In this document: piece by piece, positions 1 to 64,000 of the stretch
How the letters are laid out: every line of letters starts with the position of its first letter
How positions within the stretch are numbered: position 1 is the first letter of the stretch
NCBI RefSeq assembly: GCF_003269295.1
Contig: NZ_QLTT01000002.1
Coordinates: forward strand, 186,001 to 250,000
Source of the DNA: Lentzea atacamensis
Lineage (GTDB): Bacteria; Actinomycetota; Actinomycetes; Mycobacteriales; Pseudonocardiaceae
DNA length: 64,000 nucleotides
Direction: 5' to 3'
Position numbers and translations under genes: made by a program
Notes under the pieces: generated by a model
Databases searched by the model: none
Seen by the model: only the letters and a program-made list of their open reading frames with translations
What the model was told of the DNA's origin: nothing

Positions 1-426
1 ACCGCGACCGTCGGCCAGAACCTCGAACTGGCAACGCTGGCGAACCGCGACGAGAAGCGCCTGCACGACATCGCGGGCAAGCTCCGGATCAAGGGCCGCG
101 TCGAGCAGCCGGTGAAGGAGCTCTCCGGCGGCAACCAGCAGAAGGTCGTCATCGGCAAGTGGCTGCTGGCCGACCCCAAGGTGTTGATCCTCGACGAGCC
201 AACGCGCGGCGTCGACGTCGGCGCCAAGGTCGAGATCTACGAGCTCATCAACCGCATGACCGCGCAGGGCCGGGCCGTGCTGCTCGTGTCCAGCGACCTG
301 CCCGAGGTGATCGGGATGAGTGACCGCGTCGTCGTGATGGCACACGGCCGGGTGGCCGGTGAGCTGCCGAAGGACGCGACCCAAGACCAGGTGATGGCAC
401 TCGCCGTGCAGGAGATCTCCGCATGA
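1..426 (+). CDS. rbsA: Ribose-type ABC transporter ATP-binding protein, C-terminal part
   Basis: This is the C-terminal 141 residues of a sugar ABC ATPase; the 5' end lies outside the window and the frame is open from base 1. The second nucleotide-binding domain is visible. It has a signature motif of the RbsA/MglA/XylG type ([15 protein letters not shown]), a Walker B ([14 protein letters not shown]) and a switch region ([16 protein letters not shown]). The LSGGNQQK signature and the TRGVDVGA sequence are typical of carbohydrate uptake ATPases with two fused ATPase domains. The stop overlaps the start of the permease gene by 4 bases (ATGA), so translation is coupled. The protein powers import through the following permease at the cytoplasmic face. 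Ribose as the substrate is inferred from the downstream ribokinase. Confidence 0.95.
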
Positions 427-1343
427 CCACGATCAGCAGCAGTCGCCGTACGCCCCAAAAGTTCATCGCTGAGAACGGAGCGTTGGCCGGGCTTTTGCTG
501 CTCGCGCTGGTGATCGCGATCATGCAGCCGACGTTCCTCTCCGCGCAGAACCTGGTCAACGTCGGCGTCCAGGCCGCGGTCATCGCGATCATGGCGTTCG
601 GCATGACGTTCGTGGTCGTCGCCGGTGGCATCGACCTGTCCGTCGGCAGCATCGCCGCACTGGCCGCCATGGTCGGCGCACTCACGGCCGGCCCGGTCGG
701 CCTCGTCGTCGGCGCTCTGTGCGGTCTCGTCAACGGCGCGTTGATCAGCTACGGCAAGCTGCCGCCGTTCATCGCGACGCTGGCCATGCTCAGCGTCGCG
801 CGCGGTCTCACGCTGGTGATCTCCGAAGGTCAGCCGCACGAGACCGACGCCGTGGTGACGTTCCTCGGCTCGAACCTCGCGCCGATGGTGCCGTTGCCGC
901 TGCTGCTGATGCTGCTGTTCTTCGGCATCACCGGCCTGATCCTCACCCGCACGAACCTCGGCCGCCGCATGTACGCGATCGGCGGCAACGAGGAAGCCGC
1001 GAAGCTCAGCGGCATCGACGTGCGCAAGCAGAAGCTCTGGATCTACGCCCTTTCCGGCCTGTTCGCCGCCGCCGCGGGCCTCGTGCTCGCGGGACGGCTC
1101 GGGTCCGCCGGTCCGCAGGCAGCGGCCGGCTACGAGCTCGACGCCATCGCCGCGGTTGTCATCGGTGGTGCGTCGCTGTCCGGTGGCGTTGGCCGCGCCA
1201 CCGGGACGTTGGTCGGCGCACTTGTGCTCGCCGTCCTGCGCAACGGCCTCAACCTGCTGCAAGTGCCGCCGTTCTGGCAGCAGGTCGTCATTGGCGCGGT
1301 GATCGCTCTTGCCGCGTTGCTCGACTCACTTCGCCGTCGCTGA
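423..1343 (+). CDS. rbsC: Ribose-type ABC transporter permease
   Basis: A 306-residue, very hydrophobic protein with about eight to ten membrane segments, the usual size for RbsC-type permeases of the BPD_transp_2 family. Family sequences are visible: [16 protein letters not shown] in an early helix, and the cytoplasmic coupling loop with [12 protein letters not shown], where RbsC proteins contact the ATPase. The ATG start overlaps the rbsA stop. The product should form the inner-membrane channel, working with the ATPase upstream and the lipoprotein binding protein downstream. The 29 bases before rbsB carry GAGGAAG, so one operon transcript is likely. Confidence 0.95.
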
Positions 1344-1372
1344 GATATCCCGAACACGTGAGGAAGACACCA

Positions 1373-2290
1373 ATGAAGGTGACCCGACGGATCGCGCTGA
1401 CCCTCGGCGCCGCCGCTCTGCTGGCGACCGGGTGCAGCGGTACTGGGGCGTCCGGAGGTAGCGGCATCACGATCGGCCTCGCGGTGTCCACTTTGAACAA
1501 CCCGTTCTTCGTGGAACTGCAGCAGGGTGCGCAGGCGATGGCGGACCAGCTCGGCGCCAAGCTGACCGTGATGGACGCGCAGAACGACGCGACGAACCAG
1601 GTCAACCAGGTGCAGACGCTGGTGACCCAGGGCGTCAAGGCGATCATCCTGAACCCGGTCGACTCCAAGCAGTCCGCGCCGGCCGCCAAGGCCGCCGAGA
1701 TGGCGAACATCCCGCTGATCTCGGTCGACCGCTCGGTCGAGGGCAAGGTCGCCGCCGAGGTCGCCTCGAACAACGTGTCGGGCGGCAGCCTCGCGGCCAT
1801 CGAGCTCGGCCGCGCCACCTCCGGCGAGGTCGCGCACCTGCGGGGCATCTCCGGCGCGTCGGCGTCGCGTGACCGCGGCCAGGGCTTCGAGCAGGGCCTG
1901 AACAGCGGAAACATCAAGGTCGTCGCCACCGCCGTCGCGGACTTCGACCGCGCCAAGGGCCTCAACGAGACCACGAACCTGCTGCAGGGTCACCCGAACA
2001 TCAAGGGCATCTTCGCCGAGAACGACGAGATGGCGCTCGGTGCGATCAAGGCCCTCGGCGCCCGTGCGGGCAAGGACGTCATGGTCGTCGGCTTCGACGG
2101 CACGCCGGACGGCCTGAAGGCGATCCAGGACGGCACGCTCGTCGCGACCATCGCGCAGCAGCCGAAGCAGCTCGGCTCCAAGGCCGTCGAGCAGGCGGTC
2201 AAGGCCGCCAAGGGCGAGCCCGTTCAGCAGGTCGTGGACGTCGAGGTGAAGGTCATCACGAAGCAGAACGTGGCAGAGTTCATCAAGTGA
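1373..2290 (+). CDS. rbsB: Ribose-type substrate-binding lipoprotein
   Basis: A 305-residue periplasmic-binding-protein-like lipoprotein. The chosen ATG follows GAGGAAG and gives an N-terminus with two arginines, a hydrophobic stretch and a lipobox ending at Cys21 (LLATGC). The mature part has the type I sugar-binding fold signatures: VSTLNNPFFVELQQGAQ at the first strand, LNPVDSK, SVDRSVEGK, FAENDEMALGAIKAL and VVGFDGTPDGLKAI. These are the usual landmarks of RbsB-like proteins. It should be anchored outside the membrane and deliver a pentose or similar sugar to the rbsC permease. The frame is open further upstream, but that extension runs through rbsC and is not coding. Confidence 0.95.
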   Translation: MKVTRRIALTLGAAALLATGCSGTGASGGSGITIGLAVSTLNNPFFVELQQGAQAMADQLGAKLTVMDAQNDATNQVNQVQTLVTQGVKAIILNPVDSKQSAPAAKAAEMANIPLISVDRSVEGKVAAEVASNNVSGGSLAAIELGRATSGEVAHLRGISGASASRDRGQGFEQGLNSGNIKVVATAVADFDRAKGLNETTNLLQGHPNIKGIFAENDEMALGAIKALGARAGKDVMVVGFDGTPDGLKAIQDGTLVATIAQQPKQLGSKAVEQAVKAAKGEPVQQVVDVEVKVITKQNVAEFIK

Positions 2291-3165
2291 CGAATCCTCT
2301 GCTTGTCCTCGGGTCCGCCAACGCCGACCTCGTGGTCGAGGTCGGCAGGCGGCCCGCCGGCGGTGAGACCGTGCTCGGCGGCGACACCGTCGTGCTGCCC
2401 GGCGGCAAAGGCGCGAACACCGCCGTTGCCGCCGCTCGCGTCGGTGCTTCCGTCGCACTGATCGGTGCTGTCGGTGGCGACGGGTACGGCTCGCTGCTGC
2501 GTGAGTCGCTGGAGTCGTCCGGTGTCGACACGAAACTGGTGAAGACCTCCGCGCGGCCGACCGGCATCGCCTACATCACCGTGACGCCGGACGGTGAGAA
2601 CTCCATCGTCGTCTCGCCCGGTGCCAACGCCGACGTCTCATCGTCCGATGTGGACGCCGTGTCGTTCGACGGTGCGCAGGTTCTGACGTGCTCGCTGGAA
2701 GTGCCGCTGGAGACGGTGGTCCACGCGATCGGCGTGGCCTCGAAGGCCGGTGTGCGGACCGTGCTGAACCTGTCGCCGGTCGCCGAGCTGCCCGCGGAGA
2801 CGTTGCGGCAGCTCACCGTGCTGATCGTGAACGAGCACGAGGCCGCGCAGCTCGCCCCCGGCTTCGACGGCCTGCTGCAGCTCGGCCCGAAGTCCGCGGT
2901 CGTCACGCTCGGCGCGCGCGGTGCCGCCGTGGTGACAGAGGAAGGCATCACCGAAGTGCCGTCGATCGAGGTCGCCGAGGTCGTGGACACGACCGGCGCC
3001 GGTGACGCGTTCGCGGGTGCGCTGTCCGCCCGGCTCGCTGAGGGCGACACGCTCGTCGACGCCGCGAAGTACGCCGCGAAGGTCGCCGCCCTGTCCGTCA
3101 CGAAGGCCGGTGCGCAGCCGTCCTATCCGACGGCCGCCGAGGTCAGCTCGCCAGCGGTGGGATGA
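2287..3165 (+). CDS. rbsK: Ribokinase (PfkB family)
   Basis: A 292-residue PfkB-family sugar kinase that phosphorylates the imported sugar, presumably ribose to ribose 5-phosphate. The N-terminal GSANADLV and the GGKGANTAVAAARVG segment form PfkB signature 1. The DTTGAGDAFAGAL segment is signature 2, with the GAGD anion hole and the catalytic Asp. The GTG start overlaps the rbsB stop (GTGA). The last 23 bases overlap the 3' end of the convergent lipoprotein gene. Placement last in the operon is the usual rbs order. The rbs repressor is not in the window and may lie upstream of base 1. Confidence 0.95.
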   Translation: MTNPLLVLGSANADLVVEVGRRPAGGETVLGGDTVVLPGGKGANTAVAAARVGASVALIGAVGGDGYGSLLRESLESSGVDTKLVKTSARPTGIAYITVTPDGENSIVVSPGANADVSSSDVDAVSFDGAQVLTCSLEVPLETVVHAIGVASKAGVRTVLNLSPVAELPAETLRQLTVLIVNEHEAAQLAPGFDGLLQLGPKSAVVTLGARGAAVVTEEGITEVPSIEVAEVVDTTGAGDAFAGALSARLAEGDTLVDAAKYAAKVAALSVTKAGAQPSYPTAAEVSSPAVG

Positions 3166-3820
3166 CCTTCACCGGCTCACCCGATCCGGTGAAGTCGAAG
3201 ACGGCGAGCTCCTCCTGGTTGCCCAGCTTGGCTTCCAGCCGGCGGAGCTTGCCGTCCGCGTCGAGCCAGTAGTGCAGCCGTGCGTCCGCCGCGTTCTTCT
3301 GCTTCGGTCCCTCGAAGACGTCCACGGCCGTGTCGCCGATCTTGTCCGATCGCAGCCAGCGCGCCGAGCTCTGCAGCAGCAGCTGGGCGTTCTCCGGCCG
3401 GTCTGAGCCGAGGTTCACCAGCAGCCTGAGCGCGCCGTCCAGTTCGGAGCCGCGTTCCCGCAGTTCTCTCACCTGCCAGTCGATCGCCGGCACCGGGTCG
3501 ACCGGCTTGGTGGACGGCGTCGTCCCGAACGCCATGCGGCCGAGGTTCCACTGCACCAGGCCCTTGGAGAACTCGTCGTCGCGGCCGTCCGTGCGCATGC
3601 CCGCGTAGCCGAGGTGGTTCACGAAGTCGACCCGGCCGTCCAGCACGAGCTTTCCGCCGGGCGACGGGACGGACGCGGTGAACGTGCTGACGCCGGTCGT
3701 GTAGTTGGAGAACCGGACCAGTGCCAGGCGTTCCGCCTCCGGGATCGAGAGCGGCCGCGGGTGCGGCGCCGTGCTGCAGGCGGTCATCAGGAGCGCGAGG
3801 GCGAGGACGGTCTTCTTCAC
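3143..3820 (-). CDS. Small lipoprotein of unknown function
   Basis: A 225-residue predicted lipoprotein. MKKTVLALALLMTAC is a short signal peptide with the lipidated Cys at 15. The mature part is soluble and rich in beta-like segments (KLVLDGRVDFVNHLGYAGMR; KLRRLEAKLGNQEELAVFDF). Its layout recalls LppX/LprG-type lipid-binding lipoproteins, which I cannot confirm by eye. It starts inside the stop of the beta-helix lipoprotein gene upstream (ATGA overlap), so the two are translated together and probably act together at the cell surface. The 3' end overlaps rbsK head to tail on opposite strands, with no terminator hairpin between them. Function unknown. Confidence 0.75.
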   Translation of the reverse strand: MKKTVLALALLMTACSTAPHPRPLSIPEAERLALVRFSNYTTGVSTFTASVPSPGGKLVLDGRVDFVNHLGYAGMRTDGRDDEFSKGLVQWNLGRMAFGTTPSTKPVDPVPAIDWQVRELRERGSELDGALRLLVNLGSDRPENAQLLLQSSARWLRSDKIGDTAVDVFEGPKQKNAADARLHYWLDADGKLRRLEAKLGNQEELAVFDFTGSGEPVKVIPPLAS

Positions 3821-5031
3821 GACCGCACCGTCGCCCGGTCGACGAACAGGTCCTCGGTCGGCACGCCGTACTTCTCGACGTTCGGTGCCTTGTCCGGCAA
3901 CGGGCCGCTAGGCATGTCCGGCTGGTTCGGCGGCGCGGCGACTTGGTTGAACGGGATTCCGCGCGGCGCGGCGGGTTTCGGCAACGGGGCGCCGACACCG
4001 CCGTAGCAGTGGCCGTCGTCGAAGCAGTTGTTCCTGCCGGGCGCCCGTTGCGTGGCCACGTACAGCACGTCCTGGCCGTTGCGGGTCAGCACGTTGTCGT
4101 CGAACCGGTTGTCCAGCGGCGCCAGGTCCTCACTGGACCCGATCGCGACACCGGTCCCGGGGTTGCCGGTGATCAGGTTGCGGGACACCAGGTTCTTCGT
4201 GCCGCCCGCGATGCCCATGCCGAGCCCGAACGCGCCGTCGGCCTGCGCGGGTGAGAGCGCCTCGGCGTTCTCCGACACGAGGTTGCCGACGAACGTGGCG
4301 TCCTCCTGGGGCACGAACGCCTCCTGGTAGTCGGAGTTCGAGGTCATGCCGACGCGGTTGCCGCTGAACCTGTTGCCCAGCACGTACATCTGGCCGGACG
4401 CGTTCGTGCCCTCGTAACCGACGGCGTTGCGCTCGGCCACGTTGTCGCGCACGACGATGTCGCACGGCTTGCACTGCCCGACGTAGAAGCCGGAGTCGGC
4501 GCTGCCGCTCGCGTAGCTCTGCTCGATCACGCCGTGCTGGGCGTCGAACGCGTAGATGCCGTACAGCGCGTTGTTGCTGGCCGTCACGTACGAGACGCGG
4601 AAGCCCTGCAGCGGCGGGAACTTCTGCGTGTCCAGCTTGGTGTAGCCGTTGCTGCCGCGGCCCATCCCGCCGTTCTCACTCAATCCGGTGATGAGAACGC
4701 CGTTCAGCGTGTGGTTGCGGACCGTCAGGTTCTGCACCGAGACGTCCGGTGCGGTGACCACGATCCCGTTGGCGCGCTTGACCTCCCCGTCGATGATCAC
4801 GCTGCTGCGCTGGGTTCCCCTGATCGTGAGGCCCTTGGTTCTGACCTGCACGGACTCCTTGTAGACGCCGGGTGCGACGACGATGGTGGCGCCTTCCTGT
4901 GCTGCGTCCACCGCAGCCTGGATGGTGTTCAGCTGCGCCGGGACGTTGATCTCGGGGCCGAGCTTCGGTTGCGCCGCCGGTGAGCACCCGGCGACCAGGA
5001 GCAGTGCAACAAACGTGTACGGAGCGCGCAC
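3817..5031 (-). CDS. Right-handed parallel beta-helix (NosD-like) lipoprotein
   Basis: A 404-residue surface lipoprotein with the lipobox LVAGC (Cys16). Residues 30-350 form a parallel beta-helix. The entry motif is NTIQAAVDAAQEGATIVVAPGVYKESV, quoted here only in outline as TIQAAVDAA and VAPGVYKESV. It is followed by rungs such as GIVVTAPDVSVQNLTVRNH, VIEQSYASGSADSGFYVG and FSGNRVGMTSNSDYQ. This is the NosD/CASH arrangement found in pectate-lyase-like and mannuronan-epimerase-like proteins. No catalytic signature is recognisable, so carbohydrate binding or processing is only a guess. The gene is divergent from the DyP peroxidase gene with 47 bases between the starts. Confidence 0.85.
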   Translation of the reverse strand: MRAPYTFVALLLVAGCSPAAQPKLGPEINVPAQLNTIQAAVDAAQEGATIVVAPGVYKESVQVRTKGLTIRGTQRSSVIIDGEVKRANGIVVTAPDVSVQNLTVRNHTLNGVLITGLSENGGMGRGSNGYTKLDTQKFPPLQGFRVSYVTASNNALYGIYAFDAQHGVIEQSYASGSADSGFYVGQCKPCDIVVRDNVAERNAVGYEGTNASGQMYVLGNRFSGNRVGMTSNSDYQEAFVPQEDATFVGNLVSENAEALSPAQADGAFGLGMGIAGGTKNLVSRNLITGNPGTGVAIGSSEDLAPLDNRFDDNVLTRNGQDVLYVATQRAPGRNNCFDDGHCYGGVGAPLPKPAAPRGIPFNQVAAPPNQPDMPSGPLPDKAPNVEKYGVPTEDLFVDRATVRS

Positions 5032-5078
5032 AGCCGGTCACCGTACTGCGCCGTTCAGCCTAGTGCCACACTGGCCCT

Positions 5079-5924
5079 GTGGGTCAACTATCGCGCCGCC
5101 GTCTGCTGTACGGTGCTGCTGCTATTGGACTACTGGGTGGCTGTGGCACGCCCGAACGACAGCCAGGTGTCGTCACGCCGCAGCAGATGCACGCCGACAT
5201 CTCCGTGTGGGACGCGCACACACTGCCGTCTGTGCAGGTCAGCTCGTCGGTCACGGTGACGTGGGGGCACGGGATCGACGGGCTGCCGGAGTTCCCCGGT
5301 GACGCGGTCCGGCCGCAGGACCTGGGCGGGAAGCTGTTCCTGCAGATCTGCGGGGACGACGCCGGCGCTGTGCGGGACGCGGCCGCCCGGCTGCGGCCGG
5401 AGGGTCGGTTGCGCTGGCGTGAGCAGGGGTTCTGCAACTCCGACCGCACCAACGTGCTGGGGTTCAGGGACGGCATCGTCGTGCCGAAGACCCCGGCGGA
5501 GTTCGAGCAGGAGGTCTGGCGGCCGGACGGGTCGACCATCGCGGTCGTGCGCCGGATCAAGCTCGACGTCGCCGGGTTCGCCGCTCTGCCGGTGGGTGAG
5601 CAGGAGCGGATCTTCGGGCGGCGGAAGCGCGACGCGGTGCCGTTGTCCGGCGGCGACGAGGTCGATTTGTCGGCAAAGACCCCCGACGGCGAGTACGTCA
5701 TCCCGGCCGACGCGCACGTCCGGCGGGCACACCCGTTGACGGCGGGTGCGGGCCTGATGCTGCGGCGCTCCTACAACTACGCCGAGGGTCTGCTCTTCAT
5801 CTCCTACCAGCGCGAGCTGAAGACGTTTGTGAACACGATGTATCGGATGACCGAGGGCGACGCACTTTTGCGTTACGCCACGACGACCAGCTCAGCCGCT
5901 TTCCGCATCCCGCCCTTGAATTAG
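5079..5924 (+). CDS. Tat-exported DyP-type heme peroxidase (lipoprotein)
   Basis: A 281-residue dye-decolourising-type peroxidase. The N-terminus SRRRLLYGAAAIGLLGGC joins a twin-arginine motif to a lipobox, so it should cross the membrane folded with heme and be lipid-anchored outside. The distal GxxDG motif is GFRDGI. The proximal heme His lies in DAHVRRAHP, and the conserved Arg is in LMLRRSYNY, so the active-site Asp-Arg-His set is present. At about 260 mature residues it is shorter than EfeB-type enzymes of roughly 400. The first ferredoxin-like half seems trimmed. No efeU or efeO iron-uptake genes and no encapsulin gene lie nearby. Substrate unknown. Confidence 0.9.
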   Translation: MGQLSRRRLLYGAAAIGLLGGCGTPERQPGVVTPQQMHADISVWDAHTLPSVQVSSSVTVTWGHGIDGLPEFPGDAVRPQDLGGKLFLQICGDDAGAVRDAAARLRPEGRLRWREQGFCNSDRTNVLGFRDGIVVPKTPAEFEQEVWRPDGSTIAVVRRIKLDVAGFAALPVGEQERIFGRRKRDAVPLSGGDEVDLSAKTPDGEYVIPADAHVRRAHPLTAGAGLMLRRSYNYAEGLLFISYQRELKTFVNTMYRMTEGDALLRYATTTSSAAFRIPPLN

Positions 5925-5960
5925 TCACACTGAGCTGTCGTCGGTTCCCGGTGGAAGGGT

Positions 5961-5974
5961 ATGGTCTAGACCAT
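5961..5974. promoter_or_regulatory. DasR-type operator (dre site) overlapping the ptsI start
   Basis: ATGGTCTAGACCAT is a perfect 14-bp palindrome containing the 12-bp core TGGTCTAGACCA of the dre consensus for the GntR/HutC regulator DasR. Its last two bases are the first two bases of the ptsI ATG. TATGGT at 5960-5965 fits an actinobacterial -10 with the transcript starting at or next to the ATG. There is no good Shine-Dalgarno sequence, so a leaderless ptsI mRNA is likely and the operator would cover the -10 element. In Streptomyces DasR represses pts genes until amino-sugar phosphates accumulate. Confidence 0.85.
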
Positions 5975-7604
5975 GTCGAGCGCGCGGCTGAGCGGTGTCG
6001 GTGTCAGCAGCGGCCGGGCTTCCGGCCCAGTGGTCAGGGTCGCCGAGACCCTGCCAGAACCTCCGCTGGGTCCGCGACCTGCGGATACGAAGGAAGAGGC
6101 GTCCCGCATCCGCCCGGCGACCGAGGTCGTGGCGCAGCGCCTGATGGAGCGCGCGAAGACCGTCGAGGGCGAGGCCCGCGCCGTGCTGGAAACGACGGCG
6201 GCGATGGCGGGCGACCCGTCCCTGATCAAGTCCGCCGAGAAGCTCGTCGTCGAGGAGTCGCTGCCGGCGGCCCGCGCGGTGCACCAGGCCGCGCAGAAGT
6301 TCGTCACGGCCCTGCAGGCGGCCGGCGGCTACATGGCCGAACGCGCCCGCGACGTCCAGGACGTCCGCGACCGGGTGGTCGCCGAGCTCCTGGGCCTGCC
6401 CGCACCCGGCGTCCCCGACCTCGTGGCGCCGTCGGTGCTCGTGGCGCGCGACCTCGCGCCGGCCGACACGGCGGGCCTCGACCCGTCGAAGGTCCTCGCG
6501 CTGGTCACCGAGGAGGGTGGCCCCACCTCGCACACCGCGATCCTGGCTCGTTCGCTGGGCATCCCGGCTGTCGTCGCGTGCCGTGGCGTGCTCGCTCTGG
6601 AGGTCCCCGCTCTGGAGGTCGACGGCGACACCGGTCAGGTCCGCGAGTCGGACGGCAAGGTCCGAGCCGCGGGTACGGGCAGGAAGGCCTCGTGGAACGG
6701 CGTGGGTGTGCTGAAGGACGGTCACCGCGTGAAGGTCCTCGGCAACGTGGGTTCTCCCGCGGACGCCGCCGCTGCAGCCGCCGCCGGAGCAGAGGGTGTG
6801 GGCCTCTTCCGCACCGAGTTCTGCTTCCTCGACGCCGCGGAGGAGCCGACCGTTGCTGAGCAGACTGCTGCATATGAGGCTGTGCTGGCGCCGTTCAAGG
6901 GCAAGCCGGTTGTGGTGCGCACCCTCGACGCGGGTGCGGACAAGCCGCTGGCGTTTCTGAGCCCGGACCCCGAGCCCAACCCGGCGCTGGGCGTCCGCGG
7001 CCTGCGTGTCGCCTTCGACCGTCCGGACGTGCTGGACCGCCAGCTCGAAGCCATCGCCGCCGCGGCCGCGTCGTCCGGCGCCGAGGTCTCGGTCATGGCC
7101 CCGATGGTCGCCACCGCCGCCGAGGCCTCGTGGTTCGTCGCGCGTGCCCGTCAGGCGGGGATCCAGCGGGCCGGCGTGATGGTCGAGGTACCGTCCGCCG
7201 CCCTGTCGGCGCGGGAGATCCTGCAGGTCGTCGACTTCATTTCCATCGGCACCAACGACCTGGCCCAGTACGTCTTCGCCGCCGACCGCCAGCTCGGTGG
7301 TGTGGCAGCGCTGAACGACCCGTGGCAGCCGGCGTTGCTGCGCCTGATCGCGCAGGTCGGTGAGGCGGCCACGGCCGCGGGCAAGCCGATCGGCGTGTGC
7401 GGTGAGGCCGCGGCAGACCCGTTGCTCGCGTGCGTGTTGATCGGCATGGGCGTGACATCGCTGTCGATGAACCACACGGCGCTGGCCGACGTCGGCGCCA
7501 AGCTCGCCACCTCGAGCATGGACATCTGCCAGCTCGCCGCCCGTGGGGCGCTGGCTGCGGGCGACCCGGCGACGGCGAAGCTCGCGGCACGCGCACCGCA
7601 CTAA
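5973..7604 (+). CDS. ptsI: PTS enzyme I (phosphoenolpyruvate-protein phosphotransferase)
   Basis: A 543-residue enzyme I, close to the family norm of about 550-570. It transfers phosphate from PEP to HPr at the head of the sugar phosphotransferase system, in the cytoplasm. The phospho-accepting histidine is His187 in GGPTSHTAILARSLGIPAVV. The PEP-binding barrel shows GVGLFRTEFCFLDAAEEPT, the SIGTNDLAQYVFAADR segment and the late Cys loop GVCGEAAAD. The start ATG sits in the DasR-type operator. No ptsH or enzyme II gene is within reach, so ptsI is a lone gene here, as in Streptomyces. The following kinase gene begins 10 bases after the stop and may be co-transcribed. Confidence 0.95.
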   Translation: MSSARLSGVGVSSGRASGPVVRVAETLPEPPLGPRPADTKEEASRIRPATEVVAQRLMERAKTVEGEARAVLETTAAMAGDPSLIKSAEKLVVEESLPAARAVHQAAQKFVTALQAAGGYMAERARDVQDVRDRVVAELLGLPAPGVPDLVAPSVLVARDLAPADTAGLDPSKVLALVTEEGGPTSHTAILARSLGIPAVVACRGVLALEVPALEVDGDTGQVRESDGKVRAAGTGRKASWNGVGVLKDGHRVKVLGNVGSPADAAAAAAAGAEGVGLFRTEFCFLDAAEEPTVAEQTAAYEAVLAPFKGKPVVVRTLDAGADKPLAFLSPDPEPNPALGVRGLRVAFDRPDVLDRQLEAIAAAAASSGAEVSVMAPMVATAAEASWFVARARQAGIQRAGVMVEVPSAALSAREILQVVDFISIGTNDLAQYVFAADRQLGGVAALNDPWQPALLRLIAQVGEAATAAGKPIGVCGEAAADPLLACVLIGMGVTSLSMNHTALADVGAKLATSSMDICQLAARGALAAGDPATAKLAARAPH

Positions 7605-7614
7605 CCTGGGGCTG

Positions 7615-8583
7615 GTGCAGAGCCAGACCAAGCGCCGCCTGTCTCCGGAAGAACTCGACGCCCTGATGTCCGGCTCTGCCGGCATCGGGTGCCGGGTGGA
7701 AGCCGAGCTGACCGACGGCTGGTTCAACACGGCCTACCGCGTCCGGCTGGACGACGGCCGGGCCGCCGTCGTCAAGCTCGCACCACCGGCCGAGGTCCCG
7801 GTTCTGCGGTACGAGCGCGGCATCATGGCGACGGAGGCCATGGTCTACCGGCGGCTCGCGACCCTGCCGGGCGTACCGGCACCCGAACTCCTCCACGCGG
7901 GCAAGGACTTCCTCGCCGTCTCCGTCCTCGAGGGCACCACGTGGGACAAGGCGGGCGACCTGCCGGAGGCCCCCCAGCGGGCGTTGCGGCGCGAACTCGG
8001 CGCGATCACCGCGCGTCTGCACACCCTGACCTCGGAGGACGGGCGGTTCGGCTACCCGGCCGAGGAGGCGGCGCTGTCCTCTCCGGACTGGCGGACGGCC
8101 TTCACCGCCATGGTGGACGCGCTGCTGGAAGACGCCGCACGATGGCAGTCCGAACTGGGCGTGACACCCGGTGAGATCCGGACCCTGGTCGCCGACGGCG
8201 GTTACGCCCTCGACGAGGTCACCAAGCCCGCCCTGATCCACTTCGACCTCTGGCCGGGCAACATCTTCATCGACGGGTCCCGCATCGTCGGGCTCATCGA
8301 CCACGAGCGGGCGTTCTGGGGTGACCCGGCGGCCGAACTGGTCTCGCTGGTGTTCGGCGGCGACACCGGCCCGGACAGCGACCTGGTCCGCGGCTACACC
8401 GAAGCCGGCGGCGTTCTCGACTTCACGCCCGCCTTCCAGCACCGCCTGGCCCTGTACCAGCTCTACCTGAGCCTGCTGCTCATCATCGAGTTCGGGCCCC
8501 GCGGCTACGACAACGCGGAACACCTCGCGTTCTGCCGCAGCTATCTCGCCGACAACCTCGCCCGGTTACGGGCGCTGCGGTAG
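7615..8583 (+). CDS. APH-family phosphotransferase
   Basis: A 322-residue small-molecule kinase of the aminoglycoside phosphotransferase fold (PF01636). The nucleotide-binding lobe has TDGWFNTAYRVRLDDGRAAV and VVKLAP with the ATP-binding Lys. The catalytic loop is HFDLWPGNIFID (the HxD....N motif), followed by the metal-binding Asp in GLIDHERAFWGDPAAEL. GTG at 7615 was chosen because it lies just after the ptsI stop; upstream in-frame codons run through ptsI. The substrate is unknown. The family includes aminoglycoside, fructosamine and other metabolite kinases, and its place behind ptsI hints at sugar metabolism rather than resistance. Confidence 0.85.
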   Translation: MQSQTKRRLSPEELDALMSGSAGIGCRVEAELTDGWFNTAYRVRLDDGRAAVVKLAPPAEVPVLRYERGIMATEAMVYRRLATLPGVPAPELLHAGKDFLAVSVLEGTTWDKAGDLPEAPQRALRRELGAITARLHTLTSEDGRFGYPAEEAALSSPDWRTAFTAMVDALLEDAARWQSELGVTPGEIRTLVADGGYALDEVTKPALIHFDLWPGNIFIDGSRIVGLIDHERAFWGDPAAELVSLVFGGDTGPDSDLVRGYTEAGGVLDFTPAFQHRLALYQLYLSLLLIIEFGPRGYDNAEHLAFCRSYLADNLARLRALR

Positions 8584-8590
8584 GCGTTGT

Positions 8591-9463
8591 TCAGAGGTGC
8601 GCAGTACACAGCTCATCAATCACGACGCGAATCAACGGATGGTCTTCTGACCCTCTGCGCACAGCCGCCACCACTCGCCGCAATGGCGCCACACCGGCCA
8701 CCACCTGACGCACGGCTGCCATGCGCACCCCACCGACGGCGTTCCGCGGCGCCAACGCCACCCCGCCCCTGGCCGCCACCAACGCCTCGATGGCCCGGAA
8801 GTCGTCAGACGTGTGGCGGATCCGCGGCGCGAACCCGGCTTGCGCACACGCCATCTCCACGACGTCCCGCAGCGGGTTCCCCGGCAGCGTCACGACCCAG
8901 TCCTCGTCGGCCAGCGCCGCCAGTTCGACCGGCCCGCCCCCGAGCGGGTGGTCCGGCGGCAGCACCACGTCGAAAGGCTCGGTGTAGAGCGGAAACGTGG
9001 TGAAGCGGTCCGTCGAGCGGTGTTCCTCGGTGATCGCCACGTCGATCTCACCGTCCAGCAACAACCGAACACTCTCGTGTCCCTCGGCATCCCGCACGGA
9101 CAGCTCGATCGACCGTTCCTTCAACGTCGCCAGCGCGGGAGCGACCACCTGCGTGATCGCCGACGCGAACGCGGCCACCGCCACCCGTCCGGCGGTTCCG
9201 GAGGTAAGAGCGTCCAAAGTGGCCTGTGCGCGTTCCAGTTCTGCCGCAACGACATGTGCGTGTGCGACGAGCAACTCACCGGCGGGCGTGAGCGAGACCC
9301 GTCGTCCTTTCCGGAGCAGCAACGGATGTCCTGCCTCGGACTCCAGTGCCGCGAGCTGCTGCGACACCGCTGACGGCGTGAGATGCAACGCGGAAGCTGC
9401 AGCCGTCACGGTGCCGTGGTCGGCGAGTGCGCGCAGCACGCGGAGCCGTCGTGGGTCGATCAC
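8591..9463 (-). CDS. LysR-family transcriptional regulator
   Basis: A LysR-type regulator of 290 residues. The N-terminal winged helix is clear: LRVLRALADHGTVTAAASAL, then HLTPSAVSQQLAALESEAG. An effector-binding domain follows (VRLLLDGEIDVAITEEHRS; FDVVLPPDHPL; GGVALAPRNAV). GTG at 9463 was chosen over an upstream start because it overlaps the esterase stop as GTGA and places the HTH at the usual distance from the N-terminus. The gene follows the esterase in the same direction. LysR regulators more often sit divergent from their targets, so the effector and targets are open. The esterase is the obvious candidate. Confidence 0.9.
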   Translation of the reverse strand: MIDPRRLRVLRALADHGTVTAAASALHLTPSAVSQQLAALESEAGHPLLLRKGRRVSLTPAGELLVAHAHVVAAELERAQATLDALTSGTAGRVAVAAFASAITQVVAPALATLKERSIELSVRDAEGHESVRLLLDGEIDVAITEEHRSTDRFTTFPLYTEPFDVVLPPDHPLGGGPVELAALADEDWVVTLPGNPLRDVVEMACAQAGFAPRIRHTSDDFRAIEALVAARGGVALAPRNAVGGVRMAAVRQVVAGVAPLRRVVAAVRRGSEDHPLIRVVIDELCTAHL

Positions 9464-10596
9464 CCGCTCATGATGGCCGCCGCAGCCATGCAACGCAGTT
9501 CCGCCGCGACTTTCAGCATCGCGCGCCGAGCGTGCCGGTCGCAGGACAGGAACGAAGCGAACCCGTGCACCAACCCGTCGCAGTGCAGGTGTGTCACCGG
9601 CACCGCGGCGGCCCTCAGCCGTTCCGCGTACTCGGTTCCCTCGTCCCGCAGCGGGTCGAAGCCCGCCGTGACCACACAGGTCCGCGGCAGCCCGCCGAAA
9701 CCGGGAGCGCGCAACGGTGAGGCGTACGGCTCGAACAGCCGCTCGAGATCCGGTGAGTAGCAGGACCGGTACCAGTCGATCATGTCGGTCTCGATGAAGT
9801 AGCCGCGCCCGAAGAGCTGACGCGCCGGATGCTCCCCCATCCCGTCGACGGCCGGGTAGAGCATCAGGTTGAAGGCCGGCACCGCGACCCCGTCATCGAC
9901 ACACCGTTGCGCCACAACGGCCGAGAGCGCTCCGCCTGCGCTGTCACCCCCGACGCCCACCGTGCCGCAGGCAACGCCGAAGTGGTTCAAGTTCGCGACG
10001 ACGTGCAGGTACGCGGCATAAGCGTCGTCGACCGCGGCCGGATACGGGTGTTCCGGCGCGAGTGCGTACTCGACGGACACGATCCGCACGCCGCCATGCC
10101 GGCTGAGGAAGCGGCAGATGCCGTCGTGGCTGGCCACACTGCCGACCACGAAACCGCCGCCGTGGAAGAACACCAGCAGGGGAAGCGGACCGGAGGCGTC
10201 GGCAGGGCTGTACACCCGCGCCGGAACCGGTCCCCGTGCGCCGGCCACGACGGTGTCGCGCACCTGCACGTCACGTGCGACGCCGGCGTGCATCACGGAA
10301 GACACGATGTCGTAGTCCTTGCGCGCCGCCTCCAGATCCGGAACCGCCTGAGGTTCTTTCCTCGGCACGAGCCGTTCCAGCGCGATCAGCAGCTGAGCCG
10401 TGGGACTCAGCTGCGCACCCTCGACCTCGACGGGTGCGCCGAGGATCGCGCGGATGACCGGGTCGGGCAGGCTCAACGCGGCCCTTGCAGCGAGGGTGGC
10501 CATGCGGAGCGACAGTCTCACGAGCGGCAAGCTATAGGCGGCACGAGCACGACGATCGGGTAGTAGCAAGACTTTCCGCAGATCTCGGAAGCTCAC
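9460..10596 (-). CDS. Alpha/beta hydrolase, hormone-sensitive lipase-type esterase
   Basis: A 378-residue esterase of the HSL (family IV) group. The oxyanion-hole motif HGGGFVVGS, the nucleophile elbow GGDSAGGALSA (catalytic Ser), the Asp region FDPLRDEG and the catalytic His in GLVHGFASF are all present and correctly spaced. SVEYALAPEHPYPAAVDD is another family hallmark. There is no signal peptide; the N-terminal 100 residues form an alpha-helical cap. The gene starts 4 bases after the membrane-protein gene upstream and overlaps the LysR gene downstream, so the three appear to share a transcript. Likely substrates are short- to medium-chain esters. Confidence 0.9.
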   Translation of the reverse strand: MSFRDLRKVLLLPDRRARAAYSLPLVRLSLRMATLAARAALSLPDPVIRAILGAPVEVEGAQLSPTAQLLIALERLVPRKEPQAVPDLEAARKDYDIVSSVMHAGVARDVQVRDTVVAGARGPVPARVYSPADASGPLPLLVFFHGGGFVVGSVASHDGICRFLSRHGGVRIVSVEYALAPEHPYPAAVDDAYAAYLHVVANLNHFGVACGTVGVGGDSAGGALSAVVAQRCVDDGVAVPAFNLMLYPAVDGMGEHPARQLFGRGYFIETDMIDWYRSCYSPDLERLFEPYASPLRAPGFGGLPRTCVVTAGFDPLRDEGTEYAERLRAAAVPVTHLHCDGLVHGFASFLSCDRHARRAMLKVAAELRCMAAAAIMSG

Positions 10597-10600
10597 CGCT

Positions 10601-11509
10601 TCACGATGGGGGCACCGGCTCGCCGATCGCGTTCACGTCGGGCGGGCCTGTCGCGCCGTCGGCCAGGCCGAGGTGGAGGTACTCCTCGGACCAGATCGGG
10701 GTGCCCGCGGGGAGCCCGCACCTGGAGGTGGTCAGCACCTGCTGGTGGACGATCGGTTGCGCGGTCCGCTCGTCGACGACCAGTTGTTCCTCCACGGTGC
10801 CGAACTGCGACTCCACAGGTGCCAGTGCCGCGCCCACTCCCACCCGGCCGTCCGGCTGGGTCACCCTGCCGAGGTCCCTCGCCGAGGTCCTGAGCAGTGC
10901 GAGCAGCGCCTGTCGCTGGTCGTCGCGCAGCGGGGCGATCGCGAGCCGCATCATCTGGCCGGGTTCCCGAGGAGGCCTGACCCCGGAGCCCGAGGCGCTG
11001 ACGTCCGTGAAGAGGTTGCCGATCTCCTCGTAGGGGATGGTTCCGAATGTCGAGATGTCGTCTTTCCACGCACCCGGCCGCATCTGGCCGACGCGCAAGT
11101 TGTGGTTCATGCCCACGATCGGCACCACCATCGGTGCACCGGCTGTCACCCACCGGGCGTCGTCGTTTGCCGACTTCGGGGCGACCATGCCGCTCAGCCG
11201 GCTGACCTTCACGTGCCGGTCCGGCGCGAACCACTCGTCGGTGTCGGAAACCATCCGCATGACGTACGGGTTCGCCGGGTCACCGACGAGCAGCAACGAG
11301 GTGTTCCGCGTCAGCACGTGCCACCACGGCTGCGGATCGGCGAACTGCCCGGTGCGGTCGGACGGCAGGATCGCGAGCACGAGCAACACCACCGCGGCGA
11401 ACGCGACCAGCACCGGCCCGAACCGTCGCGTGAAGGAAGGCGCCCCCGCCCAGTCGCGTGGCCTGGGCAGTGAGGTGATCCGGGCGAGGTCCTTCAGCAA
11501 GTCCCCCAT
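10601..11509 (-). CDS. Single-pass membrane protein paired with an ECF sigma gene
   Basis: A 302-residue protein beginning MGDLLKDLARI. One membrane helix lies at about residues 33-53 (FGPVLVAFAAVVLLVLAIL) and an extracytoplasmic domain follows. The layout resembles the CU044_5270-type membrane proteins that often follow ECF sigma genes in actinomycetes. These have a short cytoplasmic N-terminus, one helix, and a sensor-like outer domain ending in segments such as GTVEEQLVVDERTAQPIVHQ. It overlaps the 3' end of the truncated sigma gene by 16 bases, so the two were made as a unit. An anti-sigma-like or sensor role is inference. If the sigma partner is dead, this protein may be an orphan. Confidence 0.75.
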   Translation of the reverse strand: MGDLLKDLARITSLPRPRDWAGAPSFTRRFGPVLVAFAAVVLLVLAILPSDRTGQFADPQPWWHVLTRNTSLLLVGDPANPYVMRMVSDTDEWFAPDRHVKVSRLSGMVAPKSANDDARWVTAGAPMVVPIVGMNHNLRVGQMRPGAWKDDISTFGTIPYEEIGNLFTDVSASGSGVRPPREPGQMMRLAIAPLRDDQRQALLALLRTSARDLGRVTQPDGRVGVGAALAPVESQFGTVEEQLVVDERTAQPIVHQQVLTTSRCGLPAGTPIWSEEYLHLGLADGATGPPDVNAIGEPVPPS

Positions 11510-11892
11510 GACTCCCTCACTCGGTCGGTGGTCGATGAGGAGAGAGAACGCCGCAGTCGTCGCCGTGCGCGATGCAGCCGCACGAAGAACGTCGCGGTGG
11601 AGCAGCCCGGCAGCTGCGCCGCCTCGGCCGCGGACAGCCCGTGCCACGCGATGAGCGTGAGCACCTCTTGGTCCGCCGGTGCCAGCCCGGTGAGAGCCTC
11701 ACGCAGCTCGACCACCGCGTAGTCGTCCCCGGCCGGAGCGTCGACGAGCTCGGCGTGCCGCGCCTGCCTGCGGGCCTCGCGCACCAGGTTGCGGGCGATG
11801 CCGAGCAGCCACGGCAACGCGTCGGCGGGCATCTGGTCGAGTTTGCGCCAGGCGATCGTGAAGGTCTCGCTGGTGATGTCCTCCGCGAATCG
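11494..11892 (-). pseudogene. ECF sigma factor gene lacking its 5' end
   Basis: The frame reads directly into region 2.3/2.4 of an ECF sigma factor (FAEDITSETFTIAWRKLDQM). It continues through the linker (LPWLLGIARNLVREARRQ) to a normal region 4 (LAPADQEVLTLIAWHGLSAA, AAQLPGCSTATFFVRLHRAR). The codon before this segment is TGA (11893-11895), and the kbl stop lies only 26 bases further upstream. The 30-45 residues of regions 2.1-2.2 are therefore absent. The only ATG in frame (11832) would give 112 residues with no -10-recognition region. The 3' part is intact and still overlaps the membrane-protein gene. I read it as a deletion remnant. Translation from an unusual start cannot be excluded. 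Confidence 0.8.
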
Positions 11893-11921
11893 TCAGGATT
11901 CTTACAGCACTGTGTCCCGGA

Positions 11922-13100
11922 TCACATCTTCGCTCGTGCGGCGACGAACGCGTCGACCGCCCGGTTCACGTCCTGCGTGGTGTGCGCGGCCGACATCTGC
12001 GTGCGAATGCGCGCCTTGCCGTGCGGCACCACCGGGTACGAGAAGCCGATCACGTAGATGCCCTGCTCCAGCAGCAGGTCGGCCAGCCTGGCCGCCTCGG
12101 CCGCGTCACCGATCATCACCGGGATGATCGGGTGCTCACCGGGCAGCAGGTCGAAGCCCTCCTCGGTCATGCGCCGGCGGAAGAGCTCGGTGTTCGACCG
12201 CAGCTGGGTGAGCAGCTCGGACGAGCTGGAGAGCATGTCCAGCGCGGCGATCGCGGCCGCGGTGATCGACGGCGCGAGCGAGTTCGAGAACAGGTACGGG
12301 CGTGAGCGCTGCCGCAGCAGTTCGACGATCTCCGCGCGACCGGACGTGTAGCCGCCGGACGCACCGCCCAGCGCCTTGCCGAGCGTGCCGGTCACGATGT
12401 CGACGCGGTCCTGCACGCCGAAGAGCTCCGGGGTGCCGCGGCCGGTCGGGCCGGTGAAGCCGACGGCGTGCGAGTCGTCGACCATGACCAGCGCGTTGTA
12501 CCGCTCGGCCAGGTCGCAGATCTCGTCCAGCGGCGCGAGGTAGCCGTCCATCGAGAAGACGCCGTCGGTCGCGATCAGCCGGTAGCGGGCGTCGGCGGAG
12601 TCCTTGAGCTGGCGCTCCAGGTCGTCCATGTCGCGGTTCTTGTAGCGGTAGCGGCGAGCCTTGGACAGCCGCACGCCGTCGATGATCGACGCGTGGTTCA
12701 GCTCGTCGGAGATGATCGCGTCCTCGGCGCCGAGCAGCGTCTCGAACAGGCCGCCGTTCGCGTCGAAGCACGAGCTGTAGAGGATCGTGTCGTCGGTCGC
12801 GAGGAACTCGGAGACCTTGCGCTCCAGTTCCTTGTGCGGCTCCTGGGTGCCGCAGATGAACCGCACGGACGCCATGCCGAAGCCCCACTCGTCGAGCGCG
12901 GTCTTCGCGGCCTCGATCAGGCGCGGGTGGTCGGCGAGACCGAGATAGTTGTTGGCGCAGAAGTTCAGCACCTCGTCGCCCTGCCCGACCCGGACGGCGG
13001 CGTTCTGCGGGGTGCCGATCACGCGCTCGGCCTTGTAGAGCCCGGCCTCCCTGATCTCGTCGATCGTCTTGCGGAGGTCGTTCTTCAGCTCGCCGTACAT
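11922..13100 (-). CDS. kbl: Glycine C-acetyltransferase (2-amino-3-ketobutyrate CoA ligase)
   Basis: A 392-residue PLP enzyme of the alpha-oxoamine synthase family. It cleaves 2-amino-3-oxobutyrate with CoA to glycine and acetyl-CoA, the second step of threonine breakdown. Visible signatures are [45 protein letters not shown], the cofactor Asp in [12 protein letters not shown], and the PLP-binding lysine in [17 protein letters not shown]. Its length equals the E. coli enzyme within a few residues. The ATG shares one base with the tdh stop (TGATG), so the two genes are coupled. The operon order tdh-kbl is the classic arrangement read in this direction. Confidence 0.95.
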
Positions 13101-14131
13101 CAGGCTCCCGTCCAGTCGAGGATGACCTTGCCGCACTTGCCTTCGCGCGCGGTGGCGAACGCCTCCGCGTGCTGCGTGTGGTCGTACCGGTGCGTGATGA
13201 CCGGTGCGAGGTCGAGGCCGCGCTGCAGCAGCACGGTCATCGAGTACCAGGTCTCGAACATCTCGCGGCCGTAGATCCCCTTGATGTGCAGCATCTTCAG
13301 CACGACGCTGCTCCAGTCGACGGGGAACTCCTCCGCGGGCAGCCCCAGCATCGCGATGCGACCGCCGTGCGCCATGTTCGCGATCATGTCCCGCATCGCC
13401 GTGGGCTTGCCGGACATCTCCATGCCGACGTCGAATCCCTCGGCCATGCCGAGTTCCCGCTGAGCGTCTTCGATCGTCTTCTCTGCGACGTTCACCGCGA
13501 GGTCGACGCCGACCTTGCGCGCGAGGTCCAGCCGGTGCTCGGACACGTCGGTGATCACGACGTTGCGCGCACCCGCGTGCTTCGCGACGGCGGCGGCCAT
13601 GATCCCGATCGGCCCGGCGCCCGTGATGATCACGTCCTCGCCGATGACGGGAAAGCTCAACGCGGTGTGCACGGCGTTGCCGAACGGGTCGAAGATCGCG
13701 GCCACGTCCAGGTCGACCGCCGTGCGGTGCACCCACGCGTTCTGTTCGGGCAGCACGACGTACTGCGCGAACGCCCCGTCGGAGTGCACGCCGAGACCAC
13801 GCGTGTTGGCGCACAGGTGCCGGCGGCCCGCCTTGCAGTTGCGGCACGTCCCGCACACGAGGTGGCCCTCGCCGCTGACCAGGTCACCGATCTTGACGCC
13901 GGTGACCGAGGCGCCCGTTTCCACGACCTCGCCGACGAACTCGTGCCCGAGGACCAGCGGCGCCTTGATGTTCTGGGCCGCCCAGTCGTCCCACGAGTCG
14001 ATATGCAGGTCGGTACCGCAGATGCCGGTCCGCAGCACTCTCACGACCACGTCGGCCGGCCCCGGCGTGGGGTCCGGAACGTCGGTCAGTTCGAGGCCAG
14101 GCCCAGCGGCGACCTTGACGAGAGCCTTCAT
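13100..14131 (-). CDS. tdh: L-threonine 3-dehydrogenase
   Basis: A 343-residue zinc alcohol-dehydrogenase-family enzyme, the expected size for Tdh. It oxidises threonine to 2-amino-3-oxobutyrate with NAD+. The catalytic zinc site is [14 protein letters not shown] with [10 protein letters not shown]. The structural-zinc cysteines are in [15 protein letters not shown]. The Rossmann motif is [14 protein letters not shown], followed by [15 protein letters not shown]. The match of the [10 protein letters not shown] segment to Tdh separates it from other medium-chain dehydrogenases. kbl follows directly, supporting a threonine-to-glycine operon. Only 36 bases separate it from the upstream SDR gene, leaving no room for a riboswitch. 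Confidence 0.95.
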
Positions 14132-14167
14132 GCGGGAAGTCTCACCCTTTGCTGCTTGTGCAGTCCA

Positions 14168-15619
14168 TCAGGACTTTCTGAAGTTCTTGTGCAGCTCAGC
14201 TTCATTGGCGATGTTGCGCACCATGCCGCCGAACACCACGCCGTGGAACGGCCAGACCACCGCCCAGTAGAGGTGTCCGGCGAGCCCTTTGGGCACGAAC
14301 ACGGCGCGTTGGCGGTAAGTGGACCCGCCCCGCTCACCCTCCGCCACTCGAAGTTCCAGCCAGGCCTTGCCCGGCACCTTCATCTCCGCGCGCAACCGAA
14401 GCAGCCGGCCGCGTTCGACCTCCTCGACCCGCCAGAAGTCGAGCGCCTCGCCCACGTGCAACCGGTGTGGATCACGCCTGCCTCGTCTCAGCCCGACCCC
14501 GCCGACGAGTCGATCGAGCCACCCCCTGATCGCCCAGGCCAGCGGAAACGAGTACCAGCCGCGTTCGCCGCCGATGCCTTCGACGACTTCCCACAGTCGT
14601 TCGGGCGTCGCTTGGGTCCGTCGCTCGCGTTCGTCGGTGTAGACGGAGCCGCCGGACCAGTCGGGGTCGGTCGGGAGAGGTTCGCTCGGGGCGCCCGGCG
14701 TGGAGGCTCCCGACCAGCGGGTCTCGACGTCGGCGTCACGGCTCTTGGCCAGTGCGAGCTCGACCGCCTTGTCGTAGCCGGCGTTCTCACCGGGCAGCAG
14801 TTCACGGATGTCGTTCTCGCGGCACACCACCTCGTGCACCAGCGACTCGATCAACGGCTTCGCGATCGACCGCGGGACGGGCGTGACGAGGTTGACCCAG
14901 TGCGAGGACAGACCCGGCGTCAGCACGGGCACGGGCAGGACGCGACGCTTGGGCAGCCCGGCCACCCGCGCGTACCGCAGCATCATCTCCAGGTACGTGA
15001 GCACGTCCGGCCCGCCGACGTCGAACGTCCGGTTCGCGTCGAGGCTCGTCGCGTCGACCAGGTACCGCAGCACGTCCCTGACCGCGATCGGCTGGATCCG
15101 GTTGTGCACCCACCGCGGCGTGACCATGACCGGCAGCCGTTCGGTCAGGTACCGCAGCATCTCGAACGACGCCGACCCGGACCCGATGATCACCGCCGCC
15201 TGCAGCACCACCGCGGGCACCGGCGACCGCAGGAAGACCTCGCCGACCTCCTTGCGGGAGGCCAGGTGCGGGGAGAGCGGCACGCCTTCGGGGTGCAGCC
15301 CGCCCAGGTAGACGATCCGGCGAACGCCCGCACATGCGGCTGCGCGAGCGGTGTTCTCAGCTGCCTCCCGGTCGGCGTCCGCGAAGTCCTTCGAGTGCAA
15401 CGAGTGCACGAGGTAGTGCACGACCTCGACGTCCCGCATGGCCTCGCCGAGATCGTCGAGCACGTCACCGCGCACGATCTCGACGTCGGTGGCCCACGGG
15501 ACGTCGCGCAGCTTCTCCGGCGAGCGCACCAGGCAGCGCACCTGGTGCCCTTCGGCCAGCAGCCTGGGCACGAGCCGTCCGCCGAGGTACCCGGTCGCGC
15601 CGGTCACGAGACACCGCAT
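14168..15619 (-). CDS. SDR-family NAD(P)-binding protein with C-terminal DUF2867
   Basis: A 483-residue two-domain protein. The N-terminal half is an atypical short-chain dehydrogenase/epimerase: the nucleotide loop is VTGATGYLGGRLVPRLL, with LVRSPEKLRDVPW after it and a conserved HYLVHSLHSKDFADADREA region. From about residue 330 the DUF2867 domain begins (ERLWEVVEGIGGERGWYSFP; WAIRGWLDRLVGGVGLRRGR; DFWRVEEVERGRLLRLRAEM). This fusion occurs widely in actinomycetes as a membrane-lipid- or quinone-associated oxidoreductase of unknown substrate. The gene lies 36 bases after the DUF1707 gene in the same direction, so it may be read with the upstream two-component operon. Confidence 0.85.
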   Translation of the reverse strand: MRCLVTGATGYLGGRLVPRLLAEGHQVRCLVRSPEKLRDVPWATDVEIVRGDVLDDLGEAMRDVEVVHYLVHSLHSKDFADADREAAENTARAAACAGVRRIVYLGGLHPEGVPLSPHLASRKEVGEVFLRSPVPAVVLQAAVIIGSGSASFEMLRYLTERLPVMVTPRWVHNRIQPIAVRDVLRYLVDATSLDANRTFDVGGPDVLTYLEMMLRYARVAGLPKRRVLPVPVLTPGLSSHWVNLVTPVPRSIAKPLIESLVHEVVCRENDIRELLPGENAGYDKAVELALAKSRDADVETRWSGASTPGAPSEPLPTDPDWSGGSVYTDERERRTQATPERLWEVVEGIGGERGWYSFPLAWAIRGWLDRLVGGVGLRRGRRDPHRLHVGEALDFWRVEEVERGRLLRLRAEMKVPGKAWLELRVAEGERGGSTYRQRAVFVPKGLAGHLYWAVVWPFHGVVFGGMVRNIANEAELHKNFRKS

Positions 15620-15655
15620 GCCCCGATCCTGCGCGCCACGACGGGTGAGTGCAGA

Positions 15656-16189
15656 TCAGCGCTTGCGCTTGATCACCACTGATCCGCCGCGGACGTACCC
15701 GCGCACGTGGAAGTGCGGGTTGCCGACACCGTTGCGGACCTTGTCCTTGATCTCGCCCGCCTGGATCTCGACGGCGTCGATGTTCACGGAGGCGGTGGGC
15801 GGCAGCACGAGCTTCACCGACCCCACGGACACGTCCAGCTCGACGTCGACCAGCGGTGGCACGTCCGCCTCGGTGAAGTCGAGGTTCGTCGAGCCGAGCG
15901 TGTTGCGGATGACCAGTTCGCGCGGCACGACCCAGTGACCCTTGCGCACCGTGGTGCCGAACGAGTTCTTCAGCTCGGTGCGGGCATGGCCGCCCTCACT
16001 GTTGACCATGCCGGGCAGGTCGACCAGCACGGCGTTCAGATCCGCCCTGGTCACCGCGGCGAGAGCGGTGTCCGTGCGCGTCGTGAACTCGTCGAGAGTG
16101 ATCATGCCGCGGCCCACCGCCTTGTTCAGCAGGCTGACGACGTGCTCACGTTCCGCGTCGGACACGCGTAAGTCTCTCGGGCCTGTCAT
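15656..16189 (-). CDS. DUF1707 (SHOCT-like) domain protein
   Basis: A 177-residue protein. Residues 5-60 are a DUF1707 domain: DLRVSDAEREHVVSLLNKAV, then GRGMITLDEFTTRTDTALAA and DLNAVLVDLPG. The C-terminal half has a LiaF-like beta segment (LGSTNLDFTEADVPPLVDVE, VSVGSVKLVLPP). There is no membrane helix. DUF1707 proteins commonly accompany actinobacterial envelope-stress two-component systems. The start overlaps the response-regulator stop (ATGA), and that gene overlaps the kinase gene in the same way, so this is the third gene of a tightly coupled operon. A role as modulator or output of the kinase/regulator pair is inferred from position. Confidence 0.85.
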   Translation of the reverse strand: MTGPRDLRVSDAEREHVVSLLNKAVGRGMITLDEFTTRTDTALAAVTRADLNAVLVDLPGMVNSEGGHARTELKNSFGTTVRKGHWVVPRELVIRNTLGSTNLDFTEADVPPLVDVELDVSVGSVKLVLPPTASVNIDAVEIQAGEIKDKVRNGVGNPHFHVRGYVRGGSVVIKRKR

Positions 16190-16848
16190 TTCTCTGCCTC
16201 CGGTTCGCTGTCGAGACCGTGCTCGATGGCATAACGCGCCAGCTCCACCCGGTTGTGCAGTTGCAGTTTGCGCAGGGTCGACTGCACGTGGTTCTCGACC
16301 GTGCGGTGGGAGATCACCAGGCGGTTCGCGATCTGACGTGCGGTCAGACCCTTCGCCACGAGTCGCAGCACCTCGGTCTCCCGGTCGGTGAGCTGCGGCT
16401 TCTCGTCGGAGTCGTCCGGCGCGGCGGCCATCCGCCGGTACTCGCCGAGTACCAGCCCGGCCAGCCCCGCGGTGAACACGGCGTCGCCGGCCGCGGTGCG
16501 GGTCACGGCCTCGACCAGCTCGTCCGCGGACGCCGACTTCACGAGGTAGCCGGACGCGCCCGCCTTCACTGCCTGCAGCACGTCGTCGTGCTCGCCGGAC
16601 GCGGACAGGACGAGCACGCGCGTGTCCGGCAGCTCGCCGGTGATCAGCAGGGTGGCGTCGACGCCGGAGAGCTCGCCGAGGTTGAGGTCCATCAGCACCA
16701 CGTTGGGCCGCACCGCCTTCGCGATGCGCACTGCCGAGGCGGCGTCACCCGCGGTCGCGACGATCTCGAAGCCCCGCTCCGCCAGATCCCGTGCGACGCC
16801 TTCGCGCCACATCGGGTGGTCGTCCACGACCATCACCGTGACCGTCAT
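16186..16848 (-). CDS. NarL/FixJ-family response regulator
   Basis: A 220-residue response regulator. The receiver domain has the acidic pair in VMVVDDHPMWREGV, the phospho-acceptor Asp in VVLMDLNLGELSG, the Thr/Ser switch in VLVLSASGEHDD and the Lys in GYLVKSASADEL. A LuxR-type HTH follows (LTDRETEVLRLVAKGLTARQ; ISHRTVENHVQSTLRKLQLH). The ATG at 16848 overlaps the kinase stop and starts exactly at the receiver; longer in-frame extensions run through the kinase gene. It is the cognate regulator of that kinase, controlling unknown promoters, perhaps its own operon. Confidence 0.92.
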   Translation of the reverse strand: MTVTVMVVDDHPMWREGVARDLAERGFEIVATAGDAASAVRIAKAVRPNVVLMDLNLGELSGVDATLLITGELPDTRVLVLSASGEHDDVLQAVKAGASGYLVKSASADELVEAVTRTAAGDAVFTAGLAGLVLGEYRRMAAAPDDSDEKPQLTDRETEVLRLVAKGLTARQIANRLVISHRTVENHVQSTLRKLQLHNRVELARYAIEHGLDSEPEAEK

Positions 16849-18005
16849 CTTGCCGCCCCCTTCCTGAACACCCGAACCTCCCATTCCGTGCCCTCCCCCG
16901 GCCCGGTCTGGAGTTCCAGCGTGCCGCCCAGCGATTCCACCCGGCCCTTGATCGACTTTTCGATTCCCATCCTGCCTTCCGCGGCAGCGGACGCGATCCG
17001 GCCTTCCGGGATGCCAGGACCATCGTCCCTGACGCTCAGCACGATTTCCTCTCCGAGGTCCTCGAGCAGCACCCACGCCCGAGCGTCCTCACCCGCGTGC
17101 TTGTCCACGTTGGACAGTGCTTCGCGGACCAGCGAGGTGAGCTCGACCGCGGTCGTCGCGGTGAGCATGACCTGAGTGGCCGGAGTGGACACCTGGATCT
17201 TCGGTGTGGCGAGGAGCTGCAGGCCGGGACGCAGGTCGATCTCTCCATCCACAGTGGAGTCGGTGGGTGCGGCGGCCACCAGGTTGCGGAGCGCCACCTC
17301 TTGTTCGCCCGCGAGCTTGGCCAGTTCCGCGGCCTCACCACCGACTTCCAGTCCACGCTTGCGGACGCGGGCGAGCACCTGCAGGACGCTGTCGTGGATC
17401 GAGCGCGCGAGCCGTTCGCGTTCCGCCGTCGCCGCTTCCGTGCGCAACGCCTGGGCCAGCCGCACCGCCGAACGCCGTGCCGTCGCCGACGCCATGCCGA
17501 CGACCATGCCGGCGCCCGCCAGCAGCACCACGTCGCGCAGCAGGTCGAGACTCGGCACACCCTTGGACAGATAGGTGAAGAGGCCGACCGTCATGCCGCC
17601 CGCGAAACCGGCGAACGACCCGCCGAGCGCGCCCAGCGCCACCGCGGGCACGCACGCCCAGATCGTGGTGATCAGCGGCACGTTCAGGGTCAGCAGCTGG
17701 TGGTCGGACATGATCAGCGGCGACAGCGACATGAGCCCGCAGGTCAGCGCGAGGTCGATCAGCACGACCGGCCACCGCCTGCCCCAGGTGGTGCTGTAGG
17801 CGCGGCTGGTGAAAACGGACCACAGCGCCATCACTCCGAGCGTCGTCCACGCGAGCCAGGGGCGGATGTAACCGGATTGGTTCGCGATCACGTTCGCCGC
17901 CGCGAAGAGAAATGTGACTATGCGTAGCGCAATCGTCCCGCGCCACAGCGGCGTGGCCGGGTCGTCGATCACCTTCGTCACACGTTCGGCAGGCAGATTG
18001 GGCAC
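16845..18005 (-). CDS. MacS-like sensor histidine kinase
   Basis: A 386-residue kinase with a membrane sensor half of about five or six helices (residues 25-170). A HisKA_3-type dimerisation helix carries the phospho-His in RERLARSIHDSVLQVLARV, and an HATPase domain has the N-box REALSNVDKHA and the G-box VRDDGPGIPEGR. The N-terminal layout (PATPLWRGTIALRIVTFLFA) resembles the DUF5931 sensor of MacS kinases. It heads the kinase-regulator-DUF1707 operon. The start lies 141 bases from the divergent diguanylate cyclase gene, so the two promoters share that gap. The stimulus is unknown; MacS-like kinases are membrane or envelope sensors. Confidence 0.9.
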   Translation of the reverse strand: MPNLPAERVTKVIDDPATPLWRGTIALRIVTFLFAAANVIANQSGYIRPWLAWTTLGVMALWSVFTSRAYSTTWGRRWPVVLIDLALTCGLMSLSPLIMSDHQLLTLNVPLITTIWACVPAVALGALGGSFAGFAGGMTVGLFTYLSKGVPSLDLLRDVVLLAGAGMVVGMASATARRSAVRLAQALRTEAATAERERLARSIHDSVLQVLARVRKRGLEVGGEAAELAKLAGEQEVALRNLVAAAPTDSTVDGEIDLRPGLQLLATPKIQVSTPATQVMLTATTAVELTSLVREALSNVDKHAGEDARAWVLLEDLGEEIVLSVRDDGPGIPEGRIASAAAEGRMGIEKSIKGRVESLGGTLELQTGPGEGTEWEVRVFRKGAAR

Positions 18006-18146
18006 TCTGTGCTCCTTTCGGACACCATCCTGCCGCGTGAACGTGCGCTGGCTAACCCCCAGGTGGCCGTCTTCTGCCGAACGGAGGAATGTGCGACGCT
18101 CTCCGGGTTCGGGGCAGCGCTCCCGGTTGGGGGGAGGGCAATACAG

Positions 18147-19343
18147 GTGCGGGACTGGCCGGTGTGGACTTTGCGGCGGCCCGCGCTCTGTTACTGGTTG
18201 ATCATCGACCTGGCCGCTCTGGTCCTCGTCACCTACGTGATCATCTCCACGCCCACCCCGTCACCTTCCGAAATCGGCCGTTTCGCCGCCATCGCCGGCA
18301 CCGCGGGCGCCGTGATCATCGCCAGTTCGATCTACAGCCACCGCCTGGGTGAGACCGAGCGCAACCCGTGGGCAGCGCACCTCTCCTACCTGACGGCGGG
18401 CATCCTCGCGCTGCCCCCGAACCTGATGGTCCTGCTGCTCTTCGGCCCCGCGCTGCACTGCCTGCTGGCGCAACGCCCGGAGATGTACCGCTGGTTGTTC
18501 ACGCTCAGCGCCACGACCCTCGCCGTCTTCGCCACCCGCTACCTGCTCGGCTGGGCGGACTCGCACGCGAGCCTGCTGATCATGGTCTTGGGAGCCACCG
18601 TGCTCCTGGCCCTGCGCGCGGCCCTGATCTCGGTCGGCCTGAAGCTCCGCCGTCCGGCCGCGACCTTCGAGGAGAACGTCGGCGAACCCATCGACGTGGT
18701 CCTCGGCATTGTCGCGGTGTCCATCGGTGGCCTCATGGGCTGCGTCGCGGAGTCCAACGCCGTCCACGCACTGATCGCGGGCCCGCCCCTGCTCCTGCTG
18801 GAACGCGCAGCCCAGCTCCCGCAGTGGCGCCGCTCGGCCCAGCGCGACGCCAAGACCGGCCTCGCCAACGCCGTGCACTGGGACAGTCGCGCCCGCTACG
18901 AGCTGACCAAGGCCTCGGCCCGCGCCCGTCCGATGGCCGTGATGCTGCTCGACCTCGACCACTTCAAGAAGGTCAACGACGAGGTGGGCCACCTCGCCGG
19001 CGACGCCGCTCTCGCCGCCATCTCGTTGTTGCTGCGCGGCACCGTTCGCCGTGGTGATCTCGTAGGCCGGTTCGGCGGCGAGGAGTTCGTCGTCCTGCTG
19101 CCCGAGGCCACGCCGGACGAGGCCGAGTCGGTGGCGGAACGGGTGCGCAAGGCCGTGGCAGCGCTTCGCGTGCCGACGATGGCGACGGACGGGAAGCCGC
19201 ACGAGCTGCGTGGGCTGACCGTGTCGATCGGTGTCGCCACCACGACGCGGTTCGGCTACGAGCTGCCGGACCTGTTGGTGGCGGCCGATGCCGCGTTGCT
19301 CGCGGCCAAGGCGTACGGCCGCAACCTGGTCTCGATGGCCTAG
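18147..19343 (+). CDS. Membrane diguanylate cyclase (GGDEF)
   Basis: A 398-residue protein with about six to seven membrane helices (residues 15-225) and a C-terminal GGDEF domain. It should make cyclic di-GMP from two GTP. The domain starts at RDAKTGLANAVHWDSRAR; the metal site is LLDLDHFKKVNDEVGH and the active-site loop is GRFGGEEFVVLLPEA. The inhibitory I-site RxxD is present as RRGD, five residues before GGEEF, so product feedback is likely. GTG at 18147 was chosen because GGGGGGAGGG lies 8 bases before it, and upstream in-frame starts lack such a site. The gene ends in a TAG that belongs to a palindromic element. Confidence 0.92.
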   Translation: MRDWPVWTLRRPALCYWLIIDLAALVLVTYVIISTPTPSPSEIGRFAAIAGTAGAVIIASSIYSHRLGETERNPWAAHLSYLTAGILALPPNLMVLLLFGPALHCLLAQRPEMYRWLFTLSATTLAVFATRYLLGWADSHASLLIMVLGATVLLALRAALISVGLKLRRPAATFEENVGEPIDVVLGIVAVSIGGLMGCVAESNAVHALIAGPPLLLLERAAQLPQWRRSAQRDAKTGLANAVHWDSRARYELTKASARARPMAVMLLDLDHFKKVNDEVGHLAGDAALAAISLLLRGTVRRGDLVGRFGGEEFVVLLPEATPDEAESVAERVRKAVAALRVPTMATDGKPHELRGLTVSIGVATTTRFGYELPDLLVAADAALLAAKAYGRNLVSMA

Positions 19344-19420
19344 TGCCGACAGCCAACCTTCACCGCGTCTTCACCGCTGACCGCCGAACACGGGGCAAAG
19401 GCCGCCTGCCACGGCACTAG
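19340..19420. repeat. Palindrome-ended 81-bp element between convergent genes
   Basis: The sequence begins CTAGTGCCG and ends CGGCACTAG, a perfect 9-bp inverted repeat with 63 bases between the arms. It fills the whole gap between two convergent genes and supplies the TAG stop codon of both, the diguanylate cyclase and the AI-2E family gene. A second element with the same CTAGTGCC/GGCACTAG ends and similar length lies at 61787-61873. The interiors differ. It may be a REP-like or MITE-like sequence, or serve as a two-way terminator. Confidence 0.6.
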
Positions 19421-20577
19421 AGCTCTTCGACCCGCTCGCTCTTGTCGTCCTTCGGCGCGGTGTCCTGCGGGTTGAGCACGTCCACCTTCTCCGGGTCCTC
19501 CTGCGCGTCCGCGTCCGACACCAGCGACCGGATCCCGGAGTTCAGCACCGCCAGCAACGGCACCGCGAGCAGCGCGCCGGCGATGCCACCCACGACCAAC
19601 CCGACGGCGATGGCGATCACCACCGCCAACGGGTGCAGCTTCACCGCGCGCCCCAGCAACAGCGGCTGCAGCACGTGCGACTCCAGCTGCATCACACCGA
19701 TGAGCACCGCGAGGACCACCAGCGCGGCGATCGGCCCGTTGGTCACCAACGCGATCAAAACCGCCACGGCGCCCGTGAAGACCGCACCGATGATCGGGAT
19801 GAACGCACCGAGGAACACCAACGCCGACAGCGGCACCACCAGCGGGACACCGATGATCGCCAGACCGATACCGACACCAACGGCGTCGACGACCGCGACC
19901 GCTGCCGTGGCACGCACATAAGAAACGAGAGAGCTGAACCCGCGGCGGCCGGCCACGTCGACACGCTTGCGCACATCGCGAGGCACCGCACGGGTCACGA
20001 ACCGCCAGATCCCGTCACCGTCGTGCAAGAAGAAGATGAGCGTGAACAGGGCGAGCAACAGCCCGGTCAGCACCTCGCCCAGCGTCGCGGCGGTGGTCAG
20101 CGCACCGGACGTGATCTCGGCCTGGTTCTCCTTGATCGTCTTCACGATCTCGTCGATGTAGTTCTGCAGCTGCGCGTCCGACAGGTGCGCCGGCCCGTCC
20201 TTCAGCCACTTCTGGATCGTGTCGAGCGAAGCGCCCACCTGCGTCTGCAGCTCGGGCAGACCGCGGGAGAACTCACTGATCACGAACGTCAGCACACCGC
20301 CGAGCACGCCGATACCGATGATCATCATCACGGTCGTCGCCACGCCGCGCGGCACCCGCCACTCGACGAGCTTCGCCACGCCGGGCGAGAGCAGGGCGGC
20401 GAGCAGGAGCGCGATTGCGACGGGGATCACGATCGAAGCGAGGAAGCCCAACACGTACGCGACCACGTACAACGCGGCCACCACAACGACGAACCGCCAG
20501 CTCAACGCGGCACTTACCCGCAGCAGCAGTGGAACGCGGCTGCTGATCTCCGACTCCGGTGCGCTCACGTGCCTCAC
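19417..20577 (-). CDS. AI-2E family transporter
   Basis: A 386-residue polytopic membrane protein of the AI-2E/PerM family (PF01594). It has paired N-terminal helices, a central soluble loop (LPELQTQVGASLDTIQKWLK) and C-terminal helices carrying family motifs (FLGAFIPIIGAVFTGAVAVL; QPLLLGRAVKLHPLAVVIAI). About eight helices are expected. Family members export signals or ions; the substrate here cannot be inferred. Two GTG codons, at 20577 and 20568, could start it, neither with a convincing ribosome site. The charged tail (DAQEDPEKVDVL to SERVEEL) is cytoplasmic. The gene converges on the diguanylate cyclase and diverges from the beta-solenoid gene. Confidence 0.88.
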   Translation of the reverse strand: MRHVSAPESEISSRVPLLLRVSAALSWRFVVVVAALYVVAYVLGFLASIVIPVAIALLLAALLSPGVAKLVEWRVPRGVATTVMMIIGIGVLGGVLTFVISEFSRGLPELQTQVGASLDTIQKWLKDGPAHLSDAQLQNYIDEIVKTIKENQAEITSGALTTAATLGEVLTGLLLALFTLIFFLHDGDGIWRFVTRAVPRDVRKRVDVAGRRGFSSLVSYVRATAAVAVVDAVGVGIGLAIIGVPLVVPLSALVFLGAFIPIIGAVFTGAVAVLIALVTNGPIAALVVLAVLIGVMQLESHVLQPLLLGRAVKLHPLAVVIAIAVGLVVGGIAGALLAVPLLAVLNSGIRSLVSDADAQEDPEKVDVLNPQDTAPKDDKSERVEEL

Positions 20578-20646
20578 GTTAACTGTTCGGACCCTGGCGG
20601 ACGCGGAACCTGATGGGGATGATCCGTTCGTCAGGGGAGGACGAAA

Positions 20647-22824
20647 GTGATCAAGCCGGAAGACTTGACCGAGATCGAACGCCAGGTCGCCGGATCCTAT
20701 GCGGGCGGCACCGAGATCGACCTGACCGGACAGAGCGTCCGCGGTGAGGTGCTCACCGGGTTGCTGACCGGCATGTACCGCGTACCGCGCAAGGGATTGC
20801 CCGCGCTCCGACTGCGAAACGCGCGGATCACCGGCAGCTTCGAGCTCGAAGGCACCCGTGTGACGCGGGTCATCGACCTCACCCACTGCACGTTCGAGGA
20901 ACCGCTGGACCTCCGGATGGCGAGGCTCATCGGGCTCCGGCTCCGCGGCACCCGCGTCCCCGGCCTGCAGGGCCGCAACCTCCGCGTCTTCAGCGACCTG
21001 GTCCTCGAAGCCGGCTTCACCTGCACCGGCACGGTCGACCTCACCGACGCCGCCGTCGACGGCACCCTCCGGCTGGCCGGCGCGGTGCTGAGGAGCGAGA
21101 CGTCCCACGCTTTCCTCGGTGCTCGTCTCCGGGTGAGCGGATCCGTCCAGGCCATCGCGATGCGCGCCAACGGCGAGGTCCGGCTGAGGGGCGCGACGAT
21201 CGGCGGCAGCGTCCACCTGGGCGGCGCGCGGCTGATCAACACAGGCAGGGACGCGCTGGAGGCGTCCGGCATCGTCGTCGCGGGCAACATCTTCTGCAAC
21301 GCCGAGGGTGGCAGGTTCACCGCGGACGGCCGGGTGCTGTTCGACGGCGCGCGGGTCGGCGGCAACCTCGAGTTCACCGGCGCCAGGCTGAACTCCACCC
21401 ACCGCGTCGAGAACCAGGTGCTGGTGCTGCCGCACGGACTGGCCGACGAGGCGGCGACGCTGGTGGGCGACCGCATCCGGGTCGAGGGCAACGTCGAACT
21501 GGACGACGGCTTCACCAGCACCGGCACGGTCCGGCTGCCCAACGCGATCATCGGCGGCTACCTCCGGCTGTCCGGCGCGGTGATCGGGCCGCGCGACGTC
21601 GCAGAGGAGCTCGCAGGTGACGTCACCAACCGCATTCCCGTCGCACTGCACGCGGACGGCATGCAGGTCCGCGGCGACGTCGAGGCCCGCAGCGCGGTCA
21701 ACGGCGCGGGCATCCGATCACTGCCGTTGCAGACCTACGGCCAGGTGCGGCTGTCGAACGCGCAGATCCAGGGCAGCGCCAGCATGTCCGGGGTGTCGCT
21801 GCACGGGCCCGGCATCGACGTCCTGTTCGCCGACCGCCTGCAGATCGGCGGCACGCTCTTCCTGCGCGAGCTCAGGGCCAAGGGCTCGATCCGCCTGCAG
21901 AACGCGAACATCGGCTCCACGCTGGACCTCTCCGGCGCCGAGCTGACCCTGCCCCGGTTGCGCGCCAACAAGACGCAGAAGCCGTCGCTCGACGCCCGCG
22001 CCATCACGATCGGCAAGGACCTGCTGTGCAGCCGCGGGTTCACCGCGGTCGGCGGTGTGCGGATCCGGCTGGGCGAGGTCGGCAAGATGGCGACGTTCAG
22101 CGACTCGCACCTCGGCTCGAGCACCGCGGACATCGCGCTCAACGCGTACGGCCTCACCGTGCACCAGTTCCGCCTGCACATCCCCGCAGGCCAGCAGCCC
22201 AAGGGCAAGGTCGTGCTGAGCCGGTTGAAGGCGGTGTCGGTCACCGACGGACCGGGTCTGTGGGATGCGGAAGGCGGCGTGGCCGTCGACGACTTCGAGT
22301 TCGCCGGCATCACCGCTGATCCCGACGTGCCGGTGGAGACCCGGCTGAGGTGGCTGCTCAAGGTGCAGCCGGACTTCGCTCCAGGACCGTACGAGCAGCT
22401 CGCCGCCGTCTACCAGCAGGGTGGTGAGGAAGAGCTCGCGCAGAAGGTCCAGCTGGAGAAGCAACGCCGCCGCTACTCCGAGCTCGGCAAGGCCGGGCGG
22501 GTCTGGGGCGCGGTGCAGCGGTGGACAGTCGGTTACGGCTACCGGCCGTGGCTCGCGATCTGCTGGCTCGGCGTGTTCTGGCTGGGCGGCGCGCTCTGGT
22601 TCAACTGGCACCCGATGGTCAGGCTCAACAAGGACGAGGACCCGGTGTGGAACGCCTGGCTCCTCGCACTGGACCTGCTGATCCCGATCATCGACTTCGG
22701 CCACGACGGGAAGTGGCAGTTCACGGGCGCGTCACAGTGGATCTCGTCCCTGCTCGTCGCCGTGGGCTGGGTGCTGGCCTCGACCGCGGCGGCCGGCGCG
22801 GCTCGCGTGCTGAAACGGGTTTGA
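20647..22824 (+). CDS. Beta-solenoid repeat protein with C-terminal membrane helices
   Basis: A 725-residue protein. Residues 20-560 are made of degenerate beta-solenoid units of the pattern G.v.L.gA.i.G.l.L.gA.l, for example VRLRGATIGGSVHLGGARL and IRLQNANIGSTLDLSGAEL. There is no signal peptide. After a helical linker rich in Gln and Glu (residues 590-625) there are three hydrophobic segments at about 637-660, 675-693 and 702-720, so the solenoid is probably cytoplasmic and tethered to the membrane. Streptomyces homologues are sometimes labelled membrane-associated oxidoreductase, but no cofactor motif is visible. GGGGAGGACGAAA precedes the GTG start. Function unknown; a scaffold is as likely as an enzyme. 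Confidence 0.8.
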   Translation: MIKPEDLTEIERQVAGSYAGGTEIDLTGQSVRGEVLTGLLTGMYRVPRKGLPALRLRNARITGSFELEGTRVTRVIDLTHCTFEEPLDLRMARLIGLRLRGTRVPGLQGRNLRVFSDLVLEAGFTCTGTVDLTDAAVDGTLRLAGAVLRSETSHAFLGARLRVSGSVQAIAMRANGEVRLRGATIGGSVHLGGARLINTGRDALEASGIVVAGNIFCNAEGGRFTADGRVLFDGARVGGNLEFTGARLNSTHRVENQVLVLPHGLADEAATLVGDRIRVEGNVELDDGFTSTGTVRLPNAIIGGYLRLSGAVIGPRDVAEELAGDVTNRIPVALHADGMQVRGDVEARSAVNGAGIRSLPLQTYGQVRLSNAQIQGSASMSGVSLHGPGIDVLFADRLQIGGTLFLRELRAKGSIRLQNANIGSTLDLSGAELTLPRLRANKTQKPSLDARAITIGKDLLCSRGFTAVGGVRIRLGEVGKMATFSDSHLGSSTADIALNAYGLTVHQFRLHIPAGQQPKGKVVLSRLKAVSVTDGPGLWDAEGGVAVDDFEFAGITADPDVPVETRLRWLLKVQPDFAPGPYEQLAAVYQQGGEEELAQKVQLEKQRRRYSELGKAGRVWGAVQRWTVGYGYRPWLAICWLGVFWLGGALWFNWHPMVRLNKDEDPVWNAWLLALDLLIPIIDFGHDGKWQFTGASQWISSLLVAVGWVLASTAAAGAARVLKRV

Positions 22825-22974
22825 TCTTGGGCGGTGCGTTCACACGATGTAGTTAACCGAGTGCTCTGGGCGTGCATTCGGGGTGCCGGGACTGGCAGAG
22901 TCGCCGACGTCGACTTGATCACGTTGATCGTCGGCGAATCCCTTGAGCGCCACCGAGTAGCGAGGTTTCCTGCG

Positions 22975-23730
22975 TTGTTCTCCGCCGATCTGCGAGCGAA
23001 GACGGGAGCGAACGGCATCCGCCGGTTCGCCACCCGAGCGCTGCTCGCTGTCGGTGGTGCGATCGCGGGTACGGCCGTTGCCTGGGCGCTGACCACGTCT
23101 TCCGCGCACGCTGCGGAAGACGTGCAGCAGTTCGACGCCGTCACCAAGATCGTCTCTGTGGACGAGAAGCTGCCGGTCGTCGTCCCCGCTGCCGCCGCAG
23201 TGCACAAGATCGACGAAACGCTGCGCGCCGAGCAGCAGAAGGCTCGCGCCGCCCTGCCGGACGTGCAGGTCCAGACGACGGTCGAAAAGATCGCCGAGCG
23301 GATCCTGCCGCAGGTCACCAGGATCGGTCAGTCCCACGCCCCCGCCACGGCGCGGTCGATGGACGTGACGTTCCCGGAGATCCCGGCTCCCCCCGCCGAT
23401 GCCGGACAGTCGCCGGCCCCGGTGGTCTCGCAGTTCACCGGTCCCTCCGGTGCCACGTGGACGGATCTGCTGGAGTCGGGCGACTTCGTCGTGCCCGTCG
23501 AGCAGCGTCCGTCCCTGCCCAGCAACCCGTTCCCGAAGCTGCCCGTCCCGGCCCCCGCGCCGGTGCAGTGCACTTCGTGCTCCGACGGTTCTGGTTCCGC
23601 GAACGGCGGCAAGTCCGCTGCTCTGGCTGCGTCCGGCACCCACGGCACCTCGGTGACGCGCGCTCTCGCGCCGTCCACCGACGAGGTGACCGTCACGCCG
23701 GGCAAGCAGCCCGGTATCAACCCCGACTGA
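22975..23730 (+). CDS. Secreted protein of unknown function, upstream of the chaplin-like repeat protein
   Basis: The product has an Arg-rich start and a hydrophobic segment (ALLAVGGAIAGTAVAWALTT) ending in SAHAAED, a plausible signal-peptidase I site. A helical region of about 80 residues follows (DETLRAEQQKARAALPDVQV; TVEKIAERILPQVTRI). The rest is a Pro/Ser-rich tail with one Cys pair (CTSC). The start is uncertain: TTG at 22975 has GAGG nine bases upstream, whereas GTG at 22834 has no ribosome site and would add a poorly coding-like 47 residues. The gene lies 188 bases before the chaplin-like gene on the same strand; cell-surface partnership is inference. I recognise no domain. Confidence 0.65.
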   Translation: MFSADLRAKTGANGIRRFATRALLAVGGAIAGTAVAWALTTSSAHAAEDVQQFDAVTKIVSVDEKLPVVVPAAAAVHKIDETLRAEQQKARAALPDVQVQTTVEKIAERILPQVTRIGQSHAPATARSMDVTFPEIPAPPADAGQSPAPVVSQFTGPSGATWTDLLESGDFVVPVEQRPSLPSNPFPKLPVPAPAPVQCTSCSDGSGSANGGKSAALAASGTHGTSVTRALAPSTDEVTVTPGKQPGINPD

Positions 23731-23918
23731 TTCCAGCGCGCGGTCCGCGGCAGCCACCTCCCCGGCTGTCCGGAAGTCGACCGTCGCGCTTTTTCTTGCG
23801 CTCCTTCCGGTCGCTCACCGCGTGCGCCTCCCCCGGTGATGACGCGCCTTCCCCAAGCGCGTCCGGCCCCACCCCCAGAACCCCCGTCGTCGAGACGGGA
23901 CATTTGGAAGGAGACCCA

Positions 23919-26900
23919 ATGCAGACCTGGGCAAAGCGCGGAATCCAGTCCGCGTTTGTCACTGGTGGTTTGCTGATGCTCGGTACGGGCATCGCTTCTG
24001 CCCAGGAGAACGTCAACCCCGACTCGGCACCGTCGCCCGTTGACGTGGGCGTTTCGGTTCCGGTGAAGGTGGACCAGAACAACCTGGGCACCCCCGCCAA
24101 GAACCTGAACGTTCCCAAGATCGACCGCACGATCAGCACGGACCGCGTCACCAGCGCGGTGCCAGTCCGCACGGCTGCGCCCGTCGCCCACCCGCTGATC
24201 AAGCAGGCCACCGACCGCGTGCAGCTGGCTGCCGCGCAGGGCCTGCTCCGCGGCAACACGGTCCAGGCACACGTCGATGTGCCGATCCACATCTGCGGCA
24301 ACGCGATCGCGGTCCTCGGCAACGCCGAGGCGGTCGGCGACTGCGACCAGGTGACGCACCGCGACGGCAGCATCGTCACCGACGGCGAAGGCCAGGCTCT
24401 CGCCGGCAACGTCGTCGCCGTCAACCACATCCTGCCGATCCAGCTCACCGGCAACGCGATCGCGGCGGGCGGCAACGCCATCACGGCGACCGACGCTTCG
24501 CAGGTGTCGACGACCGGCGGCCCCATCACCACCGACGGTGACAAGGGCGCGGTCTCCGGCAACGTCGTGGCCGAGCAGGGCGCGACGCCGATCCAGATCA
24601 CCGGCAACGGTGTGGGCGCGGTCGGCATCGCCGAGGCCAACTCCACCGCCGACACGTTCGCCTCCTCCGAGGGCGACGTCGCCACCAGCGGCAATGACAG
24701 CTCGATCTCCGGCAACGCCGTGCCGATCCCGCTGGCTCCGCTGTTCGAGGTGAACGGCAACGCGGTCGGCGGTGCGGCCAACGCCGCCACCCAGTCGACG
24801 CAGACCGGTACCGCGTACGCCGGTGGCAACACGGCGACCGACGGCAACCCCGCCACGCTCGCAGGCAACATCGTCGAGCCCGCGCTCGCCGGCCCGATCA
24901 CGGTCGACGACAACGCGGTCGCCGGTGGTGGCAACGCCACGGCGATCAGCGACACGACCAACGAGTCGATCGCGGGTGGCCAGAAGAACACCAACGGTGC
25001 GGACGCCACGGGGTCCGGCAACATCGCCGACGCGCCGATCTCGCTGCCCACCGCCGTGGGTGGCAACGGTGCCGCGGTCATCGGCAACGCGCTGACCGAC
25101 CACACGAACGAGGCGACGTCGACCGCGGGTGGCCCCGGCTACACCCTGGGCGACAACTCGGTCCTGTCCGGCAACATCGTCGACGCTCCCCCGGCCACGG
25201 CCGTGGACGTGTGCGGCAACGGTGCCGCCGGCGCCGGCCAGGCGGCCGGCACCTGCGAGAACGACGTCAAGTCGGGTACCTCGGGCTACGTGGGCACGAC
25301 CGGCAACGACTCGGTCGTCTCCGGCAACGTGGTGCAGACCCCGCTGGCCGCTCCGGCCGAGGCCTACGGCCTGGCCAGCGCGGCCGCCGGTTCCGCCACG
25401 GGTTCGGCGGACGAGACCAAGGACGTCCGCTCCGGCGGTCAGCCGAACACGGTCGACGACAAGGGCACGGTCTCGAGCAACGTCGTGACCGCCCCCACCG
25501 CGGCCGCGGCGCAGGTCTTCGCGGTTACCGCCGGTCTCGTGGGCAACACCGAGTCCGACACCTCGAACGACACGTCGGTCACCGCCGGCGGGGACCCGAA
25601 GGCCACCGGCAAGAAGAGCTCGGTGTCCGGCAACATCGTCCAGGCCCCGACCTCGACGCCGGCCCAGGTCTTCGGCGACGGCGTCACCCTGGTCGGCAAC
25701 AACTCGACCAACGGTGACAACGCCACCGACATGAAGGCGGGTGGCCCCGCCCACACCGAGGGTGACGCGGGCTCGATCGCGGGCAACGTCGTGTCGGCTC
25801 CGGTCGCGTCCGCCACGCAGGTCCAGGGCTGGGCGGTCGGCGGCGGCAGCAACGTCGACTCCATCGTCACCAACGACCTCGACTCGGTCGCTGGCGGCAA
25901 CGTCGACAGCAGCGCTGACGGCGGTTCGGTGTCCGGCAACCTCATCGGTGCGCAGGCCACCCCGTTCGTCCCGGTGCCCGGCAACTCGGTCTCCGCGGCG
26001 GGCATCACCAACTCCGACACGTTTACCGACACCAACACCGTGGCGGGTGGCGACAGCACCTCCACCGCCGAGGACGCCTCGGTCTCCGGCAACCTGATCC
26101 ACGTCCCCGCGAACGCCATCGCCGGCTTCTACGCGAACGCGATCGCGGCTGCGGGCCAGGCCAACACGGTCACCGACAAGGTCTCGCACACCCAGGCCGG
26201 TGGCGACATGGAGACGGACGGCAGCGGCCCGCTGACCGCCCGCGAGATGACCGTCCCCGTCGAGGCGGCTGCCAAGGTCGCGCGGATTCCCGTCGAGGTC
26301 CTCGGCCAGGCGACCACCGCGGGCACGAGCGACGACACGCAGCTCACCGGCGAGGACCAGGGCACCCTGCGTGCCACCCAGCTCAAGGGCCTCGAGCTGC
26401 CCAAGGGCGTGGACAGCCTGCTCAAGGCCAACGAGGTTCCGGCGTTCCACGGCATCGACCAGCTGCCGGTGAACAGCCTGCCGAGCGTTGACGGCCTGTC
26501 CGCGATGGCCGGCCAGCTGCCCACCCCGGCGCTGCCCGGTGTCGCTCAGGAGCGCACCGAGCTGCCGACCGGCCTCGGTGGCGTGGCGAACCTGAACCCG
26601 AACGTCCAGGGTCTGCCCCTGGGCCAGGTGCTGGAGGCCGCCAAGGGCCTGCTCCCCGGTGCCGCCGCCGAGCGTTCGCTGCCGTCCCTCCCGGTGACCG
26701 CCCCGGCCCTGCCGGTGCCGGTGCAGCTGCCCGCTCTGCCGACCGAGCGCTCGCTGCCCGCTCTGCCGCTGGACGGCCCGGCCTCCCTCTCGGGTATCAA
26801 CCTGAACCCGACCCAGGGCCTGGCCCCGAAGGCCGAGGAGCGCTCGCTCCCGCAGCTGCCGCTGGACACCCCGGCGCTGGCCATGATCGACCCGGCCAAC

Positions 26901-26930
26901 CTGTTCCAGACGGTGACCGGCTCGCTGTAA
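23919..26930 (+). CDS. Giant secreted protein with 13 chaplin-like 51-residue repeats
   Basis: A 1003-residue secreted protein. Its signal peptide ends near residue 29 (LMLGTGIASAQ). Residues 111-773 are thirteen consecutive repeats of exactly 51 residues with no gaps. Each begins [SA/R]GN and [VI] pairs, has a GN near position 17 and an AGG near position 39. Repeat 1 (GNTVQAHVDVPIHICGNAI) matches the chaplin pattern GN.VQ..V..P...CGN. Cysteines occur as pairs only in repeats 1 and 7; the other repeats are cysteine-free. The tail (774-1003) is Pro/Leu-rich with three copies of ERSLPxLP. No LPXTG or membrane anchor is seen. GGAAGGAG precedes the ATG, and a strong hairpin terminator follows. 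A role in surface hydrophobicity or aerial growth is inferred from chaplins. Confidence 0.85.
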   Translation: MQTWAKRGIQSAFVTGGLLMLGTGIASAQENVNPDSAPSPVDVGVSVPVKVDQNNLGTPAKNLNVPKIDRTISTDRVTSAVPVRTAAPVAHPLIKQATDRVQLAAAQGLLRGNTVQAHVDVPIHICGNAIAVLGNAEAVGDCDQVTHRDGSIVTDGEGQALAGNVVAVNHILPIQLTGNAIAAGGNAITATDASQVSTTGGPITTDGDKGAVSGNVVAEQGATPIQITGNGVGAVGIAEANSTADTFASSEGDVATSGNDSSISGNAVPIPLAPLFEVNGNAVGGAANAATQSTQTGTAYAGGNTATDGNPATLAGNIVEPALAGPITVDDNAVAGGGNATAISDTTNESIAGGQKNTNGADATGSGNIADAPISLPTAVGGNGAAVIGNALTDHTNEATSTAGGPGYTLGDNSVLSGNIVDAPPATAVDVCGNGAAGAGQAAGTCENDVKSGTSGYVGTTGNDSVVSGNVVQTPLAAPAEAYGLASAAAGSATGSADETKDVRSGGQPNTVDDKGTVSSNVVTAPTAAAAQVFAVTAGLVGNTESDTSNDTSVTAGGDPKATGKKSSVSGNIVQAPTSTPAQVFGDGVTLVGNNSTNGDNATDMKAGGPAHTEGDAGSIAGNVVSAPVASATQVQGWAVGGGSNVDSIVTNDLDSVAGGNVDSSADGGSVSGNLIGAQATPFVPVPGNSVSAAGITNSDTFTDTNTVAGGDSTSTAEDASVSGNLIHVPANAIAGFYANAIAAAGQANTVTDKVSHTQAGGDMETDGSGPLTAREMTVPVEAAAKVARIPVEVLGQATTAGTSDDTQLTGEDQGTLRATQLKGLELPKGVDSLLKANEVPAFHGIDQLPVNSLPSVDGLSAMAGQLPTPALPGVAQERTELPTGLGGVANLNPNVQGLPLGQVLEAAKGLLPGAAAERSLPSLPVTAPALPVPVQLPALPTERSLPALPLDGPASLSGINLNPTQGLAPKAEERSLPQLPLDTPALAMIDPANLFQTVTGSL
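24249..26237 (+). repeat. Thirteen tandem 153-bp coding repeats (diverged)
   Basis: The protein repeats translate from thirteen back-to-back 153-bp units with perfect phase, 1989 bp in all. The units begin at 24249 and every 153 bases after that. They have diverged in DNA sequence, so the period is seen best in protein. The most constant codons encode SGN at the start, GN near the 17th residue and AGG near the 39th. Diverged but exactly phased repeats suggest old duplications kept under length selection, unlike a recent slippage array. Confidence 0.85.
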
Positions 26931-26968
26931 CACCCCGCAGTTGTAACACCCTCCTCCGGTAAGAAGCT

Positions 26969-27002
26969 GAGCCCCGGCGACACGACGGTGTCGCCGGGGC
27001 TC
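26969..27002 (+). terminator. Hairpin terminator after the chaplin-like gene
   Basis: GAGCCCCGGCGACAC and GTGTCGCCGGGGCTC form a perfect 15-bp stem around a 4-base loop (GACG), beginning 38 bases after the stop codon. There is no T-run, as is common for actinomycete terminators. It can also serve the convergent GGDEF-remnant gene. Confidence 0.85.
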
Positions 27003-27027
27003 GGTGCCGTCCGGGGGACTTTCGCGT

Positions 27028-27384
27028 TCAGCGGTTCTCTGCGGTGGCGATCATGTCGTCCGGAGCGGCGTCACCGTCGCTCGTCACCCAGTGGATCTGC
27101 GGGCTGTCCCCGACGAGCTGCCTGATCAGCGACGAGATCGGCGAGCCGTCGCCGAAGTCGTGTTCGGCGAGCACGGCCAGGACCGCGTCGCCGTAGCGGG
27201 CGACGGTGAAGTCCGGGCGCAGGCCCGCCCGCAGTGCGCGGGCCGCGTCCAGCAGGGAGTCCGGACTCGTGATCAGGACGAGGGTCACGAGGGTGCCGCG
27301 CGTGCGGGCGCGGATCAGCGACTGCTCAAGGCGGTCGAGCAGCAGTGCGTGTCCGGGCAGGCCTGTGAGCGGGTCGTGCAGCAC
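27028..27384 (-). CDS. Short degenerate GGDEF-like protein
   Basis: A 118-residue product that begins like the N-terminal part of a GGDEF domain: LHDPLTGLPGHALLLDRLEQ, then SLIRARTRG. The catalytic GGDEF loop is replaced by RYGDAVLAVLAE and the metal-binding Asp segment is gone (VTLVLITSPDSLLDAARA). It is shorter than a full domain of about 160 residues. It cannot be an active cyclase; it may be a remnant or a nucleotide-binding adaptor. The GTG start lies 9 bases after the stop of the DUF998 gene on the same strand, so it may be the last gene of that operon. Confidence 0.6.
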   Translation of the reverse strand: MLHDPLTGLPGHALLLDRLEQSLIRARTRGTLVTLVLITSPDSLLDAARALRAGLRPDFTVARYGDAVLAVLAEHDFGDGSPISSLIRQLVGDSPQIHWVTSDGDAAPDDMIATAENR

Positions 27385-27393
27385 AGACCGTGT

Positions 27394-27987
27394 CTAGCCG
27401 AGGTCACGCCGGTTGACCAGCATTGCCGCGCCGAAGACAGTCAGCCAGGTGAAGCCGATGGCGACGGTGAGGCGTTGGAAGAGCCCGCCGAACTCCACCA
27501 GGCTCGGTGTCTGGGCGAAGGCGGCGCTGCTCAGGAGGAACATCGCGATGAACGCCACGCCCGACGTGATCGAGAACCACGGGCGGAAGCGGCGAGCGAG
27601 AACGAAGCAGGCGAGCGGCCAGCCCACGAACGTCGGTATGGCGAACAGGTCGTGCACCAGGCCGTGCCAGGTGTACTCGGACAGGGCAGGGCTTCCCGGC
27701 GGATAGCCGCTGACCGGGTCGGTCGTGAAGATGCCGGAGCCGATCAGGCCGATGCCGACGGCGCCGATGAGCAGCGATCCCCAGAACCCGATGCGGGTGC
27801 CGATGGCGAACGCCACCACGAGCGTGCCGGCCACGATGAAGTTCGCGGTCTGGACCCAGCTCGCCAGCTGCAGCGAGCTGACCGGGTGGCGCAGGGGCGA
27901 GTAGTCCGGGACCAGGGCGCCGTTGATCAGGAACGTCAGGACGAAGAGCGGGCCCGCGATCACGCCGCAGAGCGCCAGGCGGTTCAC
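27394..27987 (-). CDS. DUF998 family membrane protein
   Basis: A 197-residue protein with six predicted membrane helices and the DUF998 layout: LALCGVIAGPLFVLTFLING at the start, HPVSSLQLASWVQTANFIVA next, and the conserved central FTTDPVSGYPPG loop followed by HGLVHDLFAIPTF. The function of the family is unknown. The GTG start overlaps the stop of the ClpN-domain gene (GTGA), so it is the third gene of a coupled set of HTH, ClpN and DUF998 genes. Confidence 0.85.
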   Translation of the reverse strand: MNRLALCGVIAGPLFVLTFLINGALVPDYSPLRHPVSSLQLASWVQTANFIVAGTLVVAFAIGTRIGFWGSLLIGAVGIGLIGSGIFTTDPVSGYPPGSPALSEYTWHGLVHDLFAIPTFVGWPLACFVLARRFRPWFSITSGVAFIAMFLLSSAAFAQTPSLVEFGGLFQRLTVAIGFTWLTVFGAAMLVNRRDLG

Positions 27988-28424
27988 GACAGACGGGCGC
28001 GCACGGCGGCCGTGTCGACGCCGAGGTGAGCCAGCAGGTCGGCGGCCGGGTCCGGCCGGTCGTTGGCGAGCAGAGCCAGGACGAACTGTTCGGCGGTCGG
28101 ATGGACGGCCCTGCTTCGCGGGGTCGGTTTGATCGCGCGGAGCAGGGTGGCGCGGGCGGCCGTGGTCAGGGGCGGGCGTTTGGTCGCGGCGGGCACGACG
28201 GTCGCGGCGAACTCGCCGGTGTCGATGCCGATCGCGGTGAGCGCGGCTCGGTCGAGGCCTTCCAGGCCTGCACGGGCGGTGGCCAGATCGACGCCGAGTG
28301 CGGTGACGGCGGCCGGCTCGTGCAGCAGGCCGAGGAGCAGGTGTTCGGTGGAGAGGCGGCGGTCGCCTCTGCGTCGGGCCTCGGCCTGCGCGGCCATGAT
28401 CACGCGAGTGCGCACCTGTTTCAC
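27984..28424 (-). CDS. Stand-alone Clp N-terminal domain protein
   Basis: A 146-residue protein consisting only of a Clp N-domain pair: RTRVIMAAQAEARRRGDRRL, LSTEHLLLGLLHEPAA, then a second copy around TTAARATLLRAIK and HPTAEQFVLALLAND. There is no AAA+ ATPase module. Such single-domain proteins may bind ClpC clients or adaptors. The start overlaps the HTH gene stop (ATGA). In this operon the partner regulator is small and has a clear operator, so the set could be a self-regulated stress module. That role is inference. Confidence 0.85.
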   Translation of the reverse strand: MKQVRTRVIMAAQAEARRRGDRRLSTEHLLLGLLHEPAAVTALGVDLATARAGLEGLDRAALTAIGIDTGEFAATVVPAATKRPPLTTAARATLLRAIKPTPRSRAVHPTAEQFVLALLANDRPDPAADLLAHLGVDTAAVRARLS

Positions 28425-28624
28425 GTCGTCCCCCTGTACTTGGCGTGCACGGACTGACGGGACATGCCCAGCGCGTCACCGATCTGTTCCCACGACCAGC
28501 CCTGTTCCCTGGCGCGGGCCACGGAGACCGCCTCGACGTGTTCGGCGAGGCGGCGCAGTGCCCCGACGGCGCGCAGGCTGGTCGCGGGATCGACGGAGTT
28601 GATCTGACGCGTGAGCTCGTCCAC
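28421..28624 (-). CDS. Small helix-turn-helix regulator
   Basis: A 67-residue DNA-binding protein starting VDELTRQINSVDP. Its C-terminal HTH is GWSWEQIGDALGMSRQSVHA. GTG at 28624 was chosen because it gives a compact product. The alternative TTG at 28660 would place the inverted-repeat operator inside the coding region. The start codon itself touches the operator, which points to self-repression and perhaps a leaderless transcript. The ClpN and DUF998 genes follow with overlaps. Confidence 0.8.
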   Translation of the reverse strand: MDELTRQINSVDPATSLRAVGALRRLAEHVEAVSVARAREQGWSWEQIGDALGMSRQSVHAKYRGTT

Positions 28625-28650
28625 GTTTGTCAGGCTAGACTGACAAACGT
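28623..28650. promoter_or_regulatory. Perfect inverted-repeat operator of the HTH-ClpN operon
   Basis: ACGTTTGTCAG (28623-28633) and CTGACAAACGT (28640-28650) are perfect 11-bp arms around GCTAGA. The repeat covers the start of the small HTH gene and faces the neighbouring MBL gene's 3' end, so it belongs to the HTH promoter. The size suits a dimeric HTH protein, most simply the product of the first gene. Confidence 0.75.
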
Positions 28651-28672
28651 GCGTCGTCAACGTGGACTGACG

Positions 28673-29389
28673 TCAGCCAAGTGCGTAAACGTCACCTTCG
28701 GAGGCGGCGAAGATCTCTCCGGTGAACTCTGCGCGCGCTGCGGCCACGGCCGCGAACCGGTCGTTGCCCGGCCAGAAGTGCGTGAGCATCAGACGACGGG
28801 CCCCGGCCTGCCGCGCCCACGCTCCCGCTGCCGCCGACGTCATCAGCAGGCCGGAGGTGTCGCCGGGCCGGTCGGTCGCCTCGACGATGAACAGGTCCGC
28901 GTCCCCGCCCAGCGCGGCCAACGCCGGCGAAGGACCGGTGTCACCGGTGTAGGCGAGGACACGGGACGACTCCAGCCGGACGCCCGCGTTCGGGACGAAG
29001 TGCGGCAGGTCGACCCCGGTCAGCCTGAACGGTCCGACATCCCACGAGCCCGGCAGCTCGAAGACGTCGAAGACCTCGTCCAGTGGCACGTCCGGTTCGA
29101 GGCCCTGCACGGTGCCGAGCACCCCCGGCGGGCAGTACAACGGCAACCGCCCACGCCGTCCGTAGTGCTGCATCCGGAACAAGCCGTGCAGGTCAGCGCA
29201 GTGATCGGGATGCTCGTGCGTGATCACCACAGCATCCGGCCCCTCCGGCCACAGCTCCAGCAACCGGGGCAGCGTGCCGTAGCCCAGGTCCAGGACGACC
29301 CGGAAGCCGGACTCCTCGACGGCGAACCCGCTGCACGCCCGCCCCGGCTCCGGGTAGGCGCCGCAGCTGCCGAGAACCGTCAGCCGCAC
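28673..29389 (-). CDS. MBL-fold metallohydrolase
   Basis: A 238-residue metallo-beta-lactamase-fold protein of the RNase Z-like group. It has the metal motif THEHPDHCADLHGL, a downstream ligand His (VDLPHFVPN), the Asp in LAYTGDTGPS and the last His in MLTHFWPGND. It starts MRLTVLGSCGAYPEPGR, a common actinobacterial opening. Substrate unknown; phosphodiester or cyclic-nucleotide hydrolysis is typical of this branch. The GTG start lies 10 bases inside the GNAT gene, so the pair is coupled. Confidence 0.88.
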   Translation of the reverse strand: MRLTVLGSCGAYPEPGRACSGFAVEESGFRVVLDLGYGTLPRLLELWPEGPDAVVITHEHPDHCADLHGLFRMQHYGRRGRLPLYCPPGVLGTVQGLEPDVPLDEVFDVFELPGSWDVGPFRLTGVDLPHFVPNAGVRLESSRVLAYTGDTGPSPALAALGGDADLFIVEATDRPGDTSGLLMTSAAAGAWARQAGARRLMLTHFWPGNDRFAAVAAARAEFTGEIFAASEGDVYALG

Positions 29390-29859
29390 GACTTGCTCAA
29401 CAGGATCTCGCGCGGCCCGAACCCCGACGCCGAGTAGAAGCCGACGGCGTCCTCGTTGGTGGCGAAGATGCCCGCGAACACGACCGAAGCGCCGTGAGCC
29501 GCAGCCACCTTCTCCGCCTCCTGGACCAGCGCCGCACCGACGCCCTGTCCGCGAAAGCCGTCCAGCACCACGGTGTGGACGTCGGCTCCGCGGCGCGGCA
29601 CCAGGATCTGGTGGTCGGGCGGCGGTGGCAGCAACACCACCTCCGCCATGCCGACCACCTCGCCCGCCACCTCGGCGACCGAGATCAGCGCAGAGCCGAC
29701 GACCTCCTCGAAGTGCCGCTGCACAGCGGCGGCATCGGGAACGCGAAAGACGTCGGGGTCGAGCTGGACGTGGCGTTCGGCGTTGGCCAGGCGCAGCCGG
29801 ACGAGGGCGGGCACATCCCCGCGCTCGGCCGGTCGGAGGTGAGGGCTCACCTCACTCAT
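29380..29859 (-). CDS. GNAT-family N-acetyltransferase
   Basis: A 159-residue GNAT enzyme. The acetyl-CoA-binding motif A is VVLDGFRGQGVGAALVQEAE, and motif B is FATNEDAVGFYSASGFGPRE. ATG at 29859 was chosen since the sequence MSEVSPHLRPAERGDVPALV gives the usual GNAT N-terminus. Extending it further would overlap the divergent PIG-L start. The substrate is unknown. It is the first gene of a two-gene unit with the MBL protein and diverges from the PIG-L deacetylase gene with 38 bases between the starts. Confidence 0.88.
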   Translation of the reverse strand: MSEVSPHLRPAERGDVPALVRLRLANAERHVQLDPDVFRVPDAAAVQRHFEEVVGSALISVAEVAGEVVGMAEVVLLPPPPDHQILVPRRGADVHTVVLDGFRGQGVGAALVQEAEKVAAAHGASVVFAGIFATNEDAVGFYSASGFGPREILLSKSCG

Positions 29860-29897
29860 GATCCACGCGAAGCCCGGAAAGCCGGAAGGATGGCCGC

Positions 29898-30659
29898 ATG
29901 ACCCTGCCTGCCCTCCCCGAGGAGTCCTTCCAGCGCGTGCTCTGCGTCGTCGCACACCCGGACGACATGGAGTACGGCGTGTCCGCGGCCGTCGCCCGCT
30001 GGACCGCCCGCGGCATCGAGGTCGGCTATCTCCTGCTCACCCGCGGCGAGGCCGGCATGCCGAACCCGCCGGAGGAAACGGCACGCCTGCGCGTGGCCGA
30101 GCAGCAGGCCGCCTGCGCCGTCGTGGGCGTCAAGCACCTGACCGTCCTCGAACACCCGGACGGCGTCCTCGTCCATGGCCTCGACCTGCGCCGTGACATC
30201 TGCCGTGAGATCCGCCGGTTCAAACCGGACGTCGTGCTCGGCACCGGCTATGAGATCGAAACGCCGTTCGGCTTCGACCAGGCCGACCACCGCGCCGCCG
30301 GCCTCGCAACGCTCGACGCGCTGCGCGACGCGGGCAACCGCTGGATCTTCCCGGAGCAGATCGACGACGAGGGCCTCGAACCGCACTCCGCGCGCTGGTA
30401 CATCGTTCCCGGACTCCCCGGTCACGGCGCGACCCACGGCGTCGACGTCACGGGCGAACCGCTGCGACGCGGCATCGCCTCGCTGGAGGCGCACGCGGAG
30501 TACCTGGCCGCGCTCCCGGACCACCCGGCGCCGGCTGACTTCATCCCGAAGTTCGCGGCGATGAGCGGCAAGGCGATGGGCGTCGAGCACGCCGTTCTGT
30601 TCCGCGCTCACGACCTGCAGGCTCCGCCGGAGTTCTTCACGGAAGAGGTGCAGGACTGA
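29898..30659 (+). CDS. PIG-L/LmbE-family deacetylase
   Basis: A 253-residue zinc-dependent deacetylase of the PIG-L family, which includes MshB and Mca of mycothiol metabolism. The signature AHPDDMEYGVSAAVARWTAR holds the catalytic Asp and two zinc ligands. The third ligand is in FDQADHRAAGLATLDALRD. LLTRGEAGMPNPPEE is another family segment. The length is below MshB (about 300), so it may be an Mca-like amidase or act on another N-acetyl-sugar compound. The HIT gene begins 23 bases after the stop. Confidence 0.88.
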   Translation: MTLPALPEESFQRVLCVVAHPDDMEYGVSAAVARWTARGIEVGYLLLTRGEAGMPNPPEETARLRVAEQQAACAVVGVKHLTVLEHPDGVLVHGLDLRRDICREIRRFKPDVVLGTGYEIETPFGFDQADHRAAGLATLDALRDAGNRWIFPEQIDDEGLEPHSARWYIVPGLPGHGATHGVDVTGEPLRRGIASLEAHAEYLAALPDHPAPADFIPKFAAMSGKAMGVEHAVLFRAHDLQAPPEFFTEEVQD

Positions 30660-30682
30660 AGGCGCACAGGATCGGTCGGGTC

Positions 30683-31024
30683 ATGGGGCCGGACCGGTAC
30701 TGCGACGAGGTCGTTCCAGGCACGGTGAAGGTGGAGGTGCTCGTCCGGACCGAGAACACGCTCGCCTTCCGCCCACCTCTGCCCGGCTTCGGCACCGATC
30801 ACATCATCGTGATCCCCACACGACACGTCTCGTCGTTGCTCGACCTGGACGACGACCTGACAATCGAGCTGCTCTCCACGGTCAAGAATGTCGCCGCGCT
30901 GGCTGTCGACCAGCACGGGGGCTGCCAGGTGCTCACCACGCTGGGCGACGAACAGCACAACAAGCACCTGCACTGGCACGTCGCTGTCGGCGACGGGGTC
31001 GCCAGGTTCGTGCCACGCGCCTGA
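30683..31024 (+). CDS. HIT-family hydrolase
   Basis: A 113-residue histidine-triad protein. The HxHxHxx active site is visible as KHLHWHVAVGDG, and the nucleotide pocket near IIVIPTRHVSSLLDLDDD matches the family. HIT enzymes hydrolyse nucleoside phosphoramidates or dinucleotides. The Zn-binding Cys pair common in actinobacterial HIT proteins is reduced to one Cys (DRYCDEV). It follows the PIG-L gene closely and ends 3 bases before the convergent dnaB stop. Confidence 0.88.
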   Translation: MGPDRYCDEVVPGTVKVEVLVRTENTLAFRPPLPGFGTDHIIVIPTRHVSSLLDLDDDLTIELLSTVKNVAALAVDQHGGCQVLTTLGDEQHNKHLHWHVAVGDGVARFVPRA

Positions 31025-31027
31025 GCG

Positions 31028-33079
31028 CTAGGCCTGGGCCAGGTCGGTGAAGCGGCTGTAGTGCAGCTGGTGCGCCACGGTGATGGTCGCGGTCGGGCCG
31101 GCACGGTGCTTGGCGATGATCAGGTCGGCCTCGCCCGCGCGCGGGTCGTCGCGTTCCCACGCGTCCGGGCGGTTGATCAGGATGACCATGTCGGCGTCCT
31201 GTTCGAGGGAGCCGGACTCGCGGAGGTCGGACAGCATCGGGCGCTTGTCGGTTCGTTGCTCGGGGCCGCGGTTCAGCTGGGAGATCGCGATGACCGGGAC
31301 GTGGAGCTCCTTGGCGATCAGCTTCAGCGAGCGGGAGAACTCCGAGACTTCCTGCTGGCGGGACTCGGACTTCTTGCCTGAGCTCATCAGCTGGAGGTAG
31401 TCGACGACCATCAGCTTGAGATCGTGGCGCTGCTTGAGGCGGCGGGCCTTGGCGCGGATCTCCATCATGGTCAGGTTCGGGCTGTCGTCGACGAACAGCG
31501 GCGCCTCGCTGATCTCGCTCATGCGGCGGGCCAGGCGGGTCCAGTCGTCGTCGCTCATCTTGCCGCCTCGCATGTCGCCGAGGCGGATGCGGGCCTCGGC
31601 GGAGAGCATGCGCATGACGATCTCGGTGCGGCTCATCTCCAGGCTGAAGATGGCGCTGGTCAGGCCGTGCTTCACCGAGCACGAGCGGGCGAAGTCGAGG
31701 CCCAGCGTCGAGTTGTGGGTCGGGATCATCGTCTTGCCCGCGAGGTAGAGGTGGTCGTGGTTGTCGACCTCCACGCACCGCACCGGCACGGACGCGACGG
31801 GGCGTACCGCGACGATCTCCACCTGGTCGTGCCGGCCCAGGCCCGCGATCAGCTCGTCGACGTCGCGGCGCAGGCGGGCGAACCGGCCGTCGATCTGCAG
31901 TGCCGCCAGCAGTTCCTCGCGCTGCTTGCGGGAGGCCCGCAGGTACGCGGCGGGGATGTGCGGGTCGTCGGCCAGGTCCAGGTCCTTGGCCACGCGCAGC
32001 TCTTCGTCGGTCAGCTCCAGGTCGCCCAGGCCGGACAGGAAACGACCGAGCGCGCGCGGGGACAGCGGCAACGAGGCGGTGGGCAGCTCCCACGCCGCCG
32101 ACATGCGCACGAACACGCGGCACACGCCGACGCGCTGGAACAGCTGCGCGGTGGTGCGGATCGCCCAGAAGCCGCCGGTCTCGCTGCACGACTCCGTGAG
32201 CCACTGGTGCTCGGCGTCGGCCACGATCACCGCGCCGTCGGAGAACTCGACCTCGAAGCACGGGCGGCCGGTCATCACCTCGGTCGCGGCGACCACGCGC
32301 GTCGGGCGGCCGTCCGCGCCCATCAGGAAGTCGCCGACCGAGACCGAACCCATGGTGGTCCAGCCCGAGGGCGTGGGCAGCGGGGTGTCGAGGGCCAGCG
32401 CCTTGCCGACACCGGGACGGGCGGCGACGATGATCATCTGGCCGCCGTGCAGGCCGTTCGTCAGCTCGTCGAGGTCGGCGAAGCCGGTCGGGATGCCCTG
32501 CGAGATGCCGCCGCGCGACGCGATCGCGTCGATCTCGTCCATCGTCGGCTGGAGCAGGTCTTCCAGCGCCACGTAGTCCTCGGTCGTGCGGCGGTCGGTG
32601 ACCTCGTAGATCGCCGCCTGTGCGCGGTCGACCACCTCGTCGACGTCCGCGCCCTCGGCACCGTTGTAGCCGAGCTGCACGATGCGCGTGCCCGCCTCCA
32701 CCAGACGGCGCAGCACCGCCTTCTCGGCCACGATCTCGGCGTAGTAGCCGGCGTTCGCGGCCGTCGGCACCGTCGCGATCAACGTGTGCAGGTACGGGGC
32801 GCCACCCACGCGCAGCAGTTCGCCGCGGCGCTCGAGCTCGGCGGAGATGGTGATCGGGTCGGCGGGCTCGCCGCGGCCGTACAGGTCGAGGATGCAGTCG
32901 TAGATCGCCTGGTGTGCCGGGCGGTAGAAGTCGTTGGGCGCGAGGGCCTCGATGACGTCCGCGATGGCGTCCTTGGACAGCAGCATGCCGCCCAGCACCG
33001 ACTGCTCGGCTGCGAGGTCCTGCGGCGGCTGACGCTCGAATCCGGGTTCCGCCATACCCCGGTCGTCCACCAGCGCCAC
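31028..33079 (-). CDS. dnaB: Replicative DNA helicase with in-frame intein
   Basis: A 683-residue precursor; 453 residues remain after intein removal, the normal DnaB length. The N-terminal domain (RQPPQDLAAEQSVLGGMLLS) and RecA-like domain are canonical: the Walker A is split (RPGVGK | STLG), Walker B is LKLMVVDYLQLM, and QLNRGPEQRTDKRPMLSDLR carries the arginine-finger region. DnaB unwinds DNA at the fork as a hexamer. GTG at 33079 was preferred to ATG at 33055. It restores the usual actinobacterial start (MALVDDRG) and has AGGGG ten bases upstream. The helicase can be active only after protein splicing, because the intein divides the ATP-binding loop. It follows the rpsF-ssb-rpsR-rplI cluster, as in other actinobacteria. 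Confidence 0.96.
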   Translation of the reverse strand: MALVDDRGMAEPGFERQPPQDLAAEQSVLGGMLLSKDAIADVIEALAPNDFYRPAHQAIYDCILDLYGRGEPADPITISAELERRGELLRVGGAPYLHTLIATVPTAANAGYYAEIVAEKAVLRRLVEAGTRIVQLGYNGAEGADVDEVVDRAQAAIYEVTDRRTTEDYVALEDLLQPTMDEIDAIASRGGISQGIPTGFADLDELTNGLHGGQMIIVAARPGVGKALALDTPLPTPSGWTTMGSVSVGDFLMGADGRPTRVVAATEVMTGRPCFEVEFSDGAVIVADAEHQWLTESCSETGGFWAIRTTAQLFQRVGVCRVFVRMSAAWELPTASLPLSPRALGRFLSGLGDLELTDEELRVAKDLDLADDPHIPAAYLRASRKQREELLAALQIDGRFARLRRDVDELIAGLGRHDQVEIVAVRPVASVPVRCVEVDNHDHLYLAGKTMIPTHNSTLGLDFARSCSVKHGLTSAIFSLEMSRTEIVMRMLSAEARIRLGDMRGGKMSDDDWTRLARRMSEISEAPLFVDDSPNLTMMEIRAKARRLKQRHDLKLMVVDYLQLMSSGKKSESRQQEVSEFSRSLKLIAKELHVPVIAISQLNRGPEQRTDKRPMLSDLRESGSLEQDADMVILINRPDAWERDDPRAGEADLIIAKHRAGPTATITVAHQLHYSRFTDLAQA
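31712..32401 (-). other. Class 3 intein within DnaB Walker A
   Basis: A 230-residue intein (DnaB residues 227-456) lies between Lys and Ser of the Walker A. It starts with Ala, not Cys or Ser (ALALDTPLPTPSGWTTMGSV), so a class 1 first step is impossible. The class 3 WCT set is present: Trp67 in block B (AEHQW), Cys209 in block F (PVRCVEVDNHDHLYLAG), and Thr228 in block G (IPTHN), with Asn230 and extein Ser+1. In class 3 inteins the block F Cys makes the first nucleophilic attack. The middle (IPAAYLRASRKQREELLAAL) still resembles a LAGLIDADG endonuclease, but acidic catalytic residues are lost, so homing is probably dead. Confidence 0.88.
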
Positions 33080-33241
33080 TGCCAAATCACCCCTGCGAAG
33101 AGTCGAGAGCCGGTGTCTGTCCCCTAGTTGTACAGCGCGACACCGACAATTCCGGGCGGCCACGCTGTGCGATGGTGATCGCCCGAGTCGCGACGCTAGA
33201 GGGACCCGTCCGGAGCAAGCAAACCAGCGTGTGGATCGCCC

Positions 33242-33454
33242 TGTGGACAACTGGGGGACAACCTGTGGATGGTTGCCCACAGGGGTGGAGCCGCTGGGGA
33301 CAACCTGTTGACAACCGGTAGGGTGACGGAAATAACCGCAGCTCAGACGCTGTGAACAACTTGTGGAAAAAGTTGTGCGCCACACCCTCGGCGTGTCGCG
33401 AGAATCCGCCTCTTCGGCGTGTCGCGACCAGGCCGGGCACATCGGTTATCCACA
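33242..33454. promoter_or_regulatory. Cluster of DnaA-box-like sequences upstream of dnaB
   Basis: In the 516-base gap between dnaB and rplI there are several DnaA-box-like 9-mers. TGTGGACAA (33242-33250) is the reverse complement of TTGTCCACA. TTATCCACA at 33446-33454 is an exact consensus box. TTGCCCACA (33273-33281) and TGTGGAAAA (33362-33370) each differ by one base from a box. Other GACAAC repeats surround them. dnaA and dnaN are not in the window, so this need not be oriC. DnaA control of dnaB or DnaA titration is a plausible role. The gap holds no gene I can support. Confidence 0.55.
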
Positions 33455-33492
33455 GGACGTGGACAGGGCGGTGCTGGGCCGAACGAGCGAAA

Positions 33493-33528
33493 GCGCCACC
33501 TACTCGGAGCATTCCGGGTAGGTGGCGC
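33493..33528 (-). terminator. Terminator after rplI
   Basis: Arms GCGCCACCTACTCGG (33493-33507) and CCGGGTAGGTGGCGC (33514-33528) pair at 14 of 15 positions with a 6-base loop. On the minus strand a short CTTTCG follows. It lies 67 bases past the rplI stop and should end the rpsF-ssb-rpsR-rplI transcript before dnaB. Confidence 0.8.
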
Positions 33529-33595
33529 CTCAGCAATCGCAACCAGCGTGAAATGCCCCCGAGGGGGTCACGACACGCGGTTCGCGTTGCGGGAG

Positions 33596-34054
33596 TTACT
33601 CGGCAGCGGTAACGACGAGCGGCAGCGCGACGGTGACCTCGGGGTGGAGGCGAACCGTCACCGAGTGCTTGCCGGTGGTCTTGATGTGACCCGGCAGCTC
33701 AATGGCGCGCTTGTCCAGGACGAGACCGCCCGCGGTCTTCTTCACAGCCGCCGCGACGTCGGCGGTGGTGATCGAACCGAACAGCTTGTTCGAGCCGGCC
33801 GCAGCCTTCGCGGTCAGCGTCACGCCACCCAGGCCCTCGAGCTTGGCCTTGAGCTCCTTGGCGTGGTCCAGGTCGCGCACGCGACGGGTGTCCTGCGCGC
33901 GCTGGATGACCTGGATCTGCTTCTGCGCACCGCGGGTCGCGACGATCGCGAGACCGCGCGGGAGCAGGTAGTTGCGGCCGTAGCCGTCCTTGACCTCGAC
34001 GATGTCGCCGGGAGCGCCAAGGCCGGAAACGTCAGCGGTGAGGATGAGCTTCAT
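33596..34054 (-). CDS. rplI: Ribosomal protein bL9
   Basis: A 152-residue bL9, normal length. The N-terminal signature [20 protein letters not shown] and [13 protein letters not shown] is intact, followed by the connecting helix and C-terminal domain ([10 protein letters not shown]). It binds 23S rRNA near the L1 stalk base. Last gene of the rpsF-ssb-rpsR-rplI cluster, 17 bases after rpsR, followed by a hairpin terminator. Confidence 0.97.
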
Positions 34055-34071
34055 CGTTGAGTCCCCTTTCC

Positions 34072-34311
34072 TTAGCGAGCGGTCGAGGTGTAGGGCAGCA
34101 GGGCCATCTCACGGGCGTTCTTCACGGCAACAGCGACGTCGCGCTGGTGCTGCGAGCAGTTGCCGGTGACACGGCGGGCACGGATCTTGCCGCGGTCGGA
34201 GATGAACTTCCGAAGCAGCGTCGTGTCCTTGTAGTCGATCAGGCTCGCGCTCTTGTCCTTGCAGAAGGCGCAAACCTTCTTCTTGGGCTTGCGCACAGGC
34301 GGCTTGGCCAT
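34072..34311 (-). CDS. rpsR: Ribosomal protein bS18, zinc-ribbon (C+) form
   Basis: A 79-residue bS18 of the small subunit. The core [20 protein letters not shown] is clear. CAFCKDK near the N-terminus and C-S-Q-H later form a CxxC...CxxH set, the zinc-binding (C+) form. Mycobacteria also carry a C- paralogue used under zinc starvation; if this strain has one it is elsewhere. A stretch of 57 bases separates it from ssb. Confidence 0.96.
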
Positions 34312-34368
34312 GTGTCTCTAACTCCTGGAATACGCAGTGATCAGGTTCTGGATGACCGGTGCAGCGGT

Positions 34369-34872
34369 CTAGAAGGGGGGCTCGTCGGCGAAGCCGCCAC
34401 CCGAGCCGGCCGGCGGGGCGGAACCCCACGGGTCGTCAGCGGGGGCGCCACCGCCACGAGACTGCGAGGGACCGCCGCCGAAGCCGCCGCCACCGCCGCC
34501 GTCTCCACGGCTGACCTTGTTGACCTTCGCGGTCGCGTAGCGCAGCGAGGGGCCGATCTCGTCGACCTCAAGCTCCACGACGGTGCGCTTCTCGCCTTCC
34601 TTCGTCTCGAAGGAACGCTGGCGCAGCCGTCCGGAGACGAGCACGCGCGAACCGCGGGTGAGCGACTCGGCCACGTTCTCGGCGACCTGCCGCCACACGT
34701 TGCACCGCAGGAACAGCGCTTCGCCGTCCTTCCACTCGCCGGACTGGCGGTCGAAGGTGCGGGGCGTGGAGGCGACCGTGAAGGACGCCACCGCGGCACC
34801 GCTCTGGGTGAAGCGAAGTTCCGGGTCGGCGGTCAGGTTCCCGACCACCGTGATCGTCGTCTCACCAGCCAT
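34369..34872 (-). CDS. ssb: Single-stranded DNA-binding protein
   Basis: A 167-residue SSB with an OB-fold ([40 protein letters not shown]), a Gly-rich linker and the acidic C-terminal tip FADEPPF. The tip recruits repair and replication partners. It protects single-stranded DNA during replication and sits between rpsF and rpsR as in most bacteria, expressed with the ribosomal genes. Confidence 0.97.
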
Positions 34873-34901
34873 GTCTTGGGGGCTCCCCTGATTGAGGTTC
34901 G

Positions 34902-35210
34902 TCAGGCCTTGACGGCCGACTTGGCGGGCTCGCGGCGCAGGACCTTCGTCCGGAGCACCGTCTCCTGCAGACCGAGCTGGCGGTCCAGTTCCTTCACCGC
35001 GTCGGGAGTCGAGGTCAGGTCGAGCACCGCGTAGATACCCTCGGTGTTCTTGTTGATCTCAAAGCTCAGCCGGCGCTTGCCCCACACCTCGACCTTCTCA
35101 ACGTTGCCGCCAGTGGTGCGGATGACGTTGAGGAACGTGTCGAGAGACGGCGCGATCGTGCGCTCGTCAAGGCTGGGGTCGAGGATGACCATCACTTCGT
35201 AATGACGCAT
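34902..35210 (-). CDS. rpsF: Ribosomal protein bS6
   Basis: A 102-residue bS6, with the signature [20 protein letters not shown]. It binds bS18 on 16S rRNA. ATG at 35210 was chosen. A GTG three codons upstream sits too close to AGGAGG (3 bases), while the ATG has it 12 bases away. First gene of the rpsF-ssb-rpsR-rplI cluster. Confidence 0.95.
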
Positions 35211-35311
35211 GAGGACCACTCACCTCCTGTGGACTCGCGGCCACGGGCTCTCCGTGGCAGGAGGGTCGTCGCGTCAGCAACTGAAGAAGGGTAACAGAGC
35301 GCGTCCGGCGA

Positions 35312-36241
35312 CTACGCAGGGGTGCGGCGGAGCACCCAGGTCCGCACCAGCGCGCCCGTCACGCAGGCCAGCATCAGCACCGCGAGCAGCACCGGGACGC
35401 CGACGCCACCCGGTCCGCCGAGCCGGGGCAGCGCGGTCGCGCGACCGGCGGCCTGGACCGGGTCGCCGTCGAGGCCGTTTCCGTTGGAGGCGCGGGGAAC
35501 CTGCGAGCCGTACCGCACGCCGGGCGACGGCGAGTAGAGGCCGGGCATCGCGAACGGCAGCGAGCCGTAGCTGAACAGAGGCACGCGGCCGAAGTTCGTG
35601 CCGAGCGGGTAGAGGGAGAAGTCGCGGTTGTTCGGGGCGCCCTGCGGCGTTCCCGGTGTGCCGGGACTCACACCCGGCTGACCGGGCGGCGTGCCCGGCT
35701 GCGGCTGGGGCTGCCCGGCGGGCGGCTTCGGGGCCTGGATGCCGCCGACCGCCTGCTGCGAGGCGTCCGCGATCGCCTTGCTGCCGTCCTGGACCGGCGC
35801 CGCGACCTGGTTCACCCCCGTCACGACGACCTGGCAACCGCTGGTCAGCGTCGCGCGAACGGTCTTGTCGAGCGTCCCGATGATCGGTCCGAGCAGCGGG
35901 ATCTTCACCAGTTCGGCCATCACGGCGTTCGCGATCGTGGCACCGCTGATGGTCGTCGTACCGGTCTGCACCGCACCGATCGGCATGGGCTTGACCTGCG
36001 AGAACGCCTGCTTGAACGGCTCGACGAGCGGCGGGCCGAGCAACGGCACAGCGCGCACGAGGTCGGTCACCGGCTGGAGCACCGCGTTGGGACTGAGCGA
36101 GACCGGAGTTCCCGGCGTGCCCTGCACGCTCGTGGCACAACTGCCCACGACGATGGGCTCGGCTGCGGTGGCCGGAACCACGCCCACGGAGGCGGAGGTC
36201 AGCGCCAGCAGCGTCGCGGCGGTGACGCTCAGCAGTCGCAT
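35312..36241 (-). CDS. Secreted, C-terminally membrane-anchored protein of unknown function
   Basis: A 309-residue protein with a signal peptide (LLALTSASVGVVPATAAEP), a compact domain with two Cys (GSCATSV; LTSGCQVVV), a Pro/Gly/Gln-rich linker at about 170-205, a second folded part, and a C-terminal helix (VGVPVLLAVLMLACVTGALV) followed by RTWVLRRTPA. This is a wall-spanning surface protein layout. No enzymatic motif is recognised. It is divergent from the endonuclease IV gene with a 135-base gap. Confidence 0.75.
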   Translation of the reverse strand: MRLLSVTAATLLALTSASVGVVPATAAEPIVVGSCATSVQGTPGTPVSLSPNAVLQPVTDLVRAVPLLGPPLVEPFKQAFSQVKPMPIGAVQTGTTTISGATIANAVMAELVKIPLLGPIIGTLDKTVRATLTSGCQVVVTGVNQVAAPVQDGSKAIADASQQAVGGIQAPKPPAGQPQPQPGTPPGQPGVSPGTPGTPQGAPNNRDFSLYPLGTNFGRVPLFSYGSLPFAMPGLYSPSPGVRYGSQVPRASNGNGLDGDPVQAAGRATALPRLGGPGGVGVPVLLAVLMLACVTGALVRTWVLRRTPA

Positions 36242-36376
36242 GTGAACTCCTTTCCTACTCTGTAGTAGTAACGACCGTAGGTCCTGGTCGTGACGCAGGC
36301 CATCCCCAGTTTTCGCAATTACTCCTATCGGCGGCGGCTGCGATGTCGTTATGGACGACGACTACCCTCCTAGTCC

Positions 36377-37147
36377 ATGCGCATCGGGGCCCATGTTCGC
36401 GACGACGACCCGGTCGGCGCCGCGGCCGAACGCGGGGCCGAGGTCGTCCAGTTCTTCCTGTCCGATCCGCAGGGCTGGAAGAAGCCGAAGCCGCACCCGC
36501 AGACGGAGGCACTGCTCACCTCCGATCTGGAGGTGTTCATCCACGCCCCGTACATGATCAATATTGCGTCGCTGAACAACAAGATCCGGATTCCGTCCAG
36601 GAAGAACGTGATCCAGCACGCCGAGGCCGCCGCGACGGTGGGCGCGAAGGGCCTGATCGTGCACGGCGGCCACGTCACCAAGGGCGAGGACCTGGCGGAC
36701 GGCTTCGCGAACTGGCGCAAGTTCTTCGAGCGGCAGGTCGCCGAGGGCGGCTTCGCGGTCCCGATCCTGATCGAGAACACCGCGGGCGGCGACAACGCCA
36801 TGGCCCGCACCTTCGACTCCCTCAAGATGCTGTGGGACGCGGTCGGCGAGTTCGGCGCGGGCTTCTGCCTCGACACCTGCCACGCGTTCGCCGCGGGTGA
36901 GGACCTCGTCGGCATCGTCGACCGGGTGAAAGCGATCACCGGTCGCATCGACCTGGTGCACCTCAACAGCTCACGCGACGAGTTCGGTTCCTCGCGCGAT
37001 CGGCACGACAACATCAAGACTGGCACCATCGACGCCGATCAGCTCGTGGCCGTCGCCGCGAGCGCAGGATGCCCGGTCGTGGTGGAGACACCGGACGAGG
37101 GCCAGGCCGCCGACATCGCGTACCTGCGCGATCACGCCGGCCGGTGA
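36377..37147 (+). CDS. nfo: Endonuclease IV-like AP endonuclease
   Basis: A 256-residue TIM-barrel enzyme of the AP endonuclease 2 family. Metal-ligand segments are present: VFIHAPYMINIAS, GLIVHGGHVTKGEDL, ILIENTAGG, GFCLDTCHAFAAGEDL, DLVHLNSSRDEFGSSRDRHD and VVVETPDE. They match the zinc sites of E. coli Nfo. It cleaves DNA 5' of abasic sites in base excision repair. It is slightly shorter than E. coli Nfo (285). The stop overlaps the next start (GTGA). Confidence 0.92.
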   Translation: MRIGAHVRDDDPVGAAAERGAEVVQFFLSDPQGWKKPKPHPQTEALLTSDLEVFIHAPYMINIASLNNKIRIPSRKNVIQHAEAAATVGAKGLIVHGGHVTKGEDLADGFANWRKFFERQVAEGGFAVPILIENTAGGDNAMARTFDSLKMLWDAVGEFGAGFCLDTCHAFAAGEDLVGIVDRVKAITGRIDLVHLNSSRDEFGSSRDRHDNIKTGTIDADQLVAVAASAGCPVVVETPDEGQAADIAYLRDHAGR

Positions 37148-38547
37148 AGACCGTGCACGAGGTGGTGAGCGTGACGCCCGAGCGTGACGACGCGGGGCGT
37201 TTCGCGAACCGCTTCGGCAGGCCGGCCGCCGCCGTGCTCGTGCTGCTGTGCGGGCTCACGCTGCTGCTGGGCTTCATCAACAAGGACCGCTGCACCGGTC
37301 CCGCGTTCGACCAGTGGGGCCGCACGCAGCCCGACTACGACGAGCGCAACAAGCAAGAGGTCTGCTACTCCGACATCCAGCACCTCTGGATCGGGCGCGA
37401 CATCGACCGGCACGTCTTCCCGTACGTCGACGGCGGCATCAACGACAAGGGCATCCTCGTCGGCGGCTCCGTCGAGTACCCGGTGCTCACCGGCCTGGTG
37501 ATCTGGGCGGGAGCGATCTTCGCGCACAACGACGCGGAGTACCTGCTCTTCTCCTCGCTGCTGATGGCGCCGTTCGGCCTGCTCACGGGCTGGATCCTGG
37601 GCAAGCTCGCCCGCTGGCGCGCGTTGCTGTGGGCGATCGGGCCACCGCTGATCCTCTACGCGTTCCACAACTGGGACCTGCCGGTCGTGCTGTGTTCGGC
37701 GGCTGCGGTCTACGTCGTGCACCGCTGGAACCGGCCACTGGTCGATCGGGCGACCGTCGCATCCGTCCTGCTGGGCCTGGGGTTCGCGTTCAAGGTCTAC
37801 CCGGCCGCCTTCGTGCTGCCGCTGATGCTCTTCGTCGCCACCGGTGGCTGGCGCGGCCGGGAACTGCCGGAGGGCAAGAAGGCCGACATCGCCGGCGCGA
37901 TCAAGGTTGGGCTCGCCTCGATCATCACGGTCGTGCTGGTGAACCTGCCGTTCGCGGTCGCCGGCTACGACGGCTGGCTCGCGTCGTTCGAGTTCCAGCA
38001 GCTGCGCCGGGTCGACATCACCACGAACTCGATCTGGTACTGGGGCCTGCGGCCGTTCATCGGCGACGACGCGATGCAGTCGCTGGTCGGCGTCATCTCG
38101 CCGATCACGATCCTGATCTCGTTCGCGATCGCGGCCGGCTACGGCTGGCTGCGGTTCCGGCGCGAGGGCAGCTACCCGTGGATCGCGGTGTCGGGCGCGA
38201 TGCTGTGCGGCTTCATGTTGCTGCACAAGGTCCACTCACCGCAGTACACGCTGTGGCTGGTGCCGTTCCTGGTGCTGCTGCGCGTGCGGCTGATGTGGGC
38301 GTTCGCGTACTTCGCGGTCGACCTGGCGATGGGCATCGGGATCTTCCGCTGGTTCTGGGCGATCGAGTTCGGTCAGCCGGCCGGGATCTACGACAGCTTC
38401 TCCGCACAGGCCGTCATGATCGGCGTGTGGGGCCGGGCAGCACTGCTCGTGGCGCTGTTCGTGGTGTTCCTCAAGGCTCGTGACGTCACCGAGGACGACC
38501 ACGACGACACGAATTTCATCCGCGGAGCTGTAGCAGCGAAGAGCTGA
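37144..38547 (+). CDS. GT-C (GT87-like) polytopic membrane protein
   Basis: A membrane protein of about 467 residues with 10-12 helices. It resembles mycobacterial GT87-like mannosyltransferases that use polyprenyl-phosphate sugars. Family segments are CYSDIQHLWIGRDID, FPYVDGG, VEYPVLTGLVIW, FHNWDLPVVLCS, GLGFAFKVYPAAFVLPLML and HKVHSPQYTLWLVPFLVLL. The paralogue 940 bases downstream on the other strand shares the same landmarks. GTG at 37144 overlaps the nfo stop; other GTG codons at 37165-37171 are possible. The substrate (arabinan, mannan or another wall polymer) is unknown. Confidence 0.8.
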   Translation: MKTVHEVVSVTPERDDAGRFANRFGRPAAAVLVLLCGLTLLLGFINKDRCTGPAFDQWGRTQPDYDERNKQEVCYSDIQHLWIGRDIDRHVFPYVDGGINDKGILVGGSVEYPVLTGLVIWAGAIFAHNDAEYLLFSSLLMAPFGLLTGWILGKLARWRALLWAIGPPLILYAFHNWDLPVVLCSAAAVYVVHRWNRPLVDRATVASVLLGLGFAFKVYPAAFVLPLMLFVATGGWRGRELPEGKKADIAGAIKVGLASIITVVLVNLPFAVAGYDGWLASFEFQQLRRVDITTNSIWYWGLRPFIGDDAMQSLVGVISPITILISFAIAAGYGWLRFRREGSYPWIAVSGAMLCGFMLLHKVHSPQYTLWLVPFLVLLRVRLMWAFAYFAVDLAMGIGIFRWFWAIEFGQPAGIYDSFSAQAVMIGVWGRAALLVALFVVFLKARDVTEDDHDDTNFIRGAVAAKS

Positions 38548-38566
38548 CTCGCCGCAGACTTCACGC

Positions 38567-39574
38567 GTGAGGGTGATCATCGTCCTGACGCTGCTGCTGG
38601 TCTGCGGCGCCTCCGGATCGCACGAGCGGTCGGAGGCGATCCGCTGGCTGCCCGTGTGGCAGGCCGTGCCGACGCTCTCCGCCTCCGTGCCGGACCAGAG
38701 CGTGCGCACGACGGTCGACCTCAGCGCGGGCGGCACGTCCGTCCGCATCCGCCTGTCGAACCTCATGGGCATCAGGCCGGTCCGCGTCGAGCAGGTCACC
38801 GTCACCGCGAACGGCGAGTCGCGGCAGCTGACGTTCGGACGCTCCCGCGGCGTCACGATCAGGCCGCGCGACGAGGTCTACAGCGACGCCGTGCAGCTGA
38901 CCGTGACGACCACGCTGGAGATCAGCACGTACACCCCGGCCGGCACGCCCTGCCAGGCGCGCGCGTACCGCACGATCACGTCCGCGCGCTCGCACGTCTG
39001 CCTCGTGTCCGCGGTCGAGGTCGCGGGCTTCACGGCGCCGGGCGCAGCGGTGATGTTCGGAGACTCGATCACCGAGGGCGACTGGGAGGGCACCTGGCCG
39101 TCGCTGGTGAAGAGCGACCACGCCGTGCTGAACGCGGGCATCAGCGGCAACGGCGTCGTGTTCGGCGACGCCCCGATGATCACTCGCGTCTACCGCGACG
39201 TCCTCTACAGCGACGAGGTCCGCAAGGTCGTCCTGCTGGGCGGCATCAACGACATCCAGAACGGCGTCAGCGCGGAGAACGTCATCGCGGGCATCCGCAC
39301 CATCGTGCTGCGGTGCCGCAACGAGGGCGTGCAGGTGCTCGTCGGCACGCTCACCCCGTGGCGCGGCTGGGTGAACTGGACCGAGGAGCGGGAACGGCAG
39401 CGCCAGCGGACGAACGACTGGATCCGCGCCACCTTCCCCGACGCGATCGACTTCGACGCCGTCCTGCGCGACCCCGCCGACCCGCTCAGACTGCGTCCGG
39501 AGTTCGACTCCGGTGATCACCTGCATCCGAACGGGGCCGCATACGGTGCAATGGCTCGCGTCGTGCGGGTGTGA
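38567..39574 (+). CDS. Secreted SGNH/GDSL hydrolase
   Basis: A 335-residue GDSL-type esterase with an N-terminal signal (VRVIIVLTLLLVCGASGS). The four blocks are clear: GDSITEG (Ser), GISGNG (Gly), GGINDI (Asn) and SGDHLHPNG (Asp/His). An N-terminal beta domain of about 140 residues precedes the catalytic domain, as in many wall carbohydrate esterases. It lies between two GT-C membrane genes, which suggests removal or remodelling of acyl groups on their product. The last 89 bases overlap the GT87-like gene on the other strand. Confidence 0.9.
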   Translation: MRVIIVLTLLLVCGASGSHERSEAIRWLPVWQAVPTLSASVPDQSVRTTVDLSAGGTSVRIRLSNLMGIRPVRVEQVTVTANGESRQLTFGRSRGVTIRPRDEVYSDAVQLTVTTTLEISTYTPAGTPCQARAYRTITSARSHVCLVSAVEVAGFTAPGAAVMFGDSITEGDWEGTWPSLVKSDHAVLNAGISGNGVVFGDAPMITRVYRDVLYSDEVRKVVLLGGINDIQNGVSAENVIAGIRTIVLRCRNEGVQVLVGTLTPWRGWVNWTEERERQRQRTNDWIRATFPDAIDFDAVLRDPADPLRLRPEFDSGDHLHPNGAAYGAMARVVRV

Positions 39575-41078
39575 CGATCTGCCGGTCCGGTGCGTCGGCC
39601 AGGACGCCGGCCAGCGGGTCCTCCTCGCCCGACGCCCGGACGAGGTCGCGCTCCGGGTGGTAGATCTCCTTCAGGATGATCACGCACAGCCCGATGACCG
39701 CCGCGTCTCGCAGCAGCACGGCGCCGAGGAACCAGTCGATCGGCAGTCCCTTGTTGTCCGTGCCGAGGTAGAAGTACATCCGCGGCACCCACACGAGCGC
39801 GTCGAGCGCCATCCACGCCAGCAACAGCTTCCAGCGCGGCAACGCGAGCACCGCCAGCGGCACCAGCCACAGCGAGTACTGCGGGCTCCACACCTTGTTC
39901 GTCAGCAGGAACGCCGCCACGACGAGGAACCCGAGCTGCGCGAGCCGCGGCCTGGTCGGCGCGCTCAGTGCGACGTAGGCGATGCCGGCACAACAGACGA
40001 GGAACAGCACCGAGCTGACGGTGTTGAGGACCGTCGGCGCCTGCCCCTGCGTCAGTCCGGGGTCGAAGCCCTGCCACCCCGTCCACTGCGTCAGAACGTT
40101 GTAGATCGTGTCCGGGTCGGCGTTGCGCTCGGTGTTGAGGCGGAAGAACTCCTTCCACCCCGTGTGCGAGGCCGGGTTCAACGCGATCGGCGCGTTGACG
40201 AGCGCCCACGCCCCGATGGCTGACGCAGTGGTGGTGAGTCCGGCCTTCACCCGGCCAGAACGCCAGCACAGCAGCAGCAACGGCCCGAGCAGGAACAACG
40301 GGTAGAGCTTCGCCGCGCCACCCAGGCCCAGCAGCACACCGGCGAGCACCGGTTTCTTCCGCGCCCACGCCAGCAGACCGGCCGTGGCGAACGCCGTCGC
40401 GATCGTGTCGAAGTTCGTGAACGCGTGGACGATGACCAACGGCGACACCGCGGCGATCGCGGCGTCCCACATTCTCCGCCGGGCGATGCGCGCAACGGAG
40501 AACACTGTCACGAGCCACGCCACGGCGAGCCAGAACGCCGTGACGTTGAAGTAGACGATCACCGTCATCGGCAGGCCCGGCACCAACGCCACCAGGCCCT
40601 GGGCCACGCGCGCGTTGAGCCACTGGAAGATGCCGGTGACGACCGGGTACTCCATGTACCGGACGTGCTCGGTCGGCTTGCCCTCGTCGTCCTTCCACGA
40701 CGTGATGTACGGGAAGGATCCGCGCTGGTCGAGCCGTTCCGCGGTGTAGAGCGGCACGGTGTCCGAGTAGCAGAGCGCGGTGAACTGCCTGCTCCCCCGC
40801 CAGTCCAGCTGAACCTGGCCCTTTTCGTCGACGTACTGCTGGATGCACGGCGACTTCTGCACCCAGCCCGCCAGCAACGTCAGCACGGCGAGCAGCAGGA
40901 TCACCCGCAGCGCCGTCCAGAAGTAGTTCCTGCCGACCTGCGCGTGCTCGCCGAGCGGACCGCCGAACGGTCTGCTCAGGGTGCGGGCGAGCGACTCGGT
41001 CCAGGTGGGGGCGACCCGATCCTCGTGAGTGAGCGAGTCGGTGTCCTCGGCGGGAAGCTCGGCAGGGCTGCTGGGCAC
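39486..41078 (-). CDS. GT-C (GT87-like) polytopic membrane protein, Rv0051-type
   Basis: A 530-residue membrane protein with about 10-12 helices and a 70-residue charged cytoplasmic N-terminus. It shares LCYSDTVPLYTAERLDQRGSF, MEYPVVTGIFQW, GLGGAAKLYPLFLLGPLLLL and NKVWSPQYSLWLVPLAVLAL with the paralogue at 37144. Its place directly after ponA corresponds to Rv0051 beside ponA1 in M. tuberculosis, whose function is not settled. GTG start. The 3' end overlaps the SGNH gene by 89 bases antisense, adding a short Arg-rich tail that may be an extension. Confidence 0.82.
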   Translation of the reverse strand: MPSSPAELPAEDTDSLTHEDRVAPTWTESLARTLSRPFGGPLGEHAQVGRNYFWTALRVILLLAVLTLLAGWVQKSPCIQQYVDEKGQVQLDWRGSRQFTALCYSDTVPLYTAERLDQRGSFPYITSWKDDEGKPTEHVRYMEYPVVTGIFQWLNARVAQGLVALVPGLPMTVIVYFNVTAFWLAVAWLVTVFSVARIARRRMWDAAIAAVSPLVIVHAFTNFDTIATAFATAGLLAWARKKPVLAGVLLGLGGAAKLYPLFLLGPLLLLCWRSGRVKAGLTTTASAIGAWALVNAPIALNPASHTGWKEFFRLNTERNADPDTIYNVLTQWTGWQGFDPGLTQGQAPTVLNTVSSVLFLVCCAGIAYVALSAPTRPRLAQLGFLVVAAFLLTNKVWSPQYSLWLVPLAVLALPRWKLLLAWMALDALVWVPRMYFYLGTDNKGLPIDWFLGAVLLRDAAVIGLCVIILKEIYHPERDLVRASGEEDPLAGVLADAPDRQIVTPARREPLHRMRPRSDAGDHRSRTPDAV

Positions 41079-41143
41079 GTCGCGGATGTTACGGCCAAGA
41101 CCGTTTCGCCGTGGTCAACATCCCCGGACCGACGGTGTGCACG

Positions 41144-41338
41144 TCATGTCTTCTCCCTGCGAACTCTCTGCACGACTGCGATGACGGTGAACACGACCGT
41201 TGACGCCAGGAGGGCGAAGAACATCGGGTTCACATAGGGCGGGACGAGGTCGTAGGACGGGTTGCAGGGATTCGAGAGCGGGAACAGCGACTCCCTGTGG
41301 TCGGGGTCGAACTCCCAGGGCTGGTTGTACCGTGGCAC
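41144..41338 (-). CDS. Small single-pass membrane protein
   Basis: A 64-residue product between ponA and the GT-C gene, same strand. It starts VPRYNQPWEFDPDHRESLFP, has two Cys-free turns and then one helix (PMFFALLASTVVFTVIAVVQ) ending in RRVRREKT-like basic residues. The start is uncertain: GTG 41338 has GAAGAGG too close, and an in-frame ATG at 41461 lies inside the ponA terminator. It may be translated with ponA or the GT-C gene. I have no family assignment. Confidence 0.5.
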   Translation of the reverse strand: MPRYNQPWEFDPDHRESLFPLSNPCNPSYDLVPPYVNPMFFALLASTVVFTVIAVVQRVRREKT

Positions 41339-41438
41339 ACCTCTTCGATGTCGGGCACCGAGAGCGACCAGCAGGCCACGCGGCCCGGTTTCGACGACAT
41401 CGTCCTTTTCTCCGTTGGTCGGGGCTCCAGACGTGCGA

Positions 41439-41471
41439 AGAGGGCCTGGTGCGCAATGCACCAGGCCCTCT
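41439..41471 (-). terminator. Hairpin after ponA
   Basis: AGAGGGCCTGGTGC (41439-41452) and GCACCAGGCCCTCT (41458-41471) form a perfect 14-bp stem with a 5-base loop, 16 bases beyond the ponA stop. On the minus strand the stem ends CCCTCTTCG with no T-run. Confidence 0.85.
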
Positions 41472-41486
41472 CAGCTGTCTTGGGTA

Positions 41487-44258
41487 CTACGTGTCCCCGG
41501 GATTTCGGCCATCACCAGGACCGGGCTTCGTGCTCGTGCTCGGCTTCGGGACGCCCGTCGGGTTGGGGCACAGGAAGCCCTGGCAGGGCTCCTCCGGCTC
41601 CGTCGGCCTGGTCTGGCTCGGCCTCGTCGGCTCGGTCGACCTCTGCGGCTCAGAGGAGGGCGCCTGGCTCGACGACGGCGGGTTCGACTTCGACGGCGGG
41701 TTGTACGGCCCCAACGGCTTGGCCTTCGGGAACTTCTCCATCTGCGTGCCGGCCAGCGCCTTGTTCATGAACGCCTGCCAGATCTTGCCCGGCACACCCG
41801 AACCGAAGATGTTCGCGCCGGACTTGTCGCGGATGGGCAGGTTGCCCTCGTTGCGGCCGACCCACACAGAGGCAGAGAGCGACGGTGTGTAGCCGACCAT
41901 CCACGCCTTCGAGTTGAGGCCGGCACCCTGGCCCGCGCTCTCGGACAGTTCGTGGGTACCGGTCTTGCCGGCGCAGTCGCGACCACCCGCACACGGGATC
42001 GAGGAGCTCTTCGGAATCTCCTTCAGCACGTCGGTGACGTTGTCGGCGATGTCCTGGCTCTTGGTCTGGTCAGGGTCGAACGCCGAGATCGGCTTGTCCG
42101 CGTGCTGGTAGAGCACCCCGCCGTCCGGGCCGGTGATCTTCACGATGAAGAACGGCGCGCGGTAGACACCCCGCGCGGCGAACGTCGCGTACGCCGACGC
42201 CATGTCGAACGGCCGGACGACTGCCTGGTCACCACCGAGTGCGATACCGGCGTTCGGGTTACCGCCGTCCTCACCGACCAGCAGCTTCTTCGGACCGTTG
42301 CCGATGTTGACCTGCTCGGGGATGCCGGCCTGGTGCGCCGCCTTGACGGTCGGGCGGATGCCGATGTCGTTCAGGACCATGTCGTAGAACACGGTGTTCA
42401 ACGACTTGATCATGGCGGTGCGGACCGGGCACTCCTTGCCGCACGAGTTGTCGTTCCCGGAGTTCTTGATCGGGTTCGGGACGCCGGGGAACCTGCGCGG
42501 CGACGTGCCGTCATAGGTCGTGCCCAGGCCGCGACCGTTCTGCAGTGCCGCGACCAGGTCGAACGGCTTGAACGACGAGCCGGGTTCCTGCAGCGTGCCC
42601 TTGGCGTAGTCGAAGGAACCACGGCCGTCACGGCCGCCCCAGTACGCGCGGACCGCACCCGTGGCCGGGTCGATCGCCGTCAGCGACGTCTTCAACGCCT
42701 CCGGCTGACCGCCCTTGATCATGACCTCGTCCACGGCCTCCTCGGCCGCAGTCTGCATCTTCGGGTCGATCGTCGTCTGGATCGTGACGCCGGTCTTCTG
42801 CGCCTGCTCGAACGTGACGTCGGTCTTCTCCTCGTCGAGAGCCTGCTGAACCTGGTCGACGATCAGGCCGCGCGGGCCGTCGAGCGACTTCGGCTGGGTC
42901 TCGGCGAAGGGCAGCGGCTTCGGCCACTCCTGGGAGTCGTAGTAGGCCTGGTCGATCCAGTTCTTCTGGAGCATCTGGCCCATCACGTACTTCCACTGCT
43001 TCTGGGAGTGCTCCTTGTCCTCGGACCAGGACGGCGTCTGGATCATCGCGGCGATCAGCGCGGCCTCGGAAGGAGTGAGGTCCTTCATCTCCTTCTTGTA
43101 GTAGACCTGCGCCGCGGCCTTGAAGCCGTTCGCGCCGCGGCCGAAGTACACGGTGTTGAGGTACGCGGTGAGGATCGTGTTGTGGTCCGACTCGTTGCTC
43201 ATCTTGTAGGCCTTGACGAGCTCGGTGAACTTACGAGTCAGCGTCGCTTCCTCGTTGCGCGTCGCCTTCTTGATGTACTGCTGCGTCAGACCGGAACCAC
43301 CACTGTTGCCGCCGGTCGCCTGGATCCAGACCGCGCGAATGATCGCCCGGTAGTCGAAGCCGGGGTTGTCGTAGAAGTTCTTGTCCTCGGCCGCGAGCAC
43401 CGCGTGCTTGACGTTGTCGGGAATCTCCTCGTACGTCAGCATCGTCCGGTTCTCACCGGGAGCGGTGATCTTGGTCATCTCGCTGCCGTCGGCGTACTGC
43501 AGCGTGATCGTCTTGTTCTGCTCCGCCGCGATCTGCTCCGGCTTCGGCCAGTCGACCAGCGGGTACGCGACGGCGACCGCGATCACAGGACCGAGGATCA
43601 TCAGGCCGAGTGCGACGAAAGCGCCGATTCGGATGCGCTTCCAGATCTTCTTCTTACGCAGGCGGCGCTCCTCCTCTTCGGTGAGCTCCGGCTCGTCGTC
43701 GTCGTAGTAATCGTCGTCGTCCATGCCACCCGCGAGCAGGAACTCGTCCTCGGGCTCGCGGTGCGTCAGCAGGTCGGGCTCGCGCTGCGTCGGCCGGTTG
43801 ACGGGCGGCAGCTGCGTGGTCCGTTCCTCGCCCGGACTGCGCGGAGGCACGACGGGACGGCCGGGACCGCCAGGGCCGCCCTGAGGGCCACCCGGACCGT
43901 TCGGGCCACCGGGGCGACGACCGCCGGGAGGAGGCGGTGCCATGGGCATGCCTCCTGGAGGTGTGGGGGGACGGCCGCCAGGACCGCCCTGAGGGCCGCC
44001 GGGACCGTTCACGGGCCCCGGTGGACGCCCCGGGCCGCCCTGGGGACCGCCTGGTCCGTTCGGGCGGCGTGGGGGCTGCTGCTGTGGGAAACCGCCGGGT
44101 GGCGTGCCACCCTGGGGAGGGCGCGCGAAACCGCCGGGCGGGGTGCCCGGTCGTGGCTGACTCGGGACATCGCGCCTCGTACCGCCGCCGTCCGGGTCAT
44201 CGCCGGTCGGCCATTGCGGCTCGCCTCCGCGCTGCCTGTCATCATGCTGGTCGTTCAC
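41487..44258 (-). CDS. ponA: Class A penicillin-binding protein
   Basis: A 923-residue bifunctional peptidoglycan synthase. The cytoplasmic N-terminus is Pro/Gly-rich (about 180 residues), then an acidic patch (DDDDYYDDDEPEL), one membrane helix near 215-240, and the GT51 transglycosylase with EDKNFYDNPGFDYRAIIRAV and GGSGLTQQYIKKA. The transpeptidase has SSFKPFD (catalytic Ser), SLNTV and CAGKTGTHE. The tail is a Pro/Ser/Glu-rich extracellular stretch. It polymerises and cross-links peptidoglycan. The position between DUF5318 and the GT-C gene matches mycobacterial ponA1. The low-complexity N-terminus may be phosphorylated by Ser/Thr kinases, as for PonA1; that is inference. Confidence 0.95.
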   Translation of the reverse strand: MNDQHDDRQRGGEPQWPTGDDPDGGGTRRDVPSQPRPGTPPGGFARPPQGGTPPGGFPQQQPPRRPNGPGGPQGGPGRPPGPVNGPGGPQGGPGGRPPTPPGGMPMAPPPPGGRRPGGPNGPGGPQGGPGGPGRPVVPPRSPGEERTTQLPPVNRPTQREPDLLTHREPEDEFLLAGGMDDDDYYDDDEPELTEEEERRLRKKKIWKRIRIGAFVALGLMILGPVIAVAVAYPLVDWPKPEQIAAEQNKTITLQYADGSEMTKITAPGENRTMLTYEEIPDNVKHAVLAAEDKNFYDNPGFDYRAIIRAVWIQATGGNSGGSGLTQQYIKKATRNEEATLTRKFTELVKAYKMSNESDHNTILTAYLNTVYFGRGANGFKAAAQVYYKKEMKDLTPSEAALIAAMIQTPSWSEDKEHSQKQWKYVMGQMLQKNWIDQAYYDSQEWPKPLPFAETQPKSLDGPRGLIVDQVQQALDEEKTDVTFEQAQKTGVTIQTTIDPKMQTAAEEAVDEVMIKGGQPEALKTSLTAIDPATGAVRAYWGGRDGRGSFDYAKGTLQEPGSSFKPFDLVAALQNGRGLGTTYDGTSPRRFPGVPNPIKNSGNDNSCGKECPVRTAMIKSLNTVFYDMVLNDIGIRPTVKAAHQAGIPEQVNIGNGPKKLLVGEDGGNPNAGIALGGDQAVVRPFDMASAYATFAARGVYRAPFFIVKITGPDGGVLYQHADKPISAFDPDQTKSQDIADNVTDVLKEIPKSSSIPCAGGRDCAGKTGTHELSESAGQGAGLNSKAWMVGYTPSLSASVWVGRNEGNLPIRDKSGANIFGSGVPGKIWQAFMNKALAGTQMEKFPKAKPLGPYNPPSKSNPPSSSQAPSSEPQRSTEPTRPSQTRPTEPEEPCQGFLCPNPTGVPKPSTSTKPGPGDGRNPGDT

Positions 44259-44338
44259 GTGAAAAGGCCTCCCAGACCGGCGTGCATCAGCACACGGTTC
44301 GGTGGTCGTACTTCATCCGGAGCAGTGTCACCTGTGGG

Positions 44339-44737
44339 TCATTCCGCCGCAGTCCTCCTGCGTGGCTTTTCCAGTCCACGCTTCCCCAGGACGTATGACT
44401 GCACCAGGTGGTTCCAACTGCACGTGCGACAGACTTCAACCACGTACACGGTGAACTCGTCGAAGAGGGTTGCCATCTTCACCAGTTCTTCAGGTGTCCG
44501 CGCAGAACCGGTCGCGTGCTTGAGCTCGTCGCCGTAAACCCACGACACGTGCGTGAGGGGTTCCTTCCGGCACACCGGGCATGGCACTTCGGTCGCCGTT
44601 CCGTGGAACTTCGCAGCTCGCAGCAGGTACGGGGACGCGTCGCAGACCTCCATGGTGCCCGTGCGGCCGGCGTAGACCTCCGCCAGCAGCGCACGCCGCT
44701 GCAGCGAGTAGTCCACCACCTGCCGTTGGGTCAACAC
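44339..44737 (-). CDS. DUF5318 protein (Rv0049-like)
   Basis: A 132-residue protein with two zinc-ribbon-like Cys pairs, VPCPVCRKEPLTHVSW and VEVCRTCSWNHLVQSY. This is the DUF5318 layout, with the N-terminal QRQVVDYSLQRRALLAEVYA. Its place immediately upstream of ponA is conserved in mycobacteria (Rv0049). Function unknown; the Cys pairs suggest zinc binding and a nucleic-acid or protein contact. GTG start, 81 bases before ponA. Confidence 0.85.
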   Translation of the reverse strand: MLTQRQVVDYSLQRRALLAEVYAGRTGTMEVCDASPYLLRAAKFHGTATEVPCPVCRKEPLTHVSWVYGDELKHATGSARTPEELVKMATLFDEFTVYVVEVCRTCSWNHLVQSYVLGKRGLEKPRRRTAAE

Positions 44738-44847
44738 GTGACCAGAGTACGTGCCGCCCGCTCGCCACCGGTGGGCCGTTCAGGGCATCGCAAGCCGAGG
44801 CGATATGACGGTGTGCCACATCCCACACTGAAGAGGGGCGAACGATG

Positions 44848-44864
44848 TATCGCGGCGATATAAT
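44848..44864 (+). promoter_or_regulatory. Promoter with overlapping palindrome upstream of the PadR gene
   Basis: TATCGCGGCGATA (44848-44860) is an inverted repeat with perfect 6-bp arms around a central G. Its last two bases belong to TATAAT (44859-44864), a perfect -10 element. A related GGCGATAT occurs about 55 bases upstream. The PadR-like protein encoded just downstream could bind here and block its own promoter. Confidence 0.6.
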
Positions 44865-44901
44865 CACCTCACCTATCGGTGCGGGTGCGAGGAGGTGACT
44901 C

Positions 44902-45438
44902 GTGTTCGAGTTCGCGCTGCTCGGCCTGCTGCACGAGGCGCCCATGCACGGCTACGAGCTGCGCAAGCGCTTGCACGACCTGCTCGGAGCGTTTCGCGCG
45001 TTCTCCTACGGATCGCTGTACCCAACATTGCGGCGACTCCAACGTGCGGGCCTGATCGTGGAGGAGGGGCCGGAGGAGTCGGCTCTTTCTTGGGGACGTC
45101 GGGCTCGCAAGGTCTACAAGCTGACTCCGGAAGGCAAGGAGCGGTTCGCCGAACTCCTGGCCAACGCGGGGCCGCAGACCTGGGACGACGACTCGTTCGG
45201 AGTCCACCTGGCGTTCTTCTCACGCACGCCGGCCGACGTCAGGATGCGCATCCTGGAAGGTCGGCGACGGTGTGTCGAGGAACGCAGGGAGGGACTCCGC
45301 GAGCGGCTCACGCGCACGGGTGAGCAGATCGACCGCTACACCCGTGAGCTGCACAGGCAGGGCCTGGAAAGCACCGAGCGCGAAGTGCGGTGGCTCAACG
45401 AGCTCATCGCGCACGAAAAGTCCGAGCAGGACGAGTAG
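44902..45438 (+). CDS. PadR-family transcriptional regulator
   Basis: A 178-residue PadR regulator with the winged-helix signature FALLGLLHEAPMHGYELRKR and SYGSLYPTLRRLQRAGLI, then the Arg-rich wing (RKVYKLTPEGKERF) and a long C-terminal coiled-coil dimerisation region. GAGGAGGTGACTC precedes the GTG. The gene sits 30 bases before ino1, the same adjacency as Rv0047c/Rv0046c, so control of inositol synthesis is likely. The promoter palindrome suggests self-repression. Confidence 0.92.
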   Translation: MFEFALLGLLHEAPMHGYELRKRLHDLLGAFRAFSYGSLYPTLRRLQRAGLIVEEGPEESALSWGRRARKVYKLTPEGKERFAELLANAGPQTWDDDSFGVHLAFFSRTPADVRMRILEGRRRCVEERREGLRERLTRTGEQIDRYTRELHRQGLESTEREVRWLNELIAHEKSEQDE

Positions 45439-45468
45439 TACTCATCTTTGATCAAGGAGGACTCGGCA

Positions 45469-46554
45469 ATGGGCGGAAATCGCCGCACCGTTCGAGTGGC
45501 CATCGTCGGGGTTGGCAACTGCGCGGCGTCGCTGGTGCAGGGCGTCCACTACTACAAGGACGCCGACCCGAGCACCCGCGTGCCCGGCCTGATGCACGTG
45601 CAGTTCGGTGACTACCACGTGCGTGATGTCGAGTTCGTCGCGGCGTTCGACGTCGATGCCAAGAAGGTCGGTGTCGACCTGGCAGAGGCCATCGTGGCCA
45701 GCGAGAACAACACGATCAAGATCGCGGACGTGCCGCCGCTGGGCGTCGTCGTGCAGCGTGGGCACACCCTCGACGGTCTCGGCCGGTTCTACCGCGAGAC
45801 GATCGAGGAGTCGGACTTCGAGCCGGTCGACGTCGTCGCCGCGCTGCGCGAGGCCGAGGTCGACGTGCTCGTGTCGTACCTGCCGGTGGGCTCGGAAGAG
45901 GCCGACCGCTTCTACGCCCAGTGCGCCATCGACGCCGGTGTGGCGTTCGTCAACGCCCTGCCGGTCTTCATCGCGTCGGACCCGGAGTGGGCGGAGAAGT
46001 TCCGCGCGGCCGGCGTGCCGATCGTCGGTGACGACATCAAGTCCCAGGTCGGCGCCACCATCACGCACCGCGTGCTGGCCAAGCTCTTCGAGGACCGGGG
46101 CGTCCAGCTCGACCGCACCATGCAGCTGAACGTGGGCGGCAACATGGACTTCCTGAACATGAAGGAGCTGGAGCGCCTGGAGTCCAAGAAGGTCTCCAAG
46201 ACGCAGTCCGTGACGTCGCAGCTCAGCCGCGACATCGGCAAGGACAACGTCCACATCGGCCCCTCGGACTACGTGGCGTGGCTCGACGACCGCAAGTGGG
46301 CCTACGTGCGCCTGGAGGGCCGCGCGTTCGGCGACGTGCCGCTGAACCTCGAGTACAAGCTCGAGGTCTGGGACTCCCCGAACTCCGCGGGCATCATCAT
46401 CGACGCGGTCCGCGCGGCGAAGATCGCCCTGGACCGCGGCATCGGCGGCCCGATCCTCTCGGCGTCGTCCTACTTCATGAAGTCGCCGCCCGTGCAGTAC
46501 TCGGATGCCGAGGCCCACGCGGCCGTCGAGGCCTTCATCCGCGGCGAGGACTGA
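45469..46554 (+). CDS. ino1: Inositol-1-phosphate synthase
   Basis: A 361-residue myo-inositol-phosphate synthase, the short actinobacterial form. It turns glucose 6-phosphate into inositol 1-phosphate with NAD+, supplying mycothiol and phosphatidylinositol. Visible are [19 protein letters not shown] (NAD loop), [38 protein letters not shown] and [14 protein letters not shown] at 45469 was chosen: AAGGAGG is 8 bases upstream. The upstream in-frame ATG would lie ahead of that site. A hairpin terminator follows. Confidence 0.95.
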
Positions 46555-46561
46555 TCTGCGG

Positions 46562-46592
46562 GGGCCGCCCTCTCCGTCCGGGAGGGCGGCCC
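46562..46592 (+). terminator. Terminator after ino1
   Basis: GGGCCGCCCTC (46562-46572) and GAGGGCGGCCC (46582-46592) form a perfect 11-bp stem around a 9-base loop, 7 bases past the stop and followed by TTCTCG. Confidence 0.85.
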
Positions 46593-46598
46593 TTCTCG

Positions 46599-47333
46599 TC
46601 AGCGCTTCGAGAGCCGCAGCTTCTGCCAGCTCCCGTCCGCGGTCCACCCGCCGTCGACGGGCAGTGCCACACCGTTGATGTACCGCGCGTTGTCACTGGC
46701 CAGGAACCGCACGGCCTGCGCGATGTCGTCCGGCACCGCGAACCGCCCGGCCGGCACGTGGTCGGTGATGTCCTCGTCGACGTAGTAGCCACCGGCCTGC
46801 GACTCGACGTCCATCTCGGTCTTGACCCAGCCGGGGCACACGGCGTTGACCCTGATCCCGCGCCCACCCCACTCGACGGCAAGCGTCCGGGTCAGCCCGA
46901 TCAGCCCGTGCTTGGTCGTGTTGTAGGCGGCCCGGTCCGCCACACCCTGCAGCCCGGCGACCGACGCGATGTTGACGACGCAGCCACTGCCCTGATCGAG
47001 CATCACCTTGCCCAGCGCCTGCGTGAGCAGGAACGGCCCGGTCAGGTTGACCGCCATGATCCGTTCCCACTGCTCGAGCGTCGTGTCCTCGAACGGCACG
47101 ATGCCGGCGATTCCCGCGTTGTTGACCAGCACGTCCACCCGCTGATGGGTGCTCATCACGTGGTCGGTCAGGCGCTGGACGTCCGCGGCGCTCGCGACGT
47201 TGCCGACGATCCCGTCCTTGCTCTCCTGCAGGTCGAACCCGACGACGGCGAACCCGTCCTCGCGCAGCACGTCGGCGATCCGCAGGCCCATGCCCTGCGC
47301 CGTGCCGGTGACCACAGCAACTCGTTGCGTCAT
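46599..47333 (-). CDS. Short-chain dehydrogenase/reductase
   Basis: A 244-residue classical SDR. NAD(P) loop VAVVTGTAQGMGLRIADVL, NNAGIAG, catalytic Ser in VVNIASVAGLQG, and the YxxxK pair in AYNTTKHGLIGLTRTLAVEW. The end matches 3-oxoacyl-ACP reductase-like or butanediol dehydrogenase-like SDRs (GVALPVDGGWTADG). ATG at 47333 gives the usual N-terminus. The substrate cannot be named. It converges on ino1 and is divergent from the next membrane gene. Confidence 0.9.
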   Translation of the reverse strand: MTQRVAVVTGTAQGMGLRIADVLREDGFAVVGFDLQESKDGIVGNVASAADVQRLTDHVMSTHQRVDVLVNNAGIAGIVPFEDTTLEQWERIMAVNLTGPFLLTQALGKVMLDQGSGCVVNIASVAGLQGVADRAAYNTTKHGLIGLTRTLAVEWGGRGIRVNAVCPGWVKTEMDVESQAGGYYVDEDITDHVPAGRFAVPDDIAQAVRFLASDNARYINGVALPVDGGWTADGSWQKLRLSKR

Positions 47334-47428
47334 GAGCGCGAGGCTAGGTAAGTGCCGCTGTTCAGCGACAGACACGTTCGTGTGTTCGGAGTCTCAGCGA
47401 AAGGCCTGCTTCCGCTAACTTCAGCGCG

Positions 47429-48010
47429 GTGCGCACACTGCTCATCGCCCTCCCCGGCCTGCTCCTCGCCGGCATCGGCCTGACCCACCCGCACCACCTC
47501 GACGCGACCACCGCCCAGTGGTGGCGCGACATGCACATCATCCTGGCTGTGGTCTTCCCGCTCCTCGGCGCCGCGCAATGGGTTCTGCTCGCGGACACCC
47601 CGAAGCTCGTGCGCTACCCGGCCCGCATCGCCGCGTTCGGCTACGTCGTCTTCTACGGCGCACTGGACGCGCTGGCCGGCATCGGTGGCGGCGCGCTGGC
47701 CATGGCGAACGGTGGCCGCTCGCCCGCCGACGCCCCGATCTTCAAGATCGGCAACCAGCTCGGAACCGTCGGCGCCTGGTGCTTCTTCGCGGCCAGCGTG
47801 GCGATCGCGGTGTGCGCGCTGATCAACAGCAAGGTCAAGGCCATCCCGGGAGCGGTCTTCCTGGTGTTCGGCAGCTACCTGTTCCTCAGCAGCCACATCT
47901 ACTGGCCGAAGGGCGTTCTCGCCTGCACCTGCCTCGCGATCGGCATGGCCGCGACCAGCTACGTCAGCGCACCCGGCAGGTCGGCGATCGAGGACAGCAC
48001 CCGCACCTGA
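47429..48010 (+). CDS. Polytopic membrane protein of unknown function
   Basis: A 193-residue protein with five or six membrane helices. An early loop has THPHHLDATTAQWWRDMHII, rich in His, and helix 2 follows directly. No enzymatic family is recognised; His residues near a helix start could bind heme or metal. The 3' end overlaps the HAD gene on the other strand by 52 bases. No terminator is visible between them. Confidence 0.7.
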   Translation: MRTLLIALPGLLLAGIGLTHPHHLDATTAQWWRDMHIILAVVFPLLGAAQWVLLADTPKLVRYPARIAAFGYVVFYGALDALAGIGGGALAMANGGRSPADAPIFKIGNQLGTVGAWCFFAASVAIAVCALINSKVKAIPGAVFLVFGSYLFLSSHIYWPKGVLACTCLAIGMAATSYVSAPGRSAIEDSTRT

Positions 48011-48588
48011 GCGAGCACGTCCGCGGCGGGCGGGAAGTGCGGGTTCGGCACGGCCAGCACGGTCATCCCCGCGGCAAGCGCGGCCTTCAACCCGTTCGTC
48101 GAGTCCTCGACGGCGTAGCAAGAGGTGGCCGCGACCCCGAGCCGTGACGCTGCCAGCAGGTAGACGTCCGGCGACGGCTTGCCGGCGGCGCACTCCTCCG
48201 ACGACACCGCGACGGGCACCGGCAGTCCGGTCACGTCCAGGAACACCTTGATCAGCACGGCGGGTGCTGACGAAGCGATGGCCACGGGGAACCGCGACGC
48301 CACCTCCCGGACAGCCTCGACCGCGCCCGGAATCACCGGCAGGTGCGCCGCGTACGCCTTCTCCATCTCGGCGATCACACCGGCGGAAGCCTCCTCGGGC
48401 GTCAACGCCACACCAACGGCAGACACCAGGTACGCGCCCCACTCGGGCGTCGACATCCCCTGCATGTCCCGTGTGGCGGTGGGGGTCCAGACGCCGCCGT
48501 GGCGCGCCGCGAAGTCCTGGCGCACCTCGTCCCACACCTGCTCGGAGTCGATCAGCACGCCGTCGAGGTCGAAGATCACCGCTTCCAC
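47959..48588 (-). CDS. HAD-family hydrolase (phosphoglucomutase-like branch)
   Basis: A 209-residue HAD phosphatase/mutase. Motif I is AVIFDLDGVLIDSEQVW, motif II is VAIASSAPAVLIKVFL, motif III is GKPSPDVYLLAASRLG, and motif IV is CYAVEDSTNGLKAALAAGM. The alpha-helical cap between motifs I and II is of the beta-phosphoglucomutase type. Substrate is probably a sugar phosphate. Divergent from the MFS gene. Confidence 0.9.
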   Translation of the reverse strand: MEAVIFDLDGVLIDSEQVWDEVRQDFAARHGGVWTPTATRDMQGMSTPEWGAYLVSAVGVALTPEEASAGVIAEMEKAYAAHLPVIPGAVEAVREVASRFPVAIASSAPAVLIKVFLDVTGLPVPVAVSSEECAAGKPSPDVYLLAASRLGVAATSCYAVEDSTNGLKAALAAGMTVLAVPNPHFPPAADVLAQVRVLSSIADLPGALT

Positions 48589-48626
48589 ACCGGAACCGTA
48601 CCTTGTGACCCATAGTATTTCGCCAT

Positions 48627-48654
48627 GCTAACCAAAATCTGTTAGGTTAGCTAA
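48627..48654 (+). promoter_or_regulatory. Promoter with iron-box-like repeat before the MFS gene
   Basis: GCTAACC (48627-48633) and GGTTAGC (48645-48651) are perfect inverted repeats. TTAGGTTAGCTAA (48642-48654) resembles one side of the DtxR/IdeR box (TTAGGTTAGSCTAACCTAA), with a shortened right half. The GTG start follows at once, with no ribosome site, and TAGGTT at 48643-48648 could be a -10 for a leaderless mRNA. Confidence 0.45.
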
Positions 48655-49821
48655 GTGAATTTCCAGGCTCAGCCCAAGCAGGTGTGGATCACGGCGTTCG
48701 CCGCGGTCATCGCCTTCATGGGGATCGGGCTCGTGGACCCGATCCTGTTGTCCATCGCGGAGGGTCTGCACGCGACACCCGCGCAGGTCACCCTCCTCTT
48801 CTCCTCCTACCTCGGCGTCCAGGTCGTGGCGATGCTCTTCACCGGTGCCGCGACGGCGCGGTTCGGGGCCAAGCGCACGCTCGTCGGCGGGCTCGCGCTG
48901 ATCGTCATCGCCACGCTGGCGTGCTCGGCGGCGGGGAGCATCGGCCAGCTCGTGGGACTGCGGGCCGTGTGGGGGCTCGGCAACGCCTTCTTCATCGCCA
49001 CCGCGCTCAGCGTCATCGTCGGCGCGGCGAGTGGTGGGCAGAAGGGCGCGATCCTGCTCTACGAGGCCGCGCTCGGGCTCGGGCTGAGCGTCGGGCCGCT
49101 GCTCGGGGCCCTGCTCGGCAGCATCTCGTGGCGCGGTCCGTTCCTCGGCACCGCGATCCTCATGGCCCTCGCACTGATACTTTGCGCAAAGTTCCTGGCC
49201 AGGGACTCCCACCAGGGACGCTCGAAGATCGGCCTGCTCGATCCGCTCAAGGCGCTCAAGCACCCGGTTCTGCTGCGGACGTCGATCGGTGCCGCGCTCT
49301 ACACGGCCGCGTTCTTCACTGTGCTCGCGTGGTCGCCGTTCGTCCTGCGGTGGGGCGCCGTCGAGATCGGGCTGATCTTCTTCGGCTGGGGTGTGTGCGT
49401 CGCCGTCTCCAGCGTCTTCCTCGCGCCTCGGCTCGCGGACCGCGTCGGCGAGACGAACGCGATCATCGGGTCGGTTCTCGCGTTCGCGCTGCTCATGTTG
49501 GTGATGGCGGTGCCGAGCAAGCCGTTGCTGGTGGTCGCCGTGATCGTGAGCGGGCTGGTCAGCGGTCTGCTGAACACGCTGTTCACTGGTGCCGCCATGA
49601 GCGTCAGCGACGCGCCCCGGCCCGTCGCGAGCGCGGGCTACAACTTCCTGCGCTGGCTCGGCGGTGCGCTGGCGGCGACGTTCGTGAGCCACTTGGCGCA
49701 ACCGTTCGTCGTCGCAGCGGCCCTCTGTCTCGTGGCGGCCGGACTGCTGACGTTCAACCGAACGGACACAAGGGACGTTCCGTCAGAGGCTGTCCTGGCA
49801 GGTGAACAACTTGTGGGTTAA
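48655..49821 (+). CDS. Major facilitator superfamily exporter
   Basis: A 388-residue MFS protein with 12 helices of the drug-exporter (DHA1) type. Markers are GIGLVDPILLSIAEGL, the loop TGAATARFGAKRTLVGGLAL (motif A-like) and the GLGLSVGPLLGALLGSISW motif C. GTG start without a Shine-Dalgarno sequence, likely leaderless. The iron-box-like promoter suggests export of a siderophore or an iron-linked compound, which is inference. Its stop falls in a PHO-box-like repeat that belongs to the next gene. Confidence 0.88.
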   Translation: MNFQAQPKQVWITAFAAVIAFMGIGLVDPILLSIAEGLHATPAQVTLLFSSYLGVQVVAMLFTGAATARFGAKRTLVGGLALIVIATLACSAAGSIGQLVGLRAVWGLGNAFFIATALSVIVGAASGGQKGAILLYEAALGLGLSVGPLLGALLGSISWRGPFLGTAILMALALILCAKFLARDSHQGRSKIGLLDPLKALKHPVLLRTSIGAALYTAAFFTVLAWSPFVLRWGAVEIGLIFFGWGVCVAVSSVFLAPRLADRVGETNAIIGSVLAFALLMLVMAVPSKPLLVVAVIVSGLVSGLLNTLFTGAAMSVSDAPRPVASAGYNFLRWLGGALAATFVSHLAQPFVVAAALCLVAAGLLTFNRTDTRDVPSEAVLAGEQLVG

Positions 49822-49833
49822 CAAAGCATGAAC
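49801..49833 (-). promoter_or_regulatory. PHO-box-like repeats upstream of the first phoX
   Basis: Read on the minus strand, GTTCATG and GTTAACC are spaced exactly 11 bases, the PhoP direct-repeat spacing (consensus GTTCACC). A perfect GTTCACC (complement of GGTGAAC, 49801-49807) lies 15 bases further. The repeats overlap the MFS stop and lie 53 bases upstream of phoX. Confidence 0.4.
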
Positions 49834-49885
49834 GGCCGCATACGGTCTGTCGTGGTTCCCGCACCGACCGTAGGAGGCCACCACC

Positions 49886-51907
49886 ATGATCCCTCTGCCG
49901 CTCGTCAACCACCGCGTCGGCAGAGCAGCGGTGACATGCGAGTACCGCTGCGGGGACGCGTGCTTCCACGACGTCCCGAACACCTCTGACAACCCCTACT
50001 TCGGCGACCTGGTGAGCCGTCGCACCGCGCTCAAAGCCGGTGCCGTGGTCGCCGCCGCCGCGACGGTCGCACTGCCCACGACCGCCGCGGCCGCTGAGCC
50101 CGAGGCCAAGGGTCACCGGCCGCCGAAGGGGCTCGACTTCAAGCCCGTCGAGGTCAACACCAAGGACGAGGTCGTCGTCCCCGAGGGGTACGAGCAGGGG
50201 ATCGTGATCCGCTGGGGTGACCCGCTCTTCCCCGGCGTCCCCGAGTTCGACTTCGACAACCAGACCGCCGCGAAGCAGGCCAAGCAGTTCGGCTTCAACT
50301 GCGACTTCGCCGCGATCCTGCCGCTGGACCCGCTGGAACTGACCGGAATCATGGTCACGAACCACGAGTACACCAGCGAGACGTTCATGTTCCGCGGCTA
50401 CGACCCGAACAACCCCACCGAGGAGCAGGTGAAGATCGGCTGGGCCGCGCACGGCCTGTCGGTGTTCATGATCAAACGCTCGTTGTTCTCCGGCCACTAC
50501 AAGGCGAAGTTCAGCAAGTACAACCGCCGCATCACCCTGCACACGCCGTTCGAGGTGCGCGGTCCGGCCGCGGGCAGCGACCTGCTGAAGACGTCCGCCG
50601 ACCCCACGGGCAAGAAGGTCCTCGGCACGATCAACAACTGCGCGGGCGGCGTCACGCCGTGGGGCACGATCCTGTCCGGCGAGGAGAACTTCAACCAGTA
50701 CTTCGCCAACGCCGCCGGCCGCAACGACCCGAAGCTCACGAGGTACGGCGTCACCGGCAACGCGACCACGCGCAAGTGGGAGCGCTTCGACAAGCGCTGG
50801 GACCTCGCCCAGGAACCCAACGAGGTCAACAGGTTCGGCTGGATCATCGAGCTCGACCCCCACGACCCGGACTCCACTCCGATCAAGCACACCGCGCTCG
50901 GCCGGTTCAAGCACGAGACCGCCAACGTGCGCGTCGCCGACGACGGCCGGGTGGTCGCGTACTCCGGTGACGACGAGCGGTTCGAGTACATCTACAAGTT
51001 CATCTCGAACGGGAAGATGAAGCGCGGCAACAGCAAAGCCGCACGCCGTCACAACATGACGCTGCTCGACGACGGCACGCTCTACGTCGCGCGGTTCAAG
51101 GGCGACAGCCCGGCGAGCGAGATCGACGGCACCGGAAAGCTGCCCAGCGACGGGAAGTTCGACGGCACCGGCGAGTGGATCCCGTTGGCAGCGGGCAACA
51201 AGTCGTTCGTGCCGGGCATGACCGCGGAAGAGGTGTACGTCTTCACGCGGATCGCGGCCGACAAGGTCGGTGCGACCAAAATGGACCGTCCTGAGGACAT
51301 CCAGTGCCACCCGCGCACCGGCACGGTCTACTGCGCGCTCAGCAACAACGTCGAGCGCGGCGTCACCCCTGGCAAGGAAGGCCCGACCGAGCCGAACCCG
51401 CGGATCAACAACCGCCACGGCCAGGTCCTGGAGCTCACCGAACGACGGGGCGACGCGCTCGCGCTGACGTTCAACTGGGGCCTGTTCATGGTGTGCGGGT
51501 TCCCCGACGACCCGAACACCTACTTCGGCGGCTACGACAAGTCGCAGGTCAGCCCGATCTCCAGTCCGGACAACGTGGCGTTCGACCGGTACGGCAACCT
51601 GTGGATCTCCACGGACGCCGACGGCAAGCTGGACGGGCTGAACGACGGCCTCTACGGCGTGCCGCTGGAAGGGCCGGAACGCGGTCACCTCAAGCTGTTC
51701 CTCACGGTGCCGCGCGGTGGCGAGACCTGCGGTCCCGTGATCGGCGAGCGGGTGATCACCGTGTGCGTCCAGCACCCCGGCGAGGTGGACGGCGCGAGTG
51801 CCGACAAGCCCGTCTCCAACTGGCCGGACCGGGGCACCTCCCGACCCCGTCCGTCGGTCGTCGCGGTGTGGCGCAAGGGCCGCCGTCAGCTGGGTGAAAT
51901 CGGTTGA
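49886..51907 (+). CDS. phoX: PhoX-family alkaline phosphatase (Tat substrate), copy 1
   Basis: A 673-residue PhoX (DUF839) phosphatase, a calcium/iron enzyme that frees phosphate from esters outside the cell. The twin-arginine motif is SRRTALKAGAVVAAAATVAL at 44-63. Before it is a 40-residue cytoplasmic stretch with C18-X3-C22-X3-C26. Core segments include VTNHEYTSETFMFRG, NNCAGGVTPWGTILSGEENF, PDNVAFDRYGNLWISTDADG and VCVQHPGEVDGASADKP. GGAGGCCACC precedes the ATG. The next gene is a close paralogue, so the pair arose by tandem duplication. PHO-box-like sites suggest phosphate control. Confidence 0.93.
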   Translation: MIPLPLVNHRVGRAAVTCEYRCGDACFHDVPNTSDNPYFGDLVSRRTALKAGAVVAAAATVALPTTAAAAEPEAKGHRPPKGLDFKPVEVNTKDEVVVPEGYEQGIVIRWGDPLFPGVPEFDFDNQTAAKQAKQFGFNCDFAAILPLDPLELTGIMVTNHEYTSETFMFRGYDPNNPTEEQVKIGWAAHGLSVFMIKRSLFSGHYKAKFSKYNRRITLHTPFEVRGPAAGSDLLKTSADPTGKKVLGTINNCAGGVTPWGTILSGEENFNQYFANAAGRNDPKLTRYGVTGNATTRKWERFDKRWDLAQEPNEVNRFGWIIELDPHDPDSTPIKHTALGRFKHETANVRVADDGRVVAYSGDDERFEYIYKFISNGKMKRGNSKAARRHNMTLLDDGTLYVARFKGDSPASEIDGTGKLPSDGKFDGTGEWIPLAAGNKSFVPGMTAEEVYVFTRIAADKVGATKMDRPEDIQCHPRTGTVYCALSNNVERGVTPGKEGPTEPNPRINNRHGQVLELTERRGDALALTFNWGLFMVCGFPDDPNTYFGGYDKSQVSPISSPDNVAFDRYGNLWISTDADGKLDGLNDGLYGVPLEGPERGHLKLFLTVPRGGETCGPVIGERVITVCVQHPGEVDGASADKPVSNWPDRGTSRPRPSVVAVWRKGRRQLGEIG

Positions 51908-51944
51908 TCACCCTGCGTGCTGTGATCGTTCGGGTGTAGCGGGT

Positions 51945-51962
51945 GTTCGCCTGCCGTTCATC
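51945..51962 (+). promoter_or_regulatory. PHO-box-like direct repeat upstream of the second phoX
   Basis: GTTCGCC (51945-51951) and GTTCATC (51956-51962) are 11 bases apart, the spacing of PhoP direct-repeat units; each unit is one or two bases from GTTCACC. The repeat is 75 bases before the GTG start of the second phosphatase. Confidence 0.45.
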
Positions 51963-52036
51963 TCGTGGACGGCGGGCGATCTCGTTCGGCTCTTAGTTTC
52001 GGCCAGTTCCCACACTGACCGATCTCGGAGGCCTGC

Positions 52037-54136
52037 GTGTCCTCACCCACCGATCGGGGCCGCCGCCTGCTGCCCCTGCTCCCGACGAACCACCCGCTCG
52101 GGCGCCAGGCAGTCACCTGCCAGTACCGCTGCGGCAATGCCTGCTCGCACGACGCTCCCAACACCTCGGACAACGCGTACTTCGGTGACGTCGTCAAGGA
52201 GGTCGTGAGCCGCCGCGGCATGCTGAAGGCCGGTGCGGTCGTCGCCGCCGCCGGCGCCGGTGCGCTCGCCTTCTCCGGAGCGGCCGCCGCTGCCCCGGCG
52301 CACGCCGACCTCGACCTGGACCTGGACCTGGACCTGAAGTTCGGTCACGACCGCGACGGACTCAACTTCGAGCCGGTGCAGCCCAACACCCTCGATGCGC
52401 TCGTGGTGCCGAAGGGCTACCAGTCCGACGTCGTGATCCGCTGGGGCGACCCGGTGCTGCCGGACGCGCCCGCGTTCGACTTCGACAAGCAGACCGCTGC
52501 CGCCCAGGCGAAGCAGTTCGGCTTCAACAACGACTTCTGCGGCCTCGTGCCACTGCCGGGCTGGGACCGCTGGCTCATGGTGAGCAACCACGAGTACACG
52601 TCCGAAGAGTTCATGTTCAGGAACTGGGACGCGAACAACCCGACCGAGGAGCAGGTCAAGATCGCCTGGGCCGCGCACGGCCTGTCGGTCGTGCAGGTCG
52701 AGCGCGACCACCGCACCGGCAAGCTCGTGCCGTCCAAGGACCGCCGCAAGTACAACCGCCGCATCACGCTGACCACGAAGTTCGAGATGCGTGGCCCGGC
52801 TGCCGGTTCGAAGCACCTCAAGACGTCGGCCGACGCGTCCGGCAAGGTCGTGCTGGGCACGCAGAACAACTGCGCCGGTGGCGTCACGCCGTGGGGCACG
52901 ATCCTGTCCGGCGAGGAGAACTTCAACCAGTACTTCGCCAACGGCGGCCAGGTCGCCGACGCCACCACGAAGGCGCGCCTCGCCCGCTACGGCATGTCCG
53001 GTGGTGCCACCACGCGCAAGTGGGAGCGGTTCGACAAGCGCTTCGACCTCGCGCAGGAGCCCAACGAGGCCAACCGCTTCGGCTGGATCGTCGAGATCGA
53101 CCCGCTCGACCCGACGTCGACGCCGGTCAAGCACACCGCGCTCGGCCGCTTCAAGCACGAGGGTGCGAACGTCATCGTCGCCCGCGACGGCCGCGTCGTC
53201 GCGTACATGGGTGACGACGAGCGCTTCGACTACATGTACAAGTTCGTCACCGACGGCTGCTACCAGAAGGGCGACTCGAAGCGCGCCCGCGAGCACAACA
53301 AGCGCCTGCTCGACTCCGGCACGCTCTACGTCGCGAAGTTCACCGGTGACAGCCCGGCCGCCGAGATCGACGGCACCGGCAAGCTGCCGTCCGACGGTGA
53401 GTTCGACGGCTCCGGTCAGTGGATTCCGCTGGCGCACAACGACAAGTCGTTCGTCGAGGGCTTCACCGCCGACGAGGTCTACATCTTCACGCGCCTCGCG
53501 GCCGACAAGGTCGGTGCCACGAAGATGGACCGCCCCGAGGACGTCGAGCCGAACCCGCGCAACCGCCGGGTCTACGCCGCGCTCACCAACAACACCGACC
53601 GCGGCAAGCCCGGCAAGGAAGGCGCCACCGAGGTCGCGCCGCGGCTCGGCAACAAGCACGGTCAGGTGCTCGAGCTCGAGGAGCGCCGTGGTGACAACAC
53701 GGCGACCACGTTCTCGTGGAAGCTGCTGCTGGTCTGCGGTGACCCCAACGACCCGAGCACGTACTTCGGCGGTTTCGACAAGAAGCAGGTCAGCCCGATC
53801 TCCTGCCCGGACAACGTCGCGTTCGACCCGCGCGGCAACCTGTGGATCTCCACCGACGGCAACGCCCTGAAGTCCAACGACGGCCTGTTCGCGGTGCCGG
53901 TCGAGGGCAAGCGCCGCGGCCAGGTGAAGCAGTTCCTCACCGTGCCGCTCGGTGCGGAGACGTGCGGCCCGGTCATCACCGACGACTTCGTCCTGGTGTC
54001 CGTGCAGCACCCCGGTGAGATCGACGGCGCCTCGGCGAGCAACCCGGCGTCGCACTGGCCGGACGGTGGCACCTCGCAGCCGCGTCCGTCCGTTGCGGTC
54101 GTGTGGCGCAAGGACCGTCGCCGCATCTGCGGCTGA
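52037..54136 (+). CDS. phoX: PhoX-family alkaline phosphatase (Tat substrate), copy 2
   Basis: A 699-residue paralogue of the preceding phosphatase. The pre-Tat CxxxCxxxC (C28, C32, C36), the Tat motif VSRRGMLKAGAVVAAAGA and the catalytic core are conserved (SNHEYTSEEFMFRNWDANN; GVTPWGTILSGEENFNQYFA; PDNVAFDPRGNLWISTDGN). It carries an extra acidic segment, (DL)5 then KFGHD, made by a short GACCTG repeat just after the signal peptide; this may bind calcium or be a slippage product. CGGAGG precedes the GTG. It has its own PHO-box-like repeat and a terminator, so it can be transcribed alone. Confidence 0.93.
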   Translation: MSSPTDRGRRLLPLLPTNHPLGRQAVTCQYRCGNACSHDAPNTSDNAYFGDVVKEVVSRRGMLKAGAVVAAAGAGALAFSGAAAAAPAHADLDLDLDLDLKFGHDRDGLNFEPVQPNTLDALVVPKGYQSDVVIRWGDPVLPDAPAFDFDKQTAAAQAKQFGFNNDFCGLVPLPGWDRWLMVSNHEYTSEEFMFRNWDANNPTEEQVKIAWAAHGLSVVQVERDHRTGKLVPSKDRRKYNRRITLTTKFEMRGPAAGSKHLKTSADASGKVVLGTQNNCAGGVTPWGTILSGEENFNQYFANGGQVADATTKARLARYGMSGGATTRKWERFDKRFDLAQEPNEANRFGWIVEIDPLDPTSTPVKHTALGRFKHEGANVIVARDGRVVAYMGDDERFDYMYKFVTDGCYQKGDSKRAREHNKRLLDSGTLYVAKFTGDSPAAEIDGTGKLPSDGEFDGSGQWIPLAHNDKSFVEGFTADEVYIFTRLAADKVGATKMDRPEDVEPNPRNRRVYAALTNNTDRGKPGKEGATEVAPRLGNKHGQVLELEERRGDNTATTFSWKLLLVCGDPNDPSTYFGGFDKKQVSPISCPDNVAFDPRGNLWISTDGNALKSNDGLFAVPVEGKRRGQVKQFLTVPLGAETCGPVITDDFVLVSVQHPGEIDGASASNPASHWPDGGTSQPRPSVAVVWRKDRRRICG

Positions 54137-54180
54137 GGGTGCTCGCCCGCTCACTCCTCGAAGTCGTTTGAACCGGTGCG

Positions 54181-54206
54181 GCCGTCGGGCCGTATGCCCT
54201 GACGGC
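54181..54206 (+). terminator. Hairpin after the second phoX
   Basis: GCCGTCGGGC pairs with GCCCTGACGGC (one bulged T) around CGTAT, giving a 10-bp stem 44 bases after the phoX stop. Confidence 0.6.
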
Positions 54207-54260
54207 TGCACCGCGGACAACGAAGACACGTCGCACTGTCTGTCCACATAGGAGTGAGTC

Positions 54261-54800
54261 ATGAAACGAGCTCGGCTCGTGTTCGTCACAACAGCCCTAC
54301 TCGGCGTCGTGGCAGGCGGCGCCGCCTCCACCGCCGCGCCGACCCCGGCGGCCATCAACGGACCTGACGCGCAGGTTGCACCCGCCGTGCAAGTTCCCGC
54401 AGGCAACAAGCTCGTCGCCAAGTTCTACGCCAAGGGCGTGCAGACCTACACCTGCACGACGGGAGCGTGGAAGCTCCTGGAACCCGCCGCCACCCTGGCG
54501 GACCGGCTGGGCAGGGCAGTCGGCCTGCACTCGCGCGGTCCGATCTGGGTGTCCACAACAGACGGAAGCGCCGTAGAGGCCGCCCCGGTCGACGGCGCCA
54601 GGAACGAGGTTCCCGGAGCGGTTCCGGAGCTCCTGCTGAAGGCCAAGACGACCAGGGGCGCGGGCGTGTTCGCCGGCGTCAGCTACGTGCAGCGCCTCGC
54701 GACCAAGGGCGGCCTCGCGCCGTCGGGTGGTTGCGCTGAAGGTGCCCAGACTTCCGTGCGCTACGAGGCGCTCTACACCTTTTCCGCACCCGCCCGCTGA
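54261..54800 (+). CDS. Secreted DUF3455 protein
   Basis: A 179-residue exported protein with a signal peptide ending near residue 25 (VAGGAASTAAPTP). The DUF3455 core is visible: VPAGNKLVAKFYAKGVQTYT, GRAVGLHSRGPIWVSTTDGS, AVPELLLKAKTT and GVSYVQRLATKGGLAPSGGC. Two Cys (about residue 65 and 159) could pair. Function unknown. The 3' end overlaps the convergent MFS gene by 28 bases. Confidence 0.85.
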   Translation: MKRARLVFVTTALLGVVAGGAASTAAPTPAAINGPDAQVAPAVQVPAGNKLVAKFYAKGVQTYTCTTGAWKLLEPAATLADRLGRAVGLHSRGPIWVSTTDGSAVEAAPVDGARNEVPGAVPELLLKAKTTRGAGVFAGVSYVQRLATKGGLAPSGGCAEGAQTSVRYEALYTFSAPAR

Positions 54801-55948
54801 ACCAGCGCCACCACGGCCGCGCTGATCATCGTGACGCCGACGACCCAGAGACCGGTTTTCTGGGTTCCGGTGAGATCGTGCAGCCACCCGGTGACGTAGG
54901 GCGCGGCGAACCCGCTCACGTTGCCCAGCGAGTTGATCAACGCAATACCGCCCGCAGCAGCCGTACCGCCCAGAAAACTCGTGGGAAGCGCCCAGAACGT
55001 GGGCAGGGCGGCACACACACCGATCGCGCAGACCGAGACCGCGACCATCGCCGCGATGGGGTTGTCCAGGTAGAGCGCGACCGGGATGGCCGCTCCACCG
55101 AGCAGCATCGGCGCGGCAACGTGCCACTTCCGTTCTCCGGTGCGGTCGCCGTGCCTGGCCCACAGGATCATGGCGACCGCGCCGAGCGCGTACGGAATCG
55201 CGTTGATCAGCCCGCGCTCGACGATGCCCGCTCCCGGCGCGAGCCCCTTGATGATCGTCGGCAGGAAGAACCCCAGCGTGTACAGCCCGTACACGATCCC
55301 GAAGTACACGAAGCTCAACGCCAGGATCCGCGGGTGCGTGAGCGCCTTCCTGAGCGGCCAGTGCTCCTTCTGCGGCTCTTCGATCACCTGTTCCGGCTTG
55401 TCCGGCAACCAGAACCACGTCACGAACGCCAGCGCGATCGCGGGCAACCCCTCGATCAGGAACATGGTGCGCCAGTCGGTCCACTGGATCAGCAACCCGC
55501 TGAGCGTCGCCCCGAGGGCGGTGGAGATCGGCACCGCGACCATGAACAGCGCGACGATCCGCGCCCGGTCCTTCTCCGGGAACCAGTACGTCAGGTAGAG
55601 GATGATGCCGGGAAAGAACCCGGCCTCCGCCACACCCAGCAGGAACCGCAGGACGATCAGCACCGTCCCGTTGGGCACGAACGCCATGGCCGTGGCGACG
55701 ATCCCCCAGCTGACCATGATCCGCGCGATCCACCTGCGCGCCCCGAACCTGTGCAGTGCCAGGTTGCTCGGCACCTCCAGGATCAGGTACCCGATGAAGA
55801 ACACCCCGGAGGCGAACCCGAACACCGTCGCCGAGAGCTTGAGCTCCTCCGACATCCCGTTCGGCCCGGCGAACCCGATGTTGACCCGGTCCAGGTAGTT
55901 GATGAAGTACAGCAGGCAGAGATAGGGAAGGATCAACTTCCGCGGCAC
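54773..55948 (-). CDS. MFS transporter, anion:cation symporter family
   Basis: A 391-residue MFS permease with 12 helices of the ACS family (tartrate/phthalate/hexuronate type). Markers are LLYFINYLDRVNIGFAGPNG, GVFFIGYLILEVPSNLALHR, LLGVAEAGFFPGIILYLTYW and FLIEGLPAIALAFVTWFWLP. It probably imports an organic acid. GTG start, 14 bases from the divergent SDR gene, so both promoters share that very short gap. Confidence 0.9.
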   Translation of the reverse strand: MPRKLILPYLCLLYFINYLDRVNIGFAGPNGMSEELKLSATVFGFASGVFFIGYLILEVPSNLALHRFGARRWIARIMVSWGIVATAMAFVPNGTVLIVLRFLLGVAEAGFFPGIILYLTYWFPEKDRARIVALFMVAVPISTALGATLSGLLIQWTDWRTMFLIEGLPAIALAFVTWFWLPDKPEQVIEEPQKEHWPLRKALTHPRILALSFVYFGIVYGLYTLGFFLPTIIKGLAPGAGIVERGLINAIPYALGAVAMILWARHGDRTGERKWHVAAPMLLGGAAIPVALYLDNPIAAMVAVSVCAIGVCAALPTFWALPTSFLGGTAAAGGIALINSLGNVSGFAAPYVTGWLHDLTGTQKTGLWVVGVTMISAAVVALVQRAGAEKV

Positions 55949-55962
55949 GTTACGGTTCCCCC

Positions 55963-56640
55963 ATGAGTGATCGTCCGGTCGCCCTCGTCACCGGGGCATC
56001 CAGTGGAATCGGCTCGGCCATCGCCCGCAGTCTGGCCCCAACTCACGATCTCCTGCTAGGCGGACGCGACGAAACGTCCCTGTCCCTGCTCGCTGCGGAA
56101 CTTCCCGGCGCGGAGGCCTGGCCCTTCGACCTGACGAACCTCGCCTCGGCGGACACGGCCCACATCGCGCGCCTCGACGTGGTGGTGCACAGCGCCGGCG
56201 TGGCCCTGCTCGGCCCGTTGTCCGAGGCCTCTGTGGACATGTGGCGCCAGACCCTCGAGGTCAACGTCGTGGCGGTCGCCGAGCTGACCCGTCTGCTGCT
56301 GCCCCAGCTCCGCGCCGCGTCCGGTCAGGTGGTGCTGATCAACTCAGGTGCCGGCCTGCGCGCCAACCCGGGCTGGGGCGTGTACGCGGCCTCGAAGTTC
56401 GCTCTCCGCGCCTACGCCGACGCCCTCCGCGCCGACGAGCCGTCGTTGCGCGTGACCTCGGTGTTCCCCGGACGGACGGACACGCCGATGCAGCGCGAGG
56501 TGCGCCGCCAGGAGGGTGGCGAGTACGACGCCACGCAGTACCTCGACCCGGCCTCGGTGGGGCGCGCCGTGGCGTCGGCCGTGCTGGCGACGCCGGACGC
56601 GCACATCACCGAGATCGTGGTGCGGCCGCAACCGCGTTGA
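55963..56640 (+). CDS. Short-chain dehydrogenase/reductase
   Basis: A 225-residue SDR with ALVTGASSGIGSAIARSL, NAGVALL-like VHSAGVALLGPLSEA, catalytic Ser in VLINSGAGLRANPG and YAASKFALRAYADALRADEP (YxxxK). The tail is short, as in the cytosolic YciK-like or ketoreductase branch. Substrate unknown. It ends one base before the convergent amidohydrolase gene, and no terminator is seen. Confidence 0.9.
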   Translation: MSDRPVALVTGASSGIGSAIARSLAPTHDLLLGGRDETSLSLLAAELPGAEAWPFDLTNLASADTAHIARLDVVVHSAGVALLGPLSEASVDMWRQTLEVNVVAVAELTRLLLPQLRAASGQVVLINSGAGLRANPGWGVYAASKFALRAYADALRADEPSLRVTSVFPGRTDTPMQREVRRQEGGEYDATQYLDPASVGRAVASAVLATPDAHITEIVVRPQPR

Positions 56641-57945
56641 TCAGGTGTTCCGCAGCCGCTGAGCCACCGCGGTCACGCCTGCCTGGGCTTCCTGCCGATC
56701 CACCCGGGTGGACTCCCCGCCGGCGACGACGTGCTCGCCGCCCACCCACACGTCGGTGATCCGCCGAGCTCCGGAAGCCCAGACCAGGTTCGCCAGCAGC
56801 TGCGAGTCCGGCGCGTCCAACCCGGTGGCGAACGCCGGGTCGTCAGCGTCGACGTGCACGACATCGCCCCAACGCCCAGCTTCCAGCGCCCCGATGTCGT
56901 CCCGGCCGAGAGCCGCGGCTCCACCCCGAGTCGCCATCAACAACGCCTGCGCCGCACCGAGCACCGTGGCGTCCATCTTGGAAACGCGAGCGAACAGCCC
57001 GGCCAGCCGCGCCTCCTCGAACAGGTCCAGGTCGTCGTTGGACGCCGGCCCGTCCGTTCCCAACCCGACCGGGACTCCGGCAGCCAGCATCTCCGGCACC
57101 CGCGCGATCCCGGACGCGAGCTTCGCGTTGGACCCGGGGCAGTGCGCCACACCAACACCGAACGACGCGTACAAAGCAATGTCGTCATCGGACAGATGCA
57201 CGGAGTGCGCGGACAGAACCCGCCCACCCAGCACGTCCGAAGCCTTCAGCAGGGCGGGCACCGACCCGAACTCCGCCCGCTGCGCCTCGTCCTCGAACGG
57301 CGACTCGGCGACGTGCACCATGAGCAGCGCCCCGCGGGCCCGCGCCTCCCCGGCGATCGAGGTCAGCTGAGCAGGAGAAAGCGTGTAGGCGGAGTGCGGC
57401 CCGTAGGCGAGCTCGACCCGGCCGTCCGCGAACTGCAGCCCGTCCGCGTCGATCCACGCCGAGATCTCGTCGGTCATCGACCGCCACGACATCCCCGGCA
57501 CGTCGAGGATCGCCGCGCCGAACACCACGCGCGACCCGGCGGCCAGCACAGAAGACACCAGTTCGGGGCCGTGGAAGTACATCTCGGCCGAGGTGGTGAC
57601 GCCGTGCCGCAACATCTCCACCGCGCCCAGCAGCATGCCCGTGCCGACGTCGGCCGCGGTCATCCGTGCCTCGTTGGGCCACATCTGCTCCTGCAGCCAC
57701 CGCAGCAGCGGCAGGTCCGAACCCAGGCCGCGCAGCACCGTCATCGGGCTGTGCGCGTGGGTGTTCACCAGGCCGGGCAGCAGGATCCCCGACAGCCGCC
57801 GGATCTCGCCGTCGAACGCGGGAGCCTCGGCAGCACCACCCACGTAGGTGATTCGACCGTCGACCACGTCCACGACCGCGTCGCGCAACACGGAGCAGGA
57901 CGAGTCGCAGGGCAGGACCACCGGGGCGTGCAAGCGCAGTGACAT
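56641..57945 (-). CDS. Amidohydrolase (TRZ/ATZ, nucleoside-deaminase-like)
   Basis: A 434-residue metal-dependent deaminase. The metal motif is NTHAHSPMTVLRGLGSDLPL; later ligands are VHVAESPFEDEA, LSAHSVHLSDDDIALYA, and the catalytic Asp in LGTDGPASNDDLDLFEEARL. These fit the 5'-methylthioadenosine/S-adenosylhomocysteine deaminase-like or chlorohydrolase group. ATG at 57945 was chosen because upstream in-frame codons extend through a non-coding-looking gap. The true substrate is not readable. Confidence 0.88.
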   Translation of the reverse strand: MSLRLHAPVVLPCDSSCSVLRDAVVDVVDGRITYVGGAAEAPAFDGEIRRLSGILLPGLVNTHAHSPMTVLRGLGSDLPLLRWLQEQMWPNEARMTAADVGTGMLLGAVEMLRHGVTTSAEMYFHGPELVSSVLAAGSRVVFGAAILDVPGMSWRSMTDEISAWIDADGLQFADGRVELAYGPHSAYTLSPAQLTSIAGEARARGALLMVHVAESPFEDEAQRAEFGSVPALLKASDVLGGRVLSAHSVHLSDDDIALYASFGVGVAHCPGSNAKLASGIARVPEMLAAGVPVGLGTDGPASNDDLDLFEEARLAGLFARVSKMDATVLGAAQALLMATRGGAAALGRDDIGALEAGRWGDVVHVDADDPAFATGLDAPDSQLLANLVWASGARRITDVWVGGEHVVAGGESTRVDRQEAQAGVTAVAQRLRNT

Positions 57946-58143
57946 GCGGAGAATCCTGCCACTGTGATGCCAGTCACAAGCATGCATAGGTCAGGGGCAA
58001 CTGGGAATCCTGGCTCCGTCGGGTGCGGGCCGACCCCCAGGGTCCGCCCCGACCAGAACTTCTCCCCAACCAGGGGGCCCGTCGAGCACTATCCGGCGGG
58101 CCCTTTGTGCATTCGAGGCAACCTGACCGACGGGGACGACGTC

Positions 58144-58277
58144 ACATGATCATGTCGAAGAAGCCGTGCACGTCCAGTGGACACTTCCGGCGCGCGCAGA
58201 AGCCCGCCACCCCCAAACCGCCGACTCGGCGCTGAGTTGGCATGATCACGACTGCACGGGTACGGGCGTGATCATGC
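58144..58277. repeat. TGATCA palindromes around two very small ORFs
   Basis: ACATGATCATGT (58144-58155) is a perfect 12-bp palindrome. GCATGATCACG (58240-58250) and CGTGATCATGC (58267-58277) form a perfect 11-bp inverted repeat with a 16-base spacer. All share a TGATCA core. They sit at the start of one tiny ORF and directly upstream of the ribosome site of the next. They look like operators. The 430-base gap they lie in (57946-58375) holds no longer gene I can support. A GGGCCCG/CGGGCCCTTT hairpin (58075-58106) lies before them. Confidence 0.55.
58146..58235 (+). CDS. Possible basic micropeptide (29 residues)
   Basis: A possible 29-residue peptide, MIMSKKPCTSSGHFRRAQKP and then nine more residues (ATPKPPTRR). 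It has one Cys and a net charge near +8. Its start is inside a TGATCA palindrome, and GGGGA lies about ten bases upstream. No homology can be judged by eye. It may be chance, but it pairs in tandem with an acidic ORF 52 bases downstream. Confidence 0.3.
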   Translation: MIMSKKPCTSSGHFRRAQKPATPKPPTRR

Positions 58278-58287
58278 GGAGGCATCA

Positions 58288-58374
58288 GTGGCCGACATCG
58301 ACCCTCAGAACGACGACCAGTTCAGCGATGTCGAGATGACGCAGGAGTTCGACGTCATCCGCGACGACCGCTGA
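58288..58374 (+). CDS. Possible acidic micropeptide (28 residues)
   Basis: A possible 28-residue acidic peptide, MADIDPQNDDQFSDVEMTQE and then eight more residues (FDVIRDDR). GGAGG lies five bases before the GTG, a better ribosome site than many longer genes here. It is directly after the inverted repeat and ends two bases before the convergent kinase gene. It has no Cys and no export signal. A precursor peptide or a regulatory micropeptide is possible; no modifying enzyme is adjacent. Confidence 0.4.
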   Translation: MADIDPQNDDQFSDVEMTQEFDVIRDDR

Positions 58375-58375
58375 C

Positions 58376-59545
58376 TTACGCCAGCGGCAGTTCGGCGCGG
58401 ACCGTCCATCCAGTCGGTTCGCGTCGGCCTGCGGAGAACGTGCCACCCAGCAGTTCGACGCGCTCGCGCATGCCCACGAGCCCGTAACCACCCGAGCCAC
58501 CAACGGGAACGCCCGACGCGACGCCGTCGTCGGTGATCGACAGTCGCAGCGCGCCCTCGCTCGAGGTCAGTGCGACGTCCACTGAGGACACGGCGGAAGC
58601 GTGTTTCTGGGTGTTCGTCAGAGATTCCTGGACCAAGCGCAGCACGGAGCGCGCCAGCTCCTGCGGCACCGCGTCCTGCAGGTCGAACGAAAGCCGCACC
58701 GGCAGACCGGATTCCGTTGCCAACGCGCGCACGTCGTCCACCAAGGACGAAGACGCGGCCGGCCCGGACGACTCGCCATCGCGCAACGTCCCGACCAGAC
58801 GGCGCATCGCGGTCAGCGCCTCGTAGCCGGACGCCTCGATGGTCGGCAGCACCTGCTCGGCGGTCTCGCGACTCAGCTGACCTGCCTGAGCGTGCACGAC
58901 GATCGCGGTGACGTAGTGCGCGACCACGTCGTGCAGCTCGCGAGCCAACGCCATCCGCTCGGCGTTCTGGGCCGCGGCAACGGAAGCCGCGAGCTGAGAC
59001 GCACGTTCGTTGTCCCTCGCCCGGAAGTACAGTCCACTGCCCACCGACAGGATGAGCAGCAGTGTCGCGCCGAACAGGTAGGACGTGGGATCCGGGGCCC
59101 AGTCGCGGTACTCGACCGGGGCGACGATCGGCCACCCCAGGACCTCGGTGGTCGCCATCGCGGCCATCACCAGCGCCGTGCCGACCATCGCGCGCCAGCG
59201 GGTGTCTTCTCGCACGAGAACCGAGATGGTCGCCATCGCCGCGCCGGTCATCGACACGTTGGCACCGCTGATGAAGAAGTGCGGCTCGATCGCAACGCCG
59301 AGAAACCGCAGGGAAAGCGCCACGCAGACGATCGCGAACGCCAGTGCCAGTGCCGCGTCGAACGGACGGCGGGGTGCGAGCACGGCGATCGCGCAGATCA
59401 CCAGCACGCCGGGCACCTGCCACCAGCCGAGCCCGCTGAGCGCACCGGCTTCCGCGATGACGATGCCCGTGAGCGAGAGCGCCAGCGGCCATTGGCGTTT
59501 GGCGAGCAGCCGCCAGTTCAGATCCGTGCTCTCCACCCGGTACAC
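58376..59545 (-). CDS. Orphan sensor histidine kinase (HisKA_3)
   Basis: A 389-residue kinase with five or six N-terminal membrane helices, then a HisKA_3 helix with the phospho-His in ALARELHDVVAHYVTAIVVH, and an HATPase domain (LVQESLTNTQKHA; ITDDGVASGVPVGGSGGYGL; GMRERVELLGGTF). This is the NarX/DesK-like branch typical of actinomycetes. No response regulator is adjacent, so it is an orphan here. GTG at 59545; a GTG three codons later is also possible. Downstream of it lie the two convergent micro-ORFs. Confidence 0.88.
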   Translation of the reverse strand: MYRVESTDLNWRLLAKRQWPLALSLTGIVIAEAGALSGLGWWQVPGVLVICAIAVLAPRRPFDAALALAFAIVCVALSLRFLGVAIEPHFFISGANVSMTGAAMATISVLVREDTRWRAMVGTALVMAAMATTEVLGWPIVAPVEYRDWAPDPTSYLFGATLLLILSVGSGLYFRARDNERASQLAASVAAAQNAERMALARELHDVVAHYVTAIVVHAQAGQLSRETAEQVLPTIEASGYEALTAMRRLVGTLRDGESSGPAASSSLVDDVRALATESGLPVRLSFDLQDAVPQELARSVLRLVQESLTNTQKHASAVSSVDVALTSSEGALRLSITDDGVASGVPVGGSGGYGLVGMRERVELLGGTFSAGRREPTGWTVRAELPLA

Positions 59546-59705
59546 GGTAAAGCCGGAAGACTGATTCCGCGTCCGACCGCAGGCTAACCCGGCATCAGCC
59601 AGAAGGCTGAGTGGGCGACCTGCGGAAATACCCTCACGGCGGATGCCGGATCACGCCCTGGTCACGGACTCTGGAGGAGCGAAAGTCGGGGATACGGAGG
59701 ACGCC

Positions 59706-59804
59706 ATGTTGTCAGTTGTGTTCACTTGGGCCGCCGCTGTGGTCGGCCTGTTGGTCCTTGCGCTGATGGCCCTGTCGGGCGTGATGATCGACTCTCAGAG
59801 GTAA
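59706..59804 (+). CDS. Small single-pass membrane peptide (32 residues)
   Basis: A 32-residue peptide, MLSVVFTWAAAVVGLLVLAL and then MALSGVMIDSQR. It is almost entirely one hydrophobic helix with a short polar end. CGGAGGACGCC precedes the ATG, a good ribosome site. It stands alone between the orphan kinase (divergent) and the 3' end of the NOS-like gene. A membrane micropeptide of this kind could bind a kinase or transporter; that is speculation. Confidence 0.55.
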   Translation: MLSVVFTWAAAVVGLLVLALMALSGVMIDSQR

Positions 59805-59834
59805 GAACCGCAGAGCCAGCGTGTGATGGGGAAG

Positions 59835-60941
59835 TCAGACGCTGGTCAGGGAATTCTGCTGGCGGAGCAGCTCCGCCAGCCTGCTCGTCGGTTGGGGACG
59901 GGTCTCGTCCAACGCGGCCGTGAAGCGCGCCGGAGTACCGGTCCGTGCGCGCGCCGCGGCTGCGGTGTCCAACCGGAATGCCGGACGCGCAGCAGAAGGA
60001 CGCTGGCGAGAGCGCAGCCACGCAAGGCGGTGCAAGGCTTCCGCGTGGTGGTCCGTGATGGTGACGGACGCCTTGTCGAACGAGTGCAGCACTGCGGCGT
60101 TCAGGTGAACGGTCGCGAAATCCCGCCACAACGTGCGTTCGGACGACGTGTCCAGACCCAACGCCTCGGCGACCTCGCGCGCCACACCGTAAGCGCCTTC
60201 TTCGGCCAGTGAACGAGTGCCGATCTCGGCGCCCACGAACCAGGAGTTGAACGGCGCCGCCGGATAGTTCACGCCGCCGATCGACAGCCGCATGTTGGAG
60301 ATGACCGGAACCGCGTGCCAACGCAGGCCCATTTCGCCGAACCACGGCAGAGTCGGGTGCTCCAGCGGAACCTCGTGCACGATCTCGGACGGCAGCGTGA
60401 ACAGCCGCGGTCCCTCGTGCTGCGTCTCCACCACCAGCGGCAGCAGGTCGAAGCGCGACCGTCGCGCGGGCGGCCGCCATCCCATGCCCTGCATGGTTTC
60501 GGTGAACTGGGTGTAGCGACGGTCCCCCATCCCGTCGGCGTACCCGGCGTACCGGATCAGCTGTTCGTTCCAGATCACCGGCCCAGGCGATCCGGGCGCG
60601 TCCGGCGCGAAAACCGTTACCAGCGGCCGAATCTCGCCGCCGTTCATCGCGAGCCGCAGGTGTTCCACGCATTCGCCGGCGACAGCGGCGGCGTTGCGAT
60701 AGCCGCGCAGATCGCGGACTTTCAGTCGTCGCCACGGAACACCGGAAGTGCACCAACCGGAATCTCGCAACGCGATCCGCGCGCCGTACGCGAGCTCGTT
60801 GGTGGTGTGGCGGTAGGTTCCGGTCTCGGCGATCTCCGCGCGCACCTGGGCGATGCGGGCGGACAGCGAGCCAGCGTCGGAGTGCGCCGCGTGGAACATG
60901 CGGATGAACTCCTCCGCGACGGGGAGGACGTCGGGGGTCAC
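59835..60941 (-). CDS. Divergent nitric-oxide-synthase-oxygenase-like protein
   Basis: The 368-residue product aligns by eye with bacterial NOS oxygenase along most of its length: TGTYRHTTNELAYGARIAL, WNEQLIRYAGYADG, FDLLPLVVE, LRWHAVPVISNMRLSIGG, YPAAPFNSWFVGAEIGTRSL (substrate Glu239) and TDHHAEALHRL. The heme-ligand Cys64 is kept, but the RCIGR motif reads WCTSGVPW. The C-terminal pterin/dimer segment (WIPP-like) is missing, replaced by an Arg/Ala-rich tail. GTG at 60941 gives the family's N-terminus; ATG at 60995 is possible. No reductase is adjacent. NO production is doubtful; NOS-like nitration enzymes (TxtD) are a precedent for a special role. Confidence 0.82.
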   Translation of the reverse strand: MTPDVLPVAEEFIRMFHAAHSDAGSLSARIAQVRAEIAETGTYRHTTNELAYGARIALRDSGWCTSGVPWRRLKVRDLRGYRNAAAVAGECVEHLRLAMNGGEIRPLVTVFAPDAPGSPGPVIWNEQLIRYAGYADGMGDRRYTQFTETMQGMGWRPPARRSRFDLLPLVVETQHEGPRLFTLPSEIVHEVPLEHPTLPWFGEMGLRWHAVPVISNMRLSIGGVNYPAAPFNSWFVGAEIGTRSLAEEGAYGVAREVAEALGLDTSSERTLWRDFATVHLNAAVLHSFDKASVTITDHHAEALHRLAWLRSRQRPSAARPAFRLDTAAAARARTGTPARFTAALDETRPQPTSRLAELLRQQNSLTSV

Positions 60942-61073
60942 GGAGCGAGAACCTAAGGCCGGAACAGCCTCACGCGTCACTGCCACTCGGGGCATTTCGG
61001 GTGATCAACACCGGCCACTCCAACGAGTGAACGCTAGACCCTGGGTGTTCACCCGATCGGCTTGAGACCTCGA

Positions 61074-61775
61074 TCAGGTGAGGTCGTTCCGCTTGAACAT
61101 CAGATCGTGGGAAACACGGCCCTCGTTCACAGCACGCTGCTCGAACTTCGTGACGGGCCGCCAGTCCGGCCGAGGCGCCCAGCCGTCGTAAATGTTCGTG
61201 AGCAAACGCTCTCCGGAGCACACTTCGAGCATCTGCTCCGCGTAGTGCTCCCAGTCCGTCGCGAGGTGCAGCACGCCGCCCGGCTCCAGCCGTGACGCGA
61301 GCAGCGCCACGAACTCCGGCTGCACGAGCCGGCGCTTGTGGTGCTTCTTCTTCGGCCACGGGTCCGGGAAGAAGATCCGCACACCGTGCAACGACGCGGG
61401 CGCGACGTGGTCGGTCAGCAGGTCGACGGCGTCACCGCGCAGCACGCGCAGGTTGTCGAGCCCGCCGAGGTGCTCGGCCCGCAGCAGCAACTGGGCCAGG
61501 CCTGGCTTGTAGACCTCGACGGCCACGTAGTTCAGCTCGGGCGCGGCGGCCACGAGCTGCGAGGTCGTCTCGCCCATGCCGGAGCCGATCTCCAGCAGCA
61601 CGGGCGCGGAACGACCGAACCACGACGTGAAGTCCAGCGGGCCCTCGGGCAAGGACTTCACGTCGTTGCCCATCTTCTCCCAGTACGTGTCCCAGGCACG
61701 CTCCTGTCCCACGGTCATGCGCTCGCCGCGCTGGACGAAGCTGACGATGGAACGGTGGAACTCAGGCCTGGTCAC
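61074..61775 (-). CDS. trmB: tRNA (guanine46-N7)-methyltransferase
   Basis: A 233-residue TrmB. It methylates G46 of tRNA with S-adenosylmethionine. Motifs: VLLEIGSGMGETTSQLVAAA (SAM loop), YVAVEVYKPGLAQLLLRAEH, VRIFFPDPWPKKKHHKRRLV (the DPWPK.RHHKRR signature) and LHLATDWEHYAEQML. GTG at 61775 was chosen; the frame is open further up, but it runs through the palindromic element and a neighbour. The 61787 element lies just upstream of this start. Confidence 0.95.
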   Translation of the reverse strand: MTRPEFHRSIVSFVQRGERMTVGQERAWDTYWEKMGNDVKSLPEGPLDFTSWFGRSAPVLLEIGSGMGETTSQLVAAAPELNYVAVEVYKPGLAQLLLRAEHLGGLDNLRVLRGDAVDLLTDHVAPASLHGVRIFFPDPWPKKKHHKRRLVQPEFVALLASRLEPGGVLHLATDWEHYAEQMLEVCSGERLLTNIYDGWAPRPDWRPVTKFEQRAVNEGRVSHDLMFKRNDLT

Positions 61776-61786
61776 GACCGGACAGC

Positions 61787-61873
61787 CTAGTGCCCCGATC
61801 GCAATCCCCACCGGCGGCTCGGGCACCCGTCCGAGCGCGCGAGCCGTCGGCGGGGTTAGCGATCGGGCACTAG
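61787..61873. repeat. Palindromic 87-bp element upstream of trmB
   Basis: The ends CTAGTGCCCCGATCGC and GCGATCGGGCACTAG are inverted copies differing by one C. Inside, AATCCCCACCGGCGGCTCG pairs imperfectly with CGAGCCGTCGGCGGGGTT, so the whole element can fold into one long hairpin. It lies between trmB and the upstream gene and supplies that gene's TAG stop. The same ends occur at 19340-19420. Confidence 0.65.
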
Positions 61874-62379
61874 GCGATGAGCTCGATGTCCTCGATTTGT
61901 GCACGGAGGTCGGCGACCGTGAAGTCGATGGGCTGGGCGTGGCCGCGCCCGCGGTGTGCCGGAACGAGGTCGACGAAGCCCTTGTGACGATCCGTGAACT
62001 GCACGGTTGTCGGGGTGGCGGGTCCGTAGACACCGCTCTCGGACGGCACGTACTCCCAGTACCCGACCTCGCCGAGGTCGACCCAGGGGACGAACACCCA
62101 GCCAGGACGTGACGAGAGCAACTCGGTCACCGCGTCCTCGACGGCGTGACCTTCGGCACGGGAACGCAGCCGGCCGCGGTCCAAAGCCCGCAACCACCAG
62201 GGCGCGGGTGCGTCCTCCACGGCGCGCACGGTGCGGTACATCGCGAGCACTTCGTTCTCGTTCGCGCGGTTCACCCAGGAACGACGCGCTTCTGCAGGGG
62301 TGAGGGCGATTTCGGCGGGGTTGGGAGCTTCGAGCGCACTTGCCCACTCGAGGCCGAGCATTGCTTCGACACGGACCAC
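61870..62379 (-). CDS. Conserved-looking hypothetical protein
   Basis: A 169-residue soluble protein of unknown family. It is rich in Trp and acidic residues (RSWVNRANENEVLAMYRTVR; GWVFVPWVDLGEVGYWEYVP) and has a C-terminal LRAQIEDIELIA helix. GGAGGTGGCCA precedes GTG 62379, the best start. No signal peptide or catalytic motif. The stop codon is part of the palindromic element. Confidence 0.65.
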   Translation of the reverse strand: MVRVEAMLGLEWASALEAPNPAEIALTPAEARRSWVNRANENEVLAMYRTVRAVEDAPAPWWLRALDRGRLRSRAEGHAVEDAVTELLSSRPGWVFVPWVDLGEVGYWEYVPSESGVYGPATPTTVQFTDRHKGFVDLVPAHRGRGHAQPIDFTVADLRAQIEDIELIA

Positions 62380-62534
62380 TGGCCACCTCCGCAGCGGGGA
62401 TAGCCCAATTGAACGCGAATCCAAACGCCGGTGTTGTCCAGAAAGCGGCTTTTCACGGCTTGTTAACAGCGCTCTTACTCAACGTGTGACCCCAGGCACG
62501 TTGCGCCTTGGCGTGGAAACACGATGTAGGGGAC

Positions 62535-63680
62535 GTGCCTCTGCTCTCCGCGCTCGCCGTCGCGCTGCCGTTGCTGCTCGCCGCGCAGTCGATCGAGGAG
62601 CAGGAGTGGCATCTCGACGCGCTCGACATCTACTCGGCGCAGGAGCAGGCGCGCGGTGACGGCGTGATCGTCGCGGTGATCGACTCCGGAGTGGACGCCA
62701 AGCACCCCGACCTCGCCGGACGGGTCTTGCCCGGCACCGGCTTCGGCAGCTCCAAGGGCACCGACGGCACGACCGACACCGACGGTCACGGCACGGGCAT
62801 GGCCGCGATCATCGCCGCGACCGGCCGCGACGGCGGAGCGCTCGGCATCGCGCCCGGTGCCAAGATCCTCCCGATCGCGAGCGCCGAGAAGGAGCAGTTC
62901 ACGCTCGACGTCGTCGCGGAGAGCATCAGGTGGGCCGCCGACCACGGCGCCAAGGTCGTCAACCTGTCGCTGGGTTTCTCCAGCTCGATGACGCCGAGCC
63001 TGGTCAGGGCCGTGAACTACGCGATCGAGAAGGACGTCGTCCTCGTCGCCGCGACCGGCAACGAGGGCAAGGAGGTCTCCGCGCCCGCCAACATCGGCGG
63101 CGTGATCGCGGTCGCGGGCACCAACCGCGAGGGCAAGCCGTGGAAGTCGTCCAACGTCGGTGCGGACACCGTGCTCGCGGCCCCGGCGGAGGGCATCGTC
63201 ACCGCGGCGCCGACCAGCGTCTACTCCAGCGGGTACGCCGAGATGGACGGCACGAGCGCGGCGTCGGCGATCGTGGCCGGCGTGGCGGCGCTGGTGCGCG
63301 CGAAGCACCCGCAGCTGCCGGCCAAGGACGTCGTCAACGTGTTGATCAAGACCGCGAAGGACCTGGCGGAACCCGGCAGGGACGAGGCGACCGGGTTCGG
63401 CCTGATCGACCCGATGGGCGCGCTCACCGCGCAGTTGCCGCCGGTGGAACGGAATCCGCTGCTGCCGCCGCCGAAACCGTCGACCGCGCAACCGACTCCG
63501 ACGCTCGCCGCCCAGCCCTCCGCGCAGCCGGCCGACGAGATCTCCGACCGGCTGCCGTTCATCGCCGCCGTCGCGGGTGGAACCGCGGTGATGACGGCGC
63601 TGCTGATCGCCTTGCCCGCCATCAGGTCACGACGACCGGAACCGGTCAGTGCGCGTGATACTCCACCGATTCCTTGGTGA
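62535..63680 (+). CDS. Membrane-anchored subtilisin-like serine protease
   Basis: A 381-residue S8 peptidase. It has a signal or anchor helix (LLSALAVALPLLLAAQ), catalytic Asp in VAVIDSGVDAKHPDLAG, His in DTDGHGTGMAAIIAATG, Ser in MDGTSAASAIVAGVAALVRA, and the oxyanion Asn in AATGNEGKE. A Pro/Gln/Ala-rich linker and a C-terminal helix (PFIAAVAGGTAVMTALLIAL) follow. The layout resembles mycosins of type VII secretion, but no ESX gene is in the window. GTG at 62535 has AGGGG very close. The 3' end overlaps the ABC gene by 35 bases. Confidence 0.9.
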   Translation: MPLLSALAVALPLLLAAQSIEEQEWHLDALDIYSAQEQARGDGVIVAVIDSGVDAKHPDLAGRVLPGTGFGSSKGTDGTTDTDGHGTGMAAIIAATGRDGGALGIAPGAKILPIASAEKEQFTLDVVAESIRWAADHGAKVVNLSLGFSSSMTPSLVRAVNYAIEKDVVLVAATGNEGKEVSAPANIGGVIAVAGTNREGKPWKSSNVGADTVLAAPAEGIVTAAPTSVYSSGYAEMDGTSAASAIVAGVAALVRAKHPQLPAKDVVNVLIKTAKDLAEPGRDEATGFGLIDPMGALTAQLPPVERNPLLPPPKPSTAQPTPTLAAQPSAQPADEISDRLPFIAAVAGGTAVMTALLIALPAIRSRRPEPVSARDTPPIPW

Positions 63681-64000
63681 GCTGCATGAAGGCGTCCTCC
63701 AGCGAACCGCGCTGAGGGCTGAGCTCGTGCAGCACGATTTGGTTGTCCGCGGCGATCTCACCGATGCGGGCCGCCGGAAGCCCGTGCACCACAAGGGCTC
63801 CGTCCACCGCGTCCTCGGTGACCGTCGCGTCGGCCACGAGAATCTCGCGCAGCTTCACGGCGTGGGGTGAGCGCACCCGGACGTGGTCCTGGGTGGCGTC
63901 GCTGATGAACTGCTCCGTGGTGGTCTGGGCGATCAGCTGGCCCTTGCCGATCACGATGAGGTCCTGGGCGGTCTGCGCCATCTCCGAGAGCAGGTGGCTC
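63646..64000 (-). CDS. ABC transporter ATP-binding protein, C-terminal part
   Basis: The C-terminal 117 residues of an ABC ATPase; the frame runs on past the window edge. The codons before ATG 63981 read SHLLSE then MAQTAQDLIVIGKGQLIAQT, the H-loop and end of the nucleotide-binding domain. The rest is an accessory domain (DHVRVRSPHAVKLREILVAD) common in bacitracin- or multidrug-type exporters, ending SLEDAFMQLTKESVEY. Substrate unknown; a permease gene would be expected beyond the window. Confidence 0.9.
   Translation of the reverse strand, partial: SHLLSEMAQTAQDLIVIGKGQLIAQTTTEQFISDATQDHVRVRSPHAVKLREILVADATVTEDAVDGALVVHGLPAARIGEIAADNQIVLHELSPQRGSLEDAFMQLTKESVEYHAH

Follow-up and report, generated by a model that had tools for sequence, protein, structure and literature searches.

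Gene Organization of the Locus

Analysis of a 64,000-nucleotide stretch of the Lentzea atacamensis genome (contig NZ_QLTT01000002.1, positions 186,001 to 250,000; hereafter the window) led to a long chaplin-like repeat protein and to a second ORF directly upstream of it, which the sequence-only reading of this DNA had missed (Table 1). The repeat gene starts with an ATG at 23919, with AAGGAG just upstream, and ends with a stop codon at 26928-26930. Secretion of its product is predicted by eye, as residues 1-28 resemble a Sec signal (K/R, a hydrophobic stretch and ASA). Of the 81 sequences available (the best 80 of 155 named relatives plus the window protein), 60 were aligned, and many columns of this segment vary little or not at all among them. 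The ordered segment that follows has AF2 pLDDT block means of 86, 91 and 89 over residues 41-70, falling to 61 over residues 71-80. The signal-peptide-like start and the decayed 14th unit are additions to the earlier reading. The neighboring genes encode GGDEF proteins, an AI-2E transporter, a LuxR-type response regulator and DnaB; a function was sought in this synteny, and the neighbors point to none.

Table 1. Features of the repeat gene, its upstream partner and the region between them (window positions).
Feature	Position	Strand	Basis
Partner gene, secreted-looking Pro-rich protein ending PGKQPGINPD-stop	22975..23730	+	Q[P/A]G..PD C-terminus in 80/80 loci
Terminator-like hairpin with T run between partner and repeat gene	23735..23795	+	Fold and upstream alignment
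Chaplin-repeat protein, 1003 aa	23919..26930	+	ORF; PF03777 36.5 bits, E 4.5e-9; orthologues in 23/23 same-genus genomes
Signal-peptide-like N-terminus MQTWAKRG..FVTGG..GIASA, residues 1-28	23919..24002	+	By inspection
N-terminal beta segment, ordered and possibly a cap (residues 41-73)	24039..24137	+	AF2 pLDDT
Thirteen 51-residue chaplin-type units, residues 111-773	24249..26237	+	Lag-51 identity, BLOSUM lag, hhalign
Unit 1, chaplin Cys pair kept	24249..24401	+	Unit alignment, Cys counts
Unit 7, Cys pair kept	25167..25319	+	Unit alignment
Decayed 14th unit, residues 774-824	26238..26390	+	Aligns in register; still beta in AF2
Pro/Leu-rich tail with ERSLPxLP repeats, predicted disordered	26391..26927	+	AF2 pLDDT

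A 51-Residue Repeat of Near-Fixed Number

The thirteen 51-residue units claimed in the sequence-only reading are borne out, since residues 111-773 divide into them without remainder and the identity at lag 51 is 0.358. A chance repeat is ruled out, because the maximum identity at any lag from 20 to 129 was 0.156 over 1000 shuffles; the BLOSUM lag score at 51 has a z of 23. Two sub-lags, of 29 residues (z 5.9) and of 22 residues (z 4.5), are weaker and add up to 51, a hint that one unit may hold two coils. Every unit begins with [SAR][GS]N, which agrees with the SGN-type triplet first noticed at the unit starts, and the Asn at position 3 is invariant in 299/299 unit instances from 23 proteins (that of the window and 22 same-genus orthologues). 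The Cys pair is likewise confined to units 1 and 7, as had been described, with no Cys in the other units. Four Cys are present in 22 of the 23 intact same-genus proteins (window included) and five in one, while among the best 80 of 155 named relatives the number runs from 0 to 6, with none in nine proteins; disulfides are thus not essential to the architecture.

The repeat block measures 663 aa in 19 of the 23 intact same-genus proteins (window included), 664 in three and 673 in one, whereas the tail of the same proteins ranges from 176 to 299 aa; the constancy of the block goes beyond what chance would give. This set leaves out G013, a 630-contig draft in which the gene is split between frames. 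Homologues with other repeat numbers, a point raised by the earlier reading, were sought in the best 80 of 155 named relatives, and 78 of them have 13 units (54 proteins) or 14 (24 proteins), with single proteins at 15 and 17; units were counted by a profile that 19 of these 80 relatives had helped build. The strongest period is 51 in 79 of these best 80, and the exception (L136) still presents the 51-residue spacing by profile. Spacing between units is exactly 51 in 754 of 990 cases in the same set and takes other values in 236, so insertions do occur across genera. Concerning the order of the units, 35 relatives outside the Lentzea/Saccharothrix group were compared with the window protein, and the same-numbered window unit was the best match for a mean of 7.7 of 13 units (range 4-11; chance 1), in a test where the compared units were set by multiple alignment, somewhat favoring same-number matches. 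Judged by these matches, the unit order is ancient. A defined length of the rod predicted below thus appears to be under selection.

Relationship to the Chaplins

PF03777 (ChpA-C) is the only family found in a Pfam scan up to E 10, with 36.5 bits against a cut-off of 21. In a profile-profile comparison (hhalign) of the 13 units with 16 canonical chaplin domains, from genomes of one family that we take as streptomycetes from sequence, the probability was 96.3% (E 1.5e-9) over 26 gapless columns. In the reverse direction, 259 units of 20 proteins were made into a profile, which recovered 16/16 canonical chaplins with E values from 2.1e-10 to 1.6e-6 when Z was set to 100. The chaplin relation proposed at the outset is upheld by all three approaches, and on this sequence evidence the units are of chaplin descent. 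Among nine diverse relatives, PF03777 was the sole Pfam family at E 0.1 or better in 9/9 and passed the cut-off in 6/9. It stayed below the cut-off in three of these and in both paralogues of the window's genome, with 17.9 bits for paralogue B and no Pfam match for paralogue C; the two match the window protein at E 1.1e-81 and 5.0e-58 respectively, and their repeat is visible by eye. NCBIfam and PDB sequence searches with the protein gave nothing useful, and profile searches of PDB sequences gave no significant relative of chaplins or of the 51-residue units.

The unit shares with the Streptomyces chaplins, both short and long (PF03777; ChpA-H), the SGN at positions 1-3, the Pro at 8 and 12, the Cys/Gly/Asn at 16-18 and the Gly at 24, all in a gapless register, and the N-terminus of the window protein is, by eye, likewise signal-peptide-like. 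Canonical chaplins have one or two chaplin domains per protein and, with the exception of ChpE, two Cys each, according to the accessible part of one source (PMC5618241), whereas the window protein has 13-14 units, with the Cys pair in 2/13 and without it in 11/13. The chaplin domain is described as highly hydrophobic in the available text of another (PMC13251363). Here the first, core half of the unit has a hydropathy of +0.52, against +0.60 for chaplin domains, whereas the second half is hydrophilic (-0.62; rich in Asp, Asn, Ser, Thr and Gly); the whole block has a GRAVY of -0.04 and is acidic (62 D/E vs 13 K/R). The 51-residue phase runs without linkers, and no C-terminal sortase signal was seen by eye: a single LPVTA lies at residue 924 of 1003, with no hydrophobic span or basic end after it, and an LPxTG-like motif near the C-terminus is present in only 3 of the best 80 of 155 relatives. 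Three GN motifs spaced 12-13 residues apart and located at turns are also reported for chaplins in that text (PMC13251363). In the window units, GN or its variants stand at positions 2-3, 17-18 and 24-25, giving spacings of 15 and 7, and in the AF2 model the first two of these sites fall at breaks between strands, whereas the third does not. As domain number, Cys pairs, overall hydrophobicity and, with regard to long chaplins, the sortase end are not chaplin-typical, we name the protein chaplin-like and not a chaplin.

The sequence-only reading implied that so many copies in one chain are an oddity, which is not supported, since chains with about 3-11 PF03777-type domains also occur in other actinobacterial families (f31, f5, f51 and f22), and many domains per chain are therefore not unique. 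These proteins differ in having a period of 52-57 with variable-length spacers in the ten ORFs read, LPxTG-type C-termini in several and kept Cys pairs in several; they are without the MQTWAKRG..VTGG start, except for one with a similar start (L178). Concerning other surface proteins, the curlin repeat motif of curli CsgA (R15.5, PDB 8c50) is absent from the window protein in the Pfam scan to E 10, and a specific kinship to curli was discarded because the best structural neighbor shifts with the model used. CwpA and CwpB of Actinoplanes are hydrophobic actinobacterial wall proteins that have been compared with chaplins in print; they have no chaplin domains and are sortase-anchored, as stated in the accessible text (PMC13251363).

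Distribution in the Pseudonocardiaceae

An orthologue is present in 23/23 Lentzea genomes, in one of them (G013) in two pieces, and the nearest named relative is that of L. flava, with 86% identity. A search with the window protein gave matches in 116 of 150 family genomes and 39 of 46 genera, a good number of them weak (E 1e-4 to 1e-8) and possibly reflecting a shared N-terminus only. The best 80 of 155 named relatives belong to Lentzea, Umezawaea, Saccharothrix, Actinosynnema, Amycolatopsis, Prauserella, Actinokineospora, Kutzneria, Thermocrispum and others. PF03777 itself passed the cut-off in 54/150 genomes and 26/46 genera. Long repeat proteins are its usual setting in the family, which also speaks against the implied oddity, as 74 of the 83 places listed lie in stop-to-stop frames of at least 900 residues. 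The frames of the other nine measure 62-526 residues, and a score typical of canonical short chaplins is reached by a single one, an 87-residue frame of G011 (76 bits). The window's genome, which is 99.55% complete and on 32 contigs, has PF03777 over the cut-off only at the 23919-26930 gene. Canonical chaplins thus seem rare in the Pseudonocardiaceae. Amycolatopsis mediterranei and other Pseudonocardiaceae were among the genomes listed in a survey of actinobacterial development from 2013, whose accessible text names chaplin-like genes in several other genera and none in this family (PMC4255298). In the chaplin literature that we searched, which lies outside preprints and most subscription journals, no description of multi-unit chaplins in Pseudonocardiaceae was found. 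The window protein and its relatives are set apart by a 51-residue phase with no linkers, by their near-fixed unit number and by having lost the sortase end and most Cys pairs. Further distinctive points are the partner gene and their wide presence in the Pseudonocardiaceae, among which canonical chaplins are seemingly rare.

A Partner Gene with a Conserved C-Terminal Tag

The start of the partner gene is uncertain; the TTG at 22975 is a guess and the open frame begins at 22834. No significant Pfam family was found for its product in the Pfam scan. At 80/80 loci (the window and 79 from the best 80 of 155 named relatives, L079 being left out as it lies at a contig edge), the repeat gene has an ORF with a Q[P/A]G..PD end upstream of it. 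The tag is QPGVTPD at 42 of these loci, QPGINPD at 17, QPGITPD at 11 and QPGTTPD at six, while QPGSTPD, QPGNTPD, QPGVAPD and QAGITPD occur at one locus each. A strict DNA pattern for the tag matched 79 of 150 family genomes, against 0 for the reversed pattern, and at least 66 of its 81 places are followed, at a distance of 126-760 bases, by a listed repeat-gene match; the larger of these distances arise where that match starts inside the protein. Class-wide, the strict pattern was found in 2/296 genomes, both Pseudonocardiaceae and one of them the window's own, and the reversed pattern in four genomes with one match each, which is chance level. Fifteen tag places had no adjoining listed repeat gene, and nine of these regions were read. 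In four of them (L183, L184, L185 and L187), the gene after the tag gene encodes an MQ[TS]WAKRG protein that is 484-561 aa long and lacks the 51-residue repeat, and in the fetched stretch of L186, L188, L189, L190 and L191 no MQ[TS]WAKRG gene was recognised beside the tag gene. Conversely, among six repeat-gene flanks missed by the strict pattern, four carry a tag variant, and no tag was found upstream of the repeat gene in the fetched stretch of L193 and L197. As for the paralogues, the ORF upstream of B ends in GKQPGRTPD, and no tag ORF was found within 2 kb upstream of C. A homology search with the C-terminal part of the partner reached only 9/60 family genomes; the body of the partner diverges quickly, so its conserved parts are the tag and the position.

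The region 23730-23800 between the two genes folds at -32.7 kcal/mol (0/200 shuffles as good; z -3.1), and the arms of the hairpin are for the most part conserved when 19 upstream regions are aligned. Since this terminator-like hairpin comes after the partner stop, the two genes may be separately transcribed. A second hairpin in the 5'-UTR (CCC-GNRA-GGG type, 44/80) is not claimed, its mean of -11.5 kcal/mol being no better than the -13.9 of a control stretch. A [VI]xPD motif similar to the tag is found in the N-terminal region of the repeat protein in 73 of the best 80 of 155 relatives and is perhaps a recognition motif shared with the partner, which we mention as a lead only.

Predicted Structure and Possible Function

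The AlphaFold model suggested in the sequence-only reading turned out to be a confident beta-solenoid. Over residues about 111-810 of the full-length protein the AF2 pLDDT block means are 83-97, the decayed 14th unit is still beta (83-89 over residues 771-810), and pLDDT is <50 from residue 814 onward. Mean pLDDT of the five full-length models (65.4-77.5) is more variable than that of units 1-6 alone (89.8-92.2 in five models, the best at 92.2). AF2 has been reported to hallucinate beta-solenoids for perfect repeats, imperfect ones having been left untried by the authors in the accessible text (PMC11795689). The window units are imperfect and the underlying alignment is real. Foldseek gave no significant match to solved structures (best E 0.02, probability 0.03; TM-scores up to 0.21, all 22 rows).

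We lean toward a pre-assembled surface-coat rod, possibly placed by its tail or by its partner. A chaplin-derived secreted protein, with 13-14 units fused in one chain without linkers, would stack them as parallel beta-solenoid coils into one rigid rod of defined length. Because each unit has a hydrophobic first half, homologous to the chaplin core, and a hydrophilic second half, the rod should be amphipathic; a solenoid of such units could present one hydrophobic and one hydrophilic face. Chaplins have been proposed to build an amphipathic amyloid layer at the cell-air interface, in the accessible part of the source (PMC5618241), and the rod may coat hyphae or spores in a manner similar to that layer in Streptomyces. 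It would be the covalently pre-assembled counterpart of the chaplin fibril, set at the wall by the disordered Pro/Leu tail and/or by the partner encoded upstream; these roles, like the coat itself, we infer. The first reading's idea of a pre-linked fiber or coat fits the predicted solenoid and the near-fixed unit number. The whole unit is not hydrophobic (-0.04), unlike canonical chaplins, and no sortase anchor is seen, and both points count against a coat rod, as do the AF2 bias, the spread of the full-length models, the non-significant Foldseek matches and the PF03777 scores below the cut-off in 3/9 relatives and both paralogues.

The acidic repeat block, not hydrophobic overall, would also suit a rigid solenoid spacer or adhesin, comparable to autotransporter passengers or EtpA, which holds out a binding end or binds polysaccharide and is unrelated to surface hydrophobicity. 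The structural neighbors of the models include adhesins and S-layer or polysaccharide-binding solenoids (EtpA, Vag8, RsaA, PL6 lyases), and a near-fixed length suits a spacer. We nevertheless consider this unlikely, as Pfam finds no separate binding domain, the only other large part is the disordered tail, and the sequence homology found points to chaplins. That same homology, in pointing to a surface sheath, makes it improbable that the protein is a constitutive cell-wall or envelope matrix component of all hyphae that works together with the Q[P/A]G..PD partner and has no role in aerial growth, although such a protein would agree with the conserved chromosomal setting (a relative of the AI-2E-transporter gene at 79/80 loci and DnaB at 60/80 or more, a lower bound as flanks end at 8 kb; best 80 of 155) and with the tagged partner persisting at four loci whose downstream WAKRG protein lacks repeats. 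Least probable is a flexible or disordered acidic surface polymer with the solenoid as an AF2 artefact, for which the published bias (PMC11795689, accessible text), the Gly/Ala/Thr/Ser/Asn-rich composition and the non-significant Foldseek matches can be cited, but which accords poorly with a block of exactly 663 residues in 19/23 proteins while the predicted disordered tail drifts, with sub-lags of 22 and 29 that suggest coils within the unit, and with the confident models of units 1-6 alone.

Returning to the coat rod, a wider picture can be offered tentatively. The Pseudonocardiaceae may use one covalent rod of near-fixed length, with 13-14 chaplin rungs and a dedicated secreted partner bearing a C-terminal QPG..PD tag, in place of the many short self-assembling chaplins of Streptomyces. 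The rod would then reveal the unsolved fold of the chaplin fibril, each chaplin being a rung of about two parallel beta-solenoid coils, and chaplin amyloid and rod would share one architecture, non-covalent in the amyloid and covalent in the rod. The fusion of its units may make the protein a workable route to the structure of the chaplin fold, and the partner gene is a genetic handle. If these proteins form a hyphal sheath, the gap of the Pseudonocardiaceae in chaplin-like genes would be filled and chaplin evolution would gain a pre-linked branch.

A tagged partner protein upstream of the repeat gene

The repeat gene is preceded by an ORF encoding a putative secreted partner protein, which is also found upstream of 79 named loci (among the 80 named relatives, the best 80 of 155). 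Across the window and these loci, the QPG..PD motif at the C-terminus of the partner is strongly conserved, while the remainder of its sequence is divergent. A strict DNA pattern for this tag matched in only two of the 296 class genomes, both belonging to Pseudonocardiaceae. The window's genome also encodes two further copies of the repeat protein, both diverged paralogues; the first (L032) has an upstream ORF of its own ending in GKQPGRTPD, and no tagged upstream ORF was found within 2 kb of the second (L033).

Features of the repeat locus and its paralogues
Feature	Position	Strand	Remarks
Full GGDEF gene	window 18009-19343	+	upstream of locus
Partner ORF	window 22975-23730	+	
Terminator-like hairpin and T run	window 23735-23795		directly 3' of partner stop codon; -32.7 kcal/mol, z -3.1
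Small hairpin	window about 23880-23910		immediately 5' of ribosome-binding site
Short GGDEF-like fragment gene	window 27028-27384	-	just downstream of locus
Diverged paralogue	L032:2537-5140	-	
Diverged paralogue	L033:4843-8202	+	

The small hairpin is of the CCCGTC-loop-GACGGG type in several Lentzea and of the CCC-GNRA-GGG type in 44 of the best 80 loci, with a mean stability no greater than that of a control stretch.

Chaplin-type proteins elsewhere

A canonical short chaplin (L072, G011:C10:42589-42717; 87 aa frame, 76 bits) coexists with the repeat protein in one genome of the same genus. Many-domain chaplin-type proteins, with up to about 11 domains, occur in other actinobacterial families (L176, L178 and further loci), several of them bearing LPxTG-type ends.

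Distribution of the pair

At four loci (L183, L184, L185 and L187), the tagged partner is followed by a protein of 484-561 aa that starts with MQ[TS]WAKRG and lacks the 51-residue repeats. Since such proteins stand behind a tagged partner in some genera, the pair is more widespread than the repeat itself.
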